Shown: piece after piece, positions 1 to 40,261 of the stretch | Numbering within the stretch: position 1 is the first letter of the stretch | Layout: each line of letters begins with the position of its first letter | Origin: Paludibacteraceae bacterium | Lineage (GTDB): Bacteria; Bacteroidota; Bacteroidia; Bacteroidales; Paludibacteraceae | NCBI GenBank assembly: GCA_017541805.1 | Contig: JAFXYK010000049.1 | Span: forward strand, 1-40,261 | Direction of reading: 5' to 3' | Length of the DNA: 40,261 nucleotides | Translations under genes and position numbers: made by a program | Notes under the pieces: generated by a model | Told to the model about the DNA's origin: nothing | Databases searched by the model: none | The model's input: the letters and a program-made list of their open reading frames with translations, nothing else

Positions 1-1115
1 ATAGCAGCACCGACTGCGACAACCTCGTCCGGATTAACGCCTTTGGACGGAGCTTTGCCAAAGAATTTCTGAACGGCCTCCTGGATAGCCGGGATACGTG
101 TAGAACCACCTACAAGGATGATCTCATCGATATCAGCGGTTGTGAGTCCTGCGTTCTGCAGAGCAGTCCTACACGGCGCGATAGTACGTTGGATCAGATC
201 GTCGATGAGTTGCTCGAATTTAGCACGTGTCAGGGTCTTAACCAAGTGAGCCGGAACGCCATTGACAGGCATGATATACGGCAGATTGATTTCGGTAGAA
301 GTACCGGATGAAAGCTCGATTTTAGCCTTCTCAGCAGCCTCTTTCAGACGTTGCATAGCCATCGGGTCTTTGCTAAGATCGGCTCCGCCGTTATCGGACT
401 TAAACTCCTGAACGAGCCAGTCGATAATACGATGGTCGAAATCATCACCGCCAAGGTGGGTATCACCATCGGTAGCTTTTACTTCGAAGACACCGTCGCC
501 GAGTTCGAGGACAGATACATCGTGTGTACCACCACCGCAGTCGAAGACAACAATCTTCATATCCTTGTTGGACTTGTCAAGACCATAAGCCAGGGCCGCA
601 GCGGTCGGCTCGTTGACAATACGGCGTACGTTGAGACCTGCGATCTCGCCTGCCTCTTTAGTAGCCTGACGTTGGCTATCGTTGAAGTAAGCCGGAACGG
701 TGATGACAGCCTCCGTAACCTCTTGTCCGAGGTAGTCCTCAGCAGTCTTCTTCATCTTCTGAAGGATGATAGCCGAGATCTCTTGCGGCGTATAGAGACG
801 TCCGTCAATATCTACACGCGGAGTGTTATTGTCGCCCTTGGTTACCTTATAAGGAACACGCGCGATTTCGGACTGCAAGCGATCGTAGGTCTCACCCATG
901 AAACGCTTGATCGAATAGATAGTTTTGGTCGGGTTTGTGATAGCTTGACGTTTAGCAGGGTCACCTACTTTACGCTCACCGCCCTCGATGAATCCGACTA
1001 CAGAAGGAGTAGTACGTTTACCTTCAGCGTTCGCGATAACGATCGGTTCGTTACCCTCCATTACGGCTACACACGAGTTCGTGGTACCGAGGTCAATTCC
1101 AATAATCTTAGACAT
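1..1115 (-). CDS. dnaK: Chaperone protein DnaK (Hsp70), C-terminus cut by window edge
   Basis: Cytosolic ATP-dependent Hsp70 chaperone that works with DnaJ and GrpE. The minus frame is open from the ATG at 1115 to base 1, giving the first 371 residues; the family is about 640 long, so the substrate-binding domain is off the window. Visible ATPase motifs are [14 protein letters not shown] at the N-terminus, the phosphate-2 loop as [11 protein letters not shown] (the common form elsewhere is DLGGGTFDVS), [11 protein letters not shown], and the adenosine loop [10 protein letters not shown]. The start is supported by an AAAGGAA ribosome-binding site 7-13 bases upstream. A possible promoter lies at 1212-1242, and the 5' leader holds three CTAGANNN octamers. 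It is transcribed away from the dpp5 operon. Confidence 0.97.
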
Positions 1116-1156
1116 AGTATAGTTCCTTTCTTTTAAATTTGCGATTTTTTAGTTTT

Positions 1157-1180
1157 CTAGACCTCTAGATCTCTAGAAAT
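1157..1180. repeat. Octamer array CTAGANNN x3 in the dnaK leader
   Basis: Three exact-phase 8-bp units, each starting CTAGA and followed by three variable bases, lie 42-65 bp upstream of the dnaK start codon, in its predicted 5' untranslated leader. The same unit recurs four times just before the DUF58 gene (29532-29563). The function is unknown. Confidence 0.75.
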
Positions 1181-1211
1181 CCAGTCGCTTTGAATAAGAC
1201 AAATCTTGTGC

Positions 1212-1242
1212 CAAAGGGATTTTGGCAGAAAAGGACTGACAA
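1212..1242 (-). promoter_or_regulatory. Probable dnaK promoter with an overlapping dyad
   Basis: On the minus strand there is a -33 TTG (1242-1240), a 20-bp spacer, and TCCCTTTG (1219-1212), one mismatch from the Bacteroidetes -7 consensus TAnnTTTG. The dyad CTGACAATTTGGCAG (1236-1250, 7-bp arms with one mismatch) sits on the -33, and TTTGGCAGAAAA is directly repeated at 1221-1232 and 1243-1254. No CIRCE (HrcA) element is seen. Confidence 0.45.
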
Positions 1243-1264
1243 TTTGGCAGAAAATGCGGAATTA

Positions 1265-1296
1265 TTTGCACATGTGAGATTTTTTTTGTACTTTTG
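1265..1296 (+). promoter_or_regulatory. Bacteroidetes-type promoter for dpp5
   Basis: TTTG at 1265-1268, a 20-bp spacer, and TACTTTTG at 1289-1296 match the Bacteroidetes sigma consensus. The predicted transcription start is near 1303, which fixes the gene start at 1316 and excludes earlier in-frame starts. The dyad CACATGTG (1269-1276) is just after the -33. Confidence 0.7.
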
Positions 1297-1315
1297 CACC
1301 GCAAAAGTTTGGAAC

Positions 1316-3442
1316 ATGAAAAAAACCATCTTGTTTATTATGGCAGCAATGACTTTGCTGGGCGCCGGGTGCGCGAAGAAAGAAATGAAAGAGTCCGCGA
1401 ATGATGCAGGTAAGGCACCGATCACGAAACCGCAGATCACCATCGAAGGCGGTCGTTTGACGCCGGAAGGTTTATGGGCGATGGGCCGTATCGGCAGCGT
1501 GAAGAGTGATATCGAGACGGGGTTGTTAGCGTATACCGTCAGTTATTACAGTGTGCAAGAGAACCGCTCCACAACCTGGATTCGTATCTGCAATCCGTTC
1601 GAAAACATGAGCGTGTGCGACGAGTTCGTCGGTTCAGAACCGGCTTGGTTCGGGAATAGCGGTTGTCTGGCTTATATGAAAGGCGGACAGTTGTATTTCC
1701 GTCGAGACGGCGAGGATGTGAAGGTAGATGGTGCGAATGATATTGACGGTTTCTTGTTGTCGCCTATGCGGGATAAGGTGATCCTTATCAAGCAGGTGAA
1801 GACCGTTCAGACGACCGCGGACAAGTATCCGGATCTGCCGTTAGCGACCGGACATATGCACGAGGATTTGATGTATAAGCATTGGGACGAGTGGACGGAA
1901 ACGGCACCGCAGCCGTTTGTGTGCGATCTGGAGATTGAATACTACGGTGAAGGGGAACGAATGAAGAGCGCGAAGGTGAATGAGGGTGTGAATATCTTGG
2001 AAGGTACAGCATTTGAGTGCCCAATGAAACCGTTTGGTGGCGTGGAGCAGTTGGCATGGAATCCGAATAATGAGGAGATTGCGTACACCTGCCGCAAGAA
2101 GACAGGCCTGGAGTATGCCGTGAGCACGAATAGCGATATATACCTTTATAATATACGCACGCGTGAGGAGCGAAATATCACGGAGGACAACAAGGGATAC
2201 GACACGAATCCGAGTTATTCGCCGGACGGCAAGTGGATCGCATGGCTGTCCATGGAGCGCGACGGCTATGAGAGCGATGAGAACCGTCTGATGGTGATGA
2301 ACATCGAGACCGGAGAGAAGCGGTTCATCAGCAAGTCCTTGGACTCCAACGTAGATGAATACGCTTGGAAAGATAACTCCACCCTGATTTTCAACGCCGT
2401 TTGGCACGGAACGATCGACCTCTACGAAGCGAACCTAAACGGCGGCATTCAACGCCTCACGGACGGGCAGCACGACTTAGGGCTGGGCGATGTCTCCGAC
2501 CACTATGCCTATATCTTAGGCCACTCCATGCGGCAAGCGAACGAGATCTATTGCGTGGACCTCAACGAGACGCCAAATAACCCCGACGGATTCCTGAGTC
2601 TGGTGCAGTTGACGCACGAGAACGATAATATCTACGATCAGATCGAGCGTTCTACCGTCGTGCCGCGCTGGCAGAAGACGACGGACGGCAAACAGATGTT
2701 GACCTGGATTATCTACCCGCCGCAGTTCGATCCGAACAAGAAATATCCGACGATCCTATATTGCGAAGGCGGCCCGCAGAGTCCTGTCTCGCAGTTCTGG
2801 TCCTTCCGTTGGAACTTCATGATGATGTCTGCCGGCGATTATATCATCGTCGCGCCGAACAGACGCGGTCTGCCCGGCTTCGGTAAGGAATGGAACGAAG
2901 AGATCAGCGGCGATTACGGAGGCCAATGTATGCGCGACTACTTGACAGCGATTGATGAGTTCTGCAAAGAGCCGTATGTGGACAAAGAGCACCTCGGTTG
3001 CGTCGGTGCTTCCTTCGGCGGATTCAGCGTCTATTGGCTGGCCGGACATCATAACAAACGCTTCAAAGCCTTCATCGCGCACGACGGCATTTTCAACATG
3101 GAGATGCAGTACCTCGAGACCGAGGAGAAATGGTTCGCTAACTGGGACATGGGCGGCGCATACTGGGAGAAAGACAACAAGATCGCACAGCGCACTTTCG
3201 CCAACAGTCCGCATAAGTTCGTCGATAAATGGGACGCACCAATCCTCTGTATCCACGGAGAGAAAGACTACCGCATCCTGGCGAACCAGGCCATGGCAGC
3301 GTTTGATGCGGCTAAGATGCGCGGCGTGCCGGCAAAACTGTTGATCTTCCCGGACGAGAACCACTGGGTCCTCAAACCGCAGAACGGCATCCTTTGGCAA
3401 AGAGAGTTCCGCGCTTGGCTTGACAGGTGGTTGAAAAATTAA
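1316..3442 (+). CDS. dpp5: S9 family dipeptidyl-peptidase, DPP5-like lipoprotein
   Basis: Serine peptidase of the prolyl oligopeptidase family that removes N-terminal dipeptides in the cell envelope. The product is 708 residues. The N-terminus has a lipobox LLGAGC, so it should be a lipoprotein. An N-terminal WD40-like beta-propeller (for example YDTNPSYSPDGKWIAW) is followed by an alpha/beta hydrolase domain with the catalytic triad Ser566 (GASFGGFS), Asp651 (GEKDYR) and His683 (ENHWV). Long stretches such as DLMYKHWDEW match what I recall of Porphyromonas gingivalis DPP5. The start at 1316 lies just after a clear promoter. The thioesterase gene follows after 5 bp, so the two are co-transcribed. 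DPP5 fits an amino-acid-fermenting, peptide-using lifestyle; the lipid anchor here is inferred from the lipobox. Confidence 0.93.
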   Translation: MKKTILFIMAAMTLLGAGCAKKEMKESANDAGKAPITKPQITIEGGRLTPEGLWAMGRIGSVKSDIETGLLAYTVSYYSVQENRSTTWIRICNPFENMSVCDEFVGSEPAWFGNSGCLAYMKGGQLYFRRDGEDVKVDGANDIDGFLLSPMRDKVILIKQVKTVQTTADKYPDLPLATGHMHEDLMYKHWDEWTETAPQPFVCDLEIEYYGEGERMKSAKVNEGVNILEGTAFECPMKPFGGVEQLAWNPNNEEIAYTCRKKTGLEYAVSTNSDIYLYNIRTREERNITEDNKGYDTNPSYSPDGKWIAWLSMERDGYESDENRLMVMNIETGEKRFISKSLDSNVDEYAWKDNSTLIFNAVWHGTIDLYEANLNGGIQRLTDGQHDLGLGDVSDHYAYILGHSMRQANEIYCVDLNETPNNPDGFLSLVQLTHENDNIYDQIERSTVVPRWQKTTDGKQMLTWIIYPPQFDPNKKYPTILYCEGGPQSPVSQFWSFRWNFMMMSAGDYIIVAPNRRGLPGFGKEWNEEISGDYGGQCMRDYLTAIDEFCKEPYVDKEHLGCVGASFGGFSVYWLAGHHNKRFKAFIAHDGIFNMEMQYLETEEKWFANWDMGGAYWEKDNKIAQRTFANSPHKFVDKWDAPILCIHGEKDYRILANQAMAAFDAAKMRGVPAKLLIFPDENHWVLKPQNGILWQREFRAWLDRWLKN

Positions 3443-3447
3443 GCATT

Positions 3448-4161
3448 ATGAAATACAGTTACGAATATAAGATCAAATACCAGGAGGTAGATGACAAGAA
3501 AAAACTCCGCTTGTACGACCTGGAGAATTACCTGCTGGAAGTTGCCGGAACGGTAGCCGACGAACTGGATTTCGGCATCGCGCGACTGCATCCTATGGGC
3601 CTGACGTGGATCATTACAAGGATGTCTATTGAGATGTACGAGTTACCTGCCCCCTGCGACACGATCCGCATCGAGACATGGATTGAATCCGACGCGCACA
3701 TGCTCAGCACGCGTGATTTCCGGATCTACAAAGGCGACACCCTGATCGGGCAATGCAAGTCCGTATGGGCGGTGCTGGACATGGAGAAACGCGAGATCGT
3801 CAATATCTTCGATCATCCGATGTTCGATGGGGCCATTGACGGCGAAGTGATAGACATGCCGCGCGTGCGTATGACGACGATCCCAGAACCGACAGGCGTC
3901 GTGGCCCACACCGTCGTTTATTCCGATCTGGATTATAACAAACACTGCAACAGCTGCAAGTACCTGCAAGCGATGTTGGATGCCTACCTGCCTGATTATT
4001 ACGGCAAGCCGCTCCGCCTGGACATCAACTACAGCAAAGAGGCCATGCTCGGCGAGATTCTGCAGACGAACTATCTGATCACAGACGACGGCGTGCAGTA
4101 TCAACTCAAGAACGAAGCCGGAGAAACCAGCTGCTCAGCCAAAATAACGATTAATGAATAA
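3448..4161 (+). CDS. Acyl-ACP thioesterase
   Basis: A 237-residue double hot-dog protein of the bacterial FatA/FatB-type acyl-ACP thioesterase family, expected to hydrolyse acyl-ACP to free fatty acid in the cytosol. The N-terminal hot-dog has the start YEYKIKYQEVD and the TWIITRMSIEM strand. The second hot-dog carries SDLDYNKHCNSCKYLQAMLD, which corresponds to the conserved SDxDxNxHxNsxkY active-site region. The start at 3448 is 5 bp past the dpp5 stop; an earlier in-frame GTG at 3427 would overlap dpp5 and is less likely. Its place in an operon with a peptidase and an NrdJ-like domain does not suggest a shared pathway. Confidence 0.9.
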   Translation: MKYSYEYKIKYQEVDDKKKLRLYDLENYLLEVAGTVADELDFGIARLHPMGLTWIITRMSIEMYELPAPCDTIRIETWIESDAHMLSTRDFRIYKGDTLIGQCKSVWAVLDMEKREIVNIFDHPMFDGAIDGEVIDMPRVRMTTIPEPTGVVAHTVVYSDLDYNKHCNSCKYLQAMLDAYLPDYYGKPLRLDINYSKEAMLGEILQTNYLITDDGVQYQLKNEAGETSCSAKITINE

Positions 4162-4176
4162 GAGAATTAGTGCATT

Positions 4177-4659
4177 ATGGAAATACAAGAAAACACCACG
4201 TTATTGAAACGTCCCGTTGAACTGGAATGCGACGTCGTGCGCTTCCAGAATCAGAAAGATAAATGGATCGCTTTTGTGGGCTTGAAAGAAGGCCGTCCTT
4301 ACGAGATCTTCACCGGCCTCGCCGACGATGAGATGGGTATCGCTCTGCCCAAGAGCGTGACGAATGGCAAGATCATCAAAGTGGTGCAAGCTGACGGCAG
4401 CAAGCGCTATGACTTCCAGTTTGTCAACACCCGCGGCTTCAAAACGACCGTAGAAGGACTGAGTTATAAGTTCGACCGTGAGTTCTGGAACTACGCGCGT
4501 CTGATCTCCGGCGTGTTGCGTTACGGCATGCCGATCGACCAGGTCGTACACATGATCAGCGGTCTGCAGATGGACAATGACTCGATCAACAACTGGACGA
4601 CCGGCGTCGCGCGCGTGCTCAAGCGCTACATTCCGGGAGAAGTCATCGAAGAGGAATAA
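4177..4659 (+). CDS. Stand-alone NrdJ C-terminal (TSCPD-like) domain protein
   Basis: A 160-residue protein resembling the C-terminal part of B12-dependent (class II) ribonucleotide reductases of Bacteroidetes. It has the RPVELECDVVRFQN entry, GRPYEIFTG (compare GRPFEVF in TSCPD domains), LPKSVTNGKII, RYDFQF, and the helix NYARLISGVLRYGMPIDQVV (compare EAISRLISLALRxGxPxEEI). The catalytic barrel and the C-terminal redox cysteine pair are absent; there is no CxxC. It lies 15 bp after the thioesterase gene and ends at a terminator. It could be an accessory or regulatory domain split from NrdJ or a relic; the clean frame, start and terminator favour a working gene. The family assignment is from memory of motifs. 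Confidence 0.7.
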   Translation: MEIQENTTLLKRPVELECDVVRFQNQKDKWIAFVGLKEGRPYEIFTGLADDEMGIALPKSVTNGKIIKVVQADGSKRYDFQFVNTRGFKTTVEGLSYKFDREFWNYARLISGVLRYGMPIDQVVHMISGLQMDNDSINNWTTGVARVLKRYIPGEVIEEE

Positions 4660-4660
4660 G

Positions 4661-4685
4661 AAAAGCCGGCGCTTGCCGGCTTTTT
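4661..4685. terminator. Bidirectional intrinsic terminator
   Basis: Stem AAAAGCCGGC / GCCGGCTTTT with a GCTT loop, followed by T's on the plus strand and preceded by A's. It sits between the converging ends of the dpp5 operon (stop 4659) and rng (stop 4689) and can serve both. Confidence 0.88.
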
Positions 4686-4688
4686 CTT

Positions 4689-6215
4689 TTACTTTTCTAC
4701 AATAAATCGGGTTTCTAACATTCCAAGGGATTGGTTCTCAATCACCTTCACGCCATACTTACGGCGCCATTGTTGCTTGAGTGAGTTCCACCAGCCGCGG
4801 CATACATACGCATAAACGTACGGGTGCAAGTGCAGTTGAAGGCCTCGCCCGTGCTCCGCATACTCCTGCTGGAGTTGTTCCTCAATCTGGTCCGTGAAGA
4901 GGATCGATGCTTGGATCTTACCTTTGCCTCCGCAGGTCGGGCAGGTCTCTTCCACTTGTGCTTCGACGGCAGGACGTACGCGCTGGCGCGTGATCTGCAT
5001 CAAGCCGAACTTACTGAGCGGCAGTACGTTGTGTTTAGCGCGATCGCGCTCCATCAGCTTGCGCACGTAGTCATACAACTGCTGTTGATGCTCTTTGGAA
5101 TCCATGTCGATGAAATCGACAATGATGATGCCGCCGATATCCCTCAATCGGAGTTGGTGCACCAATTCGTCTGCCGCGAGCATGTTGAATTGGTAGGCAT
5201 TCTCTTCCTGGTCCTCGTAGATTTTCTTGCTGCCTGAGTTGACATCAATGGAGAACAGTGCTTCGGTCTTGTCTATGATGAGGTAACCTCCGTGTTTAAA
5301 ACCGACCGTTCTTCCGAGTCCCGTCTTCATCTGGCGGGTGATGTCGAAATGGTCAAAGATAGGTTGCGTGCCCTGATAGAGCTTCACGATCTTCGCTTTC
5401 TCCGGCGCGATGAGTTGCAGATAATTCCGAACATCGTCATAGATGCCCTGGTCGTTAATCTGAATTGAAGTAAAATCCGGGTTGAGCACATCACGGATGA
5501 TACCGAGTGTACGTCCCATCTCTTCACTCACCAGGCTCACCGGGTCGCGTTGTTGTAGAATCTTGATCGTCTGCGTCCAGCGCTCCATGAGCAACTGGAG
5601 TTCATTGTCAAGCTCCGCGGCGCGTTTATCCTCCGCAACCGTACGAACAATGATGCCAAAGCCCGCAGGCTTGATAGAGAGCATCAATTGCTTAAGACGC
5701 TGGCGTTCCGCCTCGCGTTTAATCTTCTGGCTTACCATGACGCCGTCGGTAAAAGGAATAAGAACGATATTACGTCCCGCGATAGAGATCTCGGCGGTGA
5801 GGCGAGGACCTTTGGTGTTGATCGGTTCCTTGGAAACCTGTACCAGAATAGGGTCACCCACTTTGAGCACATCAGCTATCTGTCCTTCTTTGCCCACTTC
5901 GGGTTGACGCTGTGTCTTCGTGATCACAGGAATATGGCGCTTATCCGAAACGGCTTTGGTAACATACGTCTGCAGCGTACGAAACTGAGAACCTAAATCC
6001 AAATAGTGTAGAAAAGCTTCTTTCTCATGACCTACATCCACGAAAACGGCATTCAGCGCAGGCATCACCTTCTTGACACGACCGTAGTAGATATTACCCA
6101 CGGCGAAGTTGTCTTGGTCGCGTTTCTCACGCGCCACTTCTTGCAAGCGGTCATCCTCTGTCAGCGCTATAGCGATCTCCGTTGGCTGTACGTCAACAAT
6201 CATTTCGCTTTTCAT
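4689..6215 (-). CDS. rng: Ribonuclease E/G
   Basis: Endoribonuclease of the RNase E/G family (rRNA maturation, mRNA decay), 508 residues, the short RNase G form without an RNase E scaffold tail. An S1 RNA-binding region is at about residues 35-125 (VGNIYYGRVKKVMPALNAVFVDVG). Catalytic metal-binding aspartates are Asp324 (FSIDVNSG) and Asp367 (IIVDFIDM), and the zinc-link CPTC is at Cys425/Cys428. The start MKSEMIVDVQP at 6215 matches family N-termini; longer in-frame starts run back into the terminator hairpin. No promoter fits in the 29 bp between hairpin and start, so expression may depend on read-through from the HU/bS22-like operon. Confidence 0.95.
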   Translation of the reverse strand: MKSEMIVDVQPTEIAIALTEDDRLQEVAREKRDQDNFAVGNIYYGRVKKVMPALNAVFVDVGHEKEAFLHYLDLGSQFRTLQTYVTKAVSDKRHIPVITKTQRQPEVGKEGQIADVLKVGDPILVQVSKEPINTKGPRLTAEISIAGRNIVLIPFTDGVMVSQKIKREAERQRLKQLMLSIKPAGFGIIVRTVAEDKRAAELDNELQLLMERWTQTIKILQQRDPVSLVSEEMGRTLGIIRDVLNPDFTSIQINDQGIYDDVRNYLQLIAPEKAKIVKLYQGTQPIFDHFDITRQMKTGLGRTVGFKHGGYLIIDKTEALFSIDVNSGSKKIYEDQEENAYQFNMLAADELVHQLRLRDIGGIIIVDFIDMDSKEHQQQLYDYVRKLMERDRAKHNVLPLSKFGLMQITRQRVRPAVEAQVEETCPTCGGKGKIQASILFTDQIEEQLQQEYAEHGRGLQLHLHPYVYAYVCRGWWNSLKQQWRRKYGVKVIENQSLGMLETRFIVEK

Positions 6216-6244
6216 ACTTGATAGGGGTATTAAATAAATAAAAA

Positions 6245-6294
6245 AGCCTTGTGGCAACTTGCTCACACTTGAGCAAGCCTCTTGCCACAAAGCT
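6245..6294 (-). terminator. Two-tier hairpin terminator or attenuator upstream of rng
   Basis: An outer 9-bp stem TTGTGGCAA / TTGCCACAA (extended by AGC/GCT) encloses an inner 8-bp stem CTTGCTCA / TGAGCAAG with a four-base loop and a CCTC bulge. On the minus strand it is followed at once by GGCTTTTTTATTT, so it looks like an intrinsic terminator for the bS22-like gene. It lies only 29 bp before the rng start, so it may also attenuate rng or be an RNase processing site. Confidence 0.8.
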
Positions 6295-6306
6295 AAATGC
6301 CGTCAT

Positions 6307-6396
6307 TTACTTATGCTTATGACGATTCTTACGCAGGCGTTTTTTACGCTTGTGCGTCGACATCTTATGTCTCTTATGCTTCTTTCCGTTTGGCAT
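6307..6396 (-). CDS. Tiny AURKAIP1/COX24-domain (bS22-like) ribosomal protein
   Basis: A 29-residue, extremely basic protein: MPNGKKHKRHKMSTHKRKKR followed by LRKNRHKHK. This is the short conserved protein that Bacteroidetes genomes annotate as AURKAIP1/COX24 domain-containing, related to mitochondrial mS38 and bacterial bS22, so it is expected in the small ribosomal subunit. It lies 48 bp downstream of the HU gene on the same strand and is followed by the two-tier hairpin. Its small size makes automatic prediction likely to miss it. Confidence 0.88.
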   Translation of the reverse strand: MPNGKKHKRHKMSTHKRKKRLRKNRHKHK

Positions 6397-6444
6397 AATG
6401 AATAATGATTTAAAATGTTGTTATACTAATGTTATTTATTTCGA

Positions 6445-6720
6445 TTATTTATTGCACTCATCTTGGAATTCCTGAGCCGGCTTGAAGTGCGGAATCTTAT
6501 GTTCCGGAACGAATACCGTCGTCTGACGCGTGATATTACGAGCCATTTTCGCCTTGCGGGTCTTGGTCGTAAAACTACCGAAGCCGCGCAGGAAAACACT
6601 CTCACCGTTTGCCAAGTTACTCTTGACACCCGTCATAAAGGCCTCGACGATGGCGCTTACCGTCTTCTTGTCGTATCCTGTGGCCAGAGCTATTTCAGCA
6701 TTGAGTTCAGCTTTAGTCAT
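6445..6720 (-). CDS. HU/IHF family DNA-binding protein
   Basis: A 91-residue nucleoid protein that binds and bends DNA as a dimer. It has the N-terminal helices MTKAELNAEIALATGYDKKTV, the FLRGFGSFTTKTRKAKMARN signature, and a C-terminal strand ending in HKIPHFKPAQEFQDECNK. The start at 6720 gives the canonical N-terminus; an earlier in-frame start at 6774 lies on the predicted -7 element and is rejected. The gene is divergent from mutY and first in the HU/bS22-like/rng operon. HU and IHF subtypes cannot be told apart here. Confidence 0.94.
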   Translation of the reverse strand: MTKAELNAEIALATGYDKKTVSAIVEAFMTGVKSNLANGESVFLRGFGSFTTKTRKAKMARNITRQTTVFVPEHKIPHFKPAQEFQDECNK

Positions 6721-6771
6721 AAATATATATTGTTTTCGCGTTTCTAATGTGATTTCGAACAAAAAAGCGTG

Positions 6772-6803
6772 CAAAGTTACTATAAATAAATGAAATACGA
6801 AAA
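6772..6803 (-). promoter_or_regulatory. Promoter for the HU gene
   Basis: TAACTTTG (6779-6772, minus) matches TAnnTTTG, with a weak T-rich -33 at about 6802. The predicted start of transcription is near 6765, leaving a leader of about 45 nt. Confidence 0.5.
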
Positions 6804-6818
6804 TTTTTCACGAAAAAA

Positions 6819-6850
6819 ATTGCAAATTTGTGTTTTTTTTTGTAATTTTG
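6819..6850 (+). promoter_or_regulatory. Promoter for mutY
   Basis: ATTG at 6819-6822, a 20-bp spacer, and TAATTTTG at 6843-6850. The predicted transcription start near 6857 argues for translation from 6893 and not 6863, which would leave only a six-base leader. Confidence 0.65.
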
Positions 6851-6892
6851 TGCGGTTTTTTGATGTTTCGAACCCTAAAAAAGGCAAAATTG

Positions 6893-7888
6893 ATGTTCAA
6901 CTCGTTGTTTTATAGACGATTATACGAATGGTATGAAACCCAGCATCGCGTCCTTCCTTGGCGCGAGACGGATGACGCGTACGCCATTTGGTTGAGTGAG
7001 ATCATTTTGCAGCAAACGCGCGTCGCGCAGGGCATGGAGTATTACATGCGTTTCATCGCGCGCTGGCCGAACATCGAAACCTTAGCCGCAGCCGATGAAG
7101 CAGAGGTGCTGCGCGAATGGCAGGGATTAGGCTATTACAGCCGCGCACGCAACTTGCACAAAGCCGCACAACTGGTCGTTGCCAACGGATGGACGCCCTT
7201 CCCTACCCGCTTCGAAGACATCCGTTCGTTGCCCGGTATTGGCGACTATACCGCCGGCGCCATCGCTTCTTTTGCCTACAACGCGCCGTACCCGGCGATG
7301 GACGGAAATGTCTATCGCGTCGTAGCGCGACTGCTGGACATCGACGAAGCTTTCGACACGACGGCAGGAAAGAAACTGTTTCACCAGCATATAGAAACCA
7401 TCTTGGACCGGGAGAACGCCCGTCTGTTCAACTCCGCCATCATGGAGTTCGGCGCGCTGCAATGTACGCCGGTCCTCGGCGATAACTGCCAACAATGTCC
7501 GCTGCAGGAGTTCTGCTTGGGCTATGCCCATCATACGGCCGAACTGCTACCTATTCGCAAACCGCGACCTAAAGTGCGAGACCGCTGGTTCACCTATCAT
7601 ATCTATCTCTGCGGCGACAAGACGCTCCTTCAACGCCGCGAAGCCAAAGATATCTGGTATCACCTCTATGAGTTTCCCTGTACCGAAGAGCAAACGGAGG
7701 ACAAGTATCCGTTCACGCACGTCTTGTCTCATCAAAAGTTACATGCGCGCTTTCTCGTACATCGCGTACAAAAAATGCCGGAATTACCCGGCACCTTTGT
7801 CATTCATTGGGACGAACTCAATGATTATGCGCTTTCTCGATTAACGCTCCGAGCGCTTGATACACTTCGCACAGCTCTTCCGAACTAA
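6893..7888 (+). CDS. mutY: A/G-specific adenine glycosylase MutY
   Basis: Base-excision repair glycosylase that removes adenine mispaired with 8-oxoguanine; 331 residues. The HhH-GPD domain has Glu36 (LSEIILQQTRV) and catalytic Asp137 (MDGNVYRV) after the helix-hairpin-helix LPGIGDYTAG. The Fe-S cluster cysteines are 191, 199, 202 and 208 (C-x7-C-x2-C-x5-C); the first spacing is one residue longer than the x6 of E. coli MutY. A C-terminal Nudix-like recognition domain with DIWYHLYEFP follows. The start at 6893 is chosen from the promoter position. The last 71 bp overlap the convergent DUF2520 gene. Confidence 0.95.
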   Translation: MFNSLFYRRLYEWYETQHRVLPWRETDDAYAIWLSEIILQQTRVAQGMEYYMRFIARWPNIETLAAADEAEVLREWQGLGYYSRARNLHKAAQLVVANGWTPFPTRFEDIRSLPGIGDYTAGAIASFAYNAPYPAMDGNVYRVVARLLDIDEAFDTTAGKKLFHQHIETILDRENARLFNSAIMEFGALQCTPVLGDNCQQCPLQEFCLGYAHHTAELLPIRKPRPKVRDRWFTYHIYLCGDKTLLQRREAKDIWYHLYEFPCTEEQTEDKYPFTHVLSHQKLHARFLVHRVQKMPELPGTFVIHWDELNDYALSRLTLRALDTLRTALPN

Positions 7889-8615
7889 ACGGCTCTCCGT
7901 ACGCGTTTTTTCTTGCTTTCAGCACCTCCACATGTTTCGTCATCACCGCGTGATCTCCGCGCTTGGCAGGACCTGTCTGTGCGTCCATTGGACGCATGGA
8001 ATGTACTTTCGCAGCCGTCTGATCGATCAACGGTAACAGCGCCTCAAACGGTAACTGCGTCTCTTTCAGCACTTCGGCGGCGATGCGGTACATGAGGTTC
8101 GTGTAGTTATTGGCGAACACGCCCGCTATATGCAACCGCTCGCGGTCATGCTGATTCGCCTCGTAGATACGGTTCGTCAACGTCTGCGCCAACGAATAGA
8201 TTGCAGCGATATCGTCGATGTTATGACCCTCGATGAAACAAGGGATCGAACTCCAGTCGTCTATCAACACTTCGCGACTGAAACTCTGGAAGAAATAGAG
8301 TATGCCTGCGTGCGGTTTGTCTTCTTTGAACACATCGATCGGCATCGAACCCGACATATGCAGGTGCAGCGCCTGCGGCGCATGAACCAGCGAGACCACT
8401 TGTTCCAACACATGATCCGCCACCGTGTAGATATATACGTCTGCCTGAGGCACCTCCGCTCTCGACTCTTGACTCCCGACGCTCGACGCTCCACTCTCAT
8501 CTATCCCCGCTGTCAACGGCCGTGCGTGTACCAACTCCGCACGAACACCTTTCAACTCAAACGCGTGATGAATATTTGTGCCGACACTCCCGGCACCGAT
8601 AATTGCTATTCTCAT
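7818..8615 (-). CDS. Rossmann-like and DUF2520 domain-containing protein
   Basis: A 265-residue putative NAD(P)-binding oxidoreductase, distantly like ProC. The N-terminus has the dinucleotide motif MRIAIIGAGSVGTNI; the C-terminal half (FFQSFSRE, HIAGVFANNYTNLMY, KVHSMRPMDAQTGPAKRGD) is the DUF2520 part. The substrate is unknown. About residues 39-53 (ESGASSVGSQESRAE) are encoded by six tandem heptamers (8457-8498), apparently inserted in the loop between two strands of the Rossmann fold. The gene overlaps the mutY 3' end by 71 bp and lies 28 bp downstream of the unknown 139-residue gene, with which it is probably co-transcribed. Confidence 0.88.
   Translation of the reverse strand: MRIAIIGAGSVGTNIHHAFELKGVRAELVHARPLTAGIDESGASSVGSQESRAEVPQADVYIYTVADHVLEQVVSLVHAPQALHLHMSGSMPIDVFKEDKPHAGILYFFQSFSREVLIDDWSSIPCFIEGHNIDDIAAIYSLAQTLTNRIYEANQHDRERLHIAGVFANNYTNLMYRIAAEVLKETQLPFEALLPLIDQTAAKVHSMRPMDAQTGPAKRGDHAVMTKHVEVLKARKNAYGEPFSSEELCEVYQALGALIEKAHNH
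8457..8498 (-). repeat. Coding heptamer array x6 inside the DUF2520 gene
   Basis: Six exact-phase 7-bp units, purine-rich on the coding (minus) strand, with consensus GAGMGTC. Together they make 42 bp, or 14 codons, so the frame is kept. They resemble the arrays at 37077 and 40229. Confidence 0.82.
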
Positions 8616-8643
8616 GATATACTATTGTTTTATTTCTGTTTAT

Positions 8644-9063
8644 TTACTCTTTGATGCGAGCCTGATAAATCATCGCCCGTGTAAACGCATACAACTGTGC
8701 ATAGCGTTTAGGTGCACCGGTCGCAGGATCGATAGGCGCCTGCGGATCAGGCCGTGAACCCTTGTTAATCCATAACTGCGCCTCAAACCGCAACTCCCAC
8801 TCTGCGCGCGTCTCCGGGTTCGTCAGTTCCGCCTTTGCCTGCGCACAAACCTCACGCCATAGATTATGGTGAGCCAACTCTTTCCCCACCATCGGATTGC
8901 GCTTGAAATTCCGAGGATGGGCAATAAAATACCCCTCCTGTTTACCGATAGCGATCACTCTCCCGCGTCCGTCGCGGTAAATCTTCTGCCGAGTCACCAT
9001 TCCGCCCTTCGACAGCGCCCCTTGCGATCCCTCTATCGCCACATTAAAATCAATCTTTGCCAT
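8644..9063 (-). CDS. Conserved-looking hypothetical protein
   Basis: A 139-residue soluble protein that I do not recognise. The start MAKIDFNVAIEGSQGALSKGG is followed by a basic stretch (RQKIYRDGRGRVIAIGK), an HPRNFKRNP segment, a helical part (VCAQAKAELTNPETRAEWE) and KRYAQLYAFTRAMIYQARI. It vaguely resembles small Bacteroidales proteins of unknown function that start MAK..F......G.SG. The start has a very strong Shine-Dalgarno, AGGAGGAAGG, unusual in this phylum. The nearest promoter is at 9469-9499, so the mRNA leader would be about 400 nt and would contain the whole 11-bp array. DUF2520 follows downstream. Confidence 0.7.
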   Translation of the reverse strand: MAKIDFNVAIEGSQGALSKGGMVTRQKIYRDGRGRVIAIGKQEGYFIAHPRNFKRNPMVGKELAHHNLWREVCAQAKAELTNPETRAEWELRFEAQLWINKGSRPDPQAPIDPATGAPKRYAQLYAFTRAMIYQARIKE

Positions 9064-9088
9064 TCCTTCCTCCTATTTTTTATATATT

Positions 9089-9385
9089 TTACCTCTCTCT
9101 TATCCCTCTTATATCCCTCTTTTATCACTCTTTTATCCCTCTTTTATCACTCTTTTATCACTCTTTTATCCCTCTTTTATCCCTCTTTTATCACTCTTTT
9201 ATCACTCTTTTATCCCTCTTTTATCCCCCTACTACCTGCCTCTCACCCCTCTTTCTCTCTCTCCTATTTATTTCCCACCTATCTCTCCCCTATCTCTCTT
9301 ATAGTGTTCCTATGCTTTTCTTATGCCGTTCTTATGCTAAACTTATGTGATTCATATGTTATTCGTATGTTATTCATAAGTTATT
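9089..9385. repeat. 11-bp tandem array, about 27 units without indels
   Basis: Reading in steps of 11 from 9089 to 9385 keeps phase throughout. Units 9100-9231 are nearly uniform (TTATCCCTCTT or TTATCACTCTT). Units 9232-9297 drift (TCACCCCTCTT, CACCTATCTCT, CCCCTATCTCT). Units 9298-9385 become CTTATGNNNTT and CRTATGTTATT. On the transcribed minus strand the core unit is AAGAGGGATAA. This array accounts for most of the 500-bp gene-free stretch 9064-9563, whose remainder holds the promoter at 9469-9499 and the terminator at 9511-9540. Confidence 0.92.
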
Positions 9386-9468
9386 TTGCCGATCAACACC
9401 TGTGCAAACCGTGACCAACTCCTGATCATCACGCACGTTTACGTAGTCTCATTTCTGGAAATCCGCTG

Positions 9469-9499
9469 CAAAGGTACACAAAAAAAATGACATACACAA
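9469..9499 (-). promoter_or_regulatory. Promoter for the 139-residue hypothetical gene
   Basis: On the minus strand: TTG (9499-9497), a 20-bp spacer, and TACCTTTG (9476-9469). The 26-bp stretch 9475-9500 is identical, on the opposite strand, to 14298-14323 in the lptD promoter, including a run of eight T's. Confidence 0.68.
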
Positions 9500-9510
9500 G
9501 AAAAATACAA

Positions 9511-9540
9511 AAAAAAGAGCCCAAAGGGCCCTTTTCTTCT
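9511..9540. terminator. Intrinsic terminator after the exported-protein operon
   Basis: AAAAGAGCCC, an AAA loop, then GGGCCCTTTT: a GC-rich stem (one internal mismatch) flanked by A and T runs, able to work in both directions. It lies 24 bp past the stop at 9564 of the minus-strand operon. Confidence 0.82.
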
Positions 9541-9563
9541 TGGTTTGCGATGTATGCTTTTCT

Positions 9564-10130
9564 TTACCGCTTGAATTCTTCGTATCCGAGAATGCAGTTC
9601 ATTACTTCGCCGGAAGGCTCGGCTAACAGACGGAAATTGACGTTGTATTGATATTGGTAAAGCTTGTCCATCATCTCCATCTCTTCTTCCGTTGCATCCG
9701 TTTGCATTCCTTGTTTCATTACCTGTGCAAAGACTTGTTCGTTCATGCCGACATATTCGAACGCTTGCTTCATCGTCATGCCGCTGAAAATGCGCTCGTC
9801 GATTGCTATCGAGCAGATGAAATCTTTTCCTTCCACTTCTGTCTGCAGATAGGTCATACCGTCCTCTAAACCGGTGGTCATACTTTCGTCAATGGCAGCG
9901 ATGAAACGCTTCTCGAACTCTTTCAGATCCGGGGTTACAGGAACAGGTTCTTCCTGTACGATATCCGTCGGCTGTGTCTCTTCGTCTGATATATCGGTAA
10001 CAGATTCATTTTCAGCCACTTGTTCGTTCTGCGTCTGCTCTTCTTTCTTTTCTTTGTCGCCAAAGAGAACGTCGCAAGCCGTGAACGAAAGTGCCGCCAT
10101 GAAGGCTGCTATGTAAAAGATTTTTTTCAT
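9564..10130 (-). CDS. Putative lipoprotein with an unrecognised repeated domain (copy A)
   Basis: A 188-residue exported protein. The signal ends in a lipobox-like SFTAC (Cys19). An acidic, Glu/Gln-rich linker (about 25-68) precedes a domain of about 110 residues: EDGMTYLQTEVEGKDFICSI, IDERIFSGMTMKQAFEYVG, a Met/Glu-rich helix, YQYQYNVNFRL, SGEVMNCILGYEEF. The same domain occurs in the next gene (10127-10564) and twice in the lipoprotein at 12001. Its function is unknown. The start overlaps the upstream gene's stop by 4 bp (ATGA), so it is translationally coupled. It is last in the operon before a terminator. Confidence 0.85.
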   Translation of the reverse strand: MKKIFYIAAFMAALSFTACDVLFGDKEKKEEQTQNEQVAENESVTDISDEETQPTDIVQEEPVPVTPDLKEFEKRFIAAIDESMTTGLEDGMTYLQTEVEGKDFICSIAIDERIFSGMTMKQAFEYVGMNEQVFAQVMKQGMQTDATEEEMEMMDKLYQYQYNVNFRLLAEPSGEVMNCILGYEEFKR

Positions 10131-10564
10131 TGCAGCAATGCTTCGTACTCAATCCGACAATTCATCGTCTCACCGGAGACGCTACCGATCATTCGGAAAT
10201 AGATCTTGTAACCATAGCCTTTTAACATCTGCAGACCTGAACGCTCATCCGCATCAAGCTTCTGTGAGAACATCTCTTCGCGCATCATTTGACCGAACGA
10301 AACCTCATCTACACCAACCATTTGGAAGGCTTGTTTCATAGGCATTCCGCCAAACTGAGTCTCATCTACAGTGACGCTGCAGATAATATTCTTACCCTCG
10401 AGGAATGTACCGTTATAGCGCATTCCGTCTTCATTGAGGGATACCAACTCTTGGTCCATACCACTGATGAAACCTTTGATGAAAGCTTGTTCTACTTCGT
10501 TTTGTGCCTGAACACCTGCTACTCCTGCTATCGCAAGAATGAGCACAATAATGATTTTTTTCAT
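10127..10564 (-). CDS. Small secreted protein with the same domain (copy B)
   Basis: A 145-residue protein with a cleavable signal peptide (MKKIIIVLILAIAGVAGVQA|Q) and no lipobox, so probably periplasmic. The body is one copy of the domain seen in its neighbours: EDGMRYNGTFLEGKNIICSV, VDETQFGGMPMKQAFQMVG, a helical part, YGYKIYFRMIGSVSGETMNC, IEYEAL. It overlaps copy A by 4 bp and follows the TonB-C gene by 26 bp. It is unrecognised beyond the paralogy. Confidence 0.85.
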   Translation of the reverse strand: MKKIIIVLILAIAGVAGVQAQNEVEQAFIKGFISGMDQELVSLNEDGMRYNGTFLEGKNIICSVTVDETQFGGMPMKQAFQMVGVDEVSFGQMMREEMFSQKLDADERSGLQMLKGYGYKIYFRMIGSVSGETMNCRIEYEALLQ

Positions 10565-10590
10565 ACGTATGTTAGTTTATTTGTTGTTTC

Positions 10591-11394
10591 TCATAACTGG
10601 AATTTCACTGGTATCGTGTATTGCACGCGCACCGGTTTTCCTAGTTGCATACCGGGCTTCCACTTTGGCATCGATTTTATGACACGTACCGCTTCCTTGT
10701 CCAATGAGGCATCACCTCCTGAGAGTACCACTTCGATATTTGAGAGCGAACCGTCTTTGTTCACCGTGAATGAGCAGACGACACGACCTTGGATATTGTT
10801 TTCTTTGGCAATAGCCGGATATTGGATATTCTCTGCGAGGTATTTAAACATTGCTTGTGAACCTCCCGGAAACTCCGGCATCTTCTCAACGACCTTGTAA
10901 ATAGCATCATCCGAATCGTCTTCTTCGATCTCTATTGATTCGGTTTCTACCTCATCTTCGATGACTACCAGTTCTTCTCCTGCCGTTATATCAGGAGCAG
11001 GGGGAGGTGGAGGAGTTGTAATTCCCAATTCTTGCCGCGAACCATAATAGATTTTAATTGGTTTCTTTTTCAACTTTGTTGCGGTCGCCAGATATTGTTT
11101 GGCAACAGCTTGGAAAGTTGCATTCCCTACGGGAACATCAGTAATGATGGCCATGTAACACGGGTCTTTCTTGGCCATGTCTGCTTCCAATAAGGCCGGC
11201 AATTCTTTCAATGTGCAAAGCTCACCGCAGGACATGATTTGTCCGGCAGAATTGATGAGTGTTAAAGTGAGTTGCGAGCGGCGAACGTCCGAATTCAACT
11301 CCTTAATACTGTGCAGATACATACTGATGTTCTGCGCATTAACGCTCAGCACCGAACCGGCAGCAAGAGCGAGTGCAAGGAAAAACTTTCTCAT
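10591..11394 (-). CDS. TonB C-terminal domain protein with a signal peptide
   Basis: 267 residues. The C-terminal ~95 residues are a TonB-C domain (EKMPEFPGGSQAMFKYLAEN, QYPAIAKENNIQGRVVCSF, VIKSMPKWKPG, VQYTIPVKFQL), which in classic TonB contacts outer-membrane receptors. Unlike classic TonB, the N-terminus looks like a cleavable signal (MRKFFLALALAAGSVLSVNA|Q) and not an inner-membrane anchor. Residues ~20-125 are an unrecognised domain, then a short PPPPPAPD and an acidic linker. The start 11394 lies after the promoter at 11423; an upstream in-frame start at 11445 would precede transcription. It is first in an operon with the two paralogous exported proteins. Confidence 0.88.
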   Translation of the reverse strand: MRKFFLALALAAGSVLSVNAQNISMYLHSIKELNSDVRRSQLTLTLINSAGQIMSCGELCTLKELPALLEADMAKKDPCYMAIITDVPVGNATFQAVAKQYLATATKLKKKPIKIYYGSRQELGITTPPPPPAPDITAGEELVVIEDEVETESIEIEEDDSDDAIYKVVEKMPEFPGGSQAMFKYLAENIQYPAIAKENNIQGRVVCSFTVNKDGSLSNIEVVLSGGDASLDKEAVRVIKSMPKWKPGMQLGKPVRVQYTIPVKFQL

Positions 11395-11422
11395 GGCGAT
11401 CTGTGTTTTGTAGATTTCGCTG

Positions 11423-11454
11423 CAAAGGTACAAAAAAAATCTCAATTATCCAAA
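11423..11454 (-). promoter_or_regulatory. Promoter for the TonB-C/exported-protein operon
   Basis: TTTG (11454-11451), a 20-bp spacer and TACCTTTG (11430-11423) on the minus strand give a full match to the Bacteroidetes consensus; the predicted start of transcription is near 11416, 22 nt before the start codon. Confidence 0.78.
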
Positions 11455-11506
11455 TAAATTATGAAAATTAGTGCAAAAATTTACATTATTCACTTATTTT
11501 ACAACA

Positions 11507-11530
11507 AAAAGCAGCATTTCTGCTGCCTTT
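11507..11530 (-). terminator. Intrinsic terminator after the basic secreted protein gene
   Basis: On the minus strand, AAAGGCAGCA, a GAAA tetraloop, then TGCTGCTTTTT, starting one base past the stop codon of the gene at 11532. Confidence 0.8.
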
Positions 11531-11531
11531 G

Positions 11532-11843
11532 TTATCGATGCGAATGGCGTTTCGGGCCTTTGCGTCTATCGAATTTATGGAACTTGCCTTTTTCGAAAGC
11601 CGGTCCTCGGAACTCTGCTCTGCGCATCTCTTCGAATCGAGCCATCCGTCTGGCTTCCTCGAAACGTAGCGCCTCTCTGCGTCCGATAGCTTTTTTACAC
11701 TTGTCGCAACGAACGACTTTCTTTTCGGTCCTGAACTGTTTGGCCCCGCGGCCACTTTTCCTTACTTCTCGTGCGCTTGCGGCGGAGGAGAACATCGCTC
11801 CTATTGCCAGCACCAGTAATGTTTTGTTGACTAATGATTTCAT
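11532..11843 (-). CDS. Small basic secreted protein of unknown function
   Basis: A 103-residue protein. A signal peptide (ending SSAASA|R) is followed by a mature part of about 80 residues that is very rich in Arg and Lys: VVRCDKCKKAIGRRE, then Arg/Glu helices (EEARRMARFEEMRRAEFR) and a His/Lys tail. The CDKC pair could bind metal, but no known fold is recognised. A strong Shine-Dalgarno (AGGAGG) precedes the ATG and a terminator follows, so it is a stand-alone transcription unit. No clear -7/-33 pair is seen upstream. A secreted, nucleic-acid-like basic tail is odd. Confidence 0.75.
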   Translation of the reverse strand: MKSLVNKTLLVLAIGAMFSSAASAREVRKSGRGAKQFRTEKKVVRCDKCKKAIGRREALRFEEARRMARFEEMRRAEFRGPAFEKGKFHKFDRRKGPKRHSHR

Positions 11844-11940
11844 CGTTTTGTCCTCCTAATTAACGGATTAATACTCTAAAATTGAACCGGTTCACTAACC
11901 TAACCACAAACACCGTGCCAAAGTTTTTTTTGCTCCAAAA

Positions 11941-11972
11941 TTTGTATAATTCAAAAATTATTACTATCTTTG
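11941..11972 (+). promoter_or_regulatory. Promoter for the two-domain lipoprotein gene
   Basis: TTTG at 11941-11944, a 20-bp spacer and TATCTTTG at 11965-11972; the predicted transcription start is near 11979, 22 nt before the ATG at 12001. Confidence 0.78.
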
Positions 11973-12000
11973 CAGCGAAAATTGAAAAATCACTATACCT

Positions 12001-12870
12001 ATGAAAAAATTATTCTATGTAGTAGCCCTTGTGGCAGCAGTTACGCTGAGTGCGTGCGGTAACAAAAATCAGCAAGATCAGAAGTCCGGTTATGACGAAG
12101 CCCCGGAAGCTTTGCAAGAGGTAGTTGATTATATGCGCCTGGAGATGGAGGGTAAGTCCGCCAACGGCATTACCTATGATCGCTTGGACATCGAGGGCAC
12201 CAACATCGTTTGCTATGCCATTATTGACGAGGACATGGTAGGTTGCGATAACTTCGTGGAGGCTTTTCGTCGGGCAGGTATCACGCCGGAGATGTTAGCG
12301 GACCAACTCAAAGAGCGTTTGTTTAACATGCATGTAGTGAACGAAGAAGGTGTGAAACGCTTCTCCACGATGCGTGAGTATGAGTCCGACCTCATCTTCC
12401 GTTTCAGCGGTTCTAATTCCGGTGAGGAAGTAGAAGTAGTGCTGTCGCACGAAGATCTGCCGGAAGTGAATATGGACGATGTGGATGCGATGCGTGCGCA
12501 ATATGCCGACCTGCCCAAAGAGATTGTGGATGTGATTAGTGAGTTTGAGACGATGTTCTCCGTAGTCTCGCAGCGAGGAATGACTTACAACGGCACCACG
12601 GTAGAAGGCAATGATTTGGTGTTTACCTTGGGCATTGACGAGGAGACCTTCGGCATCGATAATTTCCGTGAGCAATTCATCAAAAACGGGTTTACGGAAA
12701 AGAGACTGCATGACCAGTTACTCGAAGCTGTATCCGGCATCAGCGGCGCTCAAGCGGAGAAAGACATCATCGCGCTCAAAGAGTATAAGTACAACATCGT
12801 AGTGCGCTATGAGGGTTCTAAATCCAAGGCGATTCTGCAAGCACGCCTGCGCTATGATGAATTACCATAA
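12001..12870 (+). CDS. Putative lipoprotein with two copies of the unrecognised domain (copies C1, C2)
   Basis: A 289-residue protein with lipobox LSAC (Cys19). Two tandem copies of the domain found in the genes at 9564 and 10127 are at about 50-158 (GITYDRLDIEGTNIVCYAI, FVEAFRRAG, YESDLIFRFSGSNSGEE, LSHEDLP) and 175-288 (GMTYNGTTVEGNDLVFTL, IDEETFGIDNFREQF, YKYNIVVRYEGSKS, LRYDELP). Copy C2 lacks the cysteine of the IxC motif. It has its own promoter and is 14 bp upstream of the M20 peptidase gene, so they are probably co-transcribed. Its function is unknown. Confidence 0.85.
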   Translation: MKKLFYVVALVAAVTLSACGNKNQQDQKSGYDEAPEALQEVVDYMRLEMEGKSANGITYDRLDIEGTNIVCYAIIDEDMVGCDNFVEAFRRAGITPEMLADQLKERLFNMHVVNEEGVKRFSTMREYESDLIFRFSGSNSGEEVEVVLSHEDLPEVNMDDVDAMRAQYADLPKEIVDVISEFETMFSVVSQRGMTYNGTTVEGNDLVFTLGIDEETFGIDNFREQFIKNGFTEKRLHDQLLEAVSGISGAQAEKDIIALKEYKYNIVVRYEGSKSKAILQARLRYDELP

Positions 12871-12884
12871 ATTCCAATAAATAG

Positions 12885-14252
12885 ATGGATATTCAAAACT
12901 ATATCGCTGCTCATCGTGAGCGGTTTATGGCGGAGTGGGCAAGTCTCATCCGCATCCCAAGTGTCAGTTGTCAGACCGAGCATAAAGCGGATATGCTCCG
13001 CTGTGCGGAGCGATGGAAAGAACTGCTGATAGAAGCAGGATGTCAACGCGCCGAAGTTCTTCCTTCTGCCGGCAATCCCTTTGTCTATGCGGAATACCAA
13101 TGTCCGGTGTCCACTGCACCTACGGTGCTGGTGTATGCGCACTATGACGTGATGCCTATAGAACCGCTGGAACAATGGCACTCGAATCCTTGGGAACCGG
13201 ACATTCGTGATGGGCGGCTCTATGCCCGCGGCGCGGACGATGATAAAGGACAAGCGATGATTCAGGCGAAGGCCTTCGAATATATGGTCCAAACCGGTCA
13301 ATTGAAATGTAATGTTAAGTTCATCTTCGAAGGTGAAGAAGAGATCGGGTCGCCGTCCTTGGAAGCTTTTCTCGAGGATCATAAAGAACTGCTGAAGGCT
13401 GATATTATCTTGGTTTCCGACACTTCTATGATCGGCAAAGACACGCCGTCTATCACGACCGGTCTGCGTGGACTGGCGTACTGGCAGATCGAGGTGGATG
13501 GTCCGAATCGCGACCTGCATTCCGGTCATTTCGGTGGAGCGGTCAAGAACCCTATCAACGCCCTGTGTGAGATGCTTTCGAAGATCGTTGACAAAGATGG
13601 GCGCATCACTATTCCGGGCTTCTACGACGATGTACTGCCGATTCCCGAAGAGGAACGAGCGATGATCGCGCAGATACCTTTCTCGCAAGAGAAATACAAT
13701 GCCGCCATTGACGTGGACGATGTGTTTGGAGAAGCAGGATACAGCACGCTGGAGCGCAACTCCTGCCGGCCGTCGTTTGATGTGTGCGGTATATGGGGCG
13801 GGTACACCGGAGAAGGATCCAAGACCGTGTTGCCGAGTAAAGCTTTTGCTAAGGTGTCGTGCCGTTTGGTGGCCAATCAAGACCACGAGAAGATCTCGCA
13901 GGCGTTCATTGATTATATCGCAACGCTCGCGCCGAAAGGCGTTCGCGTCAACGTCACTCCTATGCACGGAGGACAAGGATACGTCTGCCCGATTGATATT
14001 CCGGCATACAAAGCCGCAGAGAAAGGATTTGAACTTGCCTTTGGCAAACGACCCTTGGCGGCCCGTCGCGGCGGTTCGATACCTATCATCGCAGCCTTCG
14101 AGCAGATACTCGGTTGCAAGACCATCCTGATGGGTTTCGGTCTCGAGCAGAACGCTATCCATTCGCCGAACGAATCAATGGACCTCGAGGTGTGGGAAAA
14201 AGGCATCATTGCTGTCACAGAGTTCTACAAGGAATTTGCGAAAACGCACTAA
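12885..14252 (+). CDS. M20 family dipeptidase (PepV/CNDP-like)
   Basis: Zinc-dependent metallopeptidase, 455 residues, expected to be cytosolic (no signal) and to cleave dipeptides. The two-metal site is visible: His86 (YAHYDVMP), Asp118 (RGADDDKG, bridging), Glu152/Glu153 (EGEEEIGS, general base and ligand), Asp179 (VSDTS) and a late His in NAIHSPNE. The lid/dimerisation domain interrupts the catalytic domain after about residue 195 (LRGLAYWQIEVDGPNRDLHSGHFGG). It follows the two-domain lipoprotein by 14 bp; no functional link is known. Confidence 0.93.
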   Translation: MDIQNYIAAHRERFMAEWASLIRIPSVSCQTEHKADMLRCAERWKELLIEAGCQRAEVLPSAGNPFVYAEYQCPVSTAPTVLVYAHYDVMPIEPLEQWHSNPWEPDIRDGRLYARGADDDKGQAMIQAKAFEYMVQTGQLKCNVKFIFEGEEEIGSPSLEAFLEDHKELLKADIILVSDTSMIGKDTPSITTGLRGLAYWQIEVDGPNRDLHSGHFGGAVKNPINALCEMLSKIVDKDGRITIPGFYDDVLPIPEEERAMIAQIPFSQEKYNAAIDVDDVFGEAGYSTLERNSCRPSFDVCGIWGGYTGEGSKTVLPSKAFAKVSCRLVANQDHEKISQAFIDYIATLAPKGVRVNVTPMHGGQGYVCPIDIPAYKAAEKGFELAFGKRPLAARRGGSIPIIAAFEQILGCKTILMGFGLEQNAIHSPNESMDLEVWEKGIIAVTEFYKEFAKTH

Positions 14253-14281
14253 ACAACCTCCAAAATCAGTCAAAATGATAG

Positions 14282-14315
14282 AAAAATGACATGCGCGCTT
14301 GTGTATGTCATTTTT
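14282..14315. promoter_or_regulatory. 11-bp inverted repeat across the lptD -33 element
   Basis: AAAAATGACAT (14282-14292) and ATGTCATTTTT (14305-14315) are perfect inverted arms around a 12-base loop that contains the -33 TTG. It may be an operator, or a weak terminator for the upstream M20 gene. Confidence 0.5.
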
Positions 14316-14329
14316 TTTGTGTAATTTTG
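14299..14329 (+). promoter_or_regulatory. Promoter for lptD
   Basis: TTG at 14299-14301, a 20-bp spacer, and TAATTTTG at 14322-14329. Bases 14298-14323 are identical to 9500-9475 on the opposite strand, where they form the promoter of another gene. Confidence 0.72.
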
Positions 14330-14380
14330 CGGCCGATTTTATTTTGGCGTATTGTGCGCATACGTGTGTATAGACATATT

Positions 14381-17089
14381 ATGACGGTTCTTTTCCTGCT
14401 CTGCTTGACGGCACTGCGGGCCGAAGACAGTATACCTGCACCAAGCGCTGCGCCGAAGCCGAAGAAAGAGAGTGAACTCAAAGCACCGGTTCATTATCAG
14501 GCTAAAGACTCGATGATCATGATGAAGAACGGTACTGCGTATCTGCACGGTAGCGGAGAGATGAAATACGAATCTATGGAGCTGCAGTCCGAATATATTC
14601 GCATGAATATGGACAGCAGTATCATCTACGCCCGCGGTGTGTACGACAGTTTGGAGTATGAATGGAAGGGAAAGCCGGTGTTCAAAGACGGTAAGGACAG
14701 TTACCAAACGAATGAGATCACTTATAACATCAAGACGCAAAAAGGTTACATCCGACATGTGGTCACCCAGCAAGGCGAAGGATATATCATCGCGGACAAG
14801 ACCAAGAAACTGCCGAACGATGAGATGTTAATGGCCGGAGGTCAATACACGACTTGCGACGACCATGACCATCCGCATTTCTACCTCAAGATGACCAAGG
14901 CGAAGGTGAAAGCCGGTGATTATATCGCGGCAGGACCGTCGTATATGGTGGTTGGTGATGTGCCGCTGCCTATTGCTGTGCCGTTCGGTTTCTTCCCCTT
15001 CACGAACACCTACTCGAGCGGTCTTATCATGCCTAATTTCGGTGATGACTACTCCCGCGGTCTATACCTGAGTAACTTCGGATATTATTTTGCTATATGC
15101 GACTACCTGGATCTGGAGGTGACCGGTGATATCTACTCGCGAGGTACTTGGGCGATTCGCGCCAAGTCGCGGTATCTATGGCGATATAGGTTCTCGGGTA
15201 ACCTGAGTATCAATTACCGCAATGATGTGACCTCCGAACGCGGTTTGCCGGACTATTCGGCAAAGAAGAACTTCAGCATTCAGTGGACGCACACCCAGGA
15301 CGCGAAGTTCAACCCCTATTGCACGTTCTCGGCAAGCGTCAACTTCTCTACGAGTGGTTATAACCGCAGTAACATCAATAGTTATTACAACTCGGAGCTC
15401 CTTTCGGAAAACACCAAGAGCAGTACGATCAACTATACGCAGCGGTTCCCTAATAGCCCGTTCAGTCTGAGTATGAGTGCCAGTTTGACGCAGCGAACGA
15501 GTGACTCCACAATATCCATCACGGCACCGCAGTTGACCTTTACCATGAGTAGCCAGTACCCGTTTAAGTTATGGCGGCAAGCGACACTCAAGCGCAAAGG
15601 CAAAGTGGCAGGAAAAGAGAAATGGTACGAGAAGATCAAGATGAGTTATTCGCTGAACAGTAAGATCGCCATCAGCAGTATCAAAGAGGATAAACTTCTC
15701 AAGTCCAATTTCTTGCGGGATTGGCAGACCGGTATCAATCACTCTTTACCCATCAACGCCAGTTTCACGGTATTCAAATATCTGAATATCACGCCGCAGA
15801 TCAACTTACGCGACCGAATGTACTTCAGTCGCATCGACCAGTTCTGGGATCAAGAGGCCAATGCCGTCGGACGAGACACAACTACCGGCTTCTTCAACGT
15901 GTTTGATTTTGATATGAGCGTCAGCTTCAGTACCAAGATATACGGATTCTACACGCCTCTCAAGAAACTGTTCCCGAACAGTAAGGTGGAGAAATTCCGG
16001 CATGTGATCACTCCTACCCTCAGTTTCAGTTACCACCCCAACTTCGAAGATAAGATGTGGGGCTACTACGGCAGTTATGACCAACCGGTAGTCAAAGAGG
16101 GAGACACCACGTATATCCACAATGTCTATTCCCGATACGCGAACAGTCCTTACGGCAATGCAGCCCGAGGGTTACAGGCGGCATTGAACTTCGGATTGGA
16201 AAATAACCTGGAAGTCAAAGTGGTGAATAAAAACGACACAACGGGTAAACAACCCTACCGCGTGATTAGTCTGATCGATAAGTTCGCCGTTACCGGAGGA
16301 TATAACTTCGCCGCCGACTCAATGAACTGGAGCCTGTTCCAAGTGAACCTGCGTCTGAAGTTCCCGCGGTTGAATAACTACAGCATCAACCTCAATACCA
16401 CTTTGGACCCCTATATGTACGAACTGAACGCGGCCGGTAATCCTGTGCGCACCAACAAACAATACTGGCACAACGGGCGCTTCCCGCACTGGAGCGGATT
16501 AAGATGGAGTTTCAGTTATACCTTCAACAACAGCACCATCAAGAAATGGAAGGAGAAGATCGACAAACGAAGAGGTATTAACAACTCCTCGTCTTCATCA
16601 TCCAACAATGAGGATGACGACGGTATAACGGAGATAGAGAAAGACGGCGAAGGCTTGGATAAGAATGCCAAGCAGAACAATAAGAAGGAAGAAGAAGTGG
16701 ATGACGGGTACGTCAAGACCGAGTTCCCGTGGAGCCTCAGCTTCAATTACAACCTGGCCTATGCGCCGAGTAGCGAGTTTGACTACGAGAAGATGTACTA
16801 CAAGATGAAGTTCACGCACTCGTTGAGTCTGAACGGTAGTATCGGACTAGGCAAAGGATGGAAAGTCAGTGCCAATATGACGTATAACTTCGACTACATG
16901 AAGGTGACGTCTTGTACTTTCAATATCAGCCGTGACCTGCACTGCTGGAATATGACCGCCAGCATCAACCCGATCGGACCGTTCAAGAGTTATACCTTCC
17001 ATATCGGCGTGAATGCCTCTATCTTGAGTGACCTCAAGTATGATAAGAGCAGTAACTCTTCTACCAACAGTTCTGTCACATGGTGGTAG
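14381..17089 (+). CDS. lptD: LPS-assembly protein LptD (putative)
   Basis: Outer-membrane beta-barrel that inserts lipopolysaccharide in the outer leaflet; 902 residues, in the Bacteroidetes LptD size range. A signal peptide (MTVLFLLCLTALRA) is followed by an OstA-like jellyroll (about 40-190: AKDSMIMMKNGTAYLHGSGEM, ADKTKKLPNDEMLMAGGQYTTCDDHDHPHF) and a long barrel of aromatic-ended strands (SFNYNLAYAP, SANMTYNFDYM, ending SSVTWW). A Ser/Asn/Glu-rich loop lies at about 735-775. The start at 14381 is used because the promoter is at 14299-14329; earlier in-frame starts would precede transcription. It is followed by slyD-like and der genes on the same strand. Confidence 0.88.
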   Translation: MTVLFLLCLTALRAEDSIPAPSAAPKPKKESELKAPVHYQAKDSMIMMKNGTAYLHGSGEMKYESMELQSEYIRMNMDSSIIYARGVYDSLEYEWKGKPVFKDGKDSYQTNEITYNIKTQKGYIRHVVTQQGEGYIIADKTKKLPNDEMLMAGGQYTTCDDHDHPHFYLKMTKAKVKAGDYIAAGPSYMVVGDVPLPIAVPFGFFPFTNTYSSGLIMPNFGDDYSRGLYLSNFGYYFAICDYLDLEVTGDIYSRGTWAIRAKSRYLWRYRFSGNLSINYRNDVTSERGLPDYSAKKNFSIQWTHTQDAKFNPYCTFSASVNFSTSGYNRSNINSYYNSELLSENTKSSTINYTQRFPNSPFSLSMSASLTQRTSDSTISITAPQLTFTMSSQYPFKLWRQATLKRKGKVAGKEKWYEKIKMSYSLNSKIAISSIKEDKLLKSNFLRDWQTGINHSLPINASFTVFKYLNITPQINLRDRMYFSRIDQFWDQEANAVGRDTTTGFFNVFDFDMSVSFSTKIYGFYTPLKKLFPNSKVEKFRHVITPTLSFSYHPNFEDKMWGYYGSYDQPVVKEGDTTYIHNVYSRYANSPYGNAARGLQAALNFGLENNLEVKVVNKNDTTGKQPYRVISLIDKFAVTGGYNFAADSMNWSLFQVNLRLKFPRLNNYSINLNTTLDPYMYELNAAGNPVRTNKQYWHNGRFPHWSGLRWSFSYTFNNSTIKKWKEKIDKRRGINNSSSSSSNNEDDDGITEIEKDGEGLDKNAKQNNKKEEEVDDGYVKTEFPWSLSFNYNLAYAPSSEFDYEKMYYKMKFTHSLSLNGSIGLGKGWKVSANMTYNFDYMKVTSCTFNISRDLHCWNMTASINPIGPFKSYTFHIGVNASILSDLKYDKSSNSSTNSSVTWW

Positions 17090-17090
17090 T

Positions 17091-17125
17091 AGTGGAAAGT
17101 TTCAAGTGGAAAGTTAAAAGTTTAG
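17091..17125. repeat. Heptamer array x5 between lptD and the FKBP gene
   Basis: Five exact-phase 7-bp units, AGTGGAA, AGTTTCA and variants, occupy the gap from the lptD stop codon to 5 bp before the next ATG. The purine-rich strand is the coding strand. Confidence 0.82.
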
Positions 17126-17129
17126 AGAT

Positions 17130-17687
17130 ATGATTGAGAATTTAAAAGTTGTTTCAGCGACGTATGAATTGTATATCGCTGATGAGAAAGGCCAAGAAGA
17201 ACTGATGGAAAAAGCGACGGAAGAAGCTCCGTTGACTTGGTGTCAGGGCGAAGGAATGATGCTGCCTGCGTTCGAGGCGGCTATGGCCGGCAAAGAAGTG
17301 GGCGACAGTTTTGATTTCGTGCTGCCCGCCAAAGATGCTTATGGCGAATACCTGCAGGAAGGCCTGATGGACCTGCCGAAAAAGATGTTCTTTAACGGCG
17401 ACGGCGAGTTCGACGAAGAGCGCGTGTACGTTGGCGCTATCGTACCTATGAACACCGTGGACGGACAGATCGTCAAAGCACAAGTGTGCGAAGTGACCGA
17501 CGAACAAGTGACCATCGACCTGAACCATCCCTATGCCGGAGAGGACCTGCATTTCAAAGGCATCATCCTCAGCATTCGCGATGTGACGGAAGGCGAACTC
17601 AAAGCCATCAGAACGCCGCATGGATGTGGTAGATGCAAAGGTAACTGCGATGACTGCAACAGCGGTTGCGGCAGTTGCGAGAAATAA
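17130..17687 (+). CDS. FKBP-type peptidyl-prolyl isomerase, SlyD-like
   Basis: A 185-residue cytosolic prolyl isomerase/chaperone. An FKBP core (LTWCQGEGMMLPAFEAAMAGKEVGD) is followed by the insert-in-flap segment typical of SlyD (AKDAYGEYLQEGLMDLPKKMF ... VYVGAIVPM) and IDLNHPYAGEDLHFKGIIL, which is close to the SlyD signature DxNHPLAGxxLxF. The tail HGCGRCKGNCDDCNSGCGSC has six cysteines and probably binds metal such as nickel. There is no signal peptide. The upstream leader is made of heptamers. It is 40 bp after lptD and 39 bp before der. Confidence 0.92.
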   Translation: MIENLKVVSATYELYIADEKGQEELMEKATEEAPLTWCQGEGMMLPAFEAAMAGKEVGDSFDFVLPAKDAYGEYLQEGLMDLPKKMFFNGDGEFDEERVYVGAIVPMNTVDGQIVKAQVCEVTDEQVTIDLNHPYAGEDLHFKGIILSIRDVTEGELKAIRTPHGCGRCKGNCDDCNSGCGSCEK

Positions 17688-17726
17688 GGATTTAATAGTT
17701 TTAACCATTTAATAAATTATAACTCT

Positions 17727-19043
17727 ATGGCGAATATTGTGGCTATAGTGGGTCGTCCCAATGTAGGGAAATCGACTCTTTTTAACCGCTTGACGGGTAC
17801 CCGTCGGGCGATAGTGATGAACACGGCAGGCACGACGCGTGACCGCCAATACGGCAAAGCCGAATGGTGCGGACGTGAGTTCTCGGTGATCGACACCGGA
17901 GGATGGGTTGTCAACAGCGATGACACCTTTGAATCCGAGATCAACCGTCAGGTCGATCTGGCTATCCGCGAAGCGGATGTAGTACTGCTGGTAGTAGATG
18001 TGAACCAAGGTGTGACGGAGTTTGACACCGAAGTGGCACATTTACTGCGACAAGCGAAGAAACCGACGATCCTGGCGGTCAATAAGGTAGATACCTTTGA
18101 GAACCAATACGGTGCAGCAGAGTTCTACAAGTTAGGTTTAGGCGAACCGTTTATCGTGTCCGCTGAGAACGGTTTGGGCACAGGTGATTTGCTTGACGAA
18201 GTAGTGAGCCGTTTCCGCAAGGAAGATGATTCAGATGAAGATCTCGAAGACCTGCCTCGTTTCGCGATTGTCGGTCGACCGAATGCCGGAAAGTCTAGCA
18301 TCCTTAATGCGTTTATAGGCGAAGAGCGCACCATCGTGACGGATATTCCGGGTACGACGCGCGACTCGATTTATACGCGCTATAACAAATTCGGCAAGGA
18401 CTTCTACCTCGTGGACACCGCAGGTATTCGCAAGAAAGCGAAAGTGACGGAAGATCAGGAGTATTACTCCGTTGTGCGTTCCATTCGTGCGATTGAGAAC
18501 AGCGATGTGTGTATCCTGATGATCGATGCGACACGCGGTATTGAAGCGCAGGACCTGAATATCTATTCGCTCATTCAGAAGAACAAGAAAGGTCTCGTTG
18601 TTTGTATCAATAAATGGGACTTGGTGGAAAGCAAGACGAATGCAGATATCAAGGCGTACGAGAGTGCTATCCGCGAGCGTATTGCACCGTTCACGGACTT
18701 CCCGATTATCTTCACCAGTGCGCTCACCAAACAGCGTATCTTCAAGGTAGTCGAGACGGCTATCCACGTCTATGAGAACAAGAACAAGAAAGTGCCTACG
18801 GCACAACTGAATGAGAAGTTCCTGCCGCTGATTGAGAACTACCCGCCCCCTGCTTGGAAAGGTAAATACATCAAGATCAAATACTGCACCCAGTTACCGA
18901 ACACCCAGATTCCGACTTTTGTGTTCTTCGCGAACTTACCGCAATACGTGAAAGAGCCGTATCGTCGCTTCTTGGAGAACAAACTGCGGGAATGGTGGGA
19001 TTTCACCGGCACACCGGTGCAACTTTTCATCCGCGCTAAGTAA
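17727..19043 (+). CDS. der: Ribosome biogenesis GTPase Der (EngA)
   Basis: Tandem-GTPase 50S assembly factor, 438 residues, the normal size. The first G domain has [14 protein letters not shown] and NKVD; the second has [14 protein letters not shown] and NKWD. A KH-like domain with [17 protein letters not shown] and NPQ-like [11 protein letters not shown] ends the protein. The start [16 protein letters not shown] is canonical. Adjacent upstream genes are on the same strand. Confidence 0.97.
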
Positions 19044-19080
19044 CAAATTTTAAGAAAAAGTTCACTTTTTCCTAAAAAAC

Positions 19081-19111
19081 TTGCATATGTGCAAAAAAAG
19101 TTGTACCTTTG
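19081..19111 (+). promoter_or_regulatory. Promoter of the FAH-like/porU operon with -33 dyad
   Basis: TTG at 19081-19083, a 20-bp spacer, and TACCTTTG at 19104-19111. The -33 is the left arm of the dyad TTGCATATGTGCAA (19081-19094), matching the one on the DUF349 promoters. The transcription start is near 19118, 13 nt before the ATG. Confidence 0.78.
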
Positions 19112-19130
19112 CACGCTCAATATGGGGTAA

Positions 19131-19661
19131 ATGAAGATTATAGGCTTTATATATCGTAACGGAAAGGCAGAAATGGTGCTCAAAGGAGACAGTTGTCTGC
19201 TGAACGGACGTAAGCCTTTCTTCGTACCCGATTGGACGAGTGAAGTGGGTGTAACAGACTGTATCATCTTGCGGGTCTGCCGTCTGGGCAAAGAGATTGC
19301 GCCTAAGTTCGCGGACCGTTATTACGACGCGATTGCTCCCGGTGCTGACTTCATCGCGATGGACAGAGTGCAGGAGTTGCAAGCAGCCGGAAGACCGTGG
19401 ACATCCGCTTTGGCGTTTGACTACTCGCTGGCGATCGGGGAATGGATAAGCAATGATGAAATGATCGCAACTGCGTTGCTCAATGATGAATTGATTATTT
19501 CACCCGAAGAGGCGATTGCGCAAGCGAGCAAAGTAATGACCATCCGTCAAGGGGATTTGATTTATATCCAAGTCCAACAAGCGCCGCAGCCGGTGCAGAA
19601 AGAGCAGATCCTCCGCAAGGAGATAGACGGACAAGAGAAATTGTATTGTAAGATTAAATGA
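19131..19661 (+). CDS. FAH-like protein encoded with porU
   Basis: A 176-residue soluble protein that resembles a short, divergent fumarylacetoacetate hydrolase fold (RLGKEIAPKFADRYYDAIAPGADF, LAFDYSLAIGEWI, VMTIRQGDLIYIQV). The strict metal-binding ExE...D set of active FAH enzymes is not evident, so activity is doubtful. The stop overlaps the porU start by 4 bp (ATGA), so it is translationally coupled. From memory, P. gingivalis also has an FAH-family gene just before PorU, which suggests conserved order. Any role in T9SS is inference. Confidence 0.72.
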   Translation: MKIIGFIYRNGKAEMVLKGDSCLLNGRKPFFVPDWTSEVGVTDCIILRVCRLGKEIAPKFADRYYDAIAPGADFIAMDRVQELQAAGRPWTSALAFDYSLAIGEWISNDEMIATALLNDELIISPEEAIAQASKVMTIRQGDLIYIQVQQAPQPVQKEQILRKEIDGQEKLYCKIK

Positions 19662-22600
19662 AACGAATTGCGACAATAGTTTTATGGATGATGATGTGCT
19701 TGCCTATGTGGGCAGGTATTCACTCCTATGTCAACCAATCCGTGTTGGCAGAAGGTAAATGGGTGAAGATCCGCGTGAGCGAGTCCGGTATCTGTCGTAT
19801 GAGTTTCGATGATTTGCGCAAAGCCGGTATTGATCCGCAGCTGGTACATGTGTACGGCTACGGCGGTGCGCAGAAAGAGCAGGACTTCAGCAAGAGTAAC
19901 ATTGACGACCTGCCGCAAGTGCCGGTTTTTAAGGGCGAAGATTTCATCCTCTTCTATGTACAAGGTCCGATCAGTTGGACTTACAACGGTTCGCGTTTCG
20001 TACACACCCGCAACACCTATTCCGATTACGGTTATTATTTCTTAACCGAGAGCAGTGAAGAGTATGTTGCTCCCGCACCGGTTGTGATAAACGGCACACC
20101 GGCGGAGGTGACCACGTATCCTTTCTACCAAGTACAAGACAAAGACTCCCTCAACCTGATTGACCGCACCGGTGTGTCCGGTGGAGGTCGCTACTTCTAT
20201 GGCGAACAGTTCGCAGCCAATCAGAAACGTACGTTCACGTTCAGCACACCGAATGCCATTAGCGGAGAGACTTGCACGTTATATATCGATGTAGCGGCTA
20301 ATGCTCCTACGGATTCGTATTTCGCCGCAACGCTCAACGAGAGCACCACACAGCGGACATGGATTTCCAAGCCGGCGGACCAATATGACATGGCGTGCGC
20401 CGGCACTATCAGTCTGAACGGTGCTACGCAGGAGACAAAACAACAGGTAAGACTGCAGCTGCAGAACAGCAACGCCAGTGCGTTAGGATGGCTCAACTAT
20501 ATAGAGATCACTACGCCGAGTGCATTAAAGATGGTAGGCGACTATATGCCGATTCGTACGGTGACCAACCGTTATAACTCTACCCCGATACGTTTTCACT
20601 TAAGCAACGCCGGCGCCAATACGCTCGTATGGGACATCACGTACCCCGATGCTATCACGCCGATGGAGGTGAGTGCGGCCGAAGGAGAGATCACCTGGAC
20701 CGCTCTGCAAACAGACGGAATCCATGAGTTCATCGCGTTTAACCCGGCAGGTTCGAAATGGGTGAGTGCAGAAGTGGTAGGCACCGTAGCTAATCAGAAT
20801 CTGCATGCATTAAAAGATATTGACTACGTCATTATTTGTCCGGAAGGATACGAAGCTCTTTCTACCGAACTGGCCAAAGCGCACGAAGAGAAAGAAGGTA
20901 TCACTTGGGCAGTAGTGACGGATCAACAGGTTTATAACGAGTTCTCTTCCGGCACTCCGGATGCAACGGCTTATCGATGGTTGATGAAGATGCTGTATGA
21001 CCGCGCTAACAGCGGTATTGGGCAGAAACCAAGATGGTTGCTGCTCATGGGTCACGGTACTTTCGACAACCGCAAACTGCTGGATAAATCCGGCACACGT
21101 CTGTTGCTCACTTATCAGGCGAAGAACTCCGTGAATGAAGTGAAAGCTTGGGCTTCGGATGACTATTTTGCATGGTTGGACGATAATGAGGGAACAAGTG
21201 ATCGCGCAGCCAAGATGGATATCGGTGTAGGGCGTTTGCCTTTCGAGAATGCCGACGAAGCACGTACGACCGTAGATAAACTGCTGCGGTACATGCGCAA
21301 TGAGCAAACCGGTAAATGGAAGAATCAGTTGGTTTACCTGGCTGACGACGGAGAGAAAGGACGGCATACACGTACCGCAGAAGAGAGTGCAGAGCGCGTG
21401 CGCGTCGCAAATCCCGATTTTGTAGTTCACAAGATATTCTTGGATGCTTATCCGCAGGAAGTGAATGCCAGCGGCGAGAGTTATCCATTGGCAAAGAACC
21501 GTGTGCTGAACTTACTCAAGAGCGGCGTGCTGTTCTTCGACTACTCCGGTCATGGTGGCTATAACGCTATCACCAGCGAATCGGTGCTCAATCAGAAAGA
21601 TATTGAGCAGATGAACAATAAAAACCTGGCTGTCTGGCTCTTCTTCACCTGTAACTTCGGTGAATGGGATTCGGGCAGACGCTGCGCAGCAGAGAGTGCG
21701 GTGCTGAATCCGAACGGCGGTGCTATCGGTGTGTTCTCAGCGACACGTACGGTGTATGCGGATGACAACACCTACCTCAATCGCTCGGTGTGCGATACCC
21801 TCTTCGGTCACTCGGATGTCTTCCATTACGACATGACCTTGGGAGAAGCGATGGCGATCGGCAAGAACACCTGCTATTCACAAAACGAGAACAGACTGGC
21901 GTACGTGCTGTTAGGCGATCCCGCGATGCGAGTCAACTATCCAACGGACTACCACGTACAGACAACCACGCAGATTGATACCCTCAACGCGCTGTCCGTG
22001 CAACATGTCGAAGGACGTATCATCGATGAAGACCAACAACTGGTGAGTGACTTCAACGGAAGAGTGGACATCACGATTTACGATAAGATGCAGTCTATCC
22101 CGACGCGCGACAATGACAATGCAGGCGGAGACGCTTTGGTAGTAGCCTATAACGACTACCCCAGCACCATCTTCTCCGGTGCGACCGAGGTGAAGGAAGG
22201 ATTGTTTAACTACACCTTCATGGTGCCCAAAGATATCCGTTATAACTTCGGAAACGGCCGTATCGTCTATTATGCCGTGACGACTGACAGTCTGGAAACT
22301 GCAGAAGCGGTAGGTCATTTTGAGGACTTCACTATCGGCGGTACAGGATCGATCGTGACGGTAGATACTGTCGGGCCGAAGATGCACATCTATCTGAATA
22401 CGCCGGCGTTTCAAGACGGCGACCGCACGTACGCGACACCGCGTTTCTTTGCGGAACTGGAAGATGAGAACGGTATCAATACCGCCGGTGCAGGTATCGG
22501 ACACGACCTGATGTTAGTCATCGACGATGACTCGAAACAGATCTATACGCTCAATGAGTACTTCACCGCAGCGGACAACAGTTACCAGCGCGGACAGGTT

Positions 22601-23005
22601 AGTTACCTGATGGAGGAACTGCCGAACGGTTCGCACAGCCTGTCTTTCCGGGCTTGGGATCTGCTTAATAACAGTACGACGCAACGCTTGAACTTCGTCG
22701 TAGAAGCAGGTTTGGATCCGTCTATCTACTCCGTCACTACCTATCCTAACCCCGTACAAACGGAAGGAATAGTGAACCTGGTAGTGAACTACGATCAGCC
22801 GGACGAACTGCTGAGCACCGAAATCTATCTGTATAGCACGAACGGGCAAATGGTATATTGCCATAAGCAAGACAACCCGGATGCAGTAGCGATCAACATC
22901 GCCCAATTGGGACTCCGCGCAGGAGTGTATATTTATAATATCCGAATCAAATCCGCGTCCAGCAAATACAGCACGACGTCAGGAAAGATTATAGTAACAC
23001 AATAA
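19658..23005 (+). CDS. porU: Type IX secretion system sortase PorU
   Basis: Surface cysteine protease (family C25, gingipain-like) that removes the C-terminal signal of T9SS cargo and attaches it to anionic LPS. 1115 residues with a signal peptide (ends WAG). The catalytic dyad is His632 (DYSGHGGYN) and Cys665 (FFTCNFGEWD). The last ~85 residues are a T9SS C-terminal domain (TTYPNPVQTEGIVNL ... GVYIYNIRIKS), as PorU itself keeps. The stop codon abuts a heptamer array. porV follows, the same pair as in P. gingivalis. Confidence 0.95.
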   Translation: MKRIATIVLWMMMCLPMWAGIHSYVNQSVLAEGKWVKIRVSESGICRMSFDDLRKAGIDPQLVHVYGYGGAQKEQDFSKSNIDDLPQVPVFKGEDFILFYVQGPISWTYNGSRFVHTRNTYSDYGYYFLTESSEEYVAPAPVVINGTPAEVTTYPFYQVQDKDSLNLIDRTGVSGGGRYFYGEQFAANQKRTFTFSTPNAISGETCTLYIDVAANAPTDSYFAATLNESTTQRTWISKPADQYDMACAGTISLNGATQETKQQVRLQLQNSNASALGWLNYIEITTPSALKMVGDYMPIRTVTNRYNSTPIRFHLSNAGANTLVWDITYPDAITPMEVSAAEGEITWTALQTDGIHEFIAFNPAGSKWVSAEVVGTVANQNLHALKDIDYVIICPEGYEALSTELAKAHEEKEGITWAVVTDQQVYNEFSSGTPDATAYRWLMKMLYDRANSGIGQKPRWLLLMGHGTFDNRKLLDKSGTRLLLTYQAKNSVNEVKAWASDDYFAWLDDNEGTSDRAAKMDIGVGRLPFENADEARTTVDKLLRYMRNEQTGKWKNQLVYLADDGEKGRHTRTAEESAERVRVANPDFVVHKIFLDAYPQEVNASGESYPLAKNRVLNLLKSGVLFFDYSGHGGYNAITSESVLNQKDIEQMNNKNLAVWLFFTCNFGEWDSGRRCAAESAVLNPNGGAIGVFSATRTVYADDNTYLNRSVCDTLFGHSDVFHYDMTLGEAMAIGKNTCYSQNENRLAYVLLGDPAMRVNYPTDYHVQTTTQIDTLNALSVQHVEGRIIDEDQQLVSDFNGRVDITIYDKMQSIPTRDNDNAGGDALVVAYNDYPSTIFSGATEVKEGLFNYTFMVPKDIRYNFGNGRIVYYAVTTDSLETAEAVGHFEDFTIGGTGSIVTVDTVGPKMHIYLNTPAFQDGDRTYATPRFFAELEDENGINTAGAGIGHDLMLVIDDDSKQIYTLNEYFTAADNSYQRGQVSYLMEELPNGSHSLSFRAWDLLNNSTTQRLNFVVEAGLDPSIYSVTTYPNPVQTEGIVNLVVNYDQPDELLSTEIYLYSTNGQMVYCHKQDNPDAVAINIAQLGLRAGVYIYNIRIKSASSKYSTTSGKIIVTQ

Positions 23006-23039
23006 GTTGAAAGTAAAAAGTTGAAAGTATAAAGAGCCT
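23005..23039. repeat. Heptamer array x5 between porU and porV
   Basis: Units AGTTGAA, AGTAAAA, AGTATAA and variants in exact 7-bp phase, starting on the last base of the porU stop codon. A looser continuation of five units (TTGATAA/ATTGAAT type) can be read at 23053-23087. Confidence 0.8.
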
Positions 23040-23109
23040 ATGAAACATATCGCTTGATAATTGAATTTGATGATTGAAAGTTAATAACAAAAACAATAAT
23101 TTACAAAAA

Positions 23110-24297
23110 ATGAAAAAAATTCTTATTTCTTTTGCAGCTTTGTGCTGCGCCGTAACGATGAGTGCTCAAGCTACCGTTGCGGATGAAATGAACCCGTTAA
23201 TCACATCGATGCCTTCGCTGTCGATCGCTCCTGATGCACGTGCTGCAGGTATGGGTGATATCGGTGTAGCTACTGAAGCTGATTTTAACTCGCAGTATTG
23301 GAACCCTGCCAAGTACGCTTATATGTACTCGAAGGGTGGTATCACCGCTAACTATACCCCGTGGTTGCGTAAGTTGGTAGGCGATATCGATCTGGCTTAC
23401 CTCGCCGGTTTCTATAACTTCGGTGACCTCGGTGGCGGTATCGGTGCCAGCTTCACGTACTTCTCGATGGGTGATGTAGCGCTGACCGACGGTAGCGGTA
23501 ATGTGATTCAGAATGTACGTCCGAACGAGTGGGCTTTGGACCTGAGTTATTTCCGTAAACTGCACGAGTATGTATCGATGTCTGTAGCGGTTCGTTTCCT
23601 CTACTCCGACTTGAACAACGGTTATAACGCTTCTACCAGCGGTGGAACAGAGATGCACCCGGCATGGACGATGGCTGCTGACATTGCGCTGTACTATCGT
23701 CAACCGATTGAGTTGCCGACCGGAGAGAGCCATTTCACCCTCGGTTTCAGTCTCAAGAACCTCGGCGGTAAGATGACGTACGACAGTATCACGTCTAACT
23801 TCATCCCGGCAAGCATGAATATCGGTGTCGGCTATGAGATTCCGCTGAACAAATATAACTTCTTGACCCTCAACGTAGAGGCTAACAAGATGTTAGTTCC
23901 GAGCCGTCTTTCCAAGTTCGCTCCGGACCAGACGACGCAGAAATACACCCAACAGGAGTACTCTGACCTGACTTCCGCTAAGGGTTGGTTCCAATCCTTC
24001 GCAGACGCTCCGGGCGGTGCTCGTGAGGAGTTCAATGAGGTTCGCTGGGGTGCAGGTATCGAGTATTCGTACGACAAGAAGTTCTTCGCTCGTGCCGGTT
24101 ATAGCTACGAGAACTACTACAAAGGTAACCGTAACTATATCACCTTCGGTGCCGGTTTCCACTTGTCTATCGTCAGCCTGGATGTATCGTACTGCGTAGG
24201 TTTGGCAGCATCGAACCCGCTCGATCAGACGATGCGTTTCACGCTGGGCTTCGATCTTGCCGGCATCAAGGATCTGGTGAACAACAAGAAAAACTAA
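23110..24297 (+). CDS. porV: Type IX secretion system outer-membrane shuttle PorV (LptO)
   Basis: A FadL-like 14-strand outer-membrane barrel that carries cargo from the T9SS translocon to the PorU attachment complex. The mature form is about 375 residues after a signal peptide (MKKILISFAALCCAVTMSA|Q). Typical start: PLITSMPSLSIAPDARAAGMGDIGVAT; YWNPAKYAYM; and the late GWFQSFADAPGGAREEFNEVRWGAG. The start at 23110 gives the signal peptide; an upstream in-frame start at 23074 adds only a basic extension. It lies 17 bp before ispF. Confidence 0.95.
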   Translation: MKKILISFAALCCAVTMSAQATVADEMNPLITSMPSLSIAPDARAAGMGDIGVATEADFNSQYWNPAKYAYMYSKGGITANYTPWLRKLVGDIDLAYLAGFYNFGDLGGGIGASFTYFSMGDVALTDGSGNVIQNVRPNEWALDLSYFRKLHEYVSMSVAVRFLYSDLNNGYNASTSGGTEMHPAWTMAADIALYYRQPIELPTGESHFTLGFSLKNLGGKMTYDSITSNFIPASMNIGVGYEIPLNKYNFLTLNVEANKMLVPSRLSKFAPDQTTQKYTQQEYSDLTSAKGWFQSFADAPGGAREEFNEVRWGAGIEYSYDKKFFARAGYSYENYYKGNRNYITFGAGFHLSIVSLDVSYCVGLAASNPLDQTMRFTLGFDLAGIKDLVNNKKN

Positions 24298-24313
24298 TCT
24301 TTGATCCTTATCC

Positions 24314-24784
24314 ATGCGTATCGGCTTTGGATATGATGTACATCAATTCTCCCCTAACCGCCCGTTGTGGTTAGGGGGAATTGAGGTGCCGTACGACAAA
24401 GGGTTATTAGGTCATTCGGACGCCGACGTGGTCATTCACGCGCTATGCGACGCGCTGTTAGGCGCCGCTGCGATGCGTGATATAGGCTATCATTTTCCGG
24501 ATACCAAAGGAAACGAATACGAAGGGATTGATTCGAAAATCCTTCTGCGCCGCGTGATGGAGATGATTCGTGAGGCCGGCTATGAGTTAGGTAACTGCGA
24601 CATCACTATCTGCGCGCAAGCTCCCAAACTGAATCCGCATATAGAGGCTATGCAAGCATGTCTGGCGGAAGTGATGGGAGTAGAAATGAATCAAGTAAGC
24701 CTCAAAGCGACGACGACGGAACATCTTGGTTTTGTCGGTCGCGAAGAAGGTATCGCCGCGTATGCGGTTGCACTGATCAATTGA
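24314..24784 (+). CDS. ispF: 2-C-methyl-D-erythritol 2,4-cyclodiphosphate synthase
   Basis: MEP isoprenoid pathway enzyme, 156 residues, the normal size, forming a trimer with a divalent-metal site. Metal ligands are Asp8 and His10 (GYDVHQF) and the His of GHSDADVVIHA; the substrate region FPDTKG and the C-terminal KATTTEHLGFVGREEGIAAYAV are typical. The stop codon lies inside the first unit of a heptamer array. Confidence 0.97.
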   Translation: MRIGFGYDVHQFSPNRPLWLGGIEVPYDKGLLGHSDADVVIHALCDALLGAAAMRDIGYHFPDTKGNEYEGIDSKILLRRVMEMIREAGYELGNCDITICAQAPKLNPHIEAMQACLAEVMGVEMNQVSLKATTTEHLGFVGREEGIAAYAVALIN

Positions 24785-24808
24785 AAGGTAAAAATTGAAA
24801 GGTGAGAG
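24781..24808. repeat. Heptamer array x4 joining ispF to the next gene
   Basis: Units TTGAAAG, GTAAAAA, TTGAAAG, GTGAGAG in exact phase. The first unit contains the ispF stop TGA and the last unit supplies the GTG start codon of the next gene. Confidence 0.85.
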
Positions 24809-25128
24809 TCATTATTCTTTTCATATCGATTATCGCAGGGCTCTTTAAGCTAGGCGGAACACCGGAAGTGGTGTATCAGGAAGGTCCCTACTCTCGTGCG
24901 TTCTTAACGGACAGCACGACGACCATCGAGTACTACGAATATGCCACCGACTCGTCATTGGTTGTATTGACGGTTTGTGCGCCGCAGTGTTCTTCCTGCG
25001 CGCGTGTATATAATAAGGAAGGGGAACTGATTCGAACCATCACACCACCTTTCACCTCTATCTTCCCGCTGGCGCATATCGAAAACGGCCAGTTGATCTG
25101 GGAGAACAACGATACCTGGGAGTATTGA
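24802..25128 (+). CDS. Small exported protein of unknown function, GTG start
   Basis: A 108-residue protein with a hydrophobic N-terminus (MRVIILFISIIAGLF), probably a signal or anchor. The body has TVCAPQCSSCARVYNKEGELIRTI, with a C-x3-C-x2-C cluster, and an acidic, aromatic end (WENNDTWEY). No in-frame ATG precedes the body and a stop is two codons upstream, so the GTG at 24802 within a heptamer unit is the only sensible start. The stop lies 3 bp from the convergent aroK stop. Family unrecognised. Confidence 0.68.
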   Translation: MRVIILFISIIAGLFKLGGTPEVVYQEGPYSRAFLTDSTTTIEYYEYATDSSLVVLTVCAPQCSSCARVYNKEGELIRTITPPFTSIFPLAHIENGQLIWENNDTWEY

Positions 25129-25131
25129 TAT

Positions 25132-25671
25132 TTACGATTTCAGAAATTGATACAGTTCTTCGGCGATGCGCTCGTCGGAGTGTTCGTCGCATATATCCAC
25201 ATCCAGAATGTGGTTTGCTTTGGCGTAGAAAGGTTCACGGGCTTCAAGCTGCGGAACGATGAAAGCGAGCAGTTCTTCTTCCGTTCGACCTTGCAGCACA
25301 GGGCGATCACTTAAATCCGTGAGAATCAATCGTTTAGCTAAGTGTTCAGGGCGCCAGCGGATATAGATACTCGTACCTAATTCGCGCAAACAGTCCATAT
25401 TATCTTCGTAACACGGATAGCCGCCACCGGTAGCGTATATGATCTTCTCAAACGGAATCTGGTCGGCTAAGTCTTCCAACACATATTTCTCTTTGCGGCG
25501 AAACTCATCGATACCGAACTGGCGAATATAATCGGCCGTCGAATAGCCGTGAATCTCCTTGAACGCCTCATCCAAATCGACGAAGTGCCAGCCGAGTTTC
25601 TCAGCTAACATTTTTCCGGCGGTTGTCTTGCCCGCGCCCATATATCCCACTAAGTAGATCGGGAGAGTCAT
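25132..25671 (-). CDS. aroK: Shikimate kinase
   Basis: Phosphorylates shikimate in aromatic amino-acid synthesis; 179 residues, normal size. Walker A GYMGAGKTT (9-17), the shikimate-binding DLD (33-35) and FRRKE, the GGG of ATGGGYPCY, and the lid Arg in LSDRPVLQGR are present. It is the last gene of the DUF349/ftsE/sufE/aroK operon, 20 bp after sufE across a heptamer array. Confidence 0.95.
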   Translation of the reverse strand: MTLPIYLVGYMGAGKTTAGKMLAEKLGWHFVDLDEAFKEIHGYSTADYIRQFGIDEFRRKEKYVLEDLADQIPFEKIIYATGGGYPCYEDNMDCLRELGTSIYIRWRPEHLAKRLILTDLSDRPVLQGRTEEELLAFIVPQLEAREPFYAKANHILDVDICDEHSDERIAEELYQFLKS

Positions 25672-25675
25672 AAAA

Positions 25676-25703
25676 GGTGAAAAGTGAAAGGTTAGAGGTT
25701 AGT
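25676..25703. repeat. Heptamer array x4 between sufE and aroK, antisense orientation
   Basis: Units GGTGAAA, AGTGAAA, GGTTAGA, GGTTAGT in phase. Both flanking genes are on the minus strand but the purine-rich strand is plus, so this array cannot be a purine-rich ribosome leader. It supplies the last sense codons and the stop of sufE (25692-25703). Confidence 0.82.
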
Positions 25704-26117
25704 GTTATATGCTAATGCATATAACTTGATCTGTTTGAGCATCGCTACGACGCCGTTAGAGCGAGTGGGACTAAGATGCTCTTGCAGGCCGATACGATCC
25801 ACAAAATACAATTTGGCATCAAGAATCTCTTGGGGAGTATGTCCGCTCAGCACATGCAGCAGCAGGGCTACAATACCTTGTACGAGCAGCGCGTCGGAAT
25901 CGCCTTTGAAGAACAGTTTGCCGTCTTCCTTACGGCAGGTGAACCACACCTTAGACTGACAACCGTCAATGAGATTCGAGTCCGTCTTATCGGCTTCGGG
26001 CAGCGGGTCTTTCTTCAGTTCACGCCCGTAGTCGCAGAGTAACTGATAGCGATCCAACCAATCATCGAAGGCCTCGAACTCGTCAATAATCTCGTCTTGC
26101 AGCTCGTTGATCGTCAT
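25692..26117 (-). CDS. sufE: SufE family Fe-S assembly protein
   Basis: Sulfur acceptor that takes persulfide from the cysteine desulfurase SufS; 141 residues. The active Cys53 is in NLIDGCQSKVWF, followed by GDSDALLVQGIVALLLHVLSGHTP, both SufE signatures. The start overlaps the ftsE stop by 4 bp. The C-terminal residues TNL and the stop are encoded by a heptamer array, so the tail may vary between strains. Confidence 0.95.
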   Translation of the reverse strand: MTINELQDEIIDEFEAFDDWLDRYQLLCDYGRELKKDPLPEADKTDSNLIDGCQSKVWFTCRKEDGKLFFKGDSDALLVQGIVALLLHVLSGHTPQEILDAKLYFVDRIGLQEHLSPTRSNGVVAMLKQIKLYALAYNTNL

Positions 26118-26785
26118 GCGTCGGCTCCTTTCATTTTGCCGTCTGCAAACAGGATTTTCTTACCCGGATACAGTTCCGGCCATAAGCGGTTGTGAGTAGA
26201 GATTAGGATGGTGATACCTGCTTGGCTGATGTTCTGCAGCAGATCCATGATTTCCTGTCCTGTCTCCGCATCGAGGTTTCCGGTCGGTTCGTCCGCCAAG
26301 ATGATCTCCGGGCTATTCAGCAGCGCACGGGCAATAACCACACGTTGCTGCTCACCTCCGGACAGTTCATACGGCATCTTATAGGACTTGGTCTCCATGC
26401 CTACCTGTTTGAGCACCTCTTGCACATGCGACTTCATCAGTTTCTTGTCTTTCCAGCCTGTCGCACGCAGTACGAAGAGCAGATTTTCCTCCACAGAGCG
26501 GTCGGTAAGCAGTTTATAATCCTGGAAGATGATACCTAAACGGCGACGGAGATACGGCAGTTTGCTGCGCCGGATCGTATTCATGTCATACTCCAGCACC
26601 TGCGCTTCTCCTGCAGCAATAGGCAGGGCACCGTAGATCGTCTTCATGAAGGACGATTTACCGCTACCTACCTTACCCAACAGATAGATCATCTCTCCGC
26701 TATTGACGACTAAGTTGACGTCGTGCAGCACGATCTGATCATCCTGATGGATCTCTACGTTCTTATATACGATCTGTTCCGCCAT
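26114..26785 (-). CDS. ftsE: FtsE-like ABC transporter ATP-binding protein
   Basis: A 223-residue ABC ATPase that with FtsX activates septal peptidoglycan hydrolysis. Walker A GKVGSGKSS (about 37-45), Q-loop FQDYKLLTDRSVEENL, signature LSGGEQQR, Walker B IILADEPTGNLD and the switch His in STHN are all present. Similarity to FtsE is stronger than to LolD, but ftsX is not in this window, so the subfamily is likely and not proven. It overlaps DUF349 by 1 bp (TAATG) and sufE by 4 bp. Confidence 0.85.
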   Translation of the reverse strand: MAEQIVYKNVEIHQDDQIVLHDVNLVVNSGEMIYLLGKVGSGKSSFMKTIYGALPIAAGEAQVLEYDMNTIRRSKLPYLRRRLGIIFQDYKLLTDRSVEENLLFVLRATGWKDKKLMKSHVQEVLKQVGMETKSYKMPYELSGGEQQRVVIARALLNSPEIILADEPTGNLDAETGQEIMDLLQNISQAGITILISTHNRLWPELYPGKKILFADGKMKGADA

Positions 26786-28290
26786 TAGTCTTCGTATTCG
26801 TCAATCTTCTGCTTCACGTCGGCCAATTGCGCCTTGAGGTCGTCGATCTTCTTTTGCATATCGTCCACGAGCTTGTTGGCTCCCTTGGATTTAGCGGTGA
26901 AGAAGAGAATGTTGTTTTCAGCCACCTTGATCTCCTGTTGCAAGCGGTCGCGCAAGCGAATGAGGCCGTCCAAACCTTGGTTAGCAGCGGCTTTAGCACG
27001 GTTCTCACGCGTCAGTTTGCGACTTACCTCGCGAGATTTCTTCGCCGACTCACGCATCGCGTTGAAGAAGGTGTCACACACGTCGGAGAAGCGTTTCCAC
27101 AGGTCGTCGGAATACTTACGCGCTACCGCACCTACGGTCTTCCATTCCGCCTGCAGGGCGATGATCTTCTGCGTTGCTTCGTTCCATTGTTCCTTGGTCC
27201 ATTCGATCATCTCCGTGCCATCGCGCATTTGCTCGATAGCGCCTACGATATCTTCGGCACTGGCTACCAGTTCGCGTTTATGCTTGAGGTTGGTATTGAA
27301 AGTGTCGCGCATGTCTTTGTAGAACTCCGTCTTCGCGTGGAAGAAGCGGTCACACTCGGCGCGATAAGCATCATAGACAGCCTGGTTATGTTTCTTCGGC
27401 GCAAAACCAATCTTACGCCATTCGTTTTGTAACTCTTGTACTTTGGCCGTCGCGTCCTCCCATTTCTTCGTACTCAGCGGCTCACCGTTGATGATGGGTT
27501 GGTTGAGTTGCTTGAGTTGCTCAATGATAGCGCGCTTCGCATCGAGGTTCGACTGCTCTTTCGCATGCAACGCATCGAAATAAGCCTGATGTTTCTTATT
27601 GATGACAGTAGAAGCGGCTTTGAAACGGTTCCACAGTTCCTCACGTTGCTCACGGGCAACAGGACCGATCTCTGCCCATTCGTCGTGCAGCTGCTGCAGC
27701 GCACGGCTGGCTTCTACGATATTTTCGTTATTCTGCAGTTTCTCGGCTGCTTCGCAGAGCATGGTCTTCAACTCCAGGTTCTTCTTGAAATCCAGGTCGC
27801 GCAACTCGATATTGATCTTCACCAGGTCATAGAACTGCTCCTGACACTGCTGATACGCTTTGCGTATCTCTTGCGTCTTCGTCGCCGGGACAGCACCGAT
27901 TGTCTTCCACTCGGTCTGCAGTTCGCGCATACGCTGGAGGTTCGCCATCACGCCGTCAGCGCTGGCTCCTTCTACCATCGTATTCATCTCGTTGAGGATC
28001 GCCTGCTTACGCGCAAGGTTCTCCGCCTGCTCTTTCGCCTCAGCGGCTGCGAGCTCTGCACGTTTCGCCTTGTACTGCGCGAGCAGCGCTTTGAACTGCT
28101 CCTCCAACGGATCAGCCGCCGTAACTGCTTCCTCGTTATTCTCCTCCTCTGCGGGTGCTTCACTCACTTCTTCGTTCAGCGAAGCGTAAAAGCGCGTCTT
28201 GAGGTGATCTACCTGGTCTTTAATAGTCGTCACATCCTGCTCCAGCAAGGCTTTCAACTCATCAATAATCTCTTCTCGTGTGTTTGCCAT
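26785..28290 (-). CDS. DUF349 repeat protein
   Basis: A 501-residue, highly charged, helical protein made of repeated DUF349 units: LQTEWKTIGAVPATKTQEIRKAY, LHDEWAEIGPVAREQREELW, LQNEWRKIGFAPKKHNQAVY, LQAEWKTVGAVARKYSDDLW, each a W..IG/VG...R/K..Q helix pair. An N-terminal Glu/Ala-rich segment and a C-terminal coiled coil flank them. No signal peptide; the function is not established, and a nucleic-acid or scaffold role is only a guess. The start MANTREEI at 28290 is preferred over 28305. It is first in the operon, behind two near-identical promoters. Confidence 0.9.
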   Translation of the reverse strand: MANTREEIIDELKALLEQDVTTIKDQVDHLKTRFYASLNEEVSEAPAEEENNEEAVTAADPLEEQFKALLAQYKAKRAELAAAEAKEQAENLARKQAILNEMNTMVEGASADGVMANLQRMRELQTEWKTIGAVPATKTQEIRKAYQQCQEQFYDLVKINIELRDLDFKKNLELKTMLCEAAEKLQNNENIVEASRALQQLHDEWAEIGPVAREQREELWNRFKAASTVINKKHQAYFDALHAKEQSNLDAKRAIIEQLKQLNQPIINGEPLSTKKWEDATAKVQELQNEWRKIGFAPKKHNQAVYDAYRAECDRFFHAKTEFYKDMRDTFNTNLKHKRELVASAEDIVGAIEQMRDGTEMIEWTKEQWNEATQKIIALQAEWKTVGAVARKYSDDLWKRFSDVCDTFFNAMRESAKKSREVSRKLTRENRAKAAANQGLDGLIRLRDRLQQEIKVAENNILFFTAKSKGANKLVDDMQKKIDDLKAQLADVKQKIDEYED

Positions 28291-28314
28291 AATACAAAAA
28301 TACAAAATCGGCTA

Positions 28315-28345
28315 CAAAGGTACTACAAAAATTGCATATATGCAA
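28315..28345 (-). promoter_or_regulatory. Proximal promoter (P2) of the DUF349 operon
   Basis: TTG (28345-28343), a 20-bp spacer, and TACCTTTG (28322-28315). The perfect palindrome TTGCATATATGCAA (28332-28345) covers the -33 element. The predicted leader is about 18 nt. Confidence 0.75.
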
Positions 28346-28422
28346 GTTTTTGTGCGTTTTTACTTCTTTTTTCAATTAAAAACTCTTCTGAATTCCGAAC
28401 CGCAAGCCATTATTTGCGGGTG

Positions 28423-28453
28423 CAAAGGTACTACAAAAATCGCATATACGCAA
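28423..28453 (-). promoter_or_regulatory. Distal promoter (P1) of the DUF349 operon, near-duplicate of P2
   Basis: TTG (28453-28451), a 20-bp spacer and TACCTTTG (28430-28423). Over 31 bp it differs from P2 at only two positions, and both changes keep the dyad (TCGCATATACGCAA). The copies are 108 bp apart. Confidence 0.72.
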
Positions 28454-28528
28454 ATATTTTTTATAAAATATTGGTTTGGCATAATTTTTGCATAATGATT
28501 TTTCGGAAAATTATAATTACATTATACT

Positions 28529-29524
28529 ATGCAAAATCCAGTGGATATTAGAGAACTGCAAGAGCGCGTTGAGCGCGAGAGTTCGTTTGTGGATGCCTTG
28601 ACGTTAGGCATGAATCAAGTCATTGTTGGTCAGAAGCACCTCGTAGAGAGTCTGTTGATCGGTTTGTTGAGCGACGGACATATTCTTTTGGAAGGTGTGC
28701 CGGGATTGGCAAAGACCTTGGCAATCAAGACCTTGAGCGACCTGATCAAGGCAAATTTCAGTCGTATTCAGTTTACCCCGGACTTGTTGCCGGCCGACGT
28801 GATCGGTACGCAGATTTACAGTCAGAAGAGCGAAGAGTTTAAGATTAAACGTGGTCCTATCTTCGCTAATTTTGTGTTGGCGGATGAGATCAACCGTGCT
28901 CCGGCAAAGGTACAATCCGCGTTGCTCGAGGCGATGCAGGAGCGTCAAGTGACGATCGGTGAGCAGACCTTCAAACTGGACAACCCGTTCTTGGTTTTGG
29001 CTACTCAGAACCCGATCGAACAGGAAGGAACCTACCCTCTGCCTGAAGCACAGACGGACCGTTTCATGCTGAAGGTAGTGATCGGCTACCCGAAGAAAGA
29101 GGAGGAGCAGGCCATCATCCGTCAGAACATCGCTTCGGAGAAGAAGACGGTGTTGCCGATACTCTCGACGGATGATATCATCAAAGCGCGTAAGATCGTG
29201 GAGGAGGTTTATCTGGACGAGAAAATCGAGAAATATATCGTGGATATCGTGTTTGCGACCCGTAATCCGGAAGAGTACGGTCTGAAGGACCTGAAGCCGA
29301 TGATTGCTTTCGGCGGCAGTCCGCGTGCTTCGATCAACCTCGCCAAGGCGGCTCGTGCGTACGCGTTCATTCATCGTCGCGGCTACGTGACGCCGGAAGA
29401 TGTGCGCGCGGTATGTTACGACGTGCTCCGTCATCGTATCGGCTTGACGTACGAGGCAGAGGCCAATAACATCACGACCGAGGATATCATCACGGAAGTA
29501 CTCAATGCGGTACAAGTTCCCTAA
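28529..29524 (+). CDS. moxR: MoxR family AAA+ ATPase
   Basis: A 331-residue AAA+ ATPase, first gene of the Bat aerotolerance operon, expected to act as a chaperone on the VWA proteins that follow. Walker A is GVPGLAKT, the Walker B region LADEINRAPAKVQSALLEAMQE, sensor ATQNPIEQEGTYPLPEAQTDRF, and the lid FGGSPRASINLAKAARAYAF; all are standard. A possible AT-rich promoter lies in 28455-28490 but is not convincing. The region 28291-28528 otherwise holds only the two divergent P1/P2 promoters. It is followed by the octamer array and DUF58. Confidence 0.94.
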   Translation: MQNPVDIRELQERVERESSFVDALTLGMNQVIVGQKHLVESLLIGLLSDGHILLEGVPGLAKTLAIKTLSDLIKANFSRIQFTPDLLPADVIGTQIYSQKSEEFKIKRGPIFANFVLADEINRAPAKVQSALLEAMQERQVTIGEQTFKLDNPFLVLATQNPIEQEGTYPLPEAQTDRFMLKVVIGYPKKEEEQAIIRQNIASEKKTVLPILSTDDIIKARKIVEEVYLDEKIEKYIVDIVFATRNPEEYGLKDLKPMIAFGGSPRASINLAKAARAYAFIHRRGYVTPEDVRAVCYDVLRHRIGLTYEAEANNITTEDIITEVLNAVQVP

Positions 29525-29531
29525 TTGATAA

Positions 29532-29563
29532 CTAGATATCTAGATTTCTAGAACTCTAGAATT
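29532..29563. repeat. Octamer array CTAGANNN x4 ending at the DUF58 start codon
   Basis: Four exact-phase 8-bp units fill the gap between moxR and DUF58; the last unit (CTAGAATT) abuts the ATG at 29564. The same unit occurs in the dnaK leader, and a CTCGANNN version occurs inside this DUF58 gene. Confidence 0.85.
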
Positions 29564-30457
29564 ATGACTTCAGAAGAGTTATTACAAAAGGTTCGGAAGA
29601 TAGAGATCAAGACTCGCGGGTTGAGTCGCAATATCTTCGCAGGCGAATACCACAGCCAGTTCAAAGGTCGTGGTATGGCGTTCAGTGAGGTGCGCGAATA
29701 CCAGCCCGGAGACGACGTGCGGTCCATCGACTGGAACGTGACGGCCCGCATGAACCGCCCCTACGTCAAGATCTACGAGGAAGAGCGAGAACTGACGGTG
29801 ATGTTGCTCGTCGATGTCAGCGGAAGTAGAAATTTTGGCACCCTGAGCCAAATGAAACGCGACATGATGGCCGAAGTAGCTGCCACACTCGCTTTCTCCA
29901 CGATAGAAAACAACGATAAAGTGGGCGTGATCTTCTTTTCCGACCAGGTTGAGAAATTTATTCCGCCGAAGAAAGGTAAATCGCACGTGCTGCATATCAT
30001 CCGCGAGTTGCTGAGTTTCGAACCGCAACACACCGGGACCAATATCAACGCGGCGCTGCAGTACCTGACGAACGCGCAGAAGCGTCGCTGCACGGCGTTC
30101 CTGATCAGCGACATGATGGATGGTAAGTTCTATCTCGAGGCCTCGAGATCTCGTGATCTCGAAGTAGCGCCGGTAGTTATCGCGAGTCGAAAGCACGATC
30201 TGAATGCGATCCAGATCTACGACCGCCGTGATGCGGAGTTGCCGAATATCGGTCTGATGAAAGTGCGCGATGCGGAGACCGGTCAGCGGCTGTGGATAGA
30301 TACGGCCATCGCTTCGACCCGTGCGGCGTACGCACAGGCTTGGGAGCGGCAACAGGGATTATTAGAGATGGTGTACCAGAAAACGGGCATCAACCATGTC
30401 TCTATCCGCACCGGCGAAGACTATGTGAAGAGCCTGATGAGACTGTTTCAGAGGTGA
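29564..30457 (+). CDS. DUF58 domain protein (VWA-like) of the Bat operon
   Basis: A 297-residue cytosolic protein normally encoded right after MoxR. The DUF58 motif GRGMAFSEVREYQPGDDVRSIDWNVTAR is at 35-62 and a VWA fold follows with a MIDAS motif DVSGS at Asp84, the TGTNI threonine and DMMDG. Residues ~191-201 (LEASRSRDLEV) are encoded by octamers at 30134-30165. The stop codon lies in the first unit of a six-heptamer array that runs to the next ATG. Confidence 0.93.
   Translation: MTSEELLQKVRKIEIKTRGLSRNIFAGEYHSQFKGRGMAFSEVREYQPGDDVRSIDWNVTARMNRPYVKIYEEERELTVMLLVDVSGSRNFGTLSQMKRDMMAEVAATLAFSTIENNDKVGVIFFSDQVEKFIPPKKGKSHVLHIIRELLSFEPQHTGTNINAALQYLTNAQKRRCTAFLISDMMDGKFYLEASRSRDLEVAPVVIASRKHDLNAIQIYDRRDAELPNIGLMKVRDAETGQRLWIDTAIASTRAAYAQAWERQQGLLEMVYQKTGINHVSIRTGEDYVKSLMRLFQR
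30134..30165. repeat. Octamer array CTCGANNN x4 inside the DUF58 gene
   Basis: Units CTCGAGGC, CTCGAGAT, CTCGTGAT, CTCGAAGT in exact phase within the coding sequence. The first units form the 18-bp perfect palindrome ATCTCGAGGCCTCGAGAT (30132-30149). Confidence 0.8.
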
Positions 30458-30495
30458 AAAGTGAAAGGTGAAAAGTGAAAGGCGAAAGGTGAAAG
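30454..30495. repeat. Heptamer array GTGAAAR x6 between DUF58 and the next gene
   Basis: Six units of GTGAAAA, GTGAAAG or GCGAAAG in perfect phase. The first unit contains the DUF58 stop TGA and the last ends at the base before the next ATG (30496), so the whole junction is repeat. Confidence 0.93.
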
Positions 30496-31392
30496 ATGAC
30501 AAATATATTATTAGCCATAGCAATAAGCGCCAGCATTGATTCGACGAGTCTGATGTTAGGCGACCAGACGAAGATGAATATTCAGGTGACCGCGCCGGCT
30601 ATCGAGCAGGTGCAAGCGCCTGATTTTGCGGCACAGTTACCGAAAGGCGTCGAGTGTATCTCTGCATCGAAGATGGACACTACAGTGCTGGAGGACGGCG
30701 ACGTGCAGTTGAGCCAGGAGTTGGTACTCACCAGCTTCGGCGACACGACGTATTTCATTCAACCGTACGTAGTGACTACCGGCGGCGACACCGTGAAGGC
30801 GAACCTCAATACGCTGACGATCCTGATGCCGGACAGCATTGAGACGATGAAGGATATCTACGATATCAAGAGCATCGAAGATGTGCCTGTTTGGTGGTGG
30901 GATATCGTGAAGTGGATAGTGCTGGTCCTCGGCATCCTGCTGCTGGGCGTCGGAGGATATTTCATCTGGCGGTGGTATATGTTCACGTACCGTCGTCCGC
31001 AAGCAAAAGCGGAAGTGCCTGTTAACACCCGTCCTGCAGACGAAGAGGCGTTGGAGCGCCTGGCGATCATCGGATCGGAGAAGATTTGGCAGCAAGGTAA
31101 AGGTAAGCAATACCACACCGAACTGACGGATGTGGTGCGCACGTATATCGGTCGCCGCTTCGATGTACACAGCACGGAGAAGACGAGTGACGAGACGCTG
31201 CACGCCATGAAGCCGTTGATCGACAAAGAGCTATACACGCGCTTGGCCAAGATGCTGCAACTGGCGGATTTCGTCAAGTTCGCCAAGTACGAAGCGATGC
31301 CTAACGAGAACGAGCAGGCGCTGGATATCGCGTATGATTTTGTCTATGAGACGACGCCGAAGAAAGAAGAAGAGAAAGGGAAAGAAGCATGA
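30496..31392 (+). CDS. Bat operon membrane protein of unknown function
   Basis: A 298-residue protein with a weak N-terminal signal (NILLAIAISAS), an extracytoplasmic beta-rich domain of about 110 residues resembling a BatD-like domain (LGDQTKMNIQVTAPAIEQVQAPDF), one strong membrane segment (about 136-161, WWWDIVKWIVLVLGILLLGVGG), and a cytosolic helical domain (GKQYHTELTDVVRTYIGRRF). This architecture occurs at this place in Bacteroidetes Bat operons. The stop overlaps batA by 4 bp (ATGA), so it is translationally coupled. The start is preceded by heptamers. Function unknown. Confidence 0.82.
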   Translation: MTNILLAIAISASIDSTSLMLGDQTKMNIQVTAPAIEQVQAPDFAAQLPKGVECISASKMDTTVLEDGDVQLSQELVLTSFGDTTYFIQPYVVTTGGDTVKANLNTLTILMPDSIETMKDIYDIKSIEDVPVWWWDIVKWIVLVLGILLLGVGGYFIWRWYMFTYRRPQAKAEVPVNTRPADEEALERLAIIGSEKIWQQGKGKQYHTELTDVVRTYIGRRFDVHSTEKTSDETLHAMKPLIDKELYTRLAKMLQLADFVKFAKYEAMPNENEQALDIAYDFVYETTPKKEEEKGKEA

Positions 31393-32381
31393 CATTACTA
31401 TATCCGGGATATTTATTCTTATTAGTGCTGCTGTTGCCGATCATCGCGTGGTATATCTATGAGATGCACAAGTCCGACGCCAGCGTCCAATTGAGCGACA
31501 CACAGGTCTTAGGCAAGCAGCGTAAGTCGGCGCGTATATGGCTCATTCATGTGCCGTTCGTGCTGCGTGTAGCTACGGTCTGCCTCATCAGCATCGCGCT
31601 GGCACGACCTCAGTCGGCGCACATGGGCGGACGCGAAGAGTCCACCGAAGGTATCGACATCATGATGGCGCTTGACCTCTCGGGCACCATGCTGGCAGAG
31701 GACTTCAAGCCGAACCGTCTGGAGGCCGCCAAAGAGGTAGCCGCTAACTTCGTGATGGACCGTCCGAACGACCAGATAGGCTTGGTTGTCTTCGCTGGCG
31801 AGAGTTTCACGCAGTGTCCGCTGACCACCGATCATAAAGTGCTCAAGCGCCTTATTCAGTCCGTGCAGTTCGGGCAGATAGAAGACGGAACAGCGATCGG
31901 TCTGGGTCTGGCGAATGCCGTGAACCGCATGAAAGATAGCGAGACGAAGTCGAAAGTGGTGATCCTGTTGACCGACGGTAGTAACAACCGCGGCGACATC
32001 GATCCTATGACGGCCGCCGAGATCGCCAAGAGTTTCGATATTCGCGTCTATACGATCGGTGTGGGCAGCACCAGCCGCGCGATCGCACACATCCCTACCC
32101 CGTACGGTTATGAGACGGCTTACGTGGATTCGGAGTTCGACGAGAACACCCTGCGCCGCATCGCCGAGACGACGGACGGACGCTATTTCCGCGCAACGAA
32201 CAACACCGACTTGCAACAGGTATATGAACAGATCGATCAGTTAGAGAAGACCAAACTGCGGGTGCGCGAGTTCAGTCGCAGCCACAAAGAGAACTTCATG
32301 CCTTTTCTCTATGCAGCCCTGGCTTGTCTGCTGCTCGAATTGATCTTACGTTATTTTGTGCTCCGCACAATAAGCAATTAA
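31389..32381 (+). CDS. batA: Aerotolerance VWA protein BatA
   Basis: A 330-residue membrane-anchored von Willebrand A protein. Membrane segments at about 5-24 and 52-72 precede the VWA domain; a C-terminal segment (about 305-325) anchors the other end. The MIDAS motif at Asp96 reads DLSGT, with Thr in place of the usual last Ser; the other MIDAS parts (DGTAIG, LLTDGSNN) are normal. Thr can in principle ligate metal. It is coupled to the preceding gene and 7 bp before batB. Confidence 0.93.
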   Translation: MTLLYPGYLFLLVLLLPIIAWYIYEMHKSDASVQLSDTQVLGKQRKSARIWLIHVPFVLRVATVCLISIALARPQSAHMGGREESTEGIDIMMALDLSGTMLAEDFKPNRLEAAKEVAANFVMDRPNDQIGLVVFAGESFTQCPLTTDHKVLKRLIQSVQFGQIEDGTAIGLGLANAVNRMKDSETKSKVVILLTDGSNNRGDIDPMTAAEIAKSFDIRVYTIGVGSTSRAIAHIPTPYGYETAYVDSEFDENTLRRIAETTDGRYFRATNNTDLQQVYEQIDQLEKTKLRVREFSRSHKENFMPFLYAALACLLLELILRYFVLRTISN

Positions 32382-32388
32382 TGATACT

Positions 32389-33429
32389 ATGTTTCGATTT
32401 GCCAATATAGAATTTTTATGGCTGTTGGTGAGCATCCCTGTGCTCGTCGCTGCCTTCTATGCGTACACGCGCCATAAACGCCGCCAGCTGGCCGAGTTCG
32501 GAGACCCGGAGTTGGTAGCGGCACTGATGCCGAACGCGAGTCGTGTACGTCCGATCATCAAGTTCTCGATTTTATTAGTGGCTCTGACGCTTCTTATCTT
32601 CGCCGCGGCACGTCCGCAGATGGGCATCAAAGAGACGGAGGAGACCCAACACGGAATAGAAGCGATGATCGCACTCGATATATCCAACTCGATGCTGGCG
32701 GAGGACGTTGCGCCGAACCGTATTGACCGCGCAAAACAGATGGTGAGCAAACTGGTGGATAACATGCTGGAGGACCGTTTAGGCCTCGTTATCTTCGCCG
32801 GCGACGCTTTCACACAAATGCCGATCACCAGTGATTTCGGGGCAGCGAAGATGTTCCTCAACTCTATCTCGCCGGACTTGATTCGCACGCAAGGAACAGC
32901 TATCGGCGCTGCGCTTGACCTGTGTGTAGCCGGTTTTGACACCGATTTCTCTGACGCTGACCGTGCCATCATCATCATCACCGACGGTGAAAACCACGAG
33001 GACGATGCGATAGCGGCTGCGCAGCGTGCAGAAGCCGCAGGTATTCGCGTCATCGTAGTAGGTATCGGTAAACCTGAAGGTGCGTTCATTCCCATTCCCG
33101 GCAGTTCGGACTACCTCAAAGACCGCTCCGGCGAGCGCGTAGTAAGTAAGTTGAACGAAGAGATGTGCGAGCAGATCGCGCAAGCAGGACACGGTATATA
33201 CGTCCATTGCGACAATACCAACACCGCGTTGAAGGTCATTCAGAAAGAACTCGAAGACATGAAACAGGCAGAGTTCAAAGGGATGGCATACAAGGATTAT
33301 AACGAGCAGTTTGCGTCCTTCGCTATCGTTGCCCTGATCCTGCTGATCATCGATTTCTTCATCTTCAACCGCAAGAATAAGATGCTCACCAAACTGGATA
33401 TGTTTGGAGAAATGAAAGGTGAAAAGTGA
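32389..33429 (+). CDS. batB: Aerotolerance VWA protein BatB
   Basis: A 346-residue paralogue of BatA with the same layout: two N-terminal membrane segments, a VWA domain with an intact MIDAS (DISNS at Asp97, GTAIGA, ITDGENHEDD), and a C-terminal membrane segment (ASFAIVALILLIIDFFIF). BatA and BatB probably interact. The last residues (EMKGEK) and the stop are encoded by a GTGAAAR heptamer array at 33412-33446. Confidence 0.94.
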   Translation: MFRFANIEFLWLLVSIPVLVAAFYAYTRHKRRQLAEFGDPELVAALMPNASRVRPIIKFSILLVALTLLIFAAARPQMGIKETEETQHGIEAMIALDISNSMLAEDVAPNRIDRAKQMVSKLVDNMLEDRLGLVIFAGDAFTQMPITSDFGAAKMFLNSISPDLIRTQGTAIGAALDLCVAGFDTDFSDADRAIIIITDGENHEDDAIAAAQRAEAAGIRVIVVGIGKPEGAFIPIPGSSDYLKDRSGERVVSKLNEEMCEQIAQAGHGIYVHCDNTNTALKVIQKELEDMKQAEFKGMAYKDYNEQFASFAIVALILLIIDFFIFNRKNKMLTKLDMFGEMKGEK

Positions 33430-33446
33430 AAAGTGAAAGGAGAACA
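33412..33446. repeat. Heptamer array x5 across the batB stop and the batC leader
   Basis: ATGAAAG, GTGAAAA (twice), GTGAAAG and GAGAACA in phase. It codes for the end of BatB, supplies its stop, and ends 3 bp before the batC ATG. Confidence 0.88.
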
Positions 33447-33449
33447 GCT

Positions 33450-34118
33450 ATGAAGCGATTTATCATATTGAATCTATTGTCCGTCCTGTGTCTCGCGGCT
33501 TTCGCGCAGAAAGAGAACCATTATATCCGCAGCGGCAACAGTGCCTATCGCGATGCGGATTTTGAGAAAGCAGAGATGGAGTATCGCCGCGCACTGGAGA
33601 TCAACCCCGACTGCTATGCGGCGCAGATCAACTTAGGCAATGCGCTCTATAACCAGACCGACACCGCCAAACATGACCAGGCAGCAGACTCCGCCAAGTA
33701 TGAATCGGCAGCCAGAGCCTATCGCCAGGCTGCTAAGATGATGGACGAGCGGCACAGCAACGACCCGATCAAGTATGCCAAGGCGAAGTATAACGAAGGG
33801 AATTGCTATAAGCAATTATCCCAGATTCCCGAGGCCATCGATGCGTATAAAGATGCGCTGCGTAAGAACCCCAAGGACGAGGAGGCGCGCCGTAACTTAG
33901 CGATGCTACTCAGGCAGCAAGCGCAGCCGCAGAGCCAACAGCAACAACAGCAACAGCAGCAGGACCAAGACCAAGAAAAGGAACAGGAGCAGCAGGAACA
34001 AGAGCAACAGGAGCAGAAGATGGACCAAGAGATGGCTGCACAGTTGCTGCAAGCTTTGGAAGACAAGCAACCTCCCCAACCCCAGGGACAGAAACGTCAA
34101 GTAGAGAAAAACTGGTAG
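33450..34118 (+). CDS. batC: TPR protein BatC
   Basis: A 222-residue exported protein: signal peptide (ends LAAFA|Q), then TPR units (YIRSGNSAYRDADFEKAEMEYRRALEINPDCYAAQINLGNALY; YNEGNCYKQLSQIPEAIDAYKDALRKNPKDEEAR, at about 24-150), then a Gln/Glu low-complexity tail from a CAG/CAA run at about 33937-34020. It is expected in the periplasm as an adaptor with BatB and BatE. The start at 33450 gives the signal peptide; the earlier in-frame GTG at 33426 is a heptamer unit and would add a charged extension. It lies 3 bp before batD. Confidence 0.92.
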   Translation: MKRFIILNLLSVLCLAAFAQKENHYIRSGNSAYRDADFEKAEMEYRRALEINPDCYAAQINLGNALYNQTDTAKHDQAADSAKYESAARAYRQAAKMMDERHSNDPIKYAKAKYNEGNCYKQLSQIPEAIDAYKDALRKNPKDEEARRNLAMLLRQQAQPQSQQQQQQQQQDQDQEKEQEQQEQEQQEQKMDQEMAAQLLQALEDKQPPQPQGQKRQVEKNW

Positions 34119-34121
34119 TAT

Positions 34122-35954
34122 ATGAAGAGATTTTTTTCGATATTTTTGATTATCGGCATGGCGCTCAGCGTCTTTGCCGATGAGGTCGTCTTTAAGACCA
34201 AGGCGCCGAATCAGGTGATCGCCGGCAAGCCCTTTCAGATCTCCTTCTCTGTCAACCAGCAGGGACGAGACCTTCGTGCGCCGCAGTTCACTGATTTCGA
34301 TGTGCTCAGCGGACCCTATACGTCCACGAGCAGCAGCACCTCGTATGTGAACGGTCAGCGCACCTCGACCTTCGAGCAGACATACACATACACGCTGCTG
34401 GCTACGCGCGCGGGCACCTATACGATCGGGCCCGCAACGATTAAAGTGAACGGTAAGGACGTACAGTCGAACGGTGTCCGCATCGAGGTCCTGCCGGAGG
34501 ACAAACAACCCCAACAGTCCGGTCAATCCGGCTATTCCGGTCAGTCTAATCAAGGCTCCCAACAAGGCGAGATCTTCGTGCGCACCATAGCGTCCAAGAC
34601 CAAAGTGCAAGAGCAGGAGGCCATCGCCCTGACCTACAAGCTCTATTTCGCGAACGTAGAAGGGCTGCAGCTGACCAACAACATCAAGCTACCGGAGTTC
34701 ACCGGTTTCCTCAAGCAGGAGATCGAGCAGAAGAACCTGCAGGCGGAACTGGAGCACTACAACGGTCGTAACTATCAGACGGCTGAGTTAGTGCGATACG
34801 TCCTCTTCCCGCAGCGCTCCGGCGACATCACTATCGAACCTGCTAACTTCGAGTTTATGACTCAAGTGCGGGTACGTCAGCGCGTGCGCAGCATCTTCGA
34901 CGACTATTTCGATTCGTACACCAATGTGCCGCGCCATGCCACAGCACCGGCCGTGACGATCCACGTAGATCCGCTGCCGAGCGGTAAACCTGCCGGTTTC
35001 TCCGGCGGCGTCGGTTCGTTCACCCTCAACTCGACGATCACCAAGACGGAGATGAAGGTCAACGATGCCTTCACCATCACCCTCGAGATCAGCGGGCAAG
35101 GAAACATGAAACTGCTCAAGACGCCGGCGATCGACTGGCCCGAAGGGTTTGAGGTCTATGACCCGCAGGTGAAGAATAACTTCAACATCACCAAGACCGG
35201 TTTCAAAGGTTCGAAGATCATTGAGTATCCGGTCATCGCGCGCAACGCCGGCGAATATACGATCCCGGCGGTGAATTTCAGTTATTACGACACCCAGGAG
35301 CACAGTTACAAGACCCTCTCCACGCCGGACTACACCATTCATGTAGCGCGCGGAGCAGGTGAGGCAGCGTCCGACAGCAATCAGCCGGCTGTGGTTAACT
35401 ACTCGCACACCCAGAAAGAGGACATCAAGCAACTCGGTTCGGACATCCGCTATATCGATCTGAGCGGTAACTGGCAGAAACACCAGCAGCGCGGCTTCAT
35501 CGAATACGGCAGCATGGAGTTCTGGCTCTGTTTCCTCTTGCCGCTCGGTATCGCCATTCTGCTGCTCATCATCCTGCGCAAGCGCATCAAAGAGAATGCG
35601 GACCTCGCGCGCGTTCGTTATAAACGCGCGAATAAAGTGGCGCAGAAACGGCTCAAAGCCGCACGCGCGGCACTCAAGGCGAACGATAAAGATGCGTTCT
35701 ATACCGAGATCGAACGGGCTGCTTGGACCTATCTCAGTGACCGTCTCTCAATCCCGACGGCTGATCTGAACAAGGATAACATCACTGCCCTGTTGGTACA
35801 GAAAAACGTCAGCGACGCACTCATCGCCAAGGTGATGAATGTGCTCAGCACCGCCGAGTTCGCACGCTATGCGCCGACGACGGACCATGCGATGGACGAC
35901 CTCTATCGCGACACCACTACATTGATTAACGAATTGGAGGAACAGAAATTATGA
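34122..35954 (+). CDS. batD: Aerotolerance protein BatD
   Basis: A 610-residue protein: signal peptide (ends LSVFA|D), beta-sandwich domains in the periplasm (VVFKTKAPNQVIAGKPFQISFSV; FVRTIASKTKVQEQEAIALTYKLYF; FTLNSTITKTEMKVNDAFTITLEISGQGN), one membrane segment at about 466-486, and a cytosolic helical domain (RANKVAQKRLKAARAAL). A Gln/Ser/Gly linker (QPQQSGQSGYSGQS) is at about 128-147. The size and order match BatD. The stop overlaps batE by 4 bp. Confidence 0.94.
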   Translation: MKRFFSIFLIIGMALSVFADEVVFKTKAPNQVIAGKPFQISFSVNQQGRDLRAPQFTDFDVLSGPYTSTSSSTSYVNGQRTSTFEQTYTYTLLATRAGTYTIGPATIKVNGKDVQSNGVRIEVLPEDKQPQQSGQSGYSGQSNQGSQQGEIFVRTIASKTKVQEQEAIALTYKLYFANVEGLQLTNNIKLPEFTGFLKQEIEQKNLQAELEHYNGRNYQTAELVRYVLFPQRSGDITIEPANFEFMTQVRVRQRVRSIFDDYFDSYTNVPRHATAPAVTIHVDPLPSGKPAGFSGGVGSFTLNSTITKTEMKVNDAFTITLEISGQGNMKLLKTPAIDWPEGFEVYDPQVKNNFNITKTGFKGSKIIEYPVIARNAGEYTIPAVNFSYYDTQEHSYKTLSTPDYTIHVARGAGEAASDSNQPAVVNYSHTQKEDIKQLGSDIRYIDLSGNWQKHQQRGFIEYGSMEFWLCFLLPLGIAILLLIILRKRIKENADLARVRYKRANKVAQKRLKAARAALKANDKDAFYTEIERAAWTYLSDRLSIPTADLNKDNITALLVQKNVSDALIAKVMNVLSTAEFARYAPTTDHAMDDLYRDTTTLINELEEQKL

Positions 35955-36703
35955 GAAATATACTATTAGCAGCCCTGCTGCTCCTTTCACCTATCACCTA
36001 TCACCTCTCGCCTTTATACGCGCAGAGTGATTTCGACTTGGCAAACATCGCCTATACGGAGGGACGCTATGCCGAAGCGGCGGCAGGCTACGAAGCGCTG
36101 CTACAGCAGCAACAGAACGCGACGCTGTACTACAATGCCGGCAATGCGTATTTCAAGCAAGGTGAGTTAGCGAAAGCCATCCTCAACTACGAGCGCGCGT
36201 TGCGTCTCGAGCCGAATCATAAGGATGCGAAATTCAACCTGGAGTTCGCGCAATCGAAGATCACGGATAACATCGAGGAGCACGATTTCTTCCTCTCTAT
36301 CTGGGCGCAGGCTGTGCGTAACAGCATGCACGAGCATACATGGATCATCCTCTCCATCGTGCTGTTCCTGCTCACCCTCACCGGCATCCTGGTCTTCCTG
36401 CTGGGCCGCGAGCCCTGGCTGCGCAAGACGGCTTTCCATACGGCATGGGTAGCCCTGCTCTTCTGCATCATTGCCGGCGTGAGTGCTAACTCACTGCATA
36501 AAAGAGATACCCTGCGCAATGAAGCTATCATCACACAGGGCATCGTCAATGCGAAAGCCTCGCCTGACCGTTCAGGCACCGACCTGTTCACGCTTCACGA
36601 AGGCACCAAAGTGACCATCCGTGAGACACTCGGTGAGTGGGTTAACGTGAAGGTTGGGAAGAACGAGGGCTGGATTCCCGCGAAGGACCTTGAGAGGATC
36701 TAA
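35951..36703 (+). CDS. batE: TPR and SH3 protein BatE
   Basis: A 250-residue last gene of the Bat operon: signal peptide, TPR units at about 30-105 (LANIAYTEGRYAEAAAGYEALL; YYNAGNAYFKQGELAKAILNYERALRLEP), two membrane segments (about 118-140 and 156-174) and a C-terminal bacterial SH3 domain (VNAKASPDRSGTDLFTLHEGTKVTI). The second half of the signal peptide (LSPITYHLSPLY) is encoded by four heptamers at 35985-36012. The last 62 bp overlap the 3' end of the convergent lipoprotein gene. Confidence 0.93.
   Translation: MRNILLAALLLLSPITYHLSPLYAQSDFDLANIAYTEGRYAEAAAGYEALLQQQQNATLYYNAGNAYFKQGELAKAILNYERALRLEPNHKDAKFNLEFAQSKITDNIEEHDFFLSIWAQAVRNSMHEHTWIILSIVLFLLTLTGILVFLLGREPWLRKTAFHTAWVALLFCIIAGVSANSLHKRDTLRNEAIITQGIVNAKASPDRSGTDLFTLHEGTKVTIRETLGEWVNVKVGKNEGWIPAKDLERI
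35985..36012 (-). repeat. Coding heptamer array x4 in the BatE signal peptide
   Basis: Plus-strand units TTTCACC, TATCACC, TATCACC, TCTCGCC; purine-rich GGTGAAA-type units on the minus strand, antisense to batE. Phase is exact. Confidence 0.82.
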
Positions 36704-37994
36704 CGGAGCCGCTCGTCTTCGTCGAGTTGTTCGTCGAACGAGTAGAGGTGTTCGTGCTCTCACGTTTTACGGAAGTGGTACGACCTGTATTGTCGGTTGT
36801 TTTAATCGTCGTGCGGGTGGTACCACTGCTTTTTACGCGTGTCTCTACCGTCGTTGACGGCTGACGAACAGACGTACTTGTCGTCTTGGTCGTATTGGTC
36901 TTCGTATCTGTCGTTCGTACGGATGTACCCGTCGTCTTGGTCGTAGTAGCGCTGGTCTTTGATTCCTGACTCGTTCTGCTCGTCGTGCTAGCCTTGGTAT
37001 CCGTCGTACGAACAGACGTACCCGTTGTCGTCGGCTTGGTCTCCGTCGTGCGTACGGACGTACCAGTAGTCTTCGTCTCTTGACTCTCTACTTTCGACTC
37101 TTGACTCTTCGCCGCCTCTTTGTTCACCTCTGTACGTAACTGACCGGCGTTACGAACCGATACACCACCGGTGCTGGACGCACTGATCGTACGCGTCACG
37201 CGGTTCTCAAACGACTGCTCCGGGTGCGAAGTCTGATAGTCGTTGCGGTGATGCGGCTGCGTCATCGTCGTGTAACTGCTGTAGTGCGGCGTGGTCGGAT
37301 AGTCGCAGTGATGGCAGTAATGATGGTTCGACATATAGGTACTTACATACGCCTGATAGTGATTCAGATAAATCGGTTTCGGCTTCGTGTAGTAAGAGGG
37401 GTAATAGTCCCAGTAATAGGGCGACGACCAAACGGTGTAACTCGAACGACCGTACGTGTTCCACATCGGCGGACGTTTCACGAATACCGGACGAACGATG
37501 TAGTTATATCCGTACAGATACGGATCTCCGATCACCTCGACATACAGTCTGTCCGCCATACGCTCTGCTACCAACGTAGCTACGTCCTGGAATACACCCG
37601 GAGCGAGACAGGCCTGAATCAACAACGCATGATAATAACCGTTGCGGGTCTCAATCACGCGCAGGTAATCTACCCAGCCGTCGCGGTTCAAGTCCAAGTT
37701 ATTGATCATGTACCGAGAGGAGTTCAGCAACTGCTCAAACTCACGTACGTTATCCGCCTCCGCGAAAGCTGCAGCTACCGCGTTGAGGTCCAGATAGAAA
37801 CACATGTCCGCGTTGTAGTTCGTCACGGTCACCGTGGTCACCGTCGTCGTCTTCGGCGAAGGAGTCGTCACGGTCGTCGTGTACACGGTGCGCACCGGTG
37901 CTACCGGCTCATCCGTCGGAGCTACCGTCCAGATACTCGTCCAGCAACTGGTCATACCCAGCACTGTAAGGGCTAATAATGCAAGTTTTTTCAT
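36642..37994 (-). CDS. Lipoprotein with an EF-hand-like loop and Thr/Ser-rich repetitive tail
   Basis: A 450-residue protein with lipobox MTSC (Cys17). After a Thr-rich linker comes a folded domain at about 60-175 (MCFYLDLNAVAAAFAEADNV, an EF-hand-like DLNRDGWVDY, LIQACLAPGVFQDVATLVAERMADRLYVEVIGDP), a Tyr/His-rich segment (to about 255) and a long Thr/Ser/Arg/Lys tail with repeats of TGTSVRTT(E/D)TK. Heptamers encode SQESKVESQET (37077-37111). It lies 11 bp after infB, probably co-transcribed. The final 20 codons overlap batE in antisense. Likely surface- or periplasm-exposed; family unrecognised. Confidence 0.82.
   Translation of the reverse strand: MKKLALLALTVLGMTSCWTSIWTVAPTDEPVAPVRTVYTTTVTTPSPKTTTVTTVTVTNYNADMCFYLDLNAVAAAFAEADNVREFEQLLNSSRYMINNLDLNRDGWVDYLRVIETRNGYYHALLIQACLAPGVFQDVATLVAERMADRLYVEVIGDPYLYGYNYIVRPVFVKRPPMWNTYGRSSYTVWSSPYYWDYYPSYYTKPKPIYLNHYQAYVSTYMSNHHYCHHCDYPTTPHYSSYTTMTQPHHRNDYQTSHPEQSFENRVTRTISASSTGGVSVRNAGQLRTEVNKEAAKSQESKVESQETKTTGTSVRTTETKPTTTGTSVRTTDTKASTTSRTSQESKTSATTTKTTGTSVRTTDTKTNTTKTTSTSVRQPSTTVETRVKSSGTTRTTIKTTDNTGRTTSVKRESTNTSTRSTNNSTKTSGSVRSSQGPSRESSPRSSQPSR
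37077..37111 (-). repeat. Coding heptamer array x5 in the lipoprotein tail
   Basis: Plus-strand units CTCTTGA, CTCTCTA, CTTTCGA, CTCTTGA, CTCTTCG in phase; purine-rich on the coding strand. Near-identical in unit order to the array in infB (40229). Confidence 0.85.
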
Positions 37995-38005
37995 ATTGTT
38001 AAACT

Positions 38006-40261
38006 TTAAAGGGTTTTCGCTACTTCGATTTCATCGAAGGACTCGAGGATATCGCCTTCTTTGAGGTCGTCGTAAGCCTTGAGACTCAGACCGCACTCGG
38101 TGTTCACACCGGCCTCTTTGATATCGTCTTTCACGTGCTTGAGCGAAGCCAACTCAGCGGTCTTGATCACGATACCGTCGCGAATGACGCGTACCTTGTT
38201 ACCGCGTTTGATCTTACCCTCACGCACGATACAACCGGCGATAGTGCCCACTTTCGAGATATGGAAGGTCTGCAGTACTTCGAGCGTAGCCGTCACTTCT
38301 TCCTTCACCTCCGGCGCCAACATACCTTCCATAGCGGCCTTCACCTCGTTGATGGCATCGTAGATGATCGAGTAGATACGGATATCCACTTCCTCCGTCT
38401 CCGCCATCTTCCGAGCTGTACCTGTCGGACGTACGTTAAAGCCGACTATGATCGCATCCGAAGCCGCAGCCAGCATCACATCGCTATCAGAGATAGCGCC
38501 CACAGCACCGTGGATGACGTTGACTTGGATGTTCTCCGTCGAGAGTTTGATGAGCGAGTCTTTGATAGCCTCCACAGAACCGTCCACGTCGGCTTTGACG
38601 ATGATATTGAGTTCCTTGAAGTCTCCGATAGCCAGACGACGACCGATCTCTTCGAGACCGACGTGTTTCTTCGTACGGATAGACTGCTCACGTTGTAACT
38701 GCTCGCGTTTGTTCGCTATCTCACGTGCTTCCTGCTCTGTCGGCAGTACGTTGAACTCATCACCAGCCTGCGGCGCACCGTTCAGACCCAGGATCGAACA
38801 GGGTTCACCCGGACGAACCTCCGTGATCTTCTGTCCGCGCTCGTTAAACATCGCTTTGATACGGCCGTGGAACGTACCCGCCAGCACGATATCACCCATG
38901 TGCAGCGTACCGTCCTGTACCAGCAGCGTAGCTACATATCCGCGACCTTTGTCCAGTGAAGACTCGATCACCGAACCCTTTGCACGACGTTTCGGATTCG
39001 CCTTCAGGTCCAGCATCTCTGCCTCCAGCAGCACTTTCTCCAGCAGCTCATACACGCCCGTTCCTTTCTTGGCTGAGATCTCCTGGCATTGGTATTTACC
39101 GCCCCAGTCCTCCACGAGGATGTTCATGTTACTCAGCTGCTCACGGATCTTATCGGGGTTAGCACCGGGTTTATCCACTTTGTTGATCGCAAAGACCATC
39201 GGCACACCTGCTGCCTGCGCGTGGTTGATCGCCTCGATGGTCTGCGGCATGACCGCATCGTCAGCAGCGATGATGATGATCGCTATATCCGTTACTTTCG
39301 CACCACGTGCACGCATGGCCGTAAAGGCTGCGTGACCCGGGGTATCGAGGAACGTGATATGCTGACCGTTCTTGAGCTTCACGTTGTAGGCACCGATATG
39401 CTGGGTGATACCACCGGCCTCACCGGCGATCACGTTCGCGTTTCGGATGTGGTCCAGCAACGATGTCTTACCGTGATCGACGTGACCCATCACCGTGATG
39501 ATCGGGCAGCGGGACTCGATATCCTCGTCGTTCACCACCTCGTCCGCGTTGATCTCCTCCACCACTTTCGCCGATACATATTCGGTGGTGAAACCGAACT
39601 CCTCGGCTACGAGGTTGATCGTCTCGGCGTCCAGACGCTGGTTGATGGATACGAACAGACCGAGCGACATACAGGTACCAATGATCTTGTTCACCGGCAC
39701 ATTCATCATCACCGCCAGGTCATTCGCCGTCACGAACTCCGTCAGTTTCAGCACTTTGGATTGCTCCTGTGCCTCCATCAGCTCTAATTCATGCTTCTCG
39801 CGTTCCTGCTCACGGCGTTCGCGTTTGTATTTCGAGGTGTTGGACTGACCTTTCTTCTGCGTCAGACGGCTCAGCGTCTCTTTCAATGCGCGATCTACCT
39901 CTTCTTGCGTAGCCTCACGAGGTTGGTTTTTTTTGTTTTTCTTACCTACCTGGTTACGCTTGTCGTTCGGATCTACTTTCGCGGCATTATTCTTGATGCG
40001 CTCGCGTTTACGGCGTTCTGCTGCAGCGGCTTGTGCCTGCTCGTGCTGCGCCTGTTGCTCGCGCTGACGTTCCTCACGCTCTTTGCGCTTCTGCTCTTTG
40101 GTCTTCTTCGCCGGACGAGTGGACGTGTCGATAGAGTCCAGGTCGATCTTACCCAGCACCTTCGGAGCATTCTTCAACTGCGGTTTGCCGAGCGTAAAGA
40201 TCTCCTTCTTCGGTGCCTGTGCTTTGGGCTCTTCACTCTCCACTTTCGACTCCGCTTTAGC
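38006..40261 (-). CDS. infB: Translation initiation factor IF-2, N-terminus cut by window edge
   Basis: GTPase that delivers initiator tRNA to the 30S subunit. The frame is open to the right edge, giving 751 codons of an expected ~950-1000; the first residue seen is not the start. A charged Lys/Glu/Arg linker (to about 39800) is followed by the IF2 domain ([22 protein letters not shown]), the G domain with GHVDHGKT (about 39470-39495), DTPGH and NKVD, domain II, the C1 domain and the tRNA-binding C2 domain. The extreme N-terminal residues seen ([10 protein letters not shown]) are encoded by a heptamer array. The lipoprotein gene follows after 11 bp. Confidence 0.97.
40229..40256 (-). repeat. 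Coding heptamer array in the IF-2 linker, cut by window edge
   Basis: Plus-strand units CTCTTCA, CTCTCCA, CTTTCGA, CTCCGCT in phase, encoding ESKVESEE on the minus strand. It may continue beyond the window. Confidence 0.78.

Follow-up and report, generated by a model that had tools for sequence, protein, structure and literature searches.

What produces a gene junction that is built, from the stop codon of one gene to the start codon of the next, of tandem heptamers? The question is raised by the window, a stretch of 40,261 nucleotides that constitutes contig C89 of a 1.705-Mb draft genome (G000, 89% complete), close to rumen Paludibacteraceae MAGs. Its genes, called with our own simple script (the calls are rough, most so in the 20-kb samples used below), include an operon of the order MoxR-DUF58-(weak DUF4381)-VWA/BatA-VWA/BatA-TPR-BatD. 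We take this MoxR-DUF58-VWA arrangement to resemble the bat operon, and its second VWA/BatA-type gene is presumably BatB, a name given by gene order. The spacer behind DUF58 reads GTGAAAA, GTGAAAG, GTGAAAA, GTGAAAG, GCGAAAG, GTGAAAG; its first base lies 1 base before the DUF58 stop (TGA, 30455-30457) and its last base abuts ATG 30496. None of 2000 dinucleotide shuffles equals its lag-7 score of 24. The initial annotation had described six GTGAAAR units at this place; the array is real, and five of its units conform to the formula, the remaining one being GCGAAAG.

Five further sites in the window had been assigned the same design, with arrays that fill the whole junction between the stop of one gene and the start of the next and keep an exact 7-bp phase throughout (Table 1). 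The boundaries hold for the main junction but not for the other five: the array at 33412 begins 15 bases ahead of the stop of the upstream VWA/BatA-type gene, that at 25676 overlaps the end of the SufE gene, that at 23005 stops short of the next called gene start (PorV, about 23110; ATG 23040 opens a five-codon frame only), and that at 17091 ends 4 bases short of ATG 17130. As to phase, the arrays at 30454, 33412 and 25676 are strong at lag 7, whereas "always exact" is generous for those at 23005, 17091 and 24781, since these score better as 14-mers. A 14-bp higher-order unit was considered as a general rule and rejected: pooled over 61 arrays, identity is 0.860 at lag 7, 0.857 at lag 14 and 0.836 at lag 21, and because it is no higher at lag 14 than at lag 7, the 14-mers are a feature of some sites only. 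The purine-rich strand is indeed the coding strand at five of the six sites. The units do differ in their letters from site to site, but they are less unrelated than had been claimed, most of them fitting, by inspection, a loose RGTNNAA.

Table 1. Features of the window discussed in the text (positions in the window; p values from 2000 shuffles at each site).
Positions	Strand	Feature	Support
29564..30457	+	DUF58 gene of the bat-type operon, upstream partner of the main junction	sequence
30454..30495	+	Six-unit heptamer array between DUF58 and the gene with weak DUF4381 similarity; includes the DUF58 stop	lag-7 score 24
33412..33446	+	Heptamer array spanning the 3' end of the second VWA/BatA-type gene and supplying its final codons and stop (33427-33429)	lag-7 score 17.5, 0/2000 shuffles
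25676..25703	-	Heptamer array where two minus-strand genes meet (SufE, shikimate kinase); coding strand is the pyrimidine strand	lag-7 score 13, 0/2000 shuffles
23005..23039	+	Weaker array 3' of the C25-peptidase gene, best as 14-mers	lag-7 p 0.004, lag-14 p 0
17091..17125	+	Weaker array between the LptD and FKBP genes, best as 14-mers	lag-7 p 0.0135, lag-14 p 0.0005
24781..24808	+	Weak array 3' of the YgbB gene; significant at lag 14 only	lag-7 p 0.22, lag-14 p 0
35983..36013	.	CCTATCA-type array outside the list of the initial annotation, in a spacer called convergent; purines on the minus strand	
8459..8498	.	CTCTCGA-type array outside the list of the initial annotation; purines on the minus strand, gene here uncertain	
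37077..37109	-	Heptamer array within a called gene (36642-37994); coding-strand unit of AAGAGTC type	
30132..30162	+	Period-8 array within DUF58, at the variable loop that holds heptamers or palindromes in relatives	

The frequency of such arrays was assessed in the window together with 20 stretches of its genome picked regardless of repeats (311 kb), by counting segments with a lag-k score of at least 9 against dinucleotide shuffles. Between genes, lag 7 yields 34 segments, compared with 0.8 in shuffles, followed by lag 8 (16 vs 0.9) and lag 11 (12 vs 0.5), while lags 3, 5, 6, 9, 10 and 12 give 0 to 3 each (lag 5 none, lag 6 one). The two outcomes that had been named as fatal to the proposal were not encountered: lag-7 periodicity at junctions is far commoner than in shuffled sequence, and identical arrays did not turn up in distant relatives. 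The design is common at gene junctions, as had been claimed, but it does not belong to them alone, for lag 7 is in excess within genes too (30 vs 1.0); lag 8 (6 vs 3) and lag 11 (2 vs 3) were also counted there. A long period-11 array, TTTTATCCCTC, is present in the window at 9087-9227 in 12.8 copies and is followed by further 11-bp arrays (also at 9278-9385); in near relatives, period-11 arrays occupy spacers, often divergent ones, with no excess inside genes.

The trait is shared by the relatives of this genome. Among 28 relatives (loci L001-L027 and L030), lag 7 is found 55 times between genes (1.2 in shuffles) and 54 times within them (4), with lag 9 (9 vs 1.0) and lag 10 (5 vs 1.2) both raised. 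The other 52 loci show 86 intergenic segments at lag 7 (2.4 in shuffles) and 32 in genes (5), as well as 25 vs 2.6 at lag 9 and 10 vs 2.2 at lag 10, so that the trait reaches past the nearest group and includes periods beyond 7, 8 and 11. Intergenic lag-7 counts are similarly high in samples of the congeners G014 (20 vs 0.2), G015 (15 vs 0.0) and G035 (18 vs 0.4), and G008 is seemingly array-poor (1 vs 0.0 between genes here, and 1 in 27 kb in the congener survey that follows; such samples are small). Of 31 usable congener samples, a set that includes G008 and leaves aside G004:C2 and G022:C2, which are N throughout, 21 contain at least one array and 10 have none in the stretch, the range being 0 to 10 per 20 kb. 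Lag 7 stands at about twice the background both in other families of the order (6 vs 3.0, 18 stretches) and in the wider class and phylum (9 vs 4.8, 19 stretches); L160, L163 and L176, each shorter than 1500 bases, were excluded from the pools of this comparison. A 50-kb piece of E. coli contains no lag-7 array. The pattern GTGAAARGTGAAAR occurs 48 times in the window genome, compared with 7 occurrences of its reverse, and at least once in 31 of 80 genomes sampled across the phylum, mostly once or twice; family f46 reaches 20 matches, but its reversed controls reach 12. Counts of GTGAAAR itself range among congeners from 0 (in 11 of 36) to 133.

Orthologous places carry the same period with different units. 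At the junction between DUF58 and the next gene, 7 of the 28 relatives have overlapping genes (by 4 bp) and 21 have spacers, of which 14 hold a heptamer array (score of at least 7.5; p at most 0.003 by 300 shuffles), four an octamer array and three neither. The heptamers of these 14 relatives and of the window fall into six unit clusters, including TAGACAA, AATTGAT, AATTAAG, AATTGAG and GTGAAAG, which bears out the earlier observation that sequence varies while the period stays. A variable loop within DUF58 itself contains in-frame heptamers in six of 27 relatives (L002, L014, L016, L017, L021 and L023; lag-7 score of at least 8.5), with units such as GTCGAAA in L021, GGACAAT in L023, ACAATGT/ACAAAGT in L016 and AGAGCCA in L017, and in nine other relatives it contains in-frame palindromes of two kinds. 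BatD, assigned by length and position and found at 23 of the 28 near loci (the other 5 did not yield it), bears arrays of several different units at about 0.74 of the gene in 12 of those 23. As a 7-bp period within a gene cycles through the frame every 21 bp, it is the DNA period that is shared and not the peptide.

Several small elements were observed in and around these places. A dispersed palindrome of the CCCTCCCCTCAAGGGAGGG type, which we take to be much like the Rickettsia palindromic elements, lies in spacers and in frame in genes (L027 5808-5870, a clean 37-bp difference from L010; L012 12908 and 15217) and in the DUF58 loop of L012, L015, L022, L024, L026 and L027. A dispersed element of about 90 bp, ACAAAGGGCT...AGGACGCTTTGT, is flanked on both sides by opposite-facing ACAATGT-type heptamers at L232 4257-4402 and at about 2660-2810 of L027, and genome G143 has similar stretches in several places. 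A further small element, AAAGACCGCTTCGCTCAAAG with its variants, is also dispersed and runs into AGTCGAA-type heptamers in the DUF58 loop of L002, L004 and L021 and at about 220-270 of L232. The spacer ahead of the DUF58 gene in L027 (1633-1811) is about 120 bp longer than that of L010 and consists of TTTACGTAG-type period-9 repeats. Many congeners also contain open frames, some 330-440 aa long, that resemble Y1 transposases weakly and over part of their length, at G000:C105:11535-11651 and like places.

The units present in one genome are more alike than those of different genomes. For 154 arrays from four genomes, compared in any rotation and on either strand after exclusion of array pairs less than 3 kb apart on one locus, identical units were found in 3.4% of within-genome pairs and in 1.1% of pairs between genomes. 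Units within one mismatch account for 11.8% and 7.4%, respectively, compared with 3.5% for random units. The within-genome share of near-identical units (0.118) was reached by none of 500 permutations of the locus labels (mean 0.088, maximum 0.114). Since near-identity between genomes also exceeds that of random units, shared sequence bias explains part of the recurrence; a common unit grammar of about AARKYRA on the purine strand carries 4.54 bits per unit, compared with 3.56 (maximum 3.67) for letter-shuffled units.

Each genome seems to draw its units from a small repertoire of its own, as counts of individual units in 20 genomes suggest. Dimers of AATTGAG number 44, 63, 95 and 18 in the genomes of L021, L026, L027 and L019, then 4, 4 and 1, and are absent from 13; dimers of ACAATGG number 15, 14 and 10 in those of L002, L016 and L023, 4 in the window genome, then 2 and 1, and are absent from 14. 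These lexicon units, which were picked after inspection of the loci, stand at the DUF58 junction of L021 and L026 (AATTGAG) and of L002 (ACAATGG), and among the genomes with the ACAATGG lexicon, L023 has the unit in its DUF58 loop and L016 a one-base variant there. The correspondence is uneven: L027, the richest in AATTGAG, bears AATTAAC at its DUF58 junction, and GTGAAAR counts do not track that junction, being higher in L026 (110) and L027 (108) than in the window genome (48).

Changes in individual arrays can be followed in L010 and L027, draft genomes of two species that are 95% identical over 8.4 kb and 94-95% (C4) or 89% (C39, C16) identical in other orthologous stretches; the comparison is unpolarised. 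Dimers of AATTGAG number 4 in the genome of L010 and 95 in that of L027. In a spacer at L232:3654 the units are AAATCTC in one species and AATTCTC in the other, with a length difference of 21 bp; in a called gene 1.7 kb away (L232:5396) they are GAGATTT and GAGAATT, again with 21 bp; and in a spacer on another contig (L238:829) they are GATTTGA and GAATTGA, with 42 bp. The same GATTTGA-type versus GAATTGA-type change, accompanied by a difference in length (+21, +21 and +42 bp), therefore recurs at three sites on two contigs, and this parallel change is the strongest sign of concerted change. Because the two L232 sites are so close that one recombination event may account for both, it rests on two independent places, and our confidence in a dispersal reading is lowered accordingly. 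At a fourth comparable site, L232:10231, both species have ATTTGA units and differ by 22 bp.

Array lengths in relatives had been proposed as a check, and they give a mixed answer. Differences of 7, 21, 21, 21 and 42 bp are found at five sites, which include, besides the three above, L238:1433 (in a gene, 21 bp) and L027:563 (7 bp, GTCAAAA vs GTCGAAA), but elsewhere the lengths differ by other amounts or by larger element insertions: 10 bp at L232:13043, 15 bp at L027:3502, 26 bp at L238:14046, 32 bp at L234:14043, and zero at L238:10104, L027:6612 and L234:14143. At further sites the two species differ in the content itself. Within a gene at L238:10552, an AGTCGAA array in one species corresponds to an ACAATGT array in the other (3 bp difference) between stretches that are 95% identical; GTGAAAG corresponds to AGTCGAA at L238:12618 (12 bp), and a palindrome to an ACAATGT array in the DUF58 loop at L027:2338 (6 bp).

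The position of the arrays relative to genes was examined in two samples. In the 28 near loci and genome samples of G000, G014, G015 and G035, lag-7 arrays have a density per kb of 1.65 in co-directional spacers (98 arrays), 1.65 in convergent spacers (22), 0.49 in divergent spacers (12) and 0.13 in genes (122). Among 126 co-directional arrays from 80 loci and the window genome sample, 99 of which comprise 3-5 units, 73 start before the upstream stop or within 5 nt of it, where 58.7 are expected and the maximum in 2000 placements is 71. Start codons exert no such attraction in this sample, as 64 of the 126 end within 10 nt of a start, compared with 69 expected. The coding strand is stopped in all three frames in 63 of the 126 arrays, compared with 16% of random stretches of spacer, and the opposite strand in 41, compared with 10%; a stop-rich heptamer can close every frame in the space of about 21 bp, which may be incidental or slightly advantageous.

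We consider the best explanation, with a probability of roughly one half, to be that the array at 30454 represents a single copy of a dispersed heptamer micro-satellite, specific to this lineage, that spreads among tolerant sites, turns over in concert and is probably neutral. In this Paludibacteraceae group, sites that tolerate change, chiefly the first bases behind a stop codon and the variable loops of proteins, would continually give rise to sequence of period 7 (more rarely 8 or 11). Units of 7 bp would be gained or lost in register by slipped-strand synthesis, as is suggested by arrays whose lengths in close species are 7, 21 or 42 bp apart. Arrays at separate loci would then adopt a common unit by spread and replacement, giving each genome a small, fast-changing lexicon; for this pattern, the simplest candidate mechanism is ectopic template switching or short-patch conversion between arrays. 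Within genes, arrays that break frames or add stops would be removed by purifying selection, which would leave stop-poor units and in-frame changes there. What remains would probably be near-neutral filler that often gives the upstream gene its stop and last residues and sets the length of the spacer.

A different role was suggested by the initial annotation, in which the purine-rich arrays could help translation; more broadly, purine-rich heptamers before starts may aid ribosome binding or bind a regulator, as has been proposed for the TAACTGA repeats. The orientation of the purine strand at the window sites agrees with such a signal, as do the A-richness of co-directional arrays (A 0.43, G 0.158), the SD-like words at 17% of starts with an array and 8% of those without, and a mean anti-Shine-Dalgarno pairing with the 16S tail of -2.54 at 53 starts with an array, compared with -1.73 at 237 without. 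The difference in pairing between these starts is, however, not significant in a rank test (p 0.25), and their A content is 0.44 vs 0.43. The coding-strand purine bias in co-directional spacers (63:21) is similar to that in genes (74:29). Convergent spacers are as dense in arrays as co-directional ones and divergent spacers are the poorest, arrays are drawn to stops and not to starts, and orthologous junctions do not keep the unit. Tests of junction type, of array position, of strand bias and of pairing all gave no support to a translation signal, which was rejected; stop-side location, density and pairing together point to tolerance at gene ends and argue against an initiation signal as a general role, which we regard as improbable.

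Purely local slippage from sequence already at the site, with the likeness of units within a genome due to base composition and mutation bias, is the alternative that we take most seriously, and it is possible if somewhat unlikely. It agrees with the five sites at which lengths differ by multiples of 7, with the 14-bp higher-order copies at four window sites, with the variation of units from site to site within one genome and with the shared unit grammar. Against it stand within-genome sharing above the label permutations, the fact that two of three lexicon units tested are common in few genomes and absent from most of 20, the GATTTGA/GAATTGA-type change repeated on two contigs, and the replacement of a whole unit family at L238:10552. 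The initial proposal of local expansion of whatever sits at the junction is in this respect half sustained: unit number does change locally, but the units are drawn from dispersed, genome-specific sets with a loose grammar. Going further than the dispersed micro-satellite, one may imagine an active process working in trans, which would draw on the lexicon of its genome to place 7-nt repeats wherever change is tolerated and would convert existing arrays in concert. It would be a bacterial counterpart of dispersed satellites in which the period is kept while sequence is replaced and gene ends and loops are continually remade. We hold such a process to be doubtful, and its enzyme need not be a reverse transcriptase. 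A reverse-transcriptase element (retron, DGR or group II intron) was rejected as driver, since matches to PF00078 number zero in the array-rich G000 (at 89% completeness), G014 and G035 and one each in the array-rich G015 and G018; a mutator lacking MutS was likewise rejected, MutS being a full-length open frame in G000 (C12, 884.7 bits) and over the cut-off in 57 of 61 genomes. Neither a reverse transcriptase nor MutS loss is needed for the arrays. That the arrays derive, as arms or as remnants, from dispersed palindromes of MITE or REP type, which a transposase mobilises together with the heptamers, is suggested by the core of about 90 bp between opposite ACAATGT-type heptamers at L232:4257-4402 and at the DUF58 junction of L027, and by the DUF58 loop, which holds palindromes in some species and arrays in others. 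This origin is nevertheless quite unlikely, for no palindromic core is present in the sequence flanking the main window array, and the Y1 transposase (PF01797) has one marginal partial match in the window genome and none in the array-rich G014 and G015; the case for a RAYT as mobiliser is thus marginal. Chance, assembly error or a gene-calling artefact, which draft MAGs and simple gene calls might invite, is scarcely credible when numerous separate assemblies contain arrays, when those in genes keep the frame and when counts lie tens of fold above shuffles, and arrays of such length are shorter than typical reads.

The dispersed heptamer micro-satellite that we prefer has counterparts among known repeats. 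According to the "library" view of eukaryotic satellites and their concerted evolution, related species share repeat families that are amplified to different extents. A shared set of families with differing amplification is likewise seen here, although the arrays are very short and dispersed in a compact bacterial genome. In bacteria, long simple sequence repeats dominated by heptanucleotides have been described, for which polymerase-related slippage was proposed as the source of the 7-nt step (Mrazek et al. 2007, as cited in PMC4679880), an idea also found in Rehm 2015 (PMC4692102). As in those repeats, heptamers predominate here: the window genome has a 7-nt tandem unit above chance, and unit number differs between relatives in steps of 7 at five sites. 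Unlike them, the present arrays are imperfect and short, with many unit families per genome and changes of family at orthologous sites.

The TAACTGA direct repeats, reported in Beggiatoaceae, Cyanobacteria and five Bacteroidetes including Paludibacter propionicigenes, are also intergenic heptamers, their indels between two close Cyanothece strains are mostly in 7-nt steps, and stop codons limit their occurrence in genes in one orientation (PMC4679880). They consist of one fixed unit located mostly just upstream of starts in the main genome described there (PMC4679880), whereas here many units lie on the stop side and in-frame arrays are frequent; the TAACTGA unit is absent from the six window sites, and clustering just upstream of starts was not found in the co-directional sample. 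The GGGNATC-type heptamers of Xanthomonas and Nostoc favour junctions of aligned genes, are rare in divergent ones and, on the sense strand, are often no more than 50 bp behind a stop (PMC4692102). Their placement at junctions, their stop-side location and their variation in length between relatives recall the present arrays, but they form G-quadruplexes and 83% are kept as G-rich repeats between two species (PMC4692102), while here families are swapped, and a GGG tract in each unit is lacking at the six window sites. The tandem repeats of Borgs, which arise independently and evolve fast in spacers and genes, are similarly A-rich and include a protein hotspot conserved with different repeats (PMC9879509). 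They are generally perfect, unique to a locus and, in genes, of a unit divisible by three (PMC9879509), whereas those described here are imperfect (lag-7 identity 0.86 over 61 longer arrays), shared between loci and of 7 bp also in genes. The present arrays differ from the published repeats in that orthologous sites switch families, that each genome has another lexicon and that 7-bp arrays are kept in frame in genes; no paper on family-switching arrays of this kind was present among the matches listed for heptamer or 7-bp tandem repeats, a search in which the subscription literature is thinly covered.

An excess of heptamers in bacteria has been noted before, and this group of rumen-related genomes combines pairs of close species with a high array density, a variety of unit families and congeners whose sampled stretches contain few arrays or none, so that the origin, spread and cost of 7-bp repeats become testable by comparison. 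Spacers, stop codons, C-termini and protein loops can be replaced between close species, and such replacement affects intergenic alignments, the prediction of promoters or ribosome sites, and the comparison of MAGs in Bacteroidota.
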